Shown one piece after another: positions 1-38,159 of a stretch of DNA of 38,159 bases. Both the position numbers and the translations under genes were made by a program. Each line of letters begins with the position of its first letter. Within the stretch, counting starts at the first letter, position 1. The notes under the pieces were generated by a model. That model worked only from the letters and a program-made list of their open reading frames with translations. It was not told the DNA's origin and made no database searches. Source of the stretch: a virus; the IMG/VR virus record IMGVR_UViG_3300033388_006548, positions 1-38,159 of that record, one strand, 5' to 3'.

Positions 1-768
1 TTTAAGAAGAATAATACTTACAGATTTACCACTTCAAGTGTTGAACCTGACCCCTTAATTAGGGTAGGAACAAGAAGTCAAGAATCGGTTATTGAGGGCA
101 AAAAAGGACTATACTGGCATCACGAAACTGGAATTTACAGATACAATGGTTCTTATCCAGTAGAAATATCAAGACCAATTTCAGATTTTATAGATAATAT
201 CCAGGTTGCCAATTATGATGATATTGCTGCCTGGAAAGATGAAGACCATATTTATTGGTCAGTAGGAGATGTAACAATTGAGGATGAAACTTTCAATAAT
301 GTAGTTTTGAGATATACAGAATCCTCTGAGATTTGGACGATTTATTCTTATAGTAGCGAGTTTAAGTTCGGAGAAACTTATGATAACGGAACAACACTAA
401 CCAAAGTAGTGGGAGATGATAATGGATTTGTTTTAACCCAAGATTCTGGAACTACAGACGAAGGAAAGGATATATCCTATCGTTTCACTACTAAATGGTA
501 TGATTTTGGGGATATAGCCGAGAGAAAGATAATTGAAAGAATGATAGGATTATGCGAAAAAGCCCAAGGTTCAAATGTTGTTTATCAGATAGACGGGGAA
601 GACCAATGGCGAGATTTAGGAACTTTGGAAAAATATCTTAATGATTTCAAAAAAACTATCAGGTTTCACAGAATAAGATTTAAGATTTCTGGTATGTCAA
701 AATGGGAGCCATTTGTATTCCAGGGGCTTGAAATTATAGAAGCCAGAAACGAGGGGATAATTATATAA
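1..768 (+). CDS. Virion structural protein, probable beta-propeller tail/neck protein (5' truncated)
   Basis: The frame is open from the first base of the window, so the start lies upstream; a TTG at 307 is only an internal codon. The 255 visible residues are beta-rich with repeated aromatic blade-like motifs (GLYWHHETGIYRYNGSYPV, followed by an EISRPISDFI segment). This pattern is common in tail-hub or DNA-stabilising propeller proteins of short-tailed phages (P22 gp10-like). The stop is 4 nt before the fibre gene, so the two are probably one transcript. Structural role is inferred from context; the precise family is not certain. Confidence 0.6.
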   Translation, partial: FKKNNTYRFTTSSVEPDPLIRVGTRSQESVIEGKKGLYWHHETGIYRYNGSYPVEISRPISDFIDNIQVANYDDIAAWKDEDHIYWSVGDVTIEDETFNNVVLRYTESSEIWTIYSYSSEFKFGETYDNGTTLTKVVGDDNGFVLTQDSGTTDEGKDISYRFTTKWYDFGDIAERKIIERMIGLCEKAQGSNVVYQIDGEDQWRDLGTLEKYLNDFKKTIRFHRIRFKISGMSKWEPFVFQGLEIIEARNEGIII

Positions 769-772
769 TAAT

Positions 773-2356
773 ATGCCAATAATTGAAATACCACAAGGAG
801 ATGAAGACGATATTTACAATTTGGGATTTGACAGATGGCTACAAAGGGGAATAGCCAAAATTGGGACAGATGACAACCCTGTGGTTTATGATAGTTTTGA
901 TAATGTTGTTCCTATCTCAATAAGTAGTGGGCCTATACAGGGAAATCTTGTTTTAGACCAAGGCGATTTGAAATCAGCCAACTATATATCTGGTGGGACT
1001 GGTTGGATAATTGAATCTGTGGGTTCTGTGGAGTTTGCTTCTGGGGTATTTAGGGGAGATTTACAAATAGGTTCGGGTAATGATATTATTTTAGCAGACC
1101 CTGACCACGGAACTTGGCGTTTGGGAATTGGAGACGCTGATATAGCAAATGCTCCTTTTAGGGTAGATAAAAATGGAAACCTATTTACTGTTGGGGCTAA
1201 CATATTAGAGCAATTTACAGCAGGAGAAAGCATTTCGGCTGGTGATATAGTTTGTGTTAAAAATAGCACAATAAAGGCAAGTGTTAATGCTGATGCCTAT
1301 ACTTATCAGGATGTAAATGACAATTATGGCACAGCAACGCTTCTACATTGCGGACAAGATGCTGGTGGAAGTTTATTTTATACTTATATGGATATTGACT
1401 TAAGTAGTGTGCCAACTAACTTCCAAAAAGCAGAGTTATATTTCAGAGTTTATGACAAATTCGGGGCTAATACTCAAAGTTTAACTGCTTATAGAGTTAC
1501 TAATACTTGGGATGAAAGCACTATTACTTGGGCAACTCAGCCCGCAAGAGCAACTACAACTGGCCCAGGAGACAGGGGTGCTGCTGGAGCAAATATATCA
1601 GGAGCAACAGATGTTTGGATAGATTTAACCCAAATGGTAAAACAGTGGGTAAGTGGGGTTACAAGTAGTTTTGGGATAAGAATTGAAAGTACTGGTGGTG
1701 GTGCTGGAGATTATTGTAGAATTATATCAAAAGAACACGCTACTTCTTCTCTACATCCTTATCTTTTAGTAACTACTTATGATACTTCAAATGAGAAAAT
1801 CTATAAAGCAGGGACAGACGAATATGAATTATGTCGTGGTGTAATGGGTATTGCTACCGAGGCAGCTACTGATGGTTCTACTTGTATAGTTCAAACATCT
1901 GGTAAAAACTCTGATATAGCATTAGGAAGCGGGCAAGCGGGAGCTAAAATATATTTAGCAGATTCAACAAGTGCTCCTAATTATACTACCGCTACCACAA
2001 ACCTTTCAAGAATATACCAAATCGGAATTGGAACTACCGACAATAATATTTTAATTAAGGAAGATAATGCTAATCTCTTTATTGAAAGCCACGGAAAATA
2101 CAGAATTACAGCAGGAGACCAATATACTATGACACCACCAGATGCTACCTATGCTATGATTAGATGGGATATGTATAATAGTAGTCTTCGAGGAATAGCC
2201 AGAGTGGATATAGTAGGAAATACTACTGTTTGGGAAGAGAGAGATGTTAATGGGGCAATTAAAAGGTTTAAATTGGCGTGGGATACAGCCAATAATAGAC
2301 TAAATGTCCATTATGACAATGCACCAGTAGATTACTGGGTATATTTCTACAAATAA
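773..2356 (+). CDS. Tail fibre/appendage protein with DNRLRE-type carbohydrate-binding domain
   Basis: 527 residues. Residues about 174-337 match the DNRLRE/disaggregatase-like beta-sandwich pattern: an opening NYG, then DIDLSSVP, AELYFRVYD, a YRVTNTWDESTITWATQP block, and a closing HPYLLVTTYD. Before it, residues 95-145 (APFRVDKNGNLF) look like a typical fibre stalk. After it, residues about 345-430 resemble the small beta-barrel found in DUF2190-like virion proteins. DNRLRE domains occur in surface-glycan-binding proteins, so host recognition is the likely job. Starts with ATG four bases after the previous stop; the next gene begins 2 nt after its stop. Confidence 0.75.
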   Translation: MPIIEIPQGDEDDIYNLGFDRWLQRGIAKIGTDDNPVVYDSFDNVVPISISSGPIQGNLVLDQGDLKSANYISGGTGWIIESVGSVEFASGVFRGDLQIGSGNDIILADPDHGTWRLGIGDADIANAPFRVDKNGNLFTVGANILEQFTAGESISAGDIVCVKNSTIKASVNADAYTYQDVNDNYGTATLLHCGQDAGGSLFYTYMDIDLSSVPTNFQKAELYFRVYDKFGANTQSLTAYRVTNTWDESTITWATQPARATTTGPGDRGAAGANISGATDVWIDLTQMVKQWVSGVTSSFGIRIESTGGGAGDYCRIISKEHATSSLHPYLLVTTYDTSNEKIYKAGTDEYELCRGVMGIATEAATDGSTCIVQTSGKNSDIALGSGQAGAKIYLADSTSAPNYTTATTNLSRIYQIGIGTTDNNILIKEDNANLFIESHGKYRITAGDQYTMTPPDATYAMIRWDMYNSSLRGIARVDIVGNTTVWEERDVNGAIKRFKLAWDTANNRLNVHYDNAPVDYWVYFYK

Positions 2357-2358
2357 TT

Positions 2359-3366
2359 ATGGCAAACTTTAATCCAAGTGAATACGCCAGAGAAAAAGGT
2401 TATACCAAATACTTCCAAAAGGGAGGTCAGTGGTATGCTAATTTTAATGGTCGCTGGGTAAAAACAAAGAGTAAAGAAGAGGCAAGACAAATGTCTGGTG
2501 TTGCTTTTGGGGTAGAGACAGCAGATTTAAGAACACAAGCAATAGAATACCTTAAAAGTTTAGGGTATTCTGAGCCAGATGAAAGTGAAATCCAAGCCGC
2601 AATGAAAGAAATATCAGAAGGAAAAGCGGTAACTCCACCAACTTCACCAACTACACCACCCCCAGTAGTTCCTGATGAAACCACTTCTACTGGTAATGAA
2701 ATACTAGACCAAACCTTACAAATATTAACACAATACTTGGACAAATTAGACCAGCGAGGGCAAATGATAAATCCAGCAGTTGAAGTAACCCCAGAACAAA
2801 TGGCTGACTTTTTAGCCCAAGCCCAAAGTGAAATTGACCCTTATTATTCTGGGCAGTTAAAATTAGCCAGAGAAAATCTTTTATTTAGTGCTGGTTATAC
2901 TAAGGATGAAGTTTTAAAAGCAGAGGCAGAATTAGAAAGGAAATATGGAATAGGCGTAAGACAATTAGGAGAACGAGCCGCAGAAACAGGATTTTTATAT
3001 GGTGGCAGAAGAAGATTGGCAGAAAGAGAATTAGCAGAGGAAACCCAAGCAGATATAGAAAGGACAAGAAGGGCTTTAGGATATGAAACAGGAGTAGCAG
3101 CAAGAGAGTTTGCTAGAAGATGGGGGACAGAAGAGTTGCCTACTTTAGAAATTGGGGCTATGCCAAGAGCAATGGCTGGTAGACGAAAGTTTGGAGTGGG
3201 AGCAGAAACTACACCATTATTCCAATTAAGACCTGACATTTATCAGGGGCTTATAGGCGAGCAGGAATTTGCCAGAAAAACAGCAGTCAGACAGAGACAA
3301 GCAGAATTAGAAGAAGCTTGGCGGACTAAAGAAGAGGCAAAAAAATTAAGAGAGATTACCCTTTAA
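2359..3366 (+). CDS. Hypothetical virion-associated protein
   Basis: 335 residues, not recognised. The N-terminal 50 residues are aromatic and basic (YFQKGGQWYANFNGRWV). A Pro/Thr linker at about 92-112 (TPPTSPTTPPPVVP) separates this from a long charged helical region rich in Arg, Glu and Ala (for example GGRRRLAERELAEE). The modular layout and position between the fibre gene and a large internal-virion-like protein suggest a minor structural or ejected protein. Starts ATG 2 nt after the fibre stop, with an A/T-rich leader and no Shine-Dalgarno. Confidence 0.6.
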   Translation: MANFNPSEYAREKGYTKYFQKGGQWYANFNGRWVKTKSKEEARQMSGVAFGVETADLRTQAIEYLKSLGYSEPDESEIQAAMKEISEGKAVTPPTSPTTPPPVVPDETTSTGNEILDQTLQILTQYLDKLDQRGQMINPAVEVTPEQMADFLAQAQSEIDPYYSGQLKLARENLLFSAGYTKDEVLKAEAELERKYGIGVRQLGERAAETGFLYGGRRRLAERELAEETQADIERTRRALGYETGVAAREFARRWGTEELPTLEIGAMPRAMAGRRKFGVGAETTPLFQLRPDIYQGLIGEQEFARKTAVRQRQAELEEAWRTKEEAKKLREITL

Positions 3367-3381
3367 ATAATAATTAAAATT

Positions 3382-4467
3382 ATGGCAGAAACAACTAAAT
3401 CACATAGGACATTAGCAGGAATAGCCGATGAACAATTAGCGGGTCAGCAAGCACTTGAAAGTGCCTCAGAATTACTGGGAGAAACAACCAGTAGATTAGA
3501 GCCCGTTCAGAGGTTTAATTTAGCTTTAATGAACCTAATAAAAAGAGCACAGGGTATGGGAACTGGGGCTTTTCAAAGGCGGGGTTTTGAATTAGAAGAA
3601 AGACAGGCAGAAAGAGTTTTAAAACAAGCAGAACCTGGATTTACACCAACCCAACAAGCAGCGATTAGGGGTGCTGAAGCAGGAGCATTAAGACCCTCAA
3701 TTTTGGGGGCAGAAAGAGGAGCACAGACATTTGCTGAGCAGTTGAGAGGGTTTGGGACGGCTATGGATAGGGCTCAAGCAATTGGAACTATGCTTTACAA
3801 TGTGGAACAACAAAAATATGAAAAAGAACAGCAAGAAAAAAAGCAATGGTTTGATGTTTTGTCTGAAATATCTACAGATGAATGGAATGCGATGGATGAC
3901 AAAACCCAAAGTATGTTTTCTAAACATCTTGGTATTTCTAAAGATATAATTGGGATGATAACCCAAGAAAAAGAACCAACCAAATATACTCCACCTGAGG
4001 CATATAAGCTTTGGGAACTGTCTGGCGGACAAGTGGGAACTGGAATGGACTTTAATACTTGGTATCAACAGATATACAGGGAGGGTGGAGAAACTAAGTC
4101 ATTAACTTCTACAGAAATCAAACAATATCAAACTGATTATCCCGATGCTGGAATTACTATGGGAGATACAAAGGCAGATGCCGATGAAAAGATATATTTA
4201 GTTTATGAGTTATCTGAAGAAATACAAAATCTTAAAAATCAAGGAAAAACCAAAGAAGAAGTAGAGCAACTCTGGAAAGAAGTAAATGAGACAGATATAA
4301 TTCCCACAGAAATTCAAGCTATGATTGATAAAGCATTTGAAAAACCCTTATGGGAGAAAATTTTAGAATGGGGAGGTAAAAGAACAACAACCACAACCAC
4401 GCCATCAACCATACCTTCTACCCAAAAAGAACCTTGGAAAGAATGGACTAAATTCTTTAGTGAATAA
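3382..4467 (+). CDS. Hypothetical helical virion-associated protein
   Basis: 361 residues, not recognised. It is mostly helical: an Arg/Glu/Gln-rich N-terminal half (RGFELEERQAERVLKQAEPG), a run of charged helix around residues 150-165 (KYEKEQQEKKQW), and a Thr-rich low-complexity stretch near the C terminus (TTTTTTPSTIPST) ending in a short amphipathic tail. Composition resembles the preceding gene. Both sit between tail and large internal protein genes, so ejection or internal core protein is a reasonable but unproven guess. Confidence 0.6.
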   Translation: MAETTKSHRTLAGIADEQLAGQQALESASELLGETTSRLEPVQRFNLALMNLIKRAQGMGTGAFQRRGFELEERQAERVLKQAEPGFTPTQQAAIRGAEAGALRPSILGAERGAQTFAEQLRGFGTAMDRAQAIGTMLYNVEQQKYEKEQQEKKQWFDVLSEISTDEWNAMDDKTQSMFSKHLGISKDIIGMITQEKEPTKYTPPEAYKLWELSGGQVGTGMDFNTWYQQIYREGGETKSLTSTEIKQYQTDYPDAGITMGDTKADADEKIYLVYELSEEIQNLKNQGKTKEEVEQLWKEVNETDIIPTEIQAMIDKAFEKPLWEKILEWGGKRTTTTTTPSTIPSTQKEPWKEWTKFFSE

Positions 4468-4469
4468 AT

Positions 4470-6860
4470 ATGGCAAACTTACAAATGCCCTCTTCTTTAC
4501 AGCATAAGTTTGTTTTATTAGAACAACTAAGACAACAGACAGCCCAGCAAAAAGAAGAGAAACAACCCAAAGCAGAGAGTTTTTGGAAAAGTACGGGGCA
4601 ATCTATTGCTCGTTCTTTTCTTGCAACTGGCTCACAAATATATAAAACATTATTCGTTCCAAAAGAAGAAAGAAAACCATTTGGTGAGGCATCCTATACA
4701 CCAGTAGAAGATTGGGAAAAGAAAATATTTGGAACAGATAAGCCAGTTAGTTTCAAAAGTATTGGAGAAGAAATGTTATTAGTGGGTGGTGATGACTTCA
4801 AGAAAAAATGGGGCTCATACTCTATTCCTTTAGGCATGGTTATTGCTGGTTTAGATATAACCCCTATTGGTGGTGGGGGGAAAAGTAGTGTGGTGAAACA
4901 AGGAGTAAAGAAAATTGCCAAAACCAAGAGTATTCCTACTATATTGAAAACCTTAAAGACAATAGTTAAGGGTTCAGACGATGAACTTAAGTTTTTAGCT
5001 AAGTCATTAAAGAATATTACAAATGAAAAAGATGTTGTTAAATTAATTACTTCTACTGGAAAGAAATTAAAAGCTATAAAACCAGCAGTAAAAGTAGCCA
5101 CAAAATTAAAAACACCCACTACAAAAGTGGTTACTCCTATTACTAAGAAAGCAGTTAGACAAATTCCTGCAGCCACCGATACAACCGTTGCTGGATTTAA
5201 AGGAACAGTTGCTAAGGTTAATGAAATGTTGAAAACTGCCAAGGTAGATTTGAAAAAAGTTAAAGCACTACAAAGAACAGAAAGGGCTAAAAGGTTTGCT
5301 AAAGTAGAAAACTTTATTACTAAACAAATTGATAATGTTGGTGGAGAAGAGGGATATAGAAAAGTTCTTTCTATGTTAAAAGGAGAACTTATTCCGTCAG
5401 AGGAAAGGGCATTACTTGCTCCACTTAAAAATAGACTAAACGCAACTGAAATGAAAACCCTGTTTCAGGGTGTCTGGAAACACCCATATTTAACTACTGG
5501 AGAAAAAACAAGTACTGCTAAGGGTTTAATGCAATTATTGACAGGAGAGCTACCTCAACCCCATCAGCTTACCTTAATGGAAGAAGTTTTTGGAACAGAT
5601 TTTATTAAAACTATTCTGTCTAAGAGAATATGGGGAGCAAAAGCAATGGATGTATTTATAGAAACAATGAATGTTCCAAGGGTGGCATTGGCTACTGCCG
5701 ATATGAGTGCTTTTTTAAGACAAGGGATTATTGAACTTATTGCACATCCTGTTATTGGAACAAAGGCTATAGCAAGAACTTTTAGGTTTGCTGTAAGTCC
5801 CGATGACTTTGTTAGGTATTTTGATGATTTGGTAAAAGACCCACTTTTCAAACTAATGAGAAAAAGTGGTGTAGCAATAACTAATCCAAGCAAGGTGGCG
5901 GGTGGATTAGGTGCACGAGAAGAAGCGTTTATATCAAGATTTCTTCAAAAAATTCCTATAGTTAATATTCCTACTACTTTTGCCGAAAGGTCTTATACTG
6001 GCTTTTTAACTAAGATGAGAGTAGATATTTTTAAATGTTGGGCTGATGAATTATTAACAAAGGGATATAGCCCAGTAAAAGATGCTGACCTTTTTAAGGC
6101 AGCAGCAGAGGTAGTTAATACTTTTACGGGAAGGGGTAGCCTGGGAGCATTAAACAAAATAGCTCCAGAAATGAGTATAGCCTTCTTCTCACCAAGATTA
6201 ATTGCTGCAAGATTTAATGCAATGAACCCAATTTGGTATGCCAGATTACCAGCTCCAATTAGACAAAAGGCAATTATGGATTTTGCTAAATTTGTAGGAG
6301 TAGGAATAACAACCCTGGGAATGATAAAGATGTACAAAGAAGCTAATAATATTCCAGATAGAGAATTAAGCTTAGAAACCAATCCAATTAGTGCTGATTT
6401 CGGAAAAATAAAAATAGGCAATACTCGTTTTGATATATGGGGAGGTTTTCAGCAGTGGGTAAGAGTCATTGCTCAAATTGCTACTGGAGAAAGAAAAAAC
6501 ACCACTACGGGTGAAATTGTCTCCTTAACTAAAGATGAATATCCTTTTACCACGAGAAAGGAAGTATTACTAAGATTTATTGAGGGAAAGATGGCTCCAG
6601 TTCCAGCACTTGTAAATGAATTGATGGCGGGTGGAAAAACATTTACTGGAGAGGATATGACACTTGCTTCGGTATTAAGAGAAAAATTTATTCCAATGTA
6701 TATTCAAGATATAATGGAGGCTTATGCTGATGGGGGAATGGGCAAGGCAGTGGGAGCTGGCGGAGCAGCGTTCTTTGGAATTGGAGTTCAAACTTATCCA
6801 ATTAAAAAAGGAAGGACATCAACAAGAGGAGGTTCTCTTAAAATGCCTTCTAAAAGATAA
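4470..6860 (+). CDS. Large internal virion / polyvalent-type protein
   Basis: 796 residues, starting 2 nt after the previous stop. The first 300 residues are Lys/Thr-rich and helical. The central and C-terminal part is hydrophobic-helical and better structured, with stretches such as MSIAFFSPRLIAARFNAMNP and a Gly-rich tail region (GGMGKAVGAGGAAFFGIG). The size, late position after the fibre and similar C-terminal patches in large polyvalent or ejection proteins suggest an internal virion protein delivered with DNA. No catalytic motif is obvious. Followed by a 180-nt gap with a possible minus-strand gene. Confidence 0.55.
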   Translation: MANLQMPSSLQHKFVLLEQLRQQTAQQKEEKQPKAESFWKSTGQSIARSFLATGSQIYKTLFVPKEERKPFGEASYTPVEDWEKKIFGTDKPVSFKSIGEEMLLVGGDDFKKKWGSYSIPLGMVIAGLDITPIGGGGKSSVVKQGVKKIAKTKSIPTILKTLKTIVKGSDDELKFLAKSLKNITNEKDVVKLITSTGKKLKAIKPAVKVATKLKTPTTKVVTPITKKAVRQIPAATDTTVAGFKGTVAKVNEMLKTAKVDLKKVKALQRTERAKRFAKVENFITKQIDNVGGEEGYRKVLSMLKGELIPSEERALLAPLKNRLNATEMKTLFQGVWKHPYLTTGEKTSTAKGLMQLLTGELPQPHQLTLMEEVFGTDFIKTILSKRIWGAKAMDVFIETMNVPRVALATADMSAFLRQGIIELIAHPVIGTKAIARTFRFAVSPDDFVRYFDDLVKDPLFKLMRKSGVAITNPSKVAGGLGAREEAFISRFLQKIPIVNIPTTFAERSYTGFLTKMRVDIFKCWADELLTKGYSPVKDADLFKAAAEVVNTFTGRGSLGALNKIAPEMSIAFFSPRLIAARFNAMNPIWYARLPAPIRQKAIMDFAKFVGVGITTLGMIKMYKEANNIPDRELSLETNPISADFGKIKIGNTRFDIWGGFQQWVRVIAQIATGERKNTTTGEIVSLTKDEYPFTTRKEVLLRFIEGKMAPVPALVNELMAGGKTFTGEDMTLASVLREKFIPMYIQDIMEAYADGGMGKAVGAGGAAFFGIGVQTYPIKKGRTSTRGGSLKMPSKR

Positions 6861-6863
6861 TTA

Positions 6864-7010
6864 TTAACCAAACCAAAAGTTAATATTGGGTTCTCTAAAG
6901 CCAGACATTATAAACCAAAAAATCACTATCCCAATACAAAACAAATAGAAAAGAGGAACCCACACCTTTTCACTCCGACTCATTTGTTTCCATTCTTCTA
7001 ACCATTTCAT
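6864..7010 (-). CDS. Small single-span membrane protein on the minus strand
   Basis: A 48-codon frame fills the only gap between two plus-strand genes. It reads MKWLEEWKQMSRSEKVWV, then one hydrophobic span (VPLFYLFCIGIVIFWFIMSG) and a short polar tail. Amphipathic-plus-TM design is typical of small phage membrane proteins. An AAGAGAT sits about 6 nt before the ATG. It is one of only two plausible minus-strand genes in the window. It could be a chance frame; conservation in related phages would decide. Confidence 0.42.
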   Translation of the reverse strand: MKWLEEWKQMSRSEKVWVPLFYLFCIGIVIFWFIMSGFREPNINFWFG

Positions 7011-7039
7011 ATATCTCTTATTACCATAACCAAAAACTT

Positions 7040-7255
7040 ATGTCAATACCCAACAACAATTATAGGAATTCCGAGCAAGACCGCAGAATTGAAGTCTTGG
7101 AAAAACACATTGGAAAACTCAACTCAGAAATGGGTGATGTCAAGGTGGATGTAGCACAGGTTAAAACAGACATATCTTGGCTTAAAAGATATTTCTGGGT
7201 AGTTATCGTGGCTGCTATCGGGGCAACTTTTTCTGTTGTTGTTAATTATCTCTAA
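7040..7255 (+). CDS. XhlA-like coiled-coil/membrane protein (lysis-associated)
   Basis: 71 residues. Residues about 12-48 form a heptad-patterned helix (RRIEVLEKHIGKLNSEMGDV continuing with VDVAQVKTDISWLKR), and residues 51-71 are a C-terminal membrane span (FWVVIVAAIGATFSVVVNYL). This is the layout of the XhlA family, which helps holin and amidase lyse cells. It lies at the head of a region that later encodes amidase, holin and a 3D-domain protein. ATG start, no strong ribosome site. Confidence 0.6.
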   Translation: MSIPNNNYRNSEQDRRIEVLEKHIGKLNSEMGDVKVDVAQVKTDISWLKRYFWVVIVAAIGATFSVVVNYL

Positions 7256-7259
7256 TAAT

Positions 7260-7424
7260 ATGTTAGACGAACCGCCAAGTAGTCAATGGAAATCAAAAAA
7301 CTCTTCCAAAAAAAAGAAGACTGGCTTAGGGTGGCGATTATCGCTTTCCTTTTGGACATTATTAGGATATGTATTCAGAGTGCTGTTAATTGGCTTATAC
7401 TCAAATAAGCAGTTTTACTCTTGA
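7260..7424 (+). CDS. Small membrane protein gene with candidate -1 frameshift
   Basis: The ATG follows the previous stop by 4 nt in the usual TAATATG style of this phage. The zero frame gives 54 residues (MLDEPPSSQWKSKNSSKKKK, then a weakly hydrophobic stretch). An in-frame A AAA AAG slippery heptamer at 7310-7316 would switch ribosomes to the -1 frame. That frame ends at 7408 and has a better membrane span (LRVAIIAFLLDIIRICIQSA). The -1 frame also has its own ATG at 7286 (40 residues). Either a real frameshift, two overlapping genes, or a homopolymer error. Confidence 0.45.
   Translation: MLDEPPSSQWKSKNSSKKKKTGLGWRLSLSFWTLLGYVFRVLLIGLYSNKQFYS
7286..7408 (+). CDS. Alternative overlapping small membrane protein (-1 frame)
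   Basis: 40 codons starting MEIKKLFQKKEDW and continuing into a clear hydrophobic helix ending NWLILK. It overlaps the 7260 gene in the -1 frame. Charged N terminus plus single span looks like a small lysis-type or holin-like protein. There is no ribosome site, so it may instead be the C-terminal half of a frameshift product made from the 7260 start. Confidence 0.4.
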   Translation: MEIKKLFQKKEDWLRVAIIAFLLDIIRICIQSAVNWLILK

Positions 7425-7449
7425 CAAACTTTTATGGTTTTGCTATCAT
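7421..7449 (+). promoter_or_regulatory. sigma70-type promoter
   Basis: Perfect -35 TTGACA at 7421-7426, a 17-bp spacer ending in TGC, and -10 TATCAT at 7444-7449. The expected start of transcription is near 7456, just upstream of the hairpin at 7467. The same TTGACA-N17-TAT layout, including the TGC before the -10, recurs at 13298. It would drive the 7517-13.1 kb genes. Confidence 0.8.
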
Positions 7450-7466
7450 ATCACAATCTCTCTAAT

Positions 7467-7514
7467 ACCCAGAAAGGGGCTGACAAAAATGTCGGAACTC
7501 TGGGTTTTTATTTT
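7467..7514 (+). terminator. Terminator-like hairpin right after the promoter (attenuator candidate)
   Basis: ACCCAGA (7467-7473) pairs with TCTGGGT (7499-7505). An inner CTGACA-aaaa-TGTCGG hairpin lies at 7480-7495. A TTTTTATTTT tract follows and ends 2 nt before an ATG at 7517. Transcripts from the promoter at 7421 would meet this about 10 nt after starting. That gives either a short RNA of about 55 nt or a regulated read-through point. Confidence 0.65.
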
Positions 7515-7516
7515 AT

Positions 7517-7585
7517 ATGTTAGAACTGCCAGAAGAAGAAGACATAATAACCAGCATAGAAGACATAGTAAATGATGAAGAATAA
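7517..7585 (+). CDS. 22-residue acidic leader peptide
   Basis: The ATG sits at the end of the hairpin's T tract and the frame encodes MLELPEEEDIITSIEDIVND plus EE. Its TAA overlaps the ATG of the next gene (TAATG), which suggests translational coupling. It is strongly acidic with no recognisable motif. It may simply be a leader peptide tied to the attenuator-like element. Confidence 0.4.
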   Translation: MLELPEEEDIITSIEDIVNDEE

Positions 7586-7926
7586 TGGCACATAATCCAA
7601 AGTTTAGTCAAATACTAAAAGAATTGGAAGCCATCTCTAATGTCAAGAACAATGATTATGCTGGGGCTAATAATGACCCACTGGCTAATTTAAGAGAGTT
7701 TGGCTGGAAAGGGGGAGTAGTAAGAATTTCAGATAAATATTTTAGATTAAAGAACTTTGCTAAATCAGAAAAATTATCAGTAAAAGATGAAACAATTATT
7801 GATACTTTAAACGATTTGGCTAATTACGCTATTTTAACAAGGATACTTTATGAAGAAGAAAACAGGCAGGATTTATTTCAAGGGAACAGAAATAAAAAAA
7901 ATAGCAGAAGGAAAAACAAAGGATAA
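7585..7926 (+). CDS. DUF1599/Nmad1-like protein
   Basis: 113 residues. The conserved pattern KNNDYAGANNDPLANLREFG, then a Gly-Gly and RISDKYFRL, then DTLNDLANYAILTR resembles the DUF1599 (nucleotide-modification-associated domain 1) family, common in phages and placed near the MazG-like nucleotide enzymes. The role is probably nucleotide metabolism but is not proven. The C-terminal 20 residues are Lys/Arg/Asn-rich and overlap the next gene by 77 nt. Confidence 0.65.
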   Translation: MAHNPKFSQILKELEAISNVKNNDYAGANNDPLANLREFGWKGGVVRISDKYFRLKNFAKSEKLSVKDETIIDTLNDLANYAILTRILYEEENRQDLFQGNRNKKNSRRKNKG

Positions 7927-8032
7927 TCAATTCTGGGCAGAATTTGAAGTATATGAGATTTGGGGTTCAAAATATCCCCAAAAATTAATTAAAAAACCAC
8001 TTAGGTTTGAAAATGCGAACAAAAAAGACTAG
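7850..8032 (+). CDS. Small hypothetical protein, overlapping its neighbours
   Basis: 60 residues beginning MKKKTGRIYFKGTEIKKIAE, then WAEFEVYEIWGSKYP. The alternating beta-like pattern looks like real coding sequence, not a shadow. It overlaps the upstream gene by 77 nt and the downstream HAD gene by about 20 nt, and is the only frame covering the middle of this junction. Function unknown. Confidence 0.5.
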   Translation: MKKKTGRIYFKGTEIKKIAEGKTKDNQFWAEFEVYEIWGSKYPQKLIKKPLRFENANKKD

Positions 8033-8339
8033 GGGATATTTAATCGGTGTGGATATTGATGGGGTTTTAGCAAGAGGCGAGTGCTGGTCGGAAAAAGACG
8101 CCCTTAAATTAACACCAATACAAGAGAATATTGATTTATTATACGACTTAATCCACGCTGGACACCATATTGTTTTATATACAGCCCGCAAGGAGTGGTG
8201 GCGGGCAGAAACAGAAGCGTGGCTATCAAAAAACAAAGTCCCATATCACGTATTGGTAATGGGCAAAACTCCTTGCGATTATTATATTGACGATAAAAAC
8301 ATAACCATAGATAATGCCAAGAAATTTCTGGTCTCATAA
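8013..8339 (+). CDS. HAD-superfamily phosphatase
   Basis: 108 residues from the ATG at 8013 (a TTG lies two codons upstream). HAD motif I is GVDIDGVLA (Asp14, Asp16). Motif II is LYTARKEWW (Thr-Ala-Arg). The late acidic motif is CDYYIDDKN. Its small size, and the HIVLYTAR and PCDYYIDD strings, match the phage polynucleotide-phosphatase or 5'-nucleotidase-like HAD group. It probably acts on nucleic-acid ends or nucleotides. Its end overlaps the metallophosphoesterase gene. Confidence 0.8.
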   Translation: MRTKKTRGYLIGVDIDGVLARGECWSEKDALKLTPIQENIDLLYDLIHAGHHIVLYTARKEWWRAETEAWLSKNKVPYHVLVMGKTPCDYYIDDKNITIDNAKKFLVS

Positions 8340-9417
8340 AGAAACAGAAAGGTTTAAAAAAGAATATCCATTCAGGACAATGGATGAACTCTTAAAGATA
8401 TTTCCGAACAGGACATACAGGTCTTTAGAAAAAAAAGCGGTCGCTTTGCGGCTTAAAAAAGATAGTTCATTTAAAGGAGGCGATGAAATGGCTAAAAAAA
8501 GAATAACCATTCCAGAAGCTGTTGACAAAATACTTCTCAACATAAAGGATATGGGCATTACCCAACTGCCAGATGTGAAAGTTCCTAAAATCAAAGGCGG
8601 AAAGGGCGATGAAGAAGAAATAGTGGTAAAACTTTCTGACTGGCAACTTGGACACAAGACATCTTCCTTTAATTATAGGGTTGCTGAAAGAAGGGTTCAT
8701 CATCTTCTTAAAAAGGTATTCAAAATTGTAGCACTTCATAGAAAGGGTTGTCCTGTTAGGAAAATCAACCTGTTTCTTGAAGGAGATTTTATTCAAAGCG
8801 ACAAGGTGGGATACCTTATTGACCTTTCCGAACTTGAAGGCATATTGATAGACCAGGTGTATAGAGAGGCGGTTCCCTTGCTGTCCTGGTTTATAGCCGA
8901 ATGTGCCAAAAACTTTGAAAAGGTAAATGTCTATTGTGTTAGAGGAAACCATGGCAGGGGAGAAAAAGGTAGTTCAGAAAAGAACAACTGGGACGATGTA
9001 ATCTACAAAACACTGGAAACCAAGTTTGAAAATGTCTCAAATGTTAAGTTCGTTGTTGCCAGGGAGTTCTATCAGGTAGTATCTATTTTCAAGTGGAAAT
9101 TTCTTTTGGCACACGGAGACCAAATCAGAGGAGGTTCATATAATATACCCCTTTATGGTCTTTTACAGCGAATGCTGAGATGGGCTACTTCTATGTCTTT
9201 CAAGTGGAATTTTCTTTCTGTCGGGCATTGGCACACTTTTGCCCACATAGAGCAGAATGACCAGGAATTATTTGTCAATGGTACGCTTGTTTCTGATGAC
9301 GAGTATGTCAGGAAAAACTATGGGTGGAACGCTTCCACTTCACAGACCTTATTTGGAGTCCACCCAAGACAAGGTGTTTGCTGGGTAAGAAAAATAAACC
9401 TTAAAAACATCAAATAA
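8314..9417 (+). CDS. Metallophosphoesterase with N-terminal HTH-like domain
   Basis: 367 residues. The calcineurin-like metal-binding motifs are all present: SDWQLGH (Asp109, His114), GD at 157-158, RGNHGR (211-213), LAHGD (His267) and GHWH (304-307). Residues 1-50 (FWSHKETERFKKEYPF, then NRTYRSLEKKA) resemble a Myb/SANT-type DNA-binding helix bundle. An internal ATG at 8488 (Met59) has an unusually strong AAAGGAGG 6 nt upstream, so a shorter 309-residue catalytic form may also be made. Codons look less A/T-biased than in neighbours, hinting at recent acquisition. Likely a phage nuclease or phosphatase. Confidence 0.85.
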   Translation: MPRNFWSHKETERFKKEYPFRTMDELLKIFPNRTYRSLEKKAVALRLKKDSSFKGGDEMAKKRITIPEAVDKILLNIKDMGITQLPDVKVPKIKGGKGDEEEIVVKLSDWQLGHKTSSFNYRVAERRVHHLLKKVFKIVALHRKGCPVRKINLFLEGDFIQSDKVGYLIDLSELEGILIDQVYREAVPLLSWFIAECAKNFEKVNVYCVRGNHGRGEKGSSEKNNWDDVIYKTLETKFENVSNVKFVVAREFYQVVSIFKWKFLLAHGDQIRGGSYNIPLYGLLQRMLRWATSMSFKWNFLSVGHWHTFAHIEQNDQELFVNGTLVSDDEYVRKNYGWNASTSQTLFGVHPRQGVCWVRKINLKNIK

Positions 9418-9457
9418 GGAGGTGACCCCAGACCAGTTGAAAGAAGCCTTCAAAAAG

Positions 9458-9525
9458 GCGGGGAAGTAATCCAGTAAGTCCGCAGAGGCTAATCTGCTAT
9501 AAAATGGCTGGCTCTGCTTCCCCGC
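9458..9525 (+). ncRNA. Nested RNA hairpin upstream of the 9574 gene
   Basis: Three nested helices: GCGGGGAAG (9458-9466) with CTTCCCCGC (9517-9525), CCAG (9471) with CTGG (9508), and GCAGA-ggctaa-TCTGC (9482-9497). It begins 40 nt after the metallophosphoesterase stop. Before it, GGAGGTG at 9419 looks like a ribosome site but only leads to a 15-codon frame from GTG. The element directly precedes the left arm of the inverted repeat at 9531. Confidence 0.55.
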
Positions 9526-9530
9526 TAAGT

Positions 9531-9550
9531 TCCCTAAAAAGTGGAGTCAA
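9531..9550 (+). repeat. Left arm of perfect 20-bp inverted repeat
   Basis: TCCCTAAAAAGTGGAGTCAA at 9531-9550 is the exact reverse complement of 9889-9908. The two arms enclose one small gene (9574-9867). The match ends sharply on both sides. In RNA the arms would bring the ends of the gene together in a long stem. Confidence 0.85.
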
Positions 9551-9573
9551 GTCAAATTGAGGTTAGTAAAGTT

Positions 9574-9867
9574 ATGTCAAAAGAAAGTTCTCCCGAACCA
9601 AGGGGAGAAATAACAAATCCTCGTTGTGAGTTAGTTAGTGGGTCAGATATCAGTTATTTAGAGGGAAGATTAAAAACATTTATTGATTCAATTATTCCCG
9701 AAAGTCAAGTCGTTCAAAATAAGGCGACAAAAGACATTATCAGGGTGATTCTTTGGGATTGGTTCAACTTTATTACTGGTCATTATACCGACCATTTGAA
9801 GGATAAAAAAGAGTGGTATAAAGAGCATAAAGGTCTTAATGGTAAAGAATTACCAGAAAGCAATTAA
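9574..9867 (+). CDS. Hypothetical protein enclosed by inverted repeats
   Basis: 97 residues from the ATG at 9574, which has GAGGTT about 10 nt upstream; the GTG at 9541 lies inside the repeat arm and is less likely. The chain contains SGSDISYLEGRLKTFIDSII and a Trp-rich end (ILWDWFNFITGHY). I do not recognise the family, and there is no homing-endonuclease or transposase motif. Being the only gene between two 20-bp arms makes it a candidate mobile cassette or an RNA-embedded gene. Confidence 0.6.
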   Translation: MSKESSPEPRGEITNPRCELVSGSDISYLEGRLKTFIDSIIPESQVVQNKATKDIIRVILWDWFNFITGHYTDHLKDKKEWYKEHKGLNGKELPESN

Positions 9868-9888
9868 CCAATAGCCAAAACATAGATT

Positions 9889-9908
9889 TTGACTCCACTT
9901 TTTAGGGA
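9889..9908 (+). repeat. Right arm of perfect 20-bp inverted repeat
   Basis: TTGACTCCACTTTTTAGGGA, the reverse complement of 9531-9550. Its last bases (AGGGA) can alternatively form a small hairpin with TCCCT at 9916. The following DNA holds the 20-bp helix at 9935/10041. Confidence 0.85.
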
Positions 9909-9934
9909 GTATGCTTCCCTGCTAGACTATTATG

Positions 9935-10060
9935 ATTTCTGGGTTCTGGGTGATGGCAATAAGGTTGGTAGCAAGTCTGACTAAGCCGTAAAACTATGAC
10001 CCTATTTTATCTTAGGCGAGTATCCTTAACGCTGACTTGTATCACCCAGAACTTAGAAAT
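9935..10060 (+). ncRNA. Structured RNA leader with a 20-bp closing helix
   Basis: Bases 9935-9954 pair with 10041-10060 over 20 positions, with two G-U pairs; the inner 12 (GTTCTGGGTGAT with ATCACCCAGAAC) are perfect. Inside, CAAGTC pairs with GACTTG and CTAAG with CTTAG. The helix ends 3 nt before the ATG at 10064. The G-U pairs suggest that pairing in RNA, rather than a DNA palindrome, is what is kept. A similar layout precedes the gene at 15657. Confidence 0.65.
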
Positions 10061-10063
10061 TAT

Positions 10064-10267
10064 ATGAAAACACTAAAAAGAAAAAAAGAAAAATCAAAAT
10101 GGGCAGATTTTGTAAATAGGGACGAAGCCTATGAATTGGGCGAGGTTATGGGACTAAGAAAAGGGCTAAGAATTATTTATGAAGAAATGGGGTTTGATGA
10201 AGACTTTATTTGTTATTTGGTTGAGGATTATATTACAAAACAAAAAAAGTGGGAAGAAGAAGAATAA
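10064..10267 (+). CDS. Small charged helical protein
   Basis: 67 residues from the ATG at 10064; an upstream TTG at 10037 would lie inside the RNA helix. Very basic N terminus (MKTLKRKKEKSKWADF), then an acidic helical part with GEVMGLRKGLRIIYEEMGFD and a Trp-Glu tail. Function unknown. It lies directly upstream of the amidase, whose ATG is 1 nt after this stop. Confidence 0.6.
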   Translation: MKTLKRKKEKSKWADFVNRDEAYELGEVMGLRKGLRIIYEEMGFDEDFICYLVEDYITKQKKWEEEE

Positions 10268-10268
10268 T

Positions 10269-10784
10269 ATGAAACTAAAAAAAGAAGATATAAAATTTCT
10301 AATAATCCACCACACAGGAACTTCCAGAGATAGGACTACCTTTTTAGCGGTTAAGAATTATCATACCAAAACTTTGGGCTGGAAAGATATTGGTTATCAT
10401 TATTTTATTGACGGAAGGGGGGTTTTAACAAAAGGAAGACCCGACAATATGGTAGGTGCCCACGCTAAAACCTCAGCACCAAGTATGAATTTCAGGAGTT
10501 TGGGAATTGCTTTAACTGGAAATTTTGAAAGAGAAGAACCAACAAGGAAACAGGTGGCAAAATTAGAAAACCTTTTGAATGGTTTAAGAAAGCAGTTTAA
10601 TATTCCAAAATCCCGCATTAAAGGACATAGAGAAGTTAAATCAACCATTTGTCCTGGTAAAAACTTAATGGCGATAATCAGAATATACCGCCAAAGAACA
10701 GACAGGACTTATTTAGAAAACGAGAAGCCAGAAATTGAGGCAATAAAAGAAATCAAGGAAGTCCTTAAAAGATACGGGCTTTAA
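10269..10784 (+). CDS. N-acetylmuramoyl-L-alanine amidase (endolysin)
   Basis: 171 residues from the ATG at 10269. It is an amidase_2/PGRP-fold enzyme that cleaves the bond between muramic acid and L-alanine in peptidoglycan. Zn ligands are visible at IIHHTG (His14/15), GHREV (His120) and CPG (Cys128), close to T7 lysozyme spacing. The core strand WKDIGYHYFIDGRG (about 38-51) and the VGAHA motif (62-66) also fit. The last 35 residues are a charged helical tail. It starts one base after the previous stop. This is the best evidence that the host has peptidoglycan. Confidence 0.92.
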   Translation: MKLKKEDIKFLIIHHTGTSRDRTTFLAVKNYHTKTLGWKDIGYHYFIDGRGVLTKGRPDNMVGAHAKTSAPSMNFRSLGIALTGNFEREEPTRKQVAKLENLLNGLRKQFNIPKSRIKGHREVKSTICPGKNLMAIIRIYRQRTDRTYLENEKPEIEAIKEIKEVLKRYGL

Positions 10785-10817
10785 GTAAAGGTCTCAAATA
10801 AAAAATAACAAAAAAAC

Positions 10818-11060
10818 ATGATAGAATCATTAACTTCATTCGGTGTATTAGTGGCTCTGACCATTGGTATTACCGAAGTAATCAAGAGGGCATTCAGTGT
10901 TGAAACCAAGTTTGTGCCCCTGGGTTCTGTGGCAATTGGTCTGATTTTGGTTGCTGTGGCTAATTTTACAGAACTTGCTGAACTTCCTATTCTTTTAGGG
11001 TTGGTAATCGGATTGACTGCTTCAGGATTATTTGACCAGAAATTATTGTTTGGTAAATAG
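10818..11060 (+). CDS. Holin-like membrane protein
   Basis: 80 residues with three hydrophobic spans: about 6-20 (TSFGVLVALTIGITEV), 33-50 (PLGSVAIGLILVAVANF) and 56-72 (LPILLGLVIGLTASGLF). A short charged end follows. Position between the amidase and a secreted 3D-domain protein supports a holin. An AAAGGTC motif lies 25 nt upstream of the ATG. Confidence 0.75.
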   Translation: MIESLTSFGVLVALTIGITEVIKRAFSVETKFVPLGSVAIGLILVAVANFTELAELPILLGLVIGLTASGLFDQKLLFGK

Positions 11061-11062
11061 AT

Positions 11063-11509
11063 ATGAGAATACTCCCTGTTTTGGGGCTATTGATAATCTT
11101 AGCCATAGGCGAGGTCATCTTTGCCCCTAAACAGGTCTTAGAAGCCAAATATGAGCCATACAGAGGGGATTTATACTTGATTGAGCAAAATTCTTACAAG
11201 GCAATAGTTCCGCCTTGCGAATTGAGATTTAGGACATTAACCGCCCTCACGAGTGCCTATAACCCTGTCCCTGCCCAAACCGATAGCACACCAGATATTA
11301 TGGCTTCGGGAAATAAAGTGTATGAAGGGGCTGTGGCTTGTCCAAGAGATATACCATTTGGGACTATTGTAGAGATTGATGAATATATATATATTTGTGA
11401 GGATAGAACCCACTTGCGATATGACGGGATATTTGATATACTAATGTTCAGCAGGGAAGAAGCATTAAATTGGGGAAAGCAAATAAAAGAAATAAAATTG
11501 TATTATTAA
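11063..11509 (+). CDS. Secreted 3D-domain (RlpA/MltA-like) protein
   Basis: 148 residues. Residues 1-20 are a signal or anchor helix (LPVLGLLIILAIGEVIF). The C-terminal two thirds has the 3D double-psi barrel pattern: TALTSAYNPV, then DSTPDIMASG, then PRDIPFGTIVEI, then CEDR, and a YDGIFDILMF block with the characteristic Asp residues. These proteins cut or bind peptidoglycan. It is 2 nt after the holin, so it is part of the lysis set. Confidence 0.75.
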   Translation: MRILPVLGLLIILAIGEVIFAPKQVLEAKYEPYRGDLYLIEQNSYKAIVPPCELRFRTLTALTSAYNPVPAQTDSTPDIMASGNKVYEGAVACPRDIPFGTIVEIDEYIYICEDRTHLRYDGIFDILMFSREEALNWGKQIKEIKLYY

Positions 11510-11510
11510 A

Positions 11511-11696
11511 ATGCGAATACAATGTACAAAATGCCACAGATTTTTCAAAGGCAAAAAAGGAACTTTAATATGTGATGCCTGTAAATATGAAGAACTCGCA
11601 CAACAAAAACAAATACAGGAACAGAACAAGGCACAGAAGATTTCTCCTGAGGCACAGAAAAAAATAGGACTTAAAAAGAAATGTCATTACCAATAA
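11511..11696 (+). CDS. Small zinc-ribbon protein
   Basis: 61 residues with two Cys knuckles, CTKC (5-8) and CDAC (21-24), then a Lys/Gln-rich helical tail (QKQIQEQNKAQKI). Probably nucleic-acid binding. Its last 16 nt overlap the methyltransferase gene. Confidence 0.65.
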   Translation: MRIQCTKCHRFFKGKKGTLICDACKYEELAQQKQIQEQNKAQKISPEAQKKIGLKKKCHYQ

Positions 11697-13114
11697 ACCA
11701 AATAATCTGCGGGGATTGCTTGGAGGTTCTAAAAACATTCCCCGATAATTGTATTGATACGATAATAACTGACCCCCCGTATGGAATTGGATTTATGGGA
11801 AAAGAGTGGGATAGTTTTGAGCAAAAAAATATAAAGAAATATGTAGTGCCAGAAGGGAAAAGAGATACAAGTTGGGGACATTCAGTCGGGACAAATTCCC
11901 CTGCTTTATTGGCTGGCTCTTATGATTTTTCGTTAAAGGGTAAAAAGGGATTTCAAAAAATAATGTATCCCATAATGAAAGAACTCCTCCGAGTAACCAA
12001 ACCTGGCGGGACAATGCTAATTTTCGGTGGCACAAGAACCTACCACCGATTAGCTTGTGCGATAGAAGATGCGGGTTGGATTATTAAAGATTGTATTATG
12101 TGGATTTATGGGTCAGGATTTCCGAAAGCAACTGATATTAGTAAACAGTTGGATAAGAAGGCGGGGAAAGAAAGAAAAATTATTGGAAGAACAATTAGAA
12201 TAGGCGATAAAAAGGTATATCCTAAAAATTCAAGTGATAATCAAAATGTAGACTTTGGAAAATATAAAGAAACAAAACCAATTACAAGACCCGTAACCCC
12301 AGAAGCAAAACTCTGGAATGGCTGGAAATCTCACGGACTTAAACCAGCATACGAACCCATCTTGGTCGCAATGAAACCCAACGAGGGTTCTTATGCCCAA
12401 AATGCTTTGAAATGGGGAGTGAGTGGGTTGAATATAGACGGAGGGAGAATAGGGACAGAAAAGATTTCAGTTCACGGATACCCAAGGCACGGATGTTTTG
12501 GAGTTGGCGGAAAAGGAAGTTATGGAACAAAAGAAATGAAACCACAATATCAAATTAATCAAGGTCGTTTCCCCGCCAACCTAATCTTAGATGAAGAAGC
12601 CGCCAAGATGTTGGATAGACAGAGTGGGGAGAGAAGTTTTGGAAACAAACAAGGAGGTTATTCTTATCAAGGTAAAAAATATCAAGTTGGGGGATTTATT
12701 AAAGATAATTCACCACAAGCATTAAGTAATTATGGCGACAAAGGTGGTGCCTCCCGCTTCTTTTATGTAGCCAAAGCCAGCCGAGAGGAAAGGAATAGAG
12801 GGTTGGAGGGGTTTGAGAAGAAATCCGCCGAAGAAAGAACGCCAAAAGGACAAGGAATAAGATACACAAAAGGATTTAACAGACCAGCAACCAATCCTCA
12901 TCCTACCGTCAAACCCCTCAAACTTATGGAATATCTTTGTATTCTTACCAAAACCCCAACGGGCGGGATAGTATTAGACCCTTTTGCTGGTTCGGGAACA
13001 ACAGGAATGGCGGCTAAAAAAACAAAGAGACCTTACATTTTAATAGAAAAAGAAAAGGAGTATTGTGAAATAGCAGAAGCGAGAATTAAAGCCACGCCAG
13101 AAACATTATTTTAA
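11681..13114 (+). CDS. Site-specific DNA methyltransferase (N6-adenine or N4-cytosine type)
   Basis: 477 residues. The catalytic motif DPPYGIGF is near the N terminus (31-34) and the SAM-binding motif VLDPFAGSGTTG near the C terminus (433-439), which is the beta-class motif order. HPTVKPLKLM precedes the SAM motif, as usual in this class. The middle third (about 155-390) is a large target-recognition region rich in Gly, Lys and Tyr. No restriction enzyme is next to it, so it is probably an orphan phage methylase that protects phage DNA. Confidence 0.92.
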   Translation: MSLPINQIICGDCLEVLKTFPDNCIDTIITDPPYGIGFMGKEWDSFEQKNIKKYVVPEGKRDTSWGHSVGTNSPALLAGSYDFSLKGKKGFQKIMYPIMKELLRVTKPGGTMLIFGGTRTYHRLACAIEDAGWIIKDCIMWIYGSGFPKATDISKQLDKKAGKERKIIGRTIRIGDKKVYPKNSSDNQNVDFGKYKETKPITRPVTPEAKLWNGWKSHGLKPAYEPILVAMKPNEGSYAQNALKWGVSGLNIDGGRIGTEKISVHGYPRHGCFGVGGKGSYGTKEMKPQYQINQGRFPANLILDEEAAKMLDRQSGERSFGNKQGGYSYQGKKYQVGGFIKDNSPQALSNYGDKGGASRFFYVAKASREERNRGLEGFEKKSAEERTPKGQGIRYTKGFNRPATNPHPTVKPLKLMEYLCILTKTPTGGIVLDPFAGSGTTGMAAKKTKRPYILIEKEKEYCEIAEARIKATPETLF

Positions 13115-13155
13115 AGGTCGCAAAAAACCTTAATAATTCTTAAAAACAAAAAACT

Positions 13156-13248
13156 ATGGCAGAAGAAGAAATTAAAACCCCAGAGGAAGAAACCCCAGAA
13201 GGGGAAGAAACCCCAGAAGAGGAAGAAACCTCTGACGAGGAAGAATAA
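13156..13248 (+). CDS. 30-residue acidic repeat peptide
   Basis: ATG at 13156 leads to a frame of Glu-rich repeats (TPEEETPEGEETPEEEE), net charge strongly negative. It is followed within 5 nt by a terminator. Too short to classify; a real product is likely because the frame ends just before the terminator and a AAAGGTC leader motif precedes it. Confidence 0.45.
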   Translation: MAEEEIKTPEEETPEGEETPEEEETSDEEE

Positions 13249-13251
13249 CCA

Positions 13252-13284
13252 CCAGCCCTCAATTTTTTTGGGGGCTTTTGGTTG
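13252..13284 (+). terminator. Rho-independent terminator
   Basis: AGCCC (13254-13258) pairs with GGGCT (13272-13276) around an A/T-rich loop, with an outer CC/GG possible, and TTTTGGTT follows. It ends the transcript carrying the lysis genes and methyltransferase. A new promoter begins 15 nt later. Confidence 0.65.
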
Positions 13285-13297
13285 TGGATAACTAAGG

Positions 13298-13326
13298 TTG
13301 ACATACTTTCTTGGATTTGCTATTTT
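13298..13326 (+). promoter_or_regulatory. sigma70-type promoter
   Basis: TTGACA at 13298-13303, 17-bp spacer ending in TGC, and TATTTT at 13321-13326. It lies right after a terminator and 18 nt before the ATG at 13344, so it starts the 13.3 kb operon. Spacer length and the TGC match the promoter at 7421. Confidence 0.75.
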
Positions 13327-13343
13327 AAAGACATAAGTATTTT

Positions 13344-13550
13344 ATGAATACCAAAAAATGGGAAAAAGAATATATTGACACAGCATACCGTGACAATGAT
13401 GCCAATGATTATTATTATGAATGGGTTGATTTTCAAAACCACAAGTTGGTTGGATTGTTTCAAGAGTGGCTAGGAACCAACACAAAAGACATAAGGGTAA
13501 AAATAAAGTGTGGGAAGGGAATTATTCTTATAGAAAGAATAGAAAAATAA
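13344..13550 (+). CDS. Small hypothetical protein (first gene of operon)
   Basis: 68 residues: an acidic/aromatic first half (NDANDYYYEWVDFQNHK) and a beta-like second half (DIRVKIKCGKGIILIERI). No known family. It is the first gene after the 13298 promoter; the leader is only about 12 nt. Confidence 0.6.
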   Translation: MNTKKWEKEYIDTAYRDNDANDYYYEWVDFQNHKLVGLFQEWLGTNTKDIRVKIKCGKGIILIERIEK

Positions 13551-13552
13551 CT

Positions 13553-13660
13553 ATGGAAAATCGGGAAAGAAAACCATATAAGGAAATATACTTTTGGATA
13601 TTCTTAATCGCTACTCTATTTTTGGGTGGTCATTTTGTTTTGTATTTATGCCAAAAATGA
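13553..13660 (+). CDS. Small membrane protein
   Basis: 35 residues from the ATG at 13553: a basic N terminus (MENRERKPYKE) and one hydrophobic span (IYFWIFLIATLFLGGHFVLY). The ATG follows the previous stop by 3 nt. The last 13 nt overlap the next gene. An upstream extension in the same frame is an unsupported shadow. Confidence 0.55.
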   Translation: MENRERKPYKEIYFWIFLIATLFLGGHFVLYLCQK

Positions 13661-13893
13661 CAAACAAACAAATACTTAAGAAGGCAGTAAAATTATATAA
13701 GGTTGTAACTCTAATGAGGGACCTTACCCATTATCCTGGAAACTGGACTCTTACTCATTGGTATGACCTTCAAGAGGATTTAAATAATGGTTGGGTAATA
13801 GAAAGAACTGATAGTTTTAGTGGGGGTGGGGGTTGGCATCCAGTTAGTGGGGCGATAGTTTATATTTTAAGCAAGAGTTTTAAGAACCTTTAA
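13648..13893 (+). CDS. Hypothetical protein
   Basis: 81 residues from the ATG at 13648. It has a basic helix (NKQILKKAVKLYKVVTLMRD), a Trp-rich middle (GNWTLTHWYDLQED) and a Gly patch (SGGGGWHPVSG). No family recognised. Overlaps the preceding small membrane protein by 13 nt. Confidence 0.55.
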   Translation: MPKMTNKQILKKAVKLYKVVTLMRDLTHYPGNWTLTHWYDLQEDLNNGWVIERTDSFSGGGGWHPVSGAIVYILSKSFKNL

Positions 13894-13912
13894 GGTATAT
13901 TAAGAAGTTTTT

Positions 13913-14110
13913 ATGCCAACACTAACCCCAGAAGAAAATGCTGACGCCTGGTATTTAGACCAGTTAAAACACGAAGAGATTTTCAAAGAAGGACAAAAAG
14001 ATGTGTTAGACAAACTGATAGCAATATCTAAACCCTGGGTACAGGGAAAAATAACCGATGAGGAATATGCCAGAAAACTTAATAAATTAATTGAGGGATA
14101 TAAAAAGTAA
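13913..14110 (+). CDS. Small helical hypothetical protein
   Basis: 65 residues, acidic then basic: TPEENADAWYLDQLKHEEIF and a C-terminal DEEYARKLNKLIEGYKK. The ITDEEYARKL helix is of the kind seen in short SHOCT-like oligomerisation tails, but I cannot assign it. The next gene starts 1 nt after its stop (TAATATG). Confidence 0.55.
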   Translation: MPTLTPEENADAWYLDQLKHEEIFKEGQKDVLDKLIAISKPWVQGKITDEEYARKLNKLIEGYKK

Positions 14111-14111
14111 T

Positions 14112-14348
14112 ATGGCTCAGAGAAAAACAAAATTAACCCAATTAGAACAAGGAGTTCAGAATAAATTAAGAAAGGAGTTAGGTATTACGGTTCCCAAATC
14201 AAAACTTTGGAGGGTTGCTATAAGGCTTGAGATTTGTCCTCGTTGTGGAAGTGAAAATATTGTTTTTGATTATTACGGTGCCCATTGGCATTGTTTGGTC
14301 TGTATGAAAGCAAAAAGGGATTATATGTTTGACCCTCTATACAAATAA
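14112..14348 (+). CDS. Zinc-ribbon protein
   Basis: 78 residues from the ATG at 14112. A basic helical N terminus precedes a treble-clef-like zinc ribbon: CPRCG, then a beta hairpin (NIVFDYYGAHWHC) and CLVC-type second knuckle. Probable nucleic-acid binding. It sits in a string of unrelated small genes. Confidence 0.6.
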   Translation: MAQRKTKLTQLEQGVQNKLRKELGITVPKSKLWRVAIRLEICPRCGSENIVFDYYGAHWHCLVCMKAKRDYMFDPLYK

Positions 14349-14354
14349 AATAAT

Positions 14355-14747
14355 ATGACTTACGACAACCCAATAATTAAAAAGCGATTTGAGGAAAAGA
14401 TGAGAAGGTGGGATAAGAAAGACCTAAGTATTGAGTTTTGCTGGGCAGTAAATTGTGCCAATGCTTTTTTGCGGGAAGAAGAAAAGGGAACAGAAAAAGG
14501 GTTTAAGAAAATTGAAAAATGGTATCCCAGATTTATAGACTTACACAGGAACTATATGATAGACAATATGCCAGAACCCACTTCTTATTCTGCCCCGCCA
14601 CCAAACACAAAACCGCCTACTAAAAAAGAGAGCGAAGAATTAGACAGAAAGGTAGAGGAATTAAGGCAGGAAGGAATTGCGGAAGAAGAAAAGCGTAGAT
14701 TAGAGGAAGCAGAGAGTGAATATCTTAGTAGCCCGCTAAAAGAATAA
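14355..14747 (+). CDS. Hypothetical protein with helical C-terminal tail
   Basis: 130 residues. The N-terminal part (FEEKMRRWDKKDLSIEFCWA) is helical. A proline-rich hinge (SYSAPPPNTKPPTKKE) leads to a long Glu/Arg coiled helix (LDRKVEELRQEGIAEEEKRR). No family recognised. Confidence 0.6.
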   Translation: MTYDNPIIKKRFEEKMRRWDKKDLSIEFCWAVNCANAFLREEEKGTEKGFKKIEKWYPRFIDLHRNYMIDNMPEPTSYSAPPPNTKPPTKKESEELDRKVEELRQEGIAEEEKRRLEEAESEYLSSPLKE

Positions 14748-14748
14748 T

Positions 14749-14970
14749 ATGTCTCGTCACTACACAAACGCCACCAAAGGATTTTTTGGCAACGACAAAT
14801 GGAACGATTTTAACCCCGCAGATTACCAGCCAGATATGAAAGATTATTGTGTTAGTTGCGGAAGACCGACAAAACAGAATTGGAAACATTACTTCTTATA
14901 CGGAAATTATTGTATAGAGTGCGGGGGTAGAATAACTAGAAATGCCCAGAAAAATAAAGTAAAAATATGA
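14749..14970 (+). CDS. Zinc-ribbon protein
   Basis: 73 residues. CVSCG and CIECGG form the two zinc knuckles 23 residues apart, with a Trp/His/Tyr-rich segment between (KQNWKHYFLYGNY). It starts 1 nt after the previous stop. The next gene overlaps by 4 nt (ATGA). Confidence 0.6.
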   Translation: MSRHYTNATKGFFGNDKWNDFNPADYQPDMKDYCVSCGRPTKQNWKHYFLYGNYCIECGGRITRNAQKNKVKI

Positions 14971-15182
14971 GTAGAGAAGTTGTAGAAAATATTCATTATT
15001 ATTATGCTCAAACCGCTAAAAAGTTTGAGGTGTATGACATCATAGACACAAGAAAGGTTATAAGTATATTAGAGGGAGACGAAAAAGGTTTAACGACCTG
15101 GATTGTTTATAATAAAAAATCAAAGGAAAAAATTCGGGAATTATTAAAAAAAATAATCCAGTATAAAAAAGGTCTTAAATAA
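14967..15182 (+). CDS. Small hypothetical protein
   Basis: 71 residues; overlaps the upstream zinc-ribbon gene by ATGA, implying translational coupling. Mixed helix/strand pattern (FEVYDIIDTRKVISILEGDE) and a Lys-rich tail (KEKIRELLKKIIQYKKG). No family recognised. Confidence 0.55.
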   Translation: MSREVVENIHYYYAQTAKKFEVYDIIDTRKVISILEGDEKGLTTWIVYNKKSKEKIRELLKKIIQYKKGLK

Positions 15183-15184
15183 CT

Positions 15185-15478
15185 ATGCCATACGAAAAAT
15201 CCCAATACAATTCATCTTTCTGTCCGCCAGATACAATGCCAGAAATAGGTTCTGTTTGTCCCAAATGCGGAAAAGGGGAGATAAGGCAAAGCAAGTTCTT
15301 TGAAGGGGTATATTGTAGCGAGTGTAGGTGGGGGTGGCGAAAATCAAAATGGGGGGATAAGAAAGAAACCAAACCTCAGATAGAAACCTTAGAAATAATA
15401 GAAAAACTGAATAAACTTCATCAAGAACATAAATTGATGGACGAGAAGTTGAATAAATTATTGGGAATAGAAGAATAA
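15185..15478 (+). CDS. Topoisomerase-type zinc-ribbon protein
   Basis: 97 residues. The ribbon CPKCGKGEIRQSKFFEGVYC with a following SEC closely resembles the C-terminal zinc fingers of type IA topoisomerases. The remainder is a charged coiled coil (LEIIEKLNKLHQEHKLMDEK). Probably nucleic-acid binding. The 15481-15650 RNA element follows immediately. Confidence 0.65.
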   Translation: MPYEKSQYNSSFCPPDTMPEIGSVCPKCGKGEIRQSKFFEGVYCSECRWGWRKSKWGDKKETKPQIETLEIIEKLNKLHQEHKLMDEKLNKLLGIEE

Positions 15479-15480
15479 GA

Positions 15481-15650
15481 AGTCAGTCCCTTCTGGGTAT
15501 TAGAGAGGTCTCAGAAGGGGACTGATTTAGGGGGCTGAAATGTATGATTTCTTTACTGAAACCAAAGGAGGGTGTAGATAATCCTGTAAAGGTCGCTACC
15601 TTTTACTGCTAATCAAGGATTTGTCTACGGCATTTCGGCTCTCTAAATCA
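15481..15650 (+). ncRNA. Structured RNA leader with hairpin and 20-bp helix
   Basis: A 13-bp hairpin (TCAGTCCCTTCTG at 15483 with CAGAAGGGGACTGA at 15512, one bulge) is followed by a 20-bp helix: 15523-15542 with 15631-15650, all paired, three G-U. Inside that helix, GTAGA-ATCCT (15574-15585) pairs with AGGAT-TCTAC (15616-15628), and GTAAAGGT-cgct-ACCTTTTAC forms the apical hairpin. The long helix ends 6 nt before the ATG at 15657. The first hairpin overlaps the helix by 3 nt, so the two compete slightly. I recognise no known riboswitch class. Confidence 0.75.
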
Positions 15651-15656
15651 GTTTCT

Positions 15657-15989
15657 ATGGACATTTCAACTATCCACGCAAACACTAAGCAAATGCTTAC
15701 AGATTATCCCGAAACTCGGCTATTAAAAAACCGCAAAATAGCCCATATTAAGTATTGGCAGTTGTTTGAGGGAGTGGGCAATTTCGGTATATCTATTAAG
15801 AAATATCCCTTTTTAACTTCACCAGAGACCATTTCACGGGCTATAAGGAAGATACAGGAGTTAAACCCCGAACTTACCTCAGATGAAAATGAGGCAGATA
15901 AATCACAAATTGAAACTAATTTTATAGGAGAAATATATAAAAAACCTGAAGAAATGAAAGATGAATATAAAAATGGGAATTATAAATGA
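15657..15989 (+). CDS. Putative winged-helix DNA-binding protein
   Basis: 110 residues from the ATG at 15657; a TTG at 15621 lies within the RNA helix and is rejected. Residues about 30-75 contain IKYWQLFEGVGNFGISIKK and then TSPETISRAIRKIQEL, the latter like a recognition helix of a replication or regulatory winged helix. The C terminus is acidic and polar. The HNH gene starts 4 nt inside its end (ATGA). A leader RNA of about 170 nt precedes it. Confidence 0.55.
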   Translation: MDISTIHANTKQMLTDYPETRLLKNRKIAHIKYWQLFEGVGNFGISIKKYPFLTSPETISRAIRKIQELNPELTSDENEADKSQIETNFIGEIYKKPEEMKDEYKNGNYK

Positions 15990-16297
15990 GAAAAAAGTCA
16001 ATACCAAATAGATTAAAGGCTTGGGTGGTTTGGAGAGATAAAGGAATATGCCAGAATTGTGGAAAACAAGGAAAGATTATTCAGTATGGAGCAGTTTCTT
16101 ATCCTCTTTGGCGAACCTTTGAAAAGATAAATGGTAAAGATGTGGCATTTGAAATCAGTCATATTTTACCAGAATCGGCTGGTGGACAAGTAATAATAGA
16201 AAATTTAATTTTATTATGTCGCAGATGTAATAGAAGTCTTGGCACTAATAAATGGATACCCCTAAATGAAAGTAATAACAATACCAACCCTAGATAA
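15986..16297 (+). CDS. HNH endonuclease
   Basis: 103 residues. HNH pattern with zinc Cys pairs: CQNCGKQGK, then FEISHILPESAGGQ with the catalytic His, Asn at IIENLILL, and CRRCNRSLG. It overlaps the upstream gene by 4 nt and the downstream gene by 32 nt, so it is fixed in the operon. Could be a free-standing homing nuclease or a packaging or restriction nuclease. Confidence 0.85.
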   Translation: MRKKSIPNRLKAWVVWRDKGICQNCGKQGKIIQYGAVSYPLWRTFEKINGKDVAFEISHILPESAGGQVIIENLILLCRRCNRSLGTNKWIPLNESNNNTNPR

Positions 16298-16691
16298 ATA
16301 TCAGCATTATAAAGACAGACCAACTAATCCCTGGATTAAGTGGCATAAAGCATGTTTAAGAGACCATAAATTCTGCCAATTAACCAATGGGGAGCGTTGG
16401 ATTTTCATCGGATTAGTTATTTTAGCAACGGAAAACAACAACGAAATCCCCGCAGATTTTTATTATATTTCACGAAAAATCTCTTTTTCATCGCGAGGGC
16501 TCTCTAAAACAATGCTAAAATTGACAGATTTGAAGTTAATTGCTATCAAAAGGGTAGCACGACGCTATCAAGATGCTGACCTAGATAAGATAAGAGAAGA
16601 TAAGAATAAGATAAGAGAAGACAATTCTTTAAATAAACTTTATAAAGACGCTAAAGAAGTAATTAAAGAGAAAACTAAATTCCCAAAATGA
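16266..16691 (+). CDS. Replisome-organiser-like protein
   Basis: 141 residues. The first 100 resemble the N-terminal domain of phage replication initiators: WIKWHKACLRDHKFCQLTNG, then RWIFIGLVILATENNNEIP, then YISRKISF and a winged-helix pattern. The C-terminal 40 residues are a charged repeat (DKIREDKNKIREDN). It would recruit host replication proteins. This is the only replication-type gene seen in the window. Confidence 0.6.
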   Translation: MKVITIPTLDKYQHYKDRPTNPWIKWHKACLRDHKFCQLTNGERWIFIGLVILATENNNEIPADFYYISRKISFSSRGLSKTMLKLTDLKLIAIKRVARRYQDADLDKIREDKNKIREDNSLNKLYKDAKEVIKEKTKFPK

Positions 16692-17026
16692 GAACAATTA
16701 AGGATAAAACAGGTTTTATAGCCAGAAATTATTTAAGAGTAAATAGAGGGCTGAGTTTAATTCAATTCCCCTTTAAGGTGTTTGAGTTGGCTGTTTTGGG
16801 GGGATTATTAATAGACATGCTTCACAGATACAAAATACTTAGTATTCCCCACGAGGTAATTTATTATGCTCTGCCTGGTTTTATTGTATTTGTGGCTTGG
16901 CTTGGCTACATAGACGAAAAAAGGGGGTTTTGGAAAAGGCAAAACAACTATCAGATTAAGCACCTAACCCCCTATTTTGACAAGAAGTTTGATGAATTAA
17001 AGAAAGAAATATGCCAAAAAAAATGA
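16688..17026 (+). CDS. Membrane protein, two spans
   Basis: 112 residues; starts with an ATGA overlap. Hydrophobic segments lie at about 30-46 (VFELAVLGGLLIDMLH) and 58-76 (VIYYALPGFIVFVAWLGYI). Basic flanks and a charged C terminus suggest both ends face the cytoplasm. Function unknown. Confidence 0.6.
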   Translation: MRTIKDKTGFIARNYLRVNRGLSLIQFPFKVFELAVLGGLLIDMLHRYKILSIPHEVIYYALPGFIVFVAWLGYIDEKRGFWKRQNNYQIKHLTPYFDKKFDELKKEICQKK

Positions 17027-17217
17027 GAGGAAAAATCTTAGAAATATTAGAAGGCATAAAGGGTGATAATATAAAATATTCCTGTAAGGTTAATGGCAAA
17101 CACCATTTTCCTGACTGGGAACAATTTGATGAGTTTGGCTATGTTAAAATCGGGAATAAAAAGAAATACGGCAAGGAAATATGTGCCGATAAAATCTTAA
17201 AACTTTTTAAATTATGA
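17011..17217 (+). CDS. Small hypothetical protein
   Basis: 68 residues overlapping the previous gene by 16 nt and the next by 4 nt (ATGA). Basic, with KILEILEGIKGDNIKYSCKV and an aromatic middle (HHFPDWEQFDEFGY). No family recognised. Confidence 0.55.
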   Translation: MPKKMRGKILEILEGIKGDNIKYSCKVNGKHHFPDWEQFDEFGYVKIGNKKKYGKEICADKILKLFKL

Positions 17218-18272
17218 TTAATGCTTATATAAATCCACCACCATTATTTTTAAGAAACCAATTATTTGCCAGGGACAAGGCATATAATGGGGATGATTGG
17301 CTTCAGATTTGGCGGGCAGTAAAAGAGGAGTGTAAAAAAAACGACATTAATTTTAACACGGTAGATTATGCCGATTACAACAACCCCGCAGATACAGATG
17401 TTTATATTACCCTGGGGCATAGGGATTGGCTTTATAATTATTACCAGCATTTTAGAAATCCCGATTATCCAATCATCAACCCAAAAAAGTTTAAGAAAAG
17501 AATTTTAATTCAGTTTGAGCCACCATTAGTTAATCCCAAGGCATTTACAAAAATAGACCAACTAAGGAAGGTTTACGATAAGATGATTTATTCTGTTAAA
17601 ACGGGAAGTAGGCATTGCCAGTATGTGTTGCATCCTAAAACCTATGATGATATTATCCCCAAACTTTGGGAAAAAAAAGACAGGAAGTTTCTGTGTATGG
17701 TGAATATTAACAAAAAGCCAAAGAGGTTGAAGTTTCAAAGACTTTATTTTGGTCTTTTAAAACCATTCCCGCTTCAAAAAGAAATAATTTCAGATAGGCT
17801 GGAGATTATTAAGTTTTTTAGCAATACAGGAGATATGGATTTGTATGGAATAGGCTGGGATAAAAGACCGCCATTTCCATTTTGGGGCTATAAAAAATAT
17901 GCAACTAAAATCTGGAAAGGTCCAGTTGAAAGCAAATTTGAAACAATAGCCAATTATACTTTTACAATTGCTACCGAACACGGAATTGCCCCTGGGTTTG
18001 TCGGTGAGGCTATGATTGATTGTTTGGCGGTGGGAACTATACCAATTTACTTAGGAGCCCCAGATATAACAGAGTTTGTGCCAAAGAATTGCTTTATTGA
18101 TATGCGGGATTTTAAAAACTATGAGGAATTGAGGCAATACCTTAAGGACTTATCGGCAGAAGAAATTGAGCAATATAGGCAAAATGGGAAAAACTTTTTA
18201 AGGTCGGCAAAGTATGACCCATTTAGAAAACAAAAGTTTGCTGAGTTAATAGTGAAATTAATAAAGGAATGA
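17214..18272 (+). CDS. GT10-family glycosyltransferase (fucosyltransferase-like)
   Basis: 352 residues. The C-terminal half (about 247-300) carries the GT10 signature: NYTFTIATEHG, then PGFVGEAMIDCLAVGTIPIY, then LGAPDITEFVPKNCFID. The N-terminal half is the weaker acceptor domain. Members move fucose-like sugars from GDP-sugar onto glycans or lipids. It heads a cassette with a sulfatase-like gene and a methyltransferase, so host-surface or virion glycan change is the likely purpose. Confidence 0.85.
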   Translation: MINAYINPPPLFLRNQLFARDKAYNGDDWLQIWRAVKEECKKNDINFNTVDYADYNNPADTDVYITLGHRDWLYNYYQHFRNPDYPIINPKKFKKRILIQFEPPLVNPKAFTKIDQLRKVYDKMIYSVKTGSRHCQYVLHPKTYDDIIPKLWEKKDRKFLCMVNINKKPKRLKFQRLYFGLLKPFPLQKEIISDRLEIIKFFSNTGDMDLYGIGWDKRPPFPFWGYKKYATKIWKGPVESKFETIANYTFTIATEHGIAPGFVGEAMIDCLAVGTIPIYLGAPDITEFVPKNCFIDMRDFKNYEELRQYLKDLSAEEIEQYRQNGKNFLRSAKYDPFRKQKFAELIVKLIKE

Positions 18273-18430
18273 AACGAAAAACAACTCGCAAAATTAAACA
18301 CCTTAGGAACGATTTGGTCAAGGGTTTTAGGCGGATATTTTATCCATCACAAAAGAAAATGAGAAAGTTTGACAGGTGGATAAACGAAATATTAGAAAAA
18401 TATACAGAGGAAGAGGATGAAGGACAATAA
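18269..18430 (+). CDS. Small basic protein
   Basis: 53 residues from an ATGA overlap with the glycosyltransferase stop. Very basic first half (MKRKTTRKIKHLRNDL, GFRRIFYPSQKK) then an acidic tail (KYTEEEDEGQ). Ends 14 nt inside the next gene. Perhaps an accessory or nucleic-acid-binding peptide. Confidence 0.5.
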   Translation: MKRKTTRKIKHLRNDLVKGFRRIFYPSQKKMRKFDRWINEILEKYTEEEDEGQ

Positions 18431-18644
18431 GAAAAACATAATCTTAATAGTCGTTGATGCTATGAGGGCTGACTGCTTGTCGGTTTTGGGGATAGATGAA
18501 TTATTAAAAGATAGCACTATTTTTGAGAATGCTTTTGCGACAGGACCAATGACACTACATTCTTTTCCAGGAATTCTGACATCAACCTATCTTTTGGATT
18601 ATCACACAAAAAGCAGGATATACCACAGCACATTTTATGGCTAA
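18417..18644 (+). pseudogene. Sulfatase/phosphatase-fold enzyme, N-terminal fragment
   Basis: 75 residues with the N-terminal hallmarks of the alkaline-phosphatase/sulfatase superfamily: NIILIVVDAMRADCLS (metal-binding Asp) and the nucleophile region FATGPMTLHSFPGILTST. The frame then runs into an unrelated tail and stops. The family sequence resumes in the +1 frame (KAGYTTAHF, then ANPYLSSYYG) after what looks like a loss of about 10-20 residues. The stop overlaps the ATG of the next fragment by 8 nt, so coupled translation of a split enzyme is possible but less likely. Confidence 0.7.
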
Positions 18645-19329
18645 TCCATATTTGAGTTCTTATTATGGCTATGATAAGGGCTGGGATTATTATGAGGACA
18701 TTATGGCTTCAGAAGATATGTTTTTGGCGGAAGGAAAAAAAGCAGTAGTCAGGGCTAAATTGTATCATCTCATAAAATTATTGTGTGATATATTTTTCCG
18801 CATTTCACCAGAATTAGTTTTCAAGGTAAGATACTGGACTTATAAGTTGGGATTTTGGAGAACACCACCTCATAGTGCCCCAAGTGCCAAAAAAATAAAT
18901 GGTTTGACTAAAGAGTTTGTTAGCAATACAGAAAAGCCATTTTTTGCCCTACTTCACTATTTAGATGTTCATACTCCCTATATGCCTTATGACTGCCACT
19001 TAAAAAGGCGGGAATTTACAGAAGCCGAATTATTAGCAAAAGAACTGCCAGGATTATTATTCAAACGCTTTACAAAATGGGGATTATTCAGAAGGTTTGC
19101 GGAAAAACACATAGAAGAATCAAAGAAACTTTACAAAGATGGGATAAGGTATGTCGGGGAACAAATAAACGACTTGGTTAAATACTTAAAAGAAAAAAAC
19201 CTATATCAAGACACTATAATTGTGATTACTGCTGACCACGGGGACGAATTTCTGGAACACGGAGAGGGCGGTCATTCTTACAAGTTGTATAACGAGTTAT
19301 TAAGAGTTCCATTGGTGATAAAATTATGA
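18637..19329 (+). pseudogene. Sulfatase/phosphatase-fold enzyme, central fragment
   Basis: 230 residues. It holds the middle of the same enzyme: YGYDKGWDYYEDI, FFALLHYLDVHTPYMPYD (His/Asp), and IIVITADHGDEFLEHGEGGH, the second metal site. It stops after VPLVIKL, where the family continues without a break. The remaining part is in another frame from 19326, overlapping by ATGA. Near the junction there is a run of seven A. Confidence 0.7.
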
Positions 19330-19730
19330 AAAAAACAACCCATAAAACATCTTTAATAGATTTAGCACCAACACTTTGTCGGCTAGTTGGAGTTGAGCCA
19401 GACAAAAACTGGAAGGGTGGCAATTTGTTTGAACCAAGAAAGTTTGTGTTTCACCAAACGGCTTGGAATAAAAAAGAGGGCTGGAATGCTACCTTTACAG
19501 ATATTAAGAGCATTGAGCAATGTTGGTTCGGTTGCCAGAATGAAAGATATAAATATATTATCAATTTCAAAGATGGGAAAGAGGAATTATATGATTTGCT
19601 TTCTGACCCACAAGAACAAAAAAACATAGCAAGTGGCTGGCTAATTGAGTTTTGGATAATGAGGAAGGAAATAAATAAGTTTTTAAGGGAAAATCCACCA
19701 TTGGAATATGCTAAAAAGGATAATCAATAA
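19326..19730 (+). pseudogene. Sulfatase/phosphatase-fold enzyme, C-terminal fragment
   Basis: 134 residues with the typical C-terminal region: SLIDLAPTLCRLVGVEP, then KYIINFKDGKEELYDLLSDP and EQKNIA. With the two upstream pieces it would make one sulfatase-like protein of about 440 residues. The last 23 nt overlap the methyltransferase gene. Confidence 0.7.
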
Positions 19731-20400
19731 GATAATAACCCCAAATCCAGTGGCTTTTGTTAAGAAAATCTACCCCTGGCTCCTTGACACCTCAACCATA
19801 AAAAGGTATTATGAAGAAATATTGGGGGAAAAAGAGTTTGAAGATAAACTTTGGCGGGAATACAAAATAGAGGAAAAAAAGTATAAGGGCAGAAGCATTA
19901 AGGGGTTGAGTAGAAATGTAGCCAGGATACTTTATGTGCTAATTAGAAGCAAAAAACCAGAGATAGTTTTAGAAACAGGAGTGGCGAGTGGAATATCTTC
20001 ATCTTATATCTTGTTGGCTCTTAATAAAAACAGAAAAGGACAACTGATTTCTATTGACCAACCCAGCAACTGGGAAGACAAGGAAGCAGGTTGGCTTGTT
20101 CCAAACAATATAAGAGAGAATTGGCAGAAAATAATAGGAACATCAAAAATGAGATTACCCCATTTGTTATATTCGCTTGAACACTATGACAAAAAGAAAA
20201 TCGGGATTTTCCTTCACGATAGCGACCACACTTACGGGAATATGAAATGGGAGTTTGATATGGTTTGGGATAACATAGAAGAAAGTGGTTTGCTTTTATC
20301 CCACGATATTAGCTGGAATAATGCCTTTAAGGATTTTTGCGGGGAAATAAAAAGAAAGCCAATAATTTACAAAAATGAATTTGGAATTATCAAAAAATAA
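19708..20400 (+). CDS. Class I SAM-dependent methyltransferase
   Basis: 230 residues, Methyltransf_24-like. Motif I is VLETGVASGISSSY (about 87-100). Asp117 sits at the end of strand 2 (GQLISIDQPS). A metal-type segment FLHDSDHTYGNM (168-179) and LLLSHDISWN (195-204) follow. The family includes enzymes that methylate sugars or small molecules in polysaccharide gene clusters. Its place after GT10 and sulfatase genes fits glycan modification. Confidence 0.75.
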   Translation: MLKRIINKIITPNPVAFVKKIYPWLLDTSTIKRYYEEILGEKEFEDKLWREYKIEEKKYKGRSIKGLSRNVARILYVLIRSKKPEIVLETGVASGISSSYILLALNKNRKGQLISIDQPSNWEDKEAGWLVPNNIRENWQKIIGTSKMRLPHLLYSLEHYDKKKIGIFLHDSDHTYGNMKWEFDMVWDNIEESGLLLSHDISWNNAFKDFCGEIKRKPIIYKNEFGIIKK

Positions 20401-20551
20401 AATAAAATGCTTTACCTGTAAAAACTTAATACCACTAAGGGTCGGCTGGTATTGTAGGGCAACCCATCATTTTATGGGCAATAGTTATGCTTTGGGACAC
20501 CATTCAGAAGTTTGCGGGAAATATAAAAAGAAAAATGGGGCTAAAAAATAG
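20375..20551 (+). CDS. Small zinc-finger protein
   Basis: 58 residues from the ATG at 20375, overlapping the methyltransferase by 26 nt. CFTCKNLIPLRVGWYC holds three Cys, a His-rich middle (ATHHFMGNSYALGHH) and EVCGKY a fourth. It ends in NGAKK, and its stop lies within the next gene's start region (ATGGGGCTAAAAAATAG). Confidence 0.6.
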   Translation: MNLELSKNKIKCFTCKNLIPLRVGWYCRATHHFMGNSYALGHHSEVCGKYKKKNGAKK

Positions 20552-20771
20552 GATATTAAACCTAAGAATAGGAAAGGCACCTGTGATTTGGGAGAGAAAA
20601 CTTCGCTGGGGAGATGTAAGAATTAAGCAGATACCGACAATTATGGACTGGATTATGTTCTGGATTATGCCTCCTATAATTTATTTCGGGGTCAAGCGAC
20701 TAATATTAAAACAACTATGCCAAAAAAGAAATGAAGCCAAAAAATCGGGGGAAGAAAAAAATGTATTATAG
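20535..20771 (+). CDS. Hypothetical protein with hydrophobic segment
   Basis: 78 residues from the ATG at 20535, chosen over an in-frame ATG at 20487 to limit overlap. It starts MGLKNRILNLRIGK, is Arg/Trp-rich in the middle (IWERKLRWGDVRIKQIP), then has a hydrophobic span (TIMDWIMFWIMPPIIYFGV) and a basic end. Its MGLKN start resembles the SGLKNKIL segment of the small gene at 26960. Confidence 0.5.
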   Translation: MGLKNRILNLRIGKAPVIWERKLRWGDVRIKQIPTIMDWIMFWIMPPIIYFGVKRLILKQLCQKRNEAKKSGEEKNVL

Positions 20772-20991
20772 CCACGAAGTTGGAAGAGTGGTAGATGAAG
20801 GTTATACCAGTGGTGGGGCTATAAATAAAGAAATGATAGCAAAAGAGGTAAGCAGGATTTATGAGCCAGAAATAAATAGAAAAATTGTTTTGTTATTTTT
20901 AGAAAAGTTAGAATTATTGAATAAAGAAGAAAGAAAAGAACTTTTGAAAGCAATTCAATTATTGAATTATCCGAGATTTTTAATTAAATAA
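20761..20991 (+). CDS. Small helical hypothetical protein
   Basis: 76 residues from the ATG at 20761 (or 86 from 20731). It contains HEVGRVVDEGYTSGGAINKE and a charged helical end (LEKLELLNKEERKELLKAIQ). Overlaps the previous gene by 11 nt. Unknown function. Confidence 0.55.
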   Translation: MYYSHEVGRVVDEGYTSGGAINKEMIAKEVSRIYEPEINRKIVLLFLEKLELLNKEERKELLKAIQLLNYPRFLIK

Positions 20992-21055
20992 TTTTATGAA
21001 AACTCGGGGGCTAAAAAATAAAGGTCAAAAAATAATAAATTAAATTAAAAAAGGT

Positions 21056-21301
21056 ATGGAGAACACACCAGAAGAATTAGAGCAAATGAAAAAAAATAAC
21101 AAGGAATGGGAGGAACAACAGCATAGATTAGATGAGTTTGAAAAAGAATTAACTGGCTTAATAAATAAATATAGTTTAGAGAATATTTCAAATACTCCCG
21201 ATTTTATTTTAGCAGATTATTTAAGAGATTGTTTGGAAATATTAGATTATGCAATAAGGGATAGGGAAAAATGGTATGGGAAAAAGAATAAAATTCAATA
21301 A
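21056..21301 (+). CDS. Small acidic coiled-coil protein
   Basis: 81 residues, mostly helical and acidic (EELEQMKKNNKEWEEQQHRL), with a second helix DFILADYLRDCLEILDYAIR. A 65-nt A/T-rich spacer with the CGGGGGCTAAAAAATAAAGGTC repeat motif precedes it. Unknown function. Confidence 0.55.
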   Translation: MENTPEELEQMKKNNKEWEEQQHRLDEFEKELTGLINKYSLENISNTPDFILADYLRDCLEILDYAIRDREKWYGKKNKIQ

Positions 21302-21467
21302 AGTAAAAGAAGGAGAATGGGTTCAACCCTGTCGGAAAGGATATTTATTCAAGTGTTGCGATTGTGGACTGATTCATAAATTAGATTTTCGGATAATAAA
21401 AAACAAAAGAGGATGTTTTATCCAATTTCGGGCATTCAGACATAATAAAAAGTTTAATCAAAAATAA
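21276..21467 (+). CDS. Small basic protein with Cys pair
   Basis: 63 residues, very basic, with CRKGYLFKCCDCGLIHKLDF as a probable metal-binding segment. Overlaps the previous gene by 26 nt. It resembles an HNH-leftover or zinc-ribbon protein but has no second knuckle beyond one Cys at 45. Confidence 0.5.
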   Translation: MGKRIKFNKVKEGEWVQPCRKGYLFKCCDCGLIHKLDFRIIKNKRGCFIQFRAFRHNKKFNQK

Positions 21468-21520
21468 GGAGATGAAAAATCAAAAGGTCGCTTAACTTAA
21501 ATCAATAAACTTTATAAAGT

Positions 21521-21796
21521 ATGAGCATATGGCTTAAAATGAAAATTAGTTTGTGGAATAGGTGGTTGGTCTGGATTTGGAAAAACGCAGGAAATTGGGA
21601 GTATGACCAACCCCAACCAAAAACCCTAAATAAAAGTATGAAAAAAGAATTAAAACTTATATTTACTGAGAGTTTTTATAATGAATGTCCGAAATGTAAA
21701 GCGTTGATTAAGATGAATTATTACTCAGATGGAAAAAAAGATATTTATGTAGGTTTTTGTAAAAAGTGTTTTGTATTATTTATTGCTTTAATATGA
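21521..21796 (+). CDS. Zinc-ribbon protein
   Basis: 91 residues from the ATG at 21521. A Trp-rich N terminus (WLKMKISLWNRWLVWIW) precedes a ribbon with CPKCKALIKMNYY and GFCKKC. An in-frame ATG at 21638 preceded by TAAATAAAAGT would give only the ribbon half. AAAGGTC lies about 32 nt upstream of the first ATG. Confidence 0.5.
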   Translation: MSIWLKMKISLWNRWLVWIWKNAGNWEYDQPQPKTLNKSMKKELKLIFTESFYNECPKCKALIKMNYYSDGKKDIYVGFCKKCFVLFIALI

Positions 21797-21843
21797 ATAA
21801 ACCTATGCCCAAAAACCAACCAAAAAAAAACTAAATAAACCTT

Positions 21844-22113
21844 ATGCCAAAAAAACAAAAGAAAACAATTGAAGAAATGGAACATATAGAAGCACAAGAG
21901 CATTTTATTGACTGTCCCGAATGTCAAAAGATTTTTAGGAAAGAAATCCGTCAAATCCTCCAACGCTTTATAGAGGAGACGGTGGGAAAGATGTATAGAA
22001 ACCTTGTTTTATATGACGAGTATCCAGAGATTGCGGAGGACAACAAGAGAAAGTTTGAGATAAAACAAGAAATTGAAAAGAAAATGAAACAATGGCTAAA
22101 AGAAACCCTATGA
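21844..22113 (+). CDS. Small helical protein with CxxC
   Basis: 89 residues: DCPEC (24-28), then long charged helices (FRKEIRQILQRFIEETVG, KRKFEIKQEIEKKMKQWLKE). The ATG is preceded by AATAAACCTT, a recurrent start motif in this segment. Overlaps the next gene (ATGA). Confidence 0.55.
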   Translation: MPKKQKKTIEEMEHIEAQEHFIDCPECQKIFRKEIRQILQRFIEETVGKMYRNLVLYDEYPEIAEDNKRKFEIKQEIEKKMKQWLKETL

Positions 22114-22409
22114 AGAAAGAAATAATAAAAAAAGAGATAGTGGAGATATTAACTAAAAATTTCTCTGCTCCATTACTTAAAAAATTATGGGGAAATTATG
22201 GTATTGAAGAAGAACATTTTATAAGAAACCTAGAACAAGATAGTGCTGACCAACTTCTTCAACTCCACAAAGAGGCGGTGAGGGAAGTGGTGGAAAAATA
22301 TTATAGGAAAGCAATTAAAATAGCATATAAATATGGGAACAATTATTCAGAAGAATTGATGGGGATGGATTTAGAAGAAATTAAAAAAGAAATCCTGAAA
22401 GAGTTATAA
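22110..22409 (+). CDS. Helical hypothetical protein
   Basis: 99 residues from the ATGA-overlap ATG at 22110; an in-frame ATG at 22092 is also possible. Charged helices throughout (EIIKKEIVEILTKNFSAPLL; REVVEKYYRKAIKIAYKYG). No family recognised. Confidence 0.5.
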   Translation: MKKEIIKKEIVEILTKNFSAPLLKKLWGNYGIEEEHFIRNLEQDSADQLLQLHKEAVREVVEKYYRKAIKIAYKYGNNYSEELMGMDLEEIKKEILKEL

Positions 22410-22428
22410 AAAATTACGGGCTAAAAAT

Positions 22429-22473
22429 AAAGGTCAAAAAACCTCAATAAACCTATGAAGGAAGAAAAAATAA
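22429..22473 (+). repeat. Duplicated gene leader, copy 1
   Basis: Starts AAAGGTCAAAAA and continues through AATAAACCT-ATG into the first codons of the 22455 gene. It matches 23453-23497 over 45 nt with one mismatch. It contains no Shine-Dalgarno. The repeat suggests that new small genes were attached to a copied leader. Confidence 0.75.
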
Positions 22474-22643
22474 AGAAATTTAGTGTGCCAGAAATTCCCA
22501 AATATATTCTCGGTAGAAAAAGAAAAAATGGGAAAGTAGATAAAAGATTTAGCAAAAGTATTTTAATTCAAGAAGAATTTATAAATGAACTATCTGGTGT
22601 TTCAAAAGTTATTAAAGGTCATATAATTAACCCAACCCAATAA
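22455..22643 (+). CDS. Small basic hypothetical protein
   Basis: 62 residues, Lys/Ile-rich: MKEEKIKKFSVPEIPKYI and RKRKNGKVDKRFSKSILIQE. The first seven residues match the start of the 23479 gene because both share a leader repeat. Function unknown. Confidence 0.5.
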   Translation: MKEEKIKKFSVPEIPKYILGRKRKNGKVDKRFSKSILIQEEFINELSGVSKVIKGHIINPTQ

Positions 22644-22647
22644 GCTT

Positions 22648-22869
22648 ATGGAGAAAATACAAATATATACGAATGGATTGGTTCATTGTTCGGTTTGTGT
22701 TGAAAAAGAATTATCCCGTTCAGAAATAGAAAGAGAGGTTAATCTTGTTAATCCTACTGGCATAGATAGCAGATGGAAAATATCTAATGAAGACTTTGCG
22801 GACAAAAATAAAAATCCCCATAAATGTGAAAAAGATAAAAATCGGCTTCATTATTTAATGGTTTGTTAA
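22648..22869 (+). CDS. Small Cys-rich protein
   Basis: 73 residues with CSVC near residues 14-17 and later CEKDKN and a final Cys. The pattern suggests a metal-binding fold. Mixed strand/helix, acidic middle (SRSEIEREVNLVNPTGID). Function unknown. Confidence 0.5.
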   Translation: MEKIQIYTNGLVHCSVCVEKELSRSEIEREVNLVNPTGIDSRWKISNEDFADKNKNPHKCEKDKNRLHYLMVC

Positions 22870-22896
22870 TAAGCCCAATCCAACCCAATAAACCTT

Positions 22897-23325
22897 ATGA
22901 ATTATTTAGATAGCCGAAATTCGGTAGAGAGAAAAAAGGACAACAAAATAAAATCTATTACAATGACCTCAGAACTTAAAAAATGGAGCAAATTAGAACT
23001 TTTAATAGACCAGACCCTTTTAATGGAGGCAATTTATACTATTGAAGACAGAGAAAGGTTAAATCGGAAACTTAAATCCTTCATCCAAAAAACCATAGAC
23101 AAAGAGGTAAAAGAGGCGAGAAAAAAATGGGAAAAAGAGGCAATGCATATTCGCTGGGATAAAAAATGGGTAGCTAAAATCCGCCAAGAAGAAAGAAAAA
23201 AGTTTAAGAAGATATTGAGAGAACTACAAGAAATGAATAGTGAGACCGATAGAGATTTACAATTTAAGTATGGGCGGGGAAAGGTAGATAAAAAAATAAA
23301 CCACATTTTAAAGGAGTATGAATAA
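22897..23325 (+). CDS. Charged helical hypothetical protein
   Basis: 142 residues, strongly charged coiled-coil composition (KEVKEARKKWEKEAMHIRW; RQEERKKFKKILRELQEMN). It starts at ATG after AATAAACCTT. No family recognised; an oligomeric or DNA-associated role is possible. Confidence 0.55.
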   Translation: MNYLDSRNSVERKKDNKIKSITMTSELKKWSKLELLIDQTLLMEAIYTIEDRERLNRKLKSFIQKTIDKEVKEARKKWEKEAMHIRWDKKWVAKIRQEERKKFKKILRELQEMNSETDRDLQFKYGRGKVDKKINHILKEYE

Positions 23326-23331
23326 GAAAGT

Positions 23332-23454
23332 ATGATATTTTTGCTAACATTTTTAATAATTGGCGGATTGATAACTTTTATTGGCTGGTATTTTGGCTAT
23401 AAAAATGCGGGAATAACAAAAGAATTTATTAGAAAATTATTAAGATTAGGTTAA
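23332..23454 (+). CDS. 40-residue membrane protein
   Basis: One long span (FLLTFLIIGGLITFIGWYFG) followed by a basic amphipathic helix (KEFIRKLLRLG). The ATG follows the previous stop by 6 nt and the stop runs straight into the second AAAGGTC leader. It fits the style of small phage membrane proteins. Confidence 0.55.
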   Translation: MIFLLTFLIIGGLITFIGWYFGYKNAGITKEFIRKLLRLG

Positions 23455-23497
23455 AGGTCAAAAACCCTCAATAAACCTATGAAGGAAGAAAAAATAA
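23453..23497 (+). repeat. Duplicated gene leader, copy 2
   Basis: AAAGGTCAAAAA with CCTCAATAAACCT-ATG and the first codons MKEEKI; matches 22429-22473 with one mismatch. The stop codon of the 23332 gene overlaps its first bases. Confidence 0.75.
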
Positions 23498-23691
23498 TTG
23501 AAACATTACCAAAAACCCTAAATAACCTTATGAAGAAAGAAAAGAAAACTATGCCAAAAAAGAAAAGACATCGCCATAAAATTGAAATAATAGACGAGTG
23601 TCCTTATTGCGGGGCTCAACAGGGATTTTGTGAGAGATGTCAAATGGGTTTTAGTAGAGAAAACGAAAAAGCAAAATGGGAAGAAGATTAG
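23479..23691 (+). CDS. Zinc-ribbon protein
   Basis: 70 residues; the last 45 hold CPYCGAQQGFCERC, a compact zinc ribbon, after a basic helix (KKKRHRHKIEIIDE). An in-frame ATG at 23551 would give the ribbon half alone. The first seven residues are shared with the 22455 gene through the copied leader. Confidence 0.55.
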   Translation: MKEEKIIETLPKTLNNLMKKEKKTMPKKKRHRHKIEIIDECPYCGAQQGFCERCQMGFSRENEKAKWEED

Positions 23692-23756
23692 TTTCTTATC
23701 CCCCCCAAAAGAAGATTAAGAAGTAAAAGGTCGCCTAACCCAACCCACTAAATATT

Positions 23757-24059
23757 ATGAAGAAAGGAAAACAACCAAAACTAAATAAAAAGATAAGAGA
23801 AATCTTATTGAAAGAAATTAGAGAAACCCCAAACCGAGCATTAAGACCTTGGGAGAAACCATTTATTGAAAGAGCAAGTAATCAACTCCTTGCCCTAATC
23901 CAAAGAGAGAGGAAAGAATTGTTGAGAGAGATAATAGAATGGGCAGAAAAACAAAAAATAGGAGGCGAGCCCAGCGGATGGTTAAGAGAGCAAAAACCAG
24001 CATATGATGGAGCATTAACAGATTTACAAAAAACCCTTAAAAACAAACTAAACCTATGA
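23757..24059 (+). CDS. Helical hypothetical protein
   Basis: 100 residues, basic then acidic: MKKGKQPKLNKKIREILLKE, a helical middle (PFIERASNQLLALIQRERKE) and a C-terminal DLQKTLKNKLNL. AAAGGTC precedes it by 25 nt. The stop overlaps the next gene (ATGA). Function unknown. Confidence 0.55.
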   Translation: MKKGKQPKLNKKIREILLKEIRETPNRALRPWEKPFIERASNQLLALIQRERKELLREIIEWAEKQKIGGEPSGWLREQKPAYDGALTDLQKTLKNKLNL

Positions 24060-24223
24060 AGAAAGAAAAGAAATGTCCTTATTGTGAAAGAGACCTTATA
24101 GAAATCAGTTTAAGAGGAGTAAAATGGAAAGGGTTTTGTGAATACTGTCAAAAAACATTCTTAATTCAATATAATTATCTGTCAAAAGAATGGGAATATT
24201 CAAAAGAACTAAGCAATTATTAA
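24056..24223 (+). CDS. Zinc-ribbon protein
   Basis: 55 residues from an ATGA overlap: CPYC near residues 7-10 and CEYC near 28-31, with a beta stretch between (LIEISLRGVKWKGF), then an aromatic tail. A compact two-knuckle ribbon. Probably nucleic-acid binding. Confidence 0.6.
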   Translation: MKKEKKCPYCERDLIEISLRGVKWKGFCEYCQKTFLIQYNYLSKEWEYSKELSNY

Positions 24224-24233
24224 AATAAACCTT

Positions 24234-24584
24234 ATGAAGAAAGATAAAATAATTGAATTATACGGTGGAGAAATCTCAGATAAGGTTTCAAGGAAGACTG
24301 GAAGTAAGGTTGAGTTTTATTTTCAATATCCCTTCTCCCAAATTATCCCCAAAATTCTACCCGAACTAAGAAAAGAAATACCATATTTCTATAAATATAG
24401 CGTGAAAGACATTACTTCAGACAAACCATTTGACCCGCTTGGCGATTATTTAGATTACCTAGAACAAAAATATGATAAAAAAGGAAGTTGGTGGGGAGAT
24501 AATAAGTTTGGTTGTCAACAAGTGCCTGGGAAAACTACAATAATTAGAAAGAAATATGACCCCAAAAGCAAAACTAAAAAGTAA
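24234..24584 (+). CDS. Hypothetical protein
   Basis: 116 residues. Segments include DKVSRKTGSKVEFYFQYP and YKYSVKDITSDKPFDPLGDY, a mixed fold with a basic tail (KKYDPKSKTKK). It precedes and overlaps an HNH nuclease by 29 nt. No family recognised. Confidence 0.55.
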   Translation: MKKDKIIELYGGEISDKVSRKTGSKVEFYFQYPFSQIIPKILPELRKEIPYFYKYSVKDITSDKPFDPLGDYLDYLEQKYDKKGSWWGDNKFGCQQVPGKTTIIRKKYDPKSKTKK

Positions 24585-24903
24585 AGCCCTAAAACTCTGG
24601 TATAATAAATATCTTAAAAACAAGTGCGAGGTTTGCGGTTCAACATTTGTTTTACAGGGACACCACTTTTTTTATCGCAGTTCTTATGGACATTTAATGT
24701 TTGACCCGCAAAACCATATTACATTATGCCGAAAGTGCCACTTTGCTTTACATCACCAAGACCCCAAAAAAATAGAGCAGATTATCATTGCCAAGCGGGG
24801 CAAGAAATGGTATAATCGGCTATTAAAAAAATCAAGAATAAAACCAAAATCAAGTTATCAAAACTTTGCCTATTATAATGAACAAATAAAAAAATTAAGT
24901 TAA
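24556..24903 (+). CDS. HNH-type nuclease
   Basis: 115 residues. CEVCGS, then FVLQGHHFFYRSSYGHLMFD with the HH pair, then NHITLCRKCHFALHHQDP completes the HNH zinc module. The C-terminal region is basic (RGKKWYNRLLKKSR). It is likely a phage endonuclease; a recombination or packaging role is also possible. Confidence 0.8.
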   Translation: MTPKAKLKSKALKLWYNKYLKNKCEVCGSTFVLQGHHFFYRSSYGHLMFDPQNHITLCRKCHFALHHQDPKKIEQIIIAKRGKKWYNRLLKKSRIKPKSSYQNFAYYNEQIKKLS

Positions 24904-24904
24904 T

Positions 24905-25492
24905 ATGCCAAAAGGAATCAAGGGTTTTCAAAAGGGTCAAAAACCATATCAAATGACCGAAGAAACAAGAAAAAAAATGAGTGAGGTTCGGATAGGTAAA
25001 AAACATTCCGAGGAAACTAAAAGAAAAATGAGCGAAACACGAAAAAGGATTGGGTATGGCAAGTGGAATAAAGGACACAGGCATACAGAAGAAACCAAAA
25101 GAAAAATATCTCAAGCCCTTAAGGGGAGACCAACAAAATATCACGGAAAAGGATTTCAAAAAGGACATCCCGATTTAGTTCCGAAAGAAAGTAGAAAAAG
25201 ACAGGGGCTAAAAATAAAAGGTGAAAAAAATTATTTATGGCGAGGGGGCAAATCTTTTGAGAAATATGGCATAGAATGGACACAAACATTAAAAAGAAGC
25301 ATCAGAGAACGAGACCATTACACTTGTCAATTGTGTGGTAAATTACAAGGCGATACTGCTTTTATTGTTCACCACATTGACCAAAATAAACGAAACAATA
25401 ACCCAAACAACCTTGTAACCCTTTGCCGAAGTTGTCACATGGAAATTCATCAAAGAGATTATCGGGAAATAATTAAGAAATTAGAAAGTTAA
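24905..25492 (+). CDS. NUMOD3-HNH homing endonuclease
   Basis: 195 residues. N-terminal repeats of the NUMOD3 DNA-binding motif: ETRKKMSEVRIGKKHSEETK, ETRKRIGYGK and EETKRKISQALKGRPTK. The C-terminal HNH module has RSIRERDHYTCQLCGKLQGD, then IVHHIDQNKRNNNPNNLVTL and CRSCHMEIHQ. It is a paralogue of the gene at 32127. Free-standing, not inside an intron that I can see. Likely mobile between phages. Confidence 0.9.
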   Translation: MPKGIKGFQKGQKPYQMTEETRKKMSEVRIGKKHSEETKRKMSETRKRIGYGKWNKGHRHTEETKRKISQALKGRPTKYHGKGFQKGHPDLVPKESRKRQGLKIKGEKNYLWRGGKSFEKYGIEWTQTLKRSIRERDHYTCQLCGKLQGDTAFIVHHIDQNKRNNNPNNLVTLCRSCHMEIHQRDYREIIKKLES

Positions 25493-25497
25493 TTACA

Positions 25498-25547
25498 ATT
25501 AGTCATTCCTCGCAGGTCAGATAAGGCCATACTCCTGCGGGGCTAAT
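25498..25547 (+). ncRNA. Leader hairpin upstream of the sigma-like gene
   Basis: ATTAG (25498-25502) pairs with CTAAT (25543-25547), and CCTCGCAGG (25508-25516) with CCTGCGGGG (25534-25542) in a 9-bp helix with one wobble, closing a loop TCAGATAAGGCCATACT. It stands 10 nt before a terminator-like hairpin that abuts the gene. Position and shape suggest an aptamer-like or anti-terminator element; no known class matches. Confidence 0.6.
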
Positions 25548-25557
25548 AATTTAGGTG

Positions 25558-25610
25558 CACCAAAGACCTATTTTCACCGAGAGAGTGAATGGGATTTTTG
25601 GTGTTTTTTT
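25558..25610 (+). terminator. Terminator hairpin abutting the sigma-like gene
   Basis: CACCAAA (25558-25564) pairs with TTTGGTG (25597-25603), with inner TTCAC/GTGAA. Seven T follow at 25604-25610. The ATG of the sigma-like gene is the very next base (25611). This is a standard intrinsic terminator placed where it would block the gene unless read-through is allowed. Confidence 0.7.
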
Positions 25611-25883
25611 ATGACCAATTTAGAACAATTTGAACCAACAATAATAAAACTGGCTAAAACTTATAATATACCGCCCCTTGAGTGGGAAGATATTGCCCAG
25701 GAATTAAGAATACATTTGTGGCTTAAAGAGAAAAATAGAAAAAAGCCAATTAAATCCTATCCTGATTGGGCTTATATTGTTTGTCGCAGGAAAATAATAG
25801 ACCTTGCCCGCTATTATGATGCTAAAAAGCGAGGCGGGGAAGGAAGAAAATACAGAGAATTAAGAGAGATTGAACACAAATAA
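25611..25883 (+). CDS. Sigma-factor region 2-like protein
   Basis: 90 residues. The pattern WEDIAQELRIHLWLKEKN, then SYPDWAYIVCRRKIIDLARY and a basic KKRGGEG tail, matches region 2 of sigma70-family factors (core binding and -10 recognition). There is no region 4, as in some short phage late sigma factors such as T4 gp55. It lies just upstream of the non-coding hub and the head operon, so control of late genes is plausible. Its expression appears to depend on read-through of the preceding terminator. Confidence 0.7.
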   Translation: MTNLEQFEPTIIKLAKTYNIPPLEWEDIAQELRIHLWLKEKNRKKPIKSYPDWAYIVCRRKIIDLARYYDAKKRGGEGRKYRELREIEHK

Positions 25884-25921
25884 ATGCGTTTGTCGTCTTT
25901 AATAACAAAGGACTTAAAACA

Positions 25922-25990
25922 AAGCCCACAAGCAGTATTTTTACTGGCTTAAATAGGTTTTACCTTGCAAGGTTTTTGGGCTTAATTTTA
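25922..25990 (+). terminator. Branched terminator-like structure
   Basis: AAGCCCA (25922-25928) closes with TGGGCTT (25977-25983). Inside are two hairpins: AGCAGT/ACT-GCT near 25931-25949 and ACCTTGCAAGGT (25962-25973). AATTTTAA follows. It is the likely end of the sigma transcript. A small ORF starts 12 nt later at 25995. Confidence 0.55.
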
Positions 25991-25994
25991 ACAA

Positions 25995-26084
25995 ATGGCT
26001 AAAAGAAAAACTAAACAACCTAAAAAATCCAGCAATTCAAACAATACTGGTATTTTAAGTTGGTCAAAGCCAGATACCACTTAA
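25995..26084 (+). CDS. 29-residue basic peptide
   Basis: ATG at 25995 encodes a basic start (MAKRKTKQPKKSSNSNN) and a polar end (TGILSWSKPDTT). No motif. It is followed within 2 nt by a hairpin. Might be a real micro-gene or chance. Confidence 0.3.
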   Translation: MAKRKTKQPKKSSNSNNTGILSWSKPDTT

Positions 26085-26115
26085 GAAAAGACCTCCCGCA
26101 AAGGAGGTAGAAAAG

Positions 26116-26220
26116 ATGCTCGGTCTTTTACAATTCGGCTATCTTAATAATTCAATAGATAATACAAATCATTCGCGGCTGAATGAAAGAACAACCAAAT
26201 TAAGATTAAAGACCAAATAG
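26116..26220 (+). CDS. 34-residue peptide with sequestered ribosome site
   Basis: Its GGAGG (26103-26107), 8 nt before ATG, is one of the strongest ribosome sites in the window, but it pairs with CCTCC (26092-26096) in a hairpin. An outer AAAAGAC (26086)/GTCTTTT (26123) helix encloses the start codon. The frame reads MLGLLQFGYLNNSIDN and then a basic tail. The arrangement resembles a riboregulated start. Confidence 0.45.
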   Translation: MLGLLQFGYLNNSIDNTNHSRLNERTTKLRLKTK

Positions 26221-26350
26221 TTGTTCCTATAATAATTTTAAGGTTGTCTGACATAGTGTTGTGTGGGGTTAATTGATAATTTAGTTTTTAATCCGCAATA
26301 TCCTACCCACTTCTACCCTTGCTATTTTAGAAATGAGTAGGGATTGAGGG

Positions 26351-26575
26351 TTAAAACTCTGGATCGTCAATAGGTTCTACAATCAGGTGGGCAACGGGAT
26401 CACTCTTTAACTTAATAGAATTATTAGGATAATTGATTAAGCCGTGATATAGAGCCATTTTTACTATTTTTTCCATTTCTCCCACTTTATTTGTTGGTTC
26501 TTTTTCTCCATAAAAATTGATTTCACAACATCCTTTAAGATCGGGATATTTAGTAGATACAAGTTCTATTTTCAT
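26351..26575 (-). CDS. Minus-strand hypothetical protein
   Basis: 74 residues from the ATG (upstream TTG extends it by 5). MKIELVSTKYPDLKGCCEIN, then EMEKIVKMALYHGLINYP and a C terminus VAHLIVEPIDDPEF. It reads like a compact alpha/beta protein and not a shadow. It faces away from all neighbours, in the middle of the hub. Its gene upstream side is the structured element at 26622. A regulator is possible but not shown. Confidence 0.55.
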   Translation of the reverse strand: MKIELVSTKYPDLKGCCEINFYGEKEPTNKVGEMEKIVKMALYHGLINYPNNSIKLKSDPVAHLIVEPIDDPEF

Positions 26576-26621
26576 ACTTTTAAAGAGCAAGGGCTTAATG
26601 ATAATTTAAAAAATCCTCCAG

Positions 26622-26736
26622 TATCTGCCCCGTAGCTCGTAGCACTACGAAGCAGATAATGAAGGACGGTTATCAGATATTAAAATGATTGTTGTCCCTA
26701 CCGCTACGAGTTAAGCTACGAAGTTGGGAGCAGATA
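26622..26736. ncRNA. Structured element with alternative pairings in the hub
   Basis: TATCTGC (26622-26628) can pair with GCAGATA at 26652-26658 or at 26730-26736. CTCGTAGC (26636-26643) pairs with GCTACGAG (26703-26710). TCGTAG/CTACGA make a local hairpin at 26638-26650, and GGAC/GTCC an inner one. The DNA also contains repeated CTACGAAG and AGATAWT words. Could be a folded RNA, an operator array or part of an origin; strand not determined. Confidence 0.45.
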
Positions 26737-26898
26737 TTAATTGACTTTTTGGTGGGTTAAAAGAACTTTCTATTACTAAGACGAATTACTAAACTATTTA
26801 TTACACTTTAAAGATAGCATACCCAAGAAGCCCTGTAAAGCGATAAAATGAAGGTAAAAATCGGGGGTTGTGGATAACTTTTTTAGAAAGTAACAAAA

Positions 26899-26991
26899 AT
26901 GGAAAAAACAAATCGGGCTAAAAAAAGAAAAATACCCTGGCTATTAATATGGCTTTACGATGTTAAATGTAAAATCGGGGCTAAAAAATAA
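26899..26991 (+). CDS. 30-residue basic peptide
   Basis: ATG at 26899 encodes MEKTNRAKKRKIPWLLIWLY and ends CKIGAKK. A short hydrophobic centre lies between basic ends. The GAKK end and the following overlapping start repeat the junction seen at 20535-20551. Small membrane-active peptide possible. Confidence 0.4.
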   Translation: MEKTNRAKKRKIPWLLIWLYDVKCKIGAKK

Positions 26992-27088
26992 AATCTTAGA
27001 TATACTATTAAAAACAATAATCATAACAATAGGTTTGGCGGGAGAGTATATAATAGCAGGGGATATTTATAGAGTGACCATATTCTAA
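26960..27088 (+). CDS. 42-residue membrane protein
   Basis: Overlaps the previous micro-gene. MLNVKSGLKNKILDILLKTI, then IITIGLAGEYIIAG as a continuing span. The SGLKNKIL start is like MGLKNRIL of the 20535 gene. Looks like a real small membrane protein in what is otherwise an intergenic hub. The rest of the hub to 27483 has no frame that I can support. Confidence 0.45.
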   Translation: MLNVKSGLKNKILDILLKTIIITIGLAGEYIIAGDIYRVTIF

Positions 27089-27483
27089 TTCGCGGGATAA
27101 AAGCAAAATAAACTACATAAACAGGAATAGTTAAGAATATCATATAGTAGGCATTAAGAGATAAAGTTAAGTTCAAGAGAGGTTGTTTAAACAGGGGGGG
27201 TATATTACCATAGCCCCATCTATCAAAATATTACTCATTTTAAGAGAAACAAGCACAAAATCGGGTTAAATAAGAGGAGAAGGGGGACATAAGAGCATAT
27301 AAAAGTATGTTTAGGTTCAAAAAGAGTCGCAAAAGGTATGTTGTACGACATTGTTAGTCTTAAATTGATACAAATTGACCTGGATTGACCAGCCCGAAGA
27401 AACAGATTAAGGAATCTATTTAATTACCCCACAGCCATATTTTACCAATCTTTGCCAATTAAGAACAAAAAACGAGAGAAACT
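27089..27483. other. Non-coding stretch before the terminase genes
   Basis: No convincing gene on either strand. It holds a GGGGGGG run at 27195-27201, and three ATTGA words spaced exactly 10 bp apart (27364, 27374, 27384). The late-gene promoter must lie in this region or further upstream in the hub, but I see no sigma70-like site. It may use a motif read by the sigma-like factor. Confidence 0.5.
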
Positions 27484-27756
27484 ATGTTCACTTCAGAACA
27501 AATGAAAGGAAATCAATATGCAAAAGGAAAGGGCAGAAAGGGCTATATATTTGAGAAGGAACAGCAGGAACTCATAACAAAGGAAACTGGGGAGTTTTTA
27601 AAATTGGCAAGAAAAATAAGAGAACATAAAGCGACAAGGGCGGATATTAAAGCATATAAACTCTTAGCTCCAGTAATGAAGAAAGTGATGGACAAGGTTC
27701 ATCCAGACAAGGCTAATGTAAAATTTGAAGGAGATAGACCAATTTTAGTCCTTTAA
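27484..27756 (+). CDS. Terminase small subunit (probable)
   Basis: 90 residues: a basic N terminus (MFTSEQMKGNQYAKGKGRK), helical middle (LITKETGEFLKLARKIREHK) and basic/beta C terminus. MKGNQYAKGKG-type starts are common in phage small terminases. It is 1 nt upstream of the large subunit. It would bind the packaging site and stimulate the large subunit. Confidence 0.65.
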   Translation: MFTSEQMKGNQYAKGKGRKGYIFEKEQQELITKETGEFLKLARKIREHKATRADIKAYKLLAPVMKKVMDKVHPDKANVKFEGDRPILVL

Positions 27757-27757
27757 T

Positions 27758-29182
27758 ATGGCTAAGAAACCAGAGGAAAAACCAGAAGAGGTTAGACCAG
27801 TTAAGACCTTTGAGGAGATTTGGCATCCAACAGAAAAGCAGAAAGAGGCTACTGAGTTGCTTGAAAAATACAAGTACATCCTTTATGGGGGTGCGGTAGG
27901 AGGCGGAAAGAGTTATTGGCTGAGATGGGCATTAGTAAGGCTTCTCTTAAAATGGTTCAAAGAAGGGCACAAAGGAGTGAGAGTCGGATTGTTTTGCGAG
28001 GATTACCCTGCCTTAAAAGACAGGCATTTAGCAAGGTTGATGTATGAGTTTCCTAAGTGGCTTGGAACCCTAAATAAGGCGGATTATGAATTCACCCTGA
28101 ATAAGGAATATGGCGGTGGAGTGATATGTTTCAGGAATTTAGACGATGCATCAAAGTATATGAGTGCAGAATTCGCTGCCATTGCTGTAGATGAACTTAC
28201 TAAGAACAAAAAAGAAGTATTTGACTTTCTAAGGACCCGATTAAGATGGTCGGGAATATCAGATGTTAAGTTCTTGGCGGCTTCAAACCCAGGTGGGATA
28301 GGGCATAATTGGGTAAAATCTCTCTGGATGGACAAGAAATTTGAGGAAACAGAGAAAGAAAAGCATTTATTCTACTTTATTCCAGCAAAGGCAGTAGATA
28401 ATCCCCACTTAGACCAAAGTTATTTTTATGGATTAGAGGGACTGCCTCCAGATATGAGAAGAGCTTTTATTGAGGGAAATTGGGATTTGTTTAAGGGGCA
28501 ATACTTTACAGAGTGGGAAAGGTCAAAACATATTAGGATACCATTTGCTATTCCTGCTACTTGGCGGAAGTTTAGGGCTTATGATTATGGTAGAGATAAA
28601 CCTGCCTGTTGCTTATGGTTAGCGGTTGACCAGGACGGAAGAGTTTGGGTTTATCGTGAGTTTTATCAGGAAGGAATGAATGTTGACCAGCAGTCCAAAA
28701 AAATAAAACAGATGACCCCAGAAGACGAGGAGATAGAATGGACAGTTGCTGACCCAAGTATTTTTACCAAAGGTGGATTAGTGGACAGAAAAGGCGGGGA
28801 AACCATTGCTGAAACATTTTATAATAATGGAATACCAATGATAGCGGCTCCAAAAGGAAAAGATATGAGAGTTAGTGGTTGGAATTTAATGCACCAATAT
28901 CTTTATTGGGACAAAAATACTCTTCCAAGATTGATATTCTTTAATACTTGTGAAAATTGTATTAGGACTATTCCTACTTTAATTCACGATGAACACAAGC
29001 CAGAGGATTTAGATAGTAGGGGAGAGGACCATTGCGCAGACACCCTAAGATATTTCTTAACTACAATTCAGGGAGCCAAAACACAATCTGAGTATTATAT
29101 GACCGCCACAGAAAAGAGATTAAAGGAATATATAGCATCAAAAGAACCAAAAGTGCCCGAAATATACGAGGATAACTTATGA
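27758..29182 (+). CDS. terL: Terminase large subunit
   Basis: 474 residues. ATPase: Walker A YGGAVGGGKSYW (about 43-54), Walker B AIAVDE (141-146) and the coupling motif AASNPGG (173-179). RNase H-like nuclease: RAYDYG (Asp275), WTVADPS (Asp331) and GEDHCADTL (Asp423/Asp427). It cuts concatemeric DNA and drives it into the prohead. The ATG is 1 nt after the small-subunit stop. A tiny membrane ORF overlaps its end (ATGA). Confidence 0.95.
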   Translation: MAKKPEEKPEEVRPVKTFEEIWHPTEKQKEATELLEKYKYILYGGAVGGGKSYWLRWALVRLLLKWFKEGHKGVRVGLFCEDYPALKDRHLARLMYEFPKWLGTLNKADYEFTLNKEYGGGVICFRNLDDASKYMSAEFAAIAVDELTKNKKEVFDFLRTRLRWSGISDVKFLAASNPGGIGHNWVKSLWMDKKFEETEKEKHLFYFIPAKAVDNPHLDQSYFYGLEGLPPDMRRAFIEGNWDLFKGQYFTEWERSKHIRIPFAIPATWRKFRAYDYGRDKPACCLWLAVDQDGRVWVYREFYQEGMNVDQQSKKIKQMTPEDEEIEWTVADPSIFTKGGLVDRKGGETIAETFYNNGIPMIAAPKGKDMRVSGWNLMHQYLYWDKNTLPRLIFFNTCENCIRTIPTLIHDEHKPEDLDSRGEDHCADTLRYFLTTIQGAKTQSEYYMTATEKRLKEYIASKEPKVPEIYEDNL

Positions 29183-29283
29183 CAAAATTTGAAACTTTAC
29201 TTCAAATTCTCAAAATTCTTATAGGTTTAGGGCTTTTGCATATTGCCTATCAATTTTTTACTCATTGCCCTAATTGTTTATGA
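29179..29283 (+). CDS. 34-residue membrane protein
   Basis: ATGA overlap with terL. KFETLLQILKILIGLGLLHI and a short aromatic/Cys end (CPNCL). The next gene overlaps it by 4 nt (ATGA), so it is tightly coupled in the head operon. Function unknown. Confidence 0.5.
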   Translation: MTKFETLLQILKILIGLGLLHIAYQFFTHCPNCL

Positions 29284-29477
29284 CACCAAAACAGAAAGAT
29301 AGAAGAAGAAGATACGAAAAAGCGAGAAACATAAAGAGAAACCAACCTAAAAAGACCTTAGACGAGGTTTTTGGGGAAATTCCTTTTATTAAGGAAGTAT
29401 TTAATCCTGACGATATTAAAATTTCAGTTCCCAAAAAGACAATTTGGGACAGAATTAAGAAATTTATACAGATATAA
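29280..29477 (+). CDS. Small basic protein between terminase and portal
   Basis: 65 residues from the ATGA-overlap ATG at 29280: TPKQKDRRRRYEKARNIKRN, then DEVFGEIPFIKEVFNPDDIK and an amphipathic end (IWDRIKKFIQI). Its TAA overlaps the portal ATG (TAATG). A packaging accessory is possible. Confidence 0.55.
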   Translation: MTPKQKDRRRRYEKARNIKRNQPKKTLDEVFGEIPFIKEVFNPDDIKISVPKKTIWDRIKKFIQI

Positions 29478-31582
29478 TGCCAAAAAAAGAAGATAATTTA
29501 GAACAGCCCCAGGGCAAACCAACACCCAATATAGAAAAACTGATTGGTAAAGAGAAAAAAAATCAGTATCTTTGGGTTAAGGGAAGAATAAAACAACTTC
29601 AAGAAGCCAGAAGAGATGTTTATGGTGAAAACATAGAGAAGGTCTGGGCTTCAGCAGATAAAGCCTGTATTCCTCACGCTATTAGGGGGAAAGGAAGACG
29701 AGTTATAGCCGAAGATGAGGATAAGGGGTGGCGAGGCAGATTAACAGTATTGGGAAAGGAAAGCGACTGGCAGTCAGATGCCGCACAGCCAAATGCTTTT
29801 ATTAAAATACAGACAGCACTTTCAATTTTGGTGGATAAAAACCCAGAGGGAGTATTTACTCCTTCAAGCGAGAGATTTGAGAAGAATAATCTTTTAATGC
29901 AGAACCTTTATCACGCTAATTGGGAAAGGGCAAAATCAAAACAGCAACTCAAACTCTTTATTTACAACCTGGCAAAATATGGTTGGGCAATAGGAAGAAC
30001 TTACCCTTTGTTTATTAAGAGAAAAGTTAAAAATCTTGTCAGATATGACCAGGACAATCCAGAGAAGTCAGTGTGGGAAGAAAAAGAAGTTATAGATTAT
30101 AATGATATTTACAGGGAAAATTTAGACCCTTGGAATGCTTGGATTGACGATATGGCTACTCCTAACGACCAGTTTTCAATAAGGGACTGGTCTTGGAGAA
30201 AAGTGTATTCCTGGGATGCTGCTAAACAGGAGTTCGGTAATTATCCTATGTGGAAATATGTTTCACCTGGGGGATTTACAGAAGAAAAAGTGGATAGTAC
30301 AGCCAACCAAAAGAGATATACTGAAAAAAACAGAGTAGAAGTATATTTTTATGAAAATAAACCAAAAGACCTTTATGTGGTTATTGCCAATGATATTCCT
30401 ATTATTGTAGAGCCCCTGCCAATTTCAGATTCAGAAGGACATAAGTATTTATCCTGTTGGCAGACATATTGGCTTTTAAGACACGCTGAATCTCCTTATG
30501 GAATTGGTATTTGGGAAGCAATTAAGGAAGACCAGAAAATCATAGACAAGATTAGGAATATGACAGTTGACCAGTTGGTTCTGTCTATCTATAAGAGTTT
30601 CTTTTATCAGGGAACACAAAATCTGGTTAATGATGCTGAAATCAAAATTGCTCCTGGAAGGGGAAAGCAGATAATGAGTCCAAGAGATATGAAGTGGCTG
30701 GAAGTATCAGGACCAGGGGCAGAAGCCTGGAAGGGGTTGGAAGTATTTAGTAAGGATTTAGAGGAAAGTTCTGGTATTACAAAACCTTTGGCAGGTGAAA
30801 TTACAGGTAAGACCGCCTTTGAAATAGCCCAAGCAAAAGAAGCAGCACTTCAAAGGTTAAAGATGCCCCTTGATAATCTAACAGATGCTCTAGAAACAGA
30901 TGGTTATATTACAGTTGCCTTAATTCAGATATTATATTCTATCCCTGAGCTTTATAGGATAGCCGAGCCAGAAAAAATTGAGGAGTATTTAAGGGAAATT
31001 GAAGGGGATAAGGAATTATATGCCAGAGACGAGGCAGGAAACTTTGTAGCCAAGGTTTATAAGGAAATCCAGTTAGGATTAGACAGAGATGAAAAAGGAA
31101 ACCTTATTGAAACAAAAGACAGCAGATTTTTCAGAATAAAACCATCTGGTTTGAGGTGGGAAGGAATTATCAGGATTAAACCCCAGTCAATTTTTGTAGT
31201 TTCCAGAGAATTAAAAAAGGCAATGAACTTAGAGTTTGGTAGTGCTGTGGCTGAGTTATTACCACAAGACCCAGCAATTTATAGCAAACTAGTCAAGTTC
31301 TTAGCTGAGAATTATGATGTGGATTATGAGAAAATTGTTCCTGATAGTTGGCTTCAAGAACAGACACCGCAAGAACAACCATTGATAGTTCCAAAACCTA
31401 CACCCGAAGAAATGATGATGCAGGCACAGGGTCAAGCACCTATGGGACAAGCACCACCAGGAAGAATAAGTCAAGCCAGACCAAGAAGTGTAGCCCCCAC
31501 ACAAAGCCCACAGAGTTTAACCCAGAAAGTTATGGGGCAAATAAAAAAAGCAGTTCCATTTTTAGGTGGAGGCAGTAGGTAG
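29477..31582 (+). CDS. Portal protein
   Basis: 701 residues. Size and order (right after terminase) fit a P22-size portal. Visible marks are RENLDPWNAWIDDMATPND near residues 213-231, the long helical stem region (AIKEDQKIIDKIRNMTVDQL) and a Gln/Pro-rich C-terminal tail (QAQGQAPMGQAPPG). It forms the ring at the capsid vertex through which DNA passes. The first half is charged, with a WSWRKVYSWDAAKQ segment typical of this group. Confidence 0.85.
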   Translation: MPKKEDNLEQPQGKPTPNIEKLIGKEKKNQYLWVKGRIKQLQEARRDVYGENIEKVWASADKACIPHAIRGKGRRVIAEDEDKGWRGRLTVLGKESDWQSDAAQPNAFIKIQTALSILVDKNPEGVFTPSSERFEKNNLLMQNLYHANWERAKSKQQLKLFIYNLAKYGWAIGRTYPLFIKRKVKNLVRYDQDNPEKSVWEEKEVIDYNDIYRENLDPWNAWIDDMATPNDQFSIRDWSWRKVYSWDAAKQEFGNYPMWKYVSPGGFTEEKVDSTANQKRYTEKNRVEVYFYENKPKDLYVVIANDIPIIVEPLPISDSEGHKYLSCWQTYWLLRHAESPYGIGIWEAIKEDQKIIDKIRNMTVDQLVLSIYKSFFYQGTQNLVNDAEIKIAPGRGKQIMSPRDMKWLEVSGPGAEAWKGLEVFSKDLEESSGITKPLAGEITGKTAFEIAQAKEAALQRLKMPLDNLTDALETDGYITVALIQILYSIPELYRIAEPEKIEEYLREIEGDKELYARDEAGNFVAKVYKEIQLGLDRDEKGNLIETKDSRFFRIKPSGLRWEGIIRIKPQSIFVVSRELKKAMNLEFGSAVAELLPQDPAIYSKLVKFLAENYDVDYEKIVPDSWLQEQTPQEQPLIVPKPTPEEMMMQAQGQAPMGQAPPGRISQARPRSVAPTQSPQSLTQKVMGQIKKAVPFLGGGSR

Positions 31583-31585
31583 TTT

Positions 31586-31798
31586 ATGAAAAAAAATATA
31601 TTACCATTTATTAAATCCAAAAATGGTTGGAGGGTAAATTCAGAATTTTTGTTTTATTTTTATAGTACTCACGGTCTTCCCCCTGAAATTAGTTTGGAAA
31701 AATTAAAAGAAAATATCTCGGCAGAATATAAAGAAAAAATTAAAGCCATTGAAAAAACCCAAAAGTCTTTCAATGAAAAAATCTCCCAAAAAATGTAA
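31586..31798 (+). CDS. Small hypothetical protein in head operon
   Basis: 70 residues from the ATG 3 nt after the portal stop. SEFLFYFYSTHGLPPEISLE and a charged helical tail (IKAIEKTQKSFNEKISQK). Overlaps the next small gene by 26 nt. Function unknown. Confidence 0.55.
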   Translation: MKKNILPFIKSKNGWRVNSEFLFYFYSTHGLPPEISLEKLKENISAEYKEKIKAIEKTQKSFNEKISQKM

Positions 31799-31919
31799 GC
31801 ATAAATGGGTTCAAGAAGAAAAACCCAAAGTAGCACTTGGTTCAAATGGAACAGTGTGGGTCTGTTTAAAGTGTGGGGATAGAATTGTCAAAACCGAGAA
31901 TTACAATATCTATGTTTGA
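31773..31919 (+). CDS. Small zinc-ribbon protein in head operon
   Basis: 48 residues: CKHKWVQEEKPKVALGSNG, a beta stretch and CLKCGDR. A Cys-His plus CxxC ribbon typical of the many mini zinc proteins in this genome. Overlaps both neighbours. Confidence 0.5.
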   Translation: MKKSPKKCKHKWVQEEKPKVALGSNGTVWVCLKCGDRIVKTENYNIYV

Positions 31920-32130
31920 GGATAAGCAAAAATCCCTTTTAAGAAAGTTTTATGAGTCAGATGAGTGGAAACTTATAGAACAAATTGCTAACGAACTGAT
32001 TTCAGAGATTAGTTTAGATTCTTCTATAGGGGAAAGCGTGGACGAAACCGTTAAGAAAACCTATGAGAAAGAGGGTAAAATTCAAGGTATAAGAGATTTA
32101 TTACAAAGAATTTTTAATAAAACACAATGA
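31912..32130 (+). CDS. Helical hypothetical protein
   Basis: 72 residues from the ATG at 31912 (ATGTTTGA overlap). Helical: FEDKQKSLLRKFYESDEWKL and ANELISEISLDSSIGESVDE. Ends with an ATGA overlap with the HNH nuclease. Function unknown. Confidence 0.5.
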   Translation: MFEDKQKSLLRKFYESDEWKLIEQIANELISEISLDSSIGESVDETVKKTYEKEGKIQGIRDLLQRIFNKTQ

Positions 32131-32669
32131 GGGGAAGTTATTTAAAGACAGAAGAACATAGAATAAAAATAAGAAATGCTTTATTAGGGAAACCACTTTC
32201 AAAAGAACGAAGAGAAAAAATTAGCAAATCTCATCTTGGAAAGAAATTAACCGAACAACATAAAAAGAATATTAGTAAAGCACTAAAGGGGAGAATGCCC
32301 AAAAATTTAGCACTTCTTCATTCTCCAGAGATGCAACGAAAAGCCACTGAAGCATTTCGTGGTTGTACGGTTAGAGAAAAACACTGGAACTGGAAAGGAG
32401 GATATGTACGACCCCCCTATACAATAGATTGGACAAAAACCTTAAGGCGAAGCATTAGAGAAAGAGATAATTATACTTGTCAGATATGTAATAAAACTCA
32501 GGGCGATATTACTTATTGTATTCATCACATTGACTACAATCCTAAAAATTGTAGTCCAACAAACTTAATAACATTGTGTCGTAGTTGTCATCAAAAAACA
32601 AACTTTAATAGAAGTTATTGGCAAAACTATTTACAAAATATAATTCAAAAATATGATTACAGAATATGA
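32127..32669 (+). CDS. NUMOD3-HNH homing endonuclease
   Basis: 180 residues, paralogue of the 24905 gene. NUMOD3 repeats: RIKIRNALLGKPLSKERREK, KISKSHLGKKLTEQHKKNIS and KALKGRMPKN. HNH module: RSIRERDNYTCQICNKTQGD, then CIHHIDYNPKNCSPTNLITL and CRSCHQK. It sits between head genes in the same frame order, with an ATGA overlap, so insertion did not break a neighbour. Confidence 0.9.
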   Translation: MRGSYLKTEEHRIKIRNALLGKPLSKERREKISKSHLGKKLTEQHKKNISKALKGRMPKNLALLHSPEMQRKATEAFRGCTVREKHWNWKGGYVRPPYTIDWTKTLRRSIRERDNYTCQICNKTQGDITYCIHHIDYNPKNCSPTNLITLCRSCHQKTNFNRSYWQNYLQNIIQKYDYRI

Positions 32670-33069
32670 GCGTTTTCGTATTATAGATAAAAATAAAAAG
32701 AATGACTTTTTTATTGATGTTAATTATAAAGATGACCCCGAAGTGAGAAAATGTAAGACATTGAAATTCACTTTTCCAAATGGAGATGTGGCTTATGTGG
32801 ATAGAGAACTATTAAATACATTTTTATTTACTATAGGTAAGATAGAAGACCAGGGGGCAATGATACCCAAAAAACTAACCACATTTAGAACAAGAAGAAC
32901 AATGCTGGGAATTGTGGCTAAAAAAGATATTAAGAAAGGCGAGAAAATAAATGTTGAAGTTGATATTAAACTGCCACCAATAGAGGAAGAAGTAATTGGC
33001 GAGGTGGCTAAAAGATATAACTTACCAATAATAAAGCCCAAGTCTGGGATTATAGTCCCTAAAAAATAA
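32653..33069 (+). CDS. Hypothetical protein
   Basis: 138 residues, beta-rich: FRIIDKNKKNDFFIDVNYKD, GDVAYVDRELLNTFLFT, and a C-terminal Pro/Ile segment (YNLPIIKPKSGIIVPKK). Between head genes, so probably structural or assembly. Overlaps the HNH gene by 17 nt. Confidence 0.55.
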   Translation: MITEYERFRIIDKNKKNDFFIDVNYKDDPEVRKCKTLKFTFPNGDVAYVDRELLNTFLFTIGKIEDQGAMIPKKLTTFRTRRTMLGIVAKKDIKKGEKINVEVDIKLPPIEEEVIGEVAKRYNLPIIKPKSGIIVPKK

Positions 33070-33093
33070 AGGTCGGACAATATAAGCATTTCT

Positions 33094-33125
33094 TTTTAAA
33101 CTCTGTTCTTCTACAGAGTCTAAAA
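33094..33125 (+). other. Stem-loop in late operon
   Basis: ACTCTGT (33100-33106), loop TCTTCT, ACAGAGT (33113-33119), extended by TTTTA/TAAAA. It follows a AAAGGTC motif (33068) and precedes the ATG at 33150 by 24 nt. No T tract, so more likely an RNA-processing or stability hairpin than a terminator. Confidence 0.55.
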
Positions 33126-33149
33126 GAAGTAAAAACATTTAAGAAGATT

Positions 33150-33617
33150 ATGCCAACAAACAAACAATTAGAAGAAATAGTAAAAAATCTGGAAGAGAGG
33201 GTAATAAAATTAGAAGCATTAAAATTAGAAATAGAGAAGCCAGAGAAAGAATCAGAAAAAGAGCCAGAAGGGGAAATAAAAACTGAAACCACAGAGAAGA
33301 AAACTGAAGAAGAGTTACCCGTTCCAAATATACCTCCAAAATATAGGGAGGCAATAAACGAGGTTCTTAATTCAAGGTTTGGAATAACCATTAATAGTGT
33401 GGGAGATACTCCCGCCTTTGAGATGATTATTTCGGTTCCCAAAGAATACTCTTCTCTGGGAGATAATGAGTTTCAGGAAGCAGGTGGAGACTTAAGAAGT
33501 AAAATTATTTCTTTTGCTGGAGGGCTAAACGAGGTAAGGAGTTATCTACAACTCGTATATACTAGTTTTTCTCCAGAAGTCCAAGCCAAAATTGCGGCTG
33601 ATAGGTTAAATGCCTAA
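33150..33617 (+). CDS. Coiled-coil protein in head operon
   Basis: 155 residues. The first 60 form an acidic heptad region (EEIVKNLEERVIKLEALKLE; EKPEKESEKEPEGE). The rest is a globular alpha/beta part (EMIISVPKEYSSLGDNEFQE; QLVYTSFSPEVQAKIAADRL). Overlaps the next gene by 8 nt. Function unknown. Confidence 0.6.
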   Translation: MPTNKQLEEIVKNLEERVIKLEALKLEIEKPEKESEKEPEGEIKTETTEKKTEEELPVPNIPPKYREAINEVLNSRFGITINSVGDTPAFEMIISVPKEYSSLGDNEFQEAGGDLRSKIISFAGGLNEVRSYLQLVYTSFSPEVQAKIAADRLNA

Positions 33618-33837
33618 TCCGTTTTCTCTACCAGATGCCCCAGATTTAACTGATAAATCGGTTAATGCAATTAATATGCCAGCAACATCTAAAAAACAAT
33701 TTAGATTAATGAAGGCTATTTGCGAAGGAACCTATCCTGATGGATATAGGGGAATTAGCAAGAAGGTAGCCTGTGAATTTGTCAAAGAACAAAGTCCCAA
33801 GGGTTTACCTTTGAAAAAAAGAAAAACTCAAGAATAG
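33610..33837 (+). CDS. Small conserved-type phage protein
   Basis: 75 residues. The segment PATSKKQFRLMKAICEG, then GISKKVACEFVKEQSP, resembles a small family common next to phage head genes (typical pattern: ATSxxQxRxM...GxxKxxAxEF). Role unknown. Ends just before the pseudoknot element. Confidence 0.6.
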   Translation: MPNPFSLPDAPDLTDKSVNAINMPATSKKQFRLMKAICEGTYPDGYRGISKKVACEFVKEQSPKGLPLKKRKTQE

Positions 33838-33857
33838 AACATTAAAAGGTCGTAGAA

Positions 33858-33929
33858 CATTTCCAACCCAACTAAGAGGCTCTTAGTGTTGCCTTATGGA
33901 CTTTTGGAAATGCTCTTCCAATAAGGCAA
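33858..33929 (+). ncRNA. Interleaved (pseudoknot-type) RNA element before the scaffold gene
   Basis: CATTTCCA (33858-33865) pairs with TGGAAATG (33905-33912). TTGCCTTAT (33889-33897) pairs with ATAAGGCAA (33921-33929). The two helices interleave, giving an H-type pseudoknot. A CTAAGAG-g-CTCTTAG hairpin (33872-33886) fills the first loop. A terminator follows at 33934. AAAGGTC lies at its start (33845). Confidence 0.65.
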
Positions 33930-33933
33930 TACC

Positions 33934-33963
33934 AAAAGCCCCTTAGTCAAGGGCTTTTATTAT
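33934..33963 (+). terminator. Rho-independent terminator
   Basis: AAAAGCCC (33934-33941) pairs with GGGCTTTT (33951-33958) around CTTAGTCAA, then ATTATT. It lies 70 nt upstream of the scaffold ATG, directly after the pseudoknot element, an arrangement like a riboswitch expression platform. Confidence 0.65.
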
Positions 33964-34025
33964 TAACCTACTTTCATTTTCATCTCTCACCACTTCAGGT
34001 GAAGGTTAAAAGGGAAGTCAAAAAG

Positions 34026-34880
34026 ATGGCAAAAAGAGTAGGTTCTAACCCAGATTTTGACGAAGGTGAAGACCTTACTGGTCTTACTAAGGCTCAAACT
34101 GGAGAGGAAGTAAAAGAAGAGGAGAAGGAAACTCCTGCTGAACCTTCCGAAGTAGAAAAACCTGCTGAGGAACCAAAGGAACCCGAAGCCGAAAAGGCTG
34201 AGGAAAAACCAGAGGAACCTAGTGAAGATACTGGTGAGAAAGAAGAAGCACCCGAAGAGGATAAGAAAGCAGTTCAGGGTCTTACTACCGAAAAAGAGAA
34301 GTTATTGGCTGATGTTCGGGAACTTAGAAGGTTAAAAAGATACCTCAAAGAAGAGGAAAAACCCTCTGAACCCGAAAAGCCATTAACCAAAAAAGAGGTA
34401 GATGAATTAAAAGACCTTAATCCTACTGATGTCCAGGTTATTGAGAGGGTTATAAGGGCGAAGGGATATATTCAAAAAGGCGATTTAGATAAGACCTTCT
34501 TTCAAAAAGAGAGAGATAGTGCCTTAGATGAATTCCTTGAACAGTATCCTGAATATCGTCCTGAAAATGACCCTGGAGATAAAAACTGGACAGCATTAAA
34601 GGAAGAACTCGCTTACTATAAAATGCCCAATACTAAGAGAGAAATCTTAAAAGTATTAGGGAAGGCTCATCGTGATGTTTCACCCTTGCTTTCTACCAGT
34701 GACCGAACAACCCAAGAAGCCAAAAAGAAGCAACTGACAACTGCTCAAACTGGCACAAAAGCAAAAGGGGTTGAGAAGTCGTCTCAAGGTGTACCCTTCA
34801 CTGAAGAACAAAAAGAACAATTACGTCGAGGAGGGCATACCGATGAAGACATCGAAGAAATGCAAAAATTAAGAACTTAA
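34026..34880 (+). CDS. Scaffolding protein (probable)
   Basis: 284 residues from the ATG at 34026; an in-frame GTG at 33999 is less likely. Very acidic first half (EEKETPAEPSEVEKPAEEPK), central coiled region (EKEKLLADVRELRRLKRYLK) and a basic C-terminal tail. This charge pattern and the place just before decoration and capsid genes are typical of scaffold proteins. Confidence 0.75.
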   Translation: MAKRVGSNPDFDEGEDLTGLTKAQTGEEVKEEEKETPAEPSEVEKPAEEPKEPEAEKAEEKPEEPSEDTGEKEEAPEEDKKAVQGLTTEKEKLLADVRELRRLKRYLKEEEKPSEPEKPLTKKEVDELKDLNPTDVQVIERVIRAKGYIQKGDLDKTFFQKERDSALDEFLEQYPEYRPENDPGDKNWTALKEELAYYKMPNTKREILKVLGKAHRDVSPLLSTSDRTTQEAKKKQLTTAQTGTKAKGVEKSSQGVPFTEEQKEQLRRGGHTDEDIEEMQKLRT

Positions 34881-34883
34881 TAA

Positions 34884-35342
34884 ATGGCTTTTAAACTAGT
34901 GTCTAGTTTAGGTGGAGCCTATGACCCAGCCCTTTATCAGTTTACTGGAACTGGAAGAATTCCTTTAGGTTCTGTTGTTAGAAGGACTACCTCAGGTGAG
35001 GGTAGGGGCTATGTAACAGTAGCTGCTAACACCGATGGTGGTTCTGAAATTGTTGGGGTTGCTGCCTCTGCTGTTATTGGGGCTAATAGTTATGACATTA
35101 ATGTTATTCCTATTATCTCTGGCCCAGGGGGACAACTTTGGGAGGCTGATTGTGCCAACAATACAGCTTCTGGGCAGAGATTGGTTAGAAATGGTCTTTC
35201 TTCTGCTGATGTCTTAAATAATAGCACAACCGACATTGGAACTGGAACGGGAATCTTTATGAATGTCCGAGAGATAGGTGCAGTTGGAGATAAGAGAATG
35301 TTGGGATATTTCTGTATAGACCCAAATGGGTATGGAAAATAA
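34884..35342 (+). CDS. Head decoration protein (DUF2190-like)
   Basis: 152 residues, beta-rich: GTGRIPLGSVVRRTTSGEGR, a central NVIPIISGPGGQLWEADCAN, and a C-terminal FCIDPNGYGK. The pattern and gene order match small trimeric capsid-stabilising proteins. It binds the outside of the shell. The ATG is 3 nt after the scaffold stop. Confidence 0.7.
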   Translation: MAFKLVSSLGGAYDPALYQFTGTGRIPLGSVVRRTTSGEGRGYVTVAANTDGGSEIVGVAASAVIGANSYDINVIPIISGPGGQLWEADCANNTASGQRLVRNGLSSADVLNNSTTDIGTGTGIFMNVREIGAVGDKRMLGYFCIDPNGYGK

Positions 35343-35351
35343 TAAATTATT

Positions 35352-35888
35352 ATGCCTAATCCATTACAAATAGCGGATGCTGTAGATTTAGTTGACGCTT
35401 CTATCCAGCAAATCTGGCTAAAAGACGGTGCGGTGAAAGATACTTATTACGATAAGTATATGAACACCGAGACTGGGGTCACTGACTACTACCTAAAAGA
35501 CAGTTCACTAGGAGGACTTGGTTATGCCTCTAGGGTAACCGAGAACGCTGTCATTCAGAGCCAAAGTCCTATTCAGGGTTTTGACCAAGTCTATACTCAG
35601 CATGAGTATGGAAAGGTTTTACCTATAACGAAAAGGATGTGGTTCTTTGGGATTAAGAAAAGAAATCTTGAACAAGTTGTCCAGCAATTAAGAGATGCTT
35701 GTGCCCACGAAAGGGAGAAGCTCTGTGCTGAATTACTTGAAAATGGATTTATAACCTCTTATACCCATTCAGATGATGGCGGAAACTACACTATTAACAC
35801 TACTGGCGGAGATGCCAAGAGTTTGTTCTCTTCTTCTCATACAAGGGAAGATGCGGGGACAAATAACAATAATGTAGTTTATGACGGT
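35352..35888 (+). CDS. Major capsid protein, exon 1 (residues 1-179)
   Basis: HK97-fold capsid, N-terminal part: an N-terminal arm, then DYYLKDSSLGGLGYASRVTE, YTQHEYGKVLPITKRMWFFG and LFSSSHTREDAGTNNNNVVY. The unspliced frame runs into the intron and stops at 36053. The exon ends at T35888: GACGGT (35883-35888) pairs with GCCGTC (35907-35912), giving the U-G pair of a group I 5' splice site. Phase 0. The protein continues with the 6-codon micro-exon (36067) and exon 3 (36793), 331 residues in all. Confidence 0.88.
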
Positions 35889-36066
35889 ATAAATTGTAAG
35901 TGTAGTGCCGTCAAAAAATCATCTCTAATTAATGGGGAAAACCTAAAGCGAAAAGCTATGGCAACCCTCAGGAAGGCGATGAGCCACCTGCAGAGACTGA
36001 ACGAGATGACCCTATTTAGGGAAGCGACAGTCCCATCTTATATGAAAATATAAGTTAAGATTCAAG
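35889..36066 (+). ncRNA. Group I intron 1 (178 nt, no ORF)
   Basis: P1: exon GACGGT with GCCGTC. P10: GTAGT (35902-35906) with exon ACTAC (36067-36071). P3: TCATCTC (35919) with GAGATGA (36003). P7: GACTG (35995) with CAGTC (36028). P8: CCCTA/TAGGG (36010-36021). P9: CTTATAT-GAAA-ATATAAG (36037-36054). P5 and P6 hairpins lie between P3 and P7 (GAAA-type loop near 35950; CAGG/CCTG near 35970-35990). It ends in G36066, as required. Unusually compact. Confidence 0.88.
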
Positions 36067-36084
36067 ACTACTTACAACATGGAT
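36067..36084 (+). other. Major capsid protein micro-exon (18 nt, 6 residues)
   Basis: ACTACTTACAACATGGAT encodes TTYNMD in frame. Its first five bases pair in P10 of intron 1 and its last six (ATGGAT) form P1 of intron 2. The ends of both introns are thus defined independently. Splicing joins DG-TTYNMD-FDYDALK without a frame break. Confidence 0.8.
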
Positions 36085-36792
36085 TTTCAATTAAAGTTCA
36101 TTTAAAATCTCTTCTGAATAACTGGAAAGCCTACGGGTATCATACCGTAATAGAATGACCATTTTTTCGTCATATATATAAAAGGTCAACAATATCACAA
36201 TATGATACTTATGGTAACCAGAGGCAAGCATAATTTTAATTTAGATTATCTCGCTGGCTTCTTTGATGGAGAGGGTAGCATCTTTATCACAAAGATGTTT
36301 AATAAGCGTTCTGGAAATTACTGGTATAGATTATGTGTTAGTTGTGGAAATAGTATTCAAGAACCCATTGAAGAATTACACAGAATATTTAGTCTTACAA
36401 GAAAGAATTTTCTTTATATACCTGGTAGGAAAAAAGAATATAAACCCTCTTATCAGTGGTTGGCTACTGGCAATGTAGCAAAAAGATTTTTGGAAATTAT
36501 GGAATCTAGGTTGATAGTTAAACAAAGACAAGCAAAATTAGGAATTGAATTTCAAGAGTGGCGGAACTCTCTACCCAATACTGGGAAAAGAAGAACTCCT
36601 GATATTCTCCAAAAATGTGAAGAATATTAGCAGAAAATGAGAAATCTAAATAAATATTATTCGCAGCCGCAGAGACTAAGCGAAGAGACACCTAAATAAG
36701 GTGAAGCGATAGTCCGAACTCTGTGGGAAACCACGAGAGGTATTCTAGAAATAGATACCCCGTATTTTTGTTTAATACGAGTAACATAATTG
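36085..36792 (+). ncRNA. Group I intron 2 (708 nt, with LAGLIDADG ORF)
   Basis: P1: exon ATGGAT (36079-36084) with GTTCAT (36096-36101), U84-G96 wobble at the splice site. P10: ATTAAA (36090-36095) with exon TTTGAT (36793). P3: TCTCTTC (36108) with GAAGAGA (36682). P7: GACTA (36674) with TAGTC (36710). P8: CACCT/AGGTG (36689-36703). P9 extensions form GAAA-capped and other hairpins to 36780. The ORF at 36202-36630 lies between the P4/P5 side and the P7 side. Last base G36792. Confidence 0.85.
36202..36630 (+). CDS. LAGLIDADG homing endonuclease in intron 2
   Basis: 142 residues. One motif, LAGFFDGEG (residues about 17-25), so it would work as a homodimer. Typical following parts: SIFITK beta strand, RLCVSCGN, the FLEIMESRLIVKQRQAKLG helix. 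It is in plus orientation inside the intron and is preceded by AAAGGTC (36182). It probably spreads the intron among capsid genes. Confidence 0.9.
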   Translation: MILMVTRGKHNFNLDYLAGFFDGEGSIFITKMFNKRSGNYWYRLCVSCGNSIQEPIEELHRIFSLTRKNFLYIPGRKKEYKPSYQWLATGNVAKRFLEIMESRLIVKQRQAKLGIEFQEWRNSLPNTGKRRTPDILQKCEEY

Positions 36793-37233
36793 TTTGATTA
36801 TGATGCACTTAAAGCCGCTCACAGAACGGCAAGGCTCATAAAAAGTCCAAGAGGTAAACCAATGGATATTCTGTTAGACACTCTTGTAGTCGCCAGGGGA
36901 ACAACTAACCATCACAGGGCAATTGAAATGCTGGGTTCATTCAAAAAAGGATGGCAACCAGCAACTGCCGACCGTGAAGGAGCTGGTGTTCCTGACTATA
37001 AGATTATCGCCCTACCATGGATTTTGACCAATACTGACTTTTGGTTTATGTTTGATTCTAAATACAAGAATCCCACTTATGGGCTTCAGTATAAAGAATC
37101 TCAACCAATTAAGTTAGAGGGTCCGAATGTTGTGTTTAAAACGAATGAACTCCAATATAAATCAACATTTATGGCGGATATTGGACACAATGATTATCGT
37201 GGTTGGGTTGGTAGTACTAACTTGAATGTCTAA
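36793..37233 (+). CDS. Major capsid protein, exon 3 (146 residues)
   Basis: The exon starts TTTGATTATG directly after intron 2's terminal G. A stop (TAA) lies 3 nt upstream of the TTG at 36790, so the exon cannot be read upstream without splicing. It encodes the C-terminal P-domain/spine: FDYDALKAAHRTARLIKSPR, MDILLDTLVVARGTTNH, and ends IGHNDYRGWVGSTNLNV. This completes an HK97-type shell protein. Confidence 0.9.
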   Translation, partial: FDYDALKAAHRTARLIKSPRGKPMDILLDTLVVARGTTNHHRAIEMLGSFKKGWQPATADREGAGVPDYKIIALPWILTNTDFWFMFDSKYKNPTYGLQYKESQPIKLEGPNVVFKTNELQYKSTFMADIGHNDYRGWVGSTNLNV

Positions 37234-37314
37234 TCCTAGACAGAACTCTAAATCTTAGCACTAAAATCAAACAAGAGCACTTCAAGTATTCTTTTCTTGT
37301 GGAATGCGAACCGA

Positions 37315-37399
37315 GACGAGTAGCCAGGTTGCCTGACGGTCGTAAGGTCTATATTGGAGAGCCTGTACTCGTCTCCTCTTAAGAGGAAAAAGTCTCCAA
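37315..37399 (+). ncRNA. Interleaved RNA element after the capsid gene
   Basis: GACGAGTA (37315-37322) pairs with TACTCGTC (37366-37373). TTGGAGA (37354-37360) pairs with TCTCCAA (37393-37399). The helices interleave. A CCTCTTAAGAGG hairpin (37375-37386) lies in the last loop. It ends 15 nt before the next ATG at 37414. Might be a pseudoknot or two alternative folds that set the level of capsid versus downstream protein. Confidence 0.65.
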
Positions 37400-37413
37400 A
37401 ATAATAAACTAAT

Positions 37414-37866
37414 ATGCCTTGGTATCAAAACCAACCCTATACTTCATTTAGGGGGGTTAATAACAAAGACGGAAAAACTAGACTACAGTCAGGTGCTTAT
37501 GGTTTGACATCTAGTGTAACAACTTTGTCTGCCAATAGAACCCTACAACTTCCCGATGCCGATGTTCAATTTAAGAATGTTGGAGGTTCGGTTTTAGTGG
37601 GTGGTTATGGAACTGCTTCATTACCACATTGGTCAATTGCTGCCCTATCTGTTCAGAATACTATCATTGTTGATGGTGGCATTAAGCCCAACGATGGTAT
37701 TATTTCTCAATTAACCAATAGCGATGGCTCAGCCTGTACGGTTGTAGCTAGTGTTCCTAGTAATGGTAGTTATACCCTTTATATTTCTAATCCCGATGGG
37801 ACTGGAACTGTAGGGCAGGCTATTTCTGCCACCTTTACAGTAGGATATTTCTATTTCCGTTACTAA
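37414..37866 (+). CDS. Virion protein after the capsid gene
   Basis: 150 residues, beta-rich: PWYQNQPYTSFRGVNNKDGK, TLQLPDADVQFKNVGGSVLV and SVPSNGSYTLYISNPDGTGT. Resembles small head or neck decoration proteins. A structured RNA element lies on either side of the gene. Confidence 0.6.
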   Translation: MPWYQNQPYTSFRGVNNKDGKTRLQSGAYGLTSSVTTLSANRTLQLPDADVQFKNVGGSVLVGGYGTASLPHWSIAALSVQNTIIVDGGIKPNDGIISQLTNSDGSACTVVASVPSNGSYTLYISNPDGTGTVGQAISATFTVGYFYFRY

Positions 37867-37887
37867 TTAAAAACTTTATTCTTAAAG

Positions 37888-37944
37888 TTCGCTTTGTTGG
37901 CGGGAACTATTCTCGTTTCTCGCCAACAGACGAGAATAAGCGAA
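37888..37944 (+). ncRNA. Interleaved RNA element before the last gene
   Basis: TTCGCTT (37888-37894) with AAGCGAA (37938-37944) closes it. Inside, TGTTGGCG (37895-37902) pairs with CGCCAACA (37921-37928) and ATTCTCGT (37909-37916) with ACGAGAAT (37930-37937). The last two interleave with only 1 nt between their 3' strands. A classical pseudoknot would be strained, so two exclusive hairpins (a switch) are also likely. It ends 3 nt before the ATG at 37948. Confidence 0.65.
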
Positions 37945-37947
37945 TTT

Positions 37948-38159
37948 ATGGAAAACTTACAAAACAACATACAACAAACAAAACAAGAACAACAAAATCC
38001 CCAAGAAATTAAACTTGGAGACAGAGAGAAAAAAATCTTAAAACAACTTGATGGATATAAACTCCAGGAGTTAAAGAACATCAGGAATGTGATAGACAGG
38101 GGAGTTCAGAAAATCAAAATGGGGCAGATACAGGATTTAGTTAAAAGAGACCCTTCTAT
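37948..38159 (+). CDS. Hypothetical protein, 3' truncated by window end
   Basis: Open from the ATG at 37948 to the last base. Gln/Asn-rich start (MENLQNNIQQTKQEQQN), then charged helix (REKKILKQLDGYKLQELKNI) and GVQKIKMGQIQDLVKRD. It continues the head or neck operon. Function unknown. Confidence 0.6.
   Translation, partial: MENLQNNIQQTKQEQQNPQEIKLGDREKKILKQLDGYKLQELKNIRNVIDRGVQKIKMGQIQDLVKRDPS

Follow-up and report, generated by a model that had tools for sequence, protein, structure and literature searches.

A viral major capsid protein gene (positions 35352–37233, plus strand) appears to be divided into three coding pieces of 179, 6 and 146 residues by two independent group I introns that lie only 18 nt apart and that would be spliced out to yield a 331-residue HK97-fold protein, a reading to which we give a probability of roughly 0.93. 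The gene lies in the 38,159-nt stretch of DNA studied here (positions 1–38,159 of IMG/VR record IMGVR_UViG_3300033388_006548; hereafter, the window), to which coordinates refer unless another locus is named. All features of the gene described below are on the plus strand.

When joined, exon 1 (35352–35888; residues 1–179), the 18-nt micro-exon (36067–36084; residues 180–185, TTYNMD) and exon 3 (36793–37233; residues 186–331 and the stop codon) give 331 uninterrupted codons followed by a stop, so that the continuous 179 + 6 + 146 frame put forward in an earlier note on this DNA is indeed open over its full length. Exon 1 shares 51–65% identity (best segment) with the capsid genes of other viruses, and exon 3 shares 50–55% identity with its relatives and is colinear with them in intron-free genes. 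The unspliced transcript encodes at most a 233-residue chimera that ends at a stop at 36051, in keeping with that note's claim that no full capsid protein can be made without splicing. We considered an intein and rejected it: the frame of exon 1 continues for 54 codons into intron 1 before a stop at 36051, and the insertions have group I cores. A structural model of an intron-free relative (pLDDT 77.7) matches the capsid proteins of HK97, phage T5, P23-45 and many others (Foldseek E ~1e-8, probability 1.0), with predicted phage capsid proteins matching at lower E-values, and on the strength of this model the window gene product is an HK97-fold major capsid protein of a tailed virus. The micro-exon residues correspond in the model to the loop immediately before the helix starting at residue 188. 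No capsid homologue was found in the genome_contigs collection, and a distant match to the terminase occurs in two MAGs only; among named phage records, the capsid protein matches only a Methanomicrobiales virus (23% identity).

Relatives from IMG/VR, gathered by scans with exon 1, exon 3, a profile and the endonuclease described below, fix the positions of the splice junctions. The capsid gene is found, mostly uninterrupted, on about 83 other viral contigs, represented by 102 fetched loci that overlap (several contigs were taken more than once). Of these loci, 87 contain one full, colinear, uninterrupted match over the whole protein. The intron-free relatives align without gaps across the region, including the equivalent of TTYNMD (STYSMD, TTYNMD or STVNMD), and no relative that spans this stretch lacks a counterpart of the six micro-exon residues. 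Because this segment is present without a gap, both insertion sites are fixed, and the junctions derived from homology can slide by only one base for intron 1 and three bases for intron 2. The rule that group I introns end in G then selects 35888/35889, 36066/36067, 36084/36085 and 36792/36793, exactly where the earlier note had placed the four splice sites from the sequence alone. At both insertions the preceding exon ends in a U that is paired to a guide G in P1 (a U·G pair at the junction), and the introns end in G at 36066 and 36792. The junctions derived from homology are in agreement with P1 and P10 as well as with these terminal U and G residues.

Intron 1 (35889–36066) is 178 nt long, contains no ORF and has a complete predicted core (P1, P3–P9, P10). 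The 5' strand of P1 (35882–35888; TGACGGT), which ends in the exon-terminal U, forms 7 bp with GCCGTCA at 35907–35913, and the directly adjoining P10 pairs GTAGT (35902–35906) with ACTAC over 5 bp; together these strands make up the internal guide (35902–35913). A combined P1 and P10 score this high occurs in 0.02% of shuffled intron 5' ends (p 0.0002). The 5' strand of P3 (35919–35925; TCATCTC) pairs with 36003–36009, and the region from 35995 to 36032 contains P7 (35995–35999/36028–36032), the 3' strand of P3 (36003–36009) and P8 (36010–36014/36017–36021). The fold of intron 1 is more stable than all 200 shuffled sequences (z −2.95). Among the fetched loci and the other viral contigs, an intron at codon 179 was seen in the window contig only and the same tandem arrangement was not seen in a second virus, and an exact scan of other viral contigs with the intron–exon–intron junction gave no match.

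Intron 2 (36085–36792) is longer, at 708 nt, and carries a homing endonuclease gene. Its internal guide (36089–36101) comprises a P10 strand (36089–36095), pairing AATTAAA with TTTGATT over 7 bp, and a P1 strand (36096–36101), pairing GTTCAT with ATGGAT over 6 bp; a combined score this high is reached in 0.6% of shuffled intron 5' ends (p 0.006). The 5' strand of P3 (36108–36114; TCTCTTC) pairs with 36682–36688, and the 3' domain (36674–36714) contains P7 (36674–36678/36710–36714), the 3' strand of P3 (36682–36688) and P8 (36689–36693/36699–36703). Folded without constraints and with its ORF removed, intron 2 is more stable than most shuffled sequences (z −2.20); the resulting structure lacks the P3/P7 pseudoknot, a feature beyond the reach of such programs. 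The ORF (36202–36630, with a start at 36202 or 36211) matches phrog_5046 (E 7.8e-21) and, at a level short of the Pfam cut-off, Pfam LAGLIDADG_1 (E 0.001). The endonuclease genes of the window and of two relatives with a homologous intron (L005 and L102) are 65–78% identical, and comparison of the window gene with the other two gives dN 0.29 and dS 1.3–1.6. This ratio (dN/dS ~0.2) marks the gene as one under purifying selection. The window endonuclease ends about 30 codons before its relatives, whose ORFs extend into the ribozyme core, and its putative activity is therefore uncertain.

Covariance models identify both insertions as group I introns. Local searches with the Rfam model Intron_gpI (RF00028) match intron 1 at 35879–36054 (44.1 bits, E 1.1e-9) and intron 2 at 36593–36737 (25.8 bits, E 3.5e-4), scores that are significant by E-value though below the gathering cut-off of 50 bits, which is a curation threshold and not a defining property of group I introns. 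Rfam scans of the whole window and of the relatives gave no match. The library also misses the clear introns of L102, which argues that it is insensitive here. We therefore also used two covariance models built from the introns of other viruses only: R1, from four cores with P3, P4, P5, P6 and P8, and R2, from eight 3' domains with P7 and P8. Two homologues of intron 2 are among the sequences used to train R2, and none among those used for R1. With R1, intron 1 scores 82.5 bits (E 1.1e-16) and intron 2, in its 3' half, 39.1 bits; with R2, intron 2 scores 66.7 bits (E 7.5e-19) and intron 1 scores 43.7 bits (E 1.2e-11). Neither model has a significant match in the window beyond the two introns. 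Each sequence-based check that the earlier note listed as able to overturn its reading came out in its favour.

The P3/P7 pseudoknot is supported by covariation. Across ten introns, including the two of the window, 120 of 120 alignment cells are paired, and both sides have changed in 8 of 12 base pairs, a level that none of 500 shuffles reaches; when the partner strand is slid by 1–3 columns, only 35–51% of the cells pair. The segments for this alignment were trimmed manually about the expected helices, a choice that favours pairing but does not produce covariation. P8 covariation was left uncounted, as the automatic alignment shifts the P8 loop. Both introns have P3, P7 and P8, and the assignment of a separate P1, P10, P3, P7 and P8 to each, proposed at the outset, stands on the shuffling tests, the R1 and R2 matches and this covariation.

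The micro-exon has to serve both introns, as the earlier note had recognized, and a refinement can be added: it does so with different bases. Nucleotides 1–5 pair in P10 of intron 1 and nucleotides 13–18 in P1 of intron 2, with 7 nt free between them, so the two roles do not compete. The introns could nonetheless act jointly and often skip the exon, giving a second, shorter capsid protein (325 residues, without TTYNMD), an outcome we regard as improbable. The length of the micro-exon is a multiple of three, which would keep the frame, and two papers put on record that short exons flanked by group I introns can be skipped (PMC10136302, PMC11878797). However, the Staphylococcus phage Twort introns that skip are highly similar, and a chimeric ribozyme of the Twort type calls for sufficiently similar introns, which those of the window are not. 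Their P3 strands differ, P3 cross-pairing between the introns fails at two of seven positions and the P1/P10 cross-pairings are broken, a pattern that predicts inclusion of the micro-exon over skipping. Distinct P1/P10 elements likewise suppress skipping in engineered tandems (PMC10136302). Moreover, no relative that covers the segment lacks it, and a 31-sequence alignment shows T181 and N183 each at least 90% conserved, so a product without the segment would probably be useless. We accordingly expect the micro-exon to be included. A variant of the skipping scenario, which we rate slightly lower again, is alternative splicing of the 18-nt exon to give capsid proteins with and without its six residues, in a ratio set by ribozyme folding; if true, one virus would make two capsid proteins whose difference lies just before a helix of the HK97 fold.

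Splicing and its order, homing, hitch-hiking and the absence of skipping are what we infer from the sequence, and would proceed as follows. Each intron would fold its own ribozyme in the transcript. Guanosine would attack the bond between the exon-terminal U and the intron, held in P1; the freed 3' end of the exon would in turn attack just past the terminal G, while P10 keeps the next exon aligned. Two such rounds would join 179 + 6 + 146 codons. Intron 2 may be mobile now, or have been so recently, by means of the LAGLIDADG endonuclease that it encodes, an enzyme that would cut after codon 185 in alleles free of the intron. Lying 18 bp from the intron 2 site, the ORF-less intron 1 could be copied along with intron 2 through flank co-conversion. 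The shorter endonuclease would also suit introns that are dead, in a capsid gene copy that is a pseudogene or part of a defective genome. This is very unlikely, since each of the three exons has an open frame and is conserved, neither the core helices nor the splice-site pairings are broken and some of the pairings co-vary with relatives, and a DNA search with the gene found no second copy in the record, which is linear and may be a fragment.

Other members of the capsid gene family place the two introns of the window in a broader pattern. Ten introns occupy eight sites in seven viruses, at (in window numbering) codon 82, phase 0 (L102); codon 97, phase 1 (L057); codon 179, phase 0 (the window); codon 181, phase 2 (L093, where the contig ends inside the intron); codon 185, phase 0 (the window, L005 and L102); codon 303, phase 0 (L009); codon 306, phase 1 (L102); and codon 309, phase 0 (L003). 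The sites cluster in three conserved stretches of the protein. All of the introns follow a U and end in G wherever the 3' end is visible, and all except intron 1 of the window contain HNH or LAGLIDADG ORFs. By this census, the capsid gene of the family is one that introns have invaded recurrently. At exactly the codon-185 site, L005 and L102 have an intron that is homologous to that of the window and contains a related LAGLIDADG ORF, but neither has one at codon 179; unlike the window, L102 is also interrupted at codons 82 and 306, which brings its introns to three. As these relatives have only the codon-185 member of the pair, introns 1 and 2 were most likely gained separately and have separate histories. 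The least probable explanation is a metagenome assembly artefact that joined a foreign intron into the gene, suggested by the occurrence of intron 1 in a single contig, but two further contigs independently place intron 2 at its site and the guide of intron 1 fits both flanking capsid exons (7 bp P1, 5 bp P10), a match that a random join would not produce.

Several further loci merit description. In L093, the intron (after position 4542 of that locus) lies 8 nt downstream of the intron 1 site of the window, and its contig ends before the catalytic core. Its guide core, GCCGTC, is that of intron 1 and pairs with another GACGGT in the exon, possibly reflecting a local shift to a nearby matching hexamer. 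Locus L117 (IMGVR_UViG_3300013297_000194, contig positions 6500–14500; also L104) contains, at 1900–6600, a probable structural gene, likely a capsid gene by its position and a weak match to phrog_14242. R1 and R2 detect at least four strong group I introns within 2 kb (1939–2058, 2226–2348, near 2625–2807 and 3827–3957), and up to four more candidates lie further along, marked by P7-like motifs near 5736–5825, 6138–6228 and 6466–6522 and by a GAGTAACA terminus near 5410. The exons are short (~60–190 nt), and an opposite-strand ORF (4594–5319) lies in one of the candidate introns. The ORF-less intron at 2226–2348 is the closest relative of intron 1 that we have seen. If real, this would be an unusually intron-dense phage gene. 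In L053 and L081 (5380–6625), the gene downstream of the capsid gene has an intron region with LAGLIDADG and HNH-like ORFs and two R1/R2 matches, which may represent a tandem pair of introns or a single intron that carries two endonuclease genes.

Within the window, two HNH endonuclease ORFs with NUMOD3 motifs (24905–25492 and 32127–32669) have no intron core beside them in the R1 and R2 scans, and so look free-standing. The 180-nt spacer after the capsid gene (37234–37413) contains a long hairpin (CGAGACGAGUA.../UACUCGUCUC), and its overall fold is no better than that of shuffled sequence (z −0.99).

An arrangement of this kind has practical consequences, as gene callers applied to such viruses would list a truncated capsid gene or none at all. 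A family with intron-free, one-, two- and three-intron alleles also provides a natural test set for the spread of introns without homing endonuclease genes beside introns that bear them, and for asking what stops tandem introns from skipping the exon between them.

The introns of Twort orf142 were reportedly treated by Landthaler and Shub in 1999. This tail tube gene has three group I introns with a 23-nt exon between two of them (PMC10136302, PMC11878797); introns 2 and 3 are highly similar, and the exon between them is skipped or kept (PMC10136302). Like the window gene, orf142 combines tandem group I introns, a virion structural gene and a very short exon. Unlike it, the window has a capsid gene and an 18-nt exon, its introns are not near-copies and one carries a LAGLIDADG gene; inclusion of the exon, in preference to skipping, is expected here. 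The micro-exon is thus shorter than the 23 nt of the published phage example, and it lies in a gene whose product is needed in large amounts.

Capsid gene introns are also on record. In mycobacteriophage LittleE, the intron of the major capsid gene is removed at the RNA level, as shown by RT-PCR and N-terminal protein sequence (PMC3706429), and as in the window it contains a LAGLIDADG-like ORF. LittleE differs in having one intron, with the ORF on the opposite strand, and the likeness is drawn at the level of gene type. Tuc2009 has another capsid intron, as cited in PMC3706429. Small or skipped internal exons are known from the Bacillus phages phiNIT1, whose reductase gene has a small exon between two introns, and SIOphi, in which an internal exon is skipped (PMC11878797); these introns are in metabolic or packaging genes, and those of the window in a capsid gene. 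In the 23S rRNA of Coxiella burnetii, two group I introns surround a 34-nt exon (cited in PMC10136302), a tandem in a bacterial rRNA gene as opposed to a viral capsid gene. The earlier description of such closely spaced introns in a structural gene as rare is fair, with the qualification that precedents are published in Twort (23 nt), Coxiella (34 nt) and the capsid introns. The window gene presents a known mechanism in an unusual arrangement, with a precedent for each of its parts.
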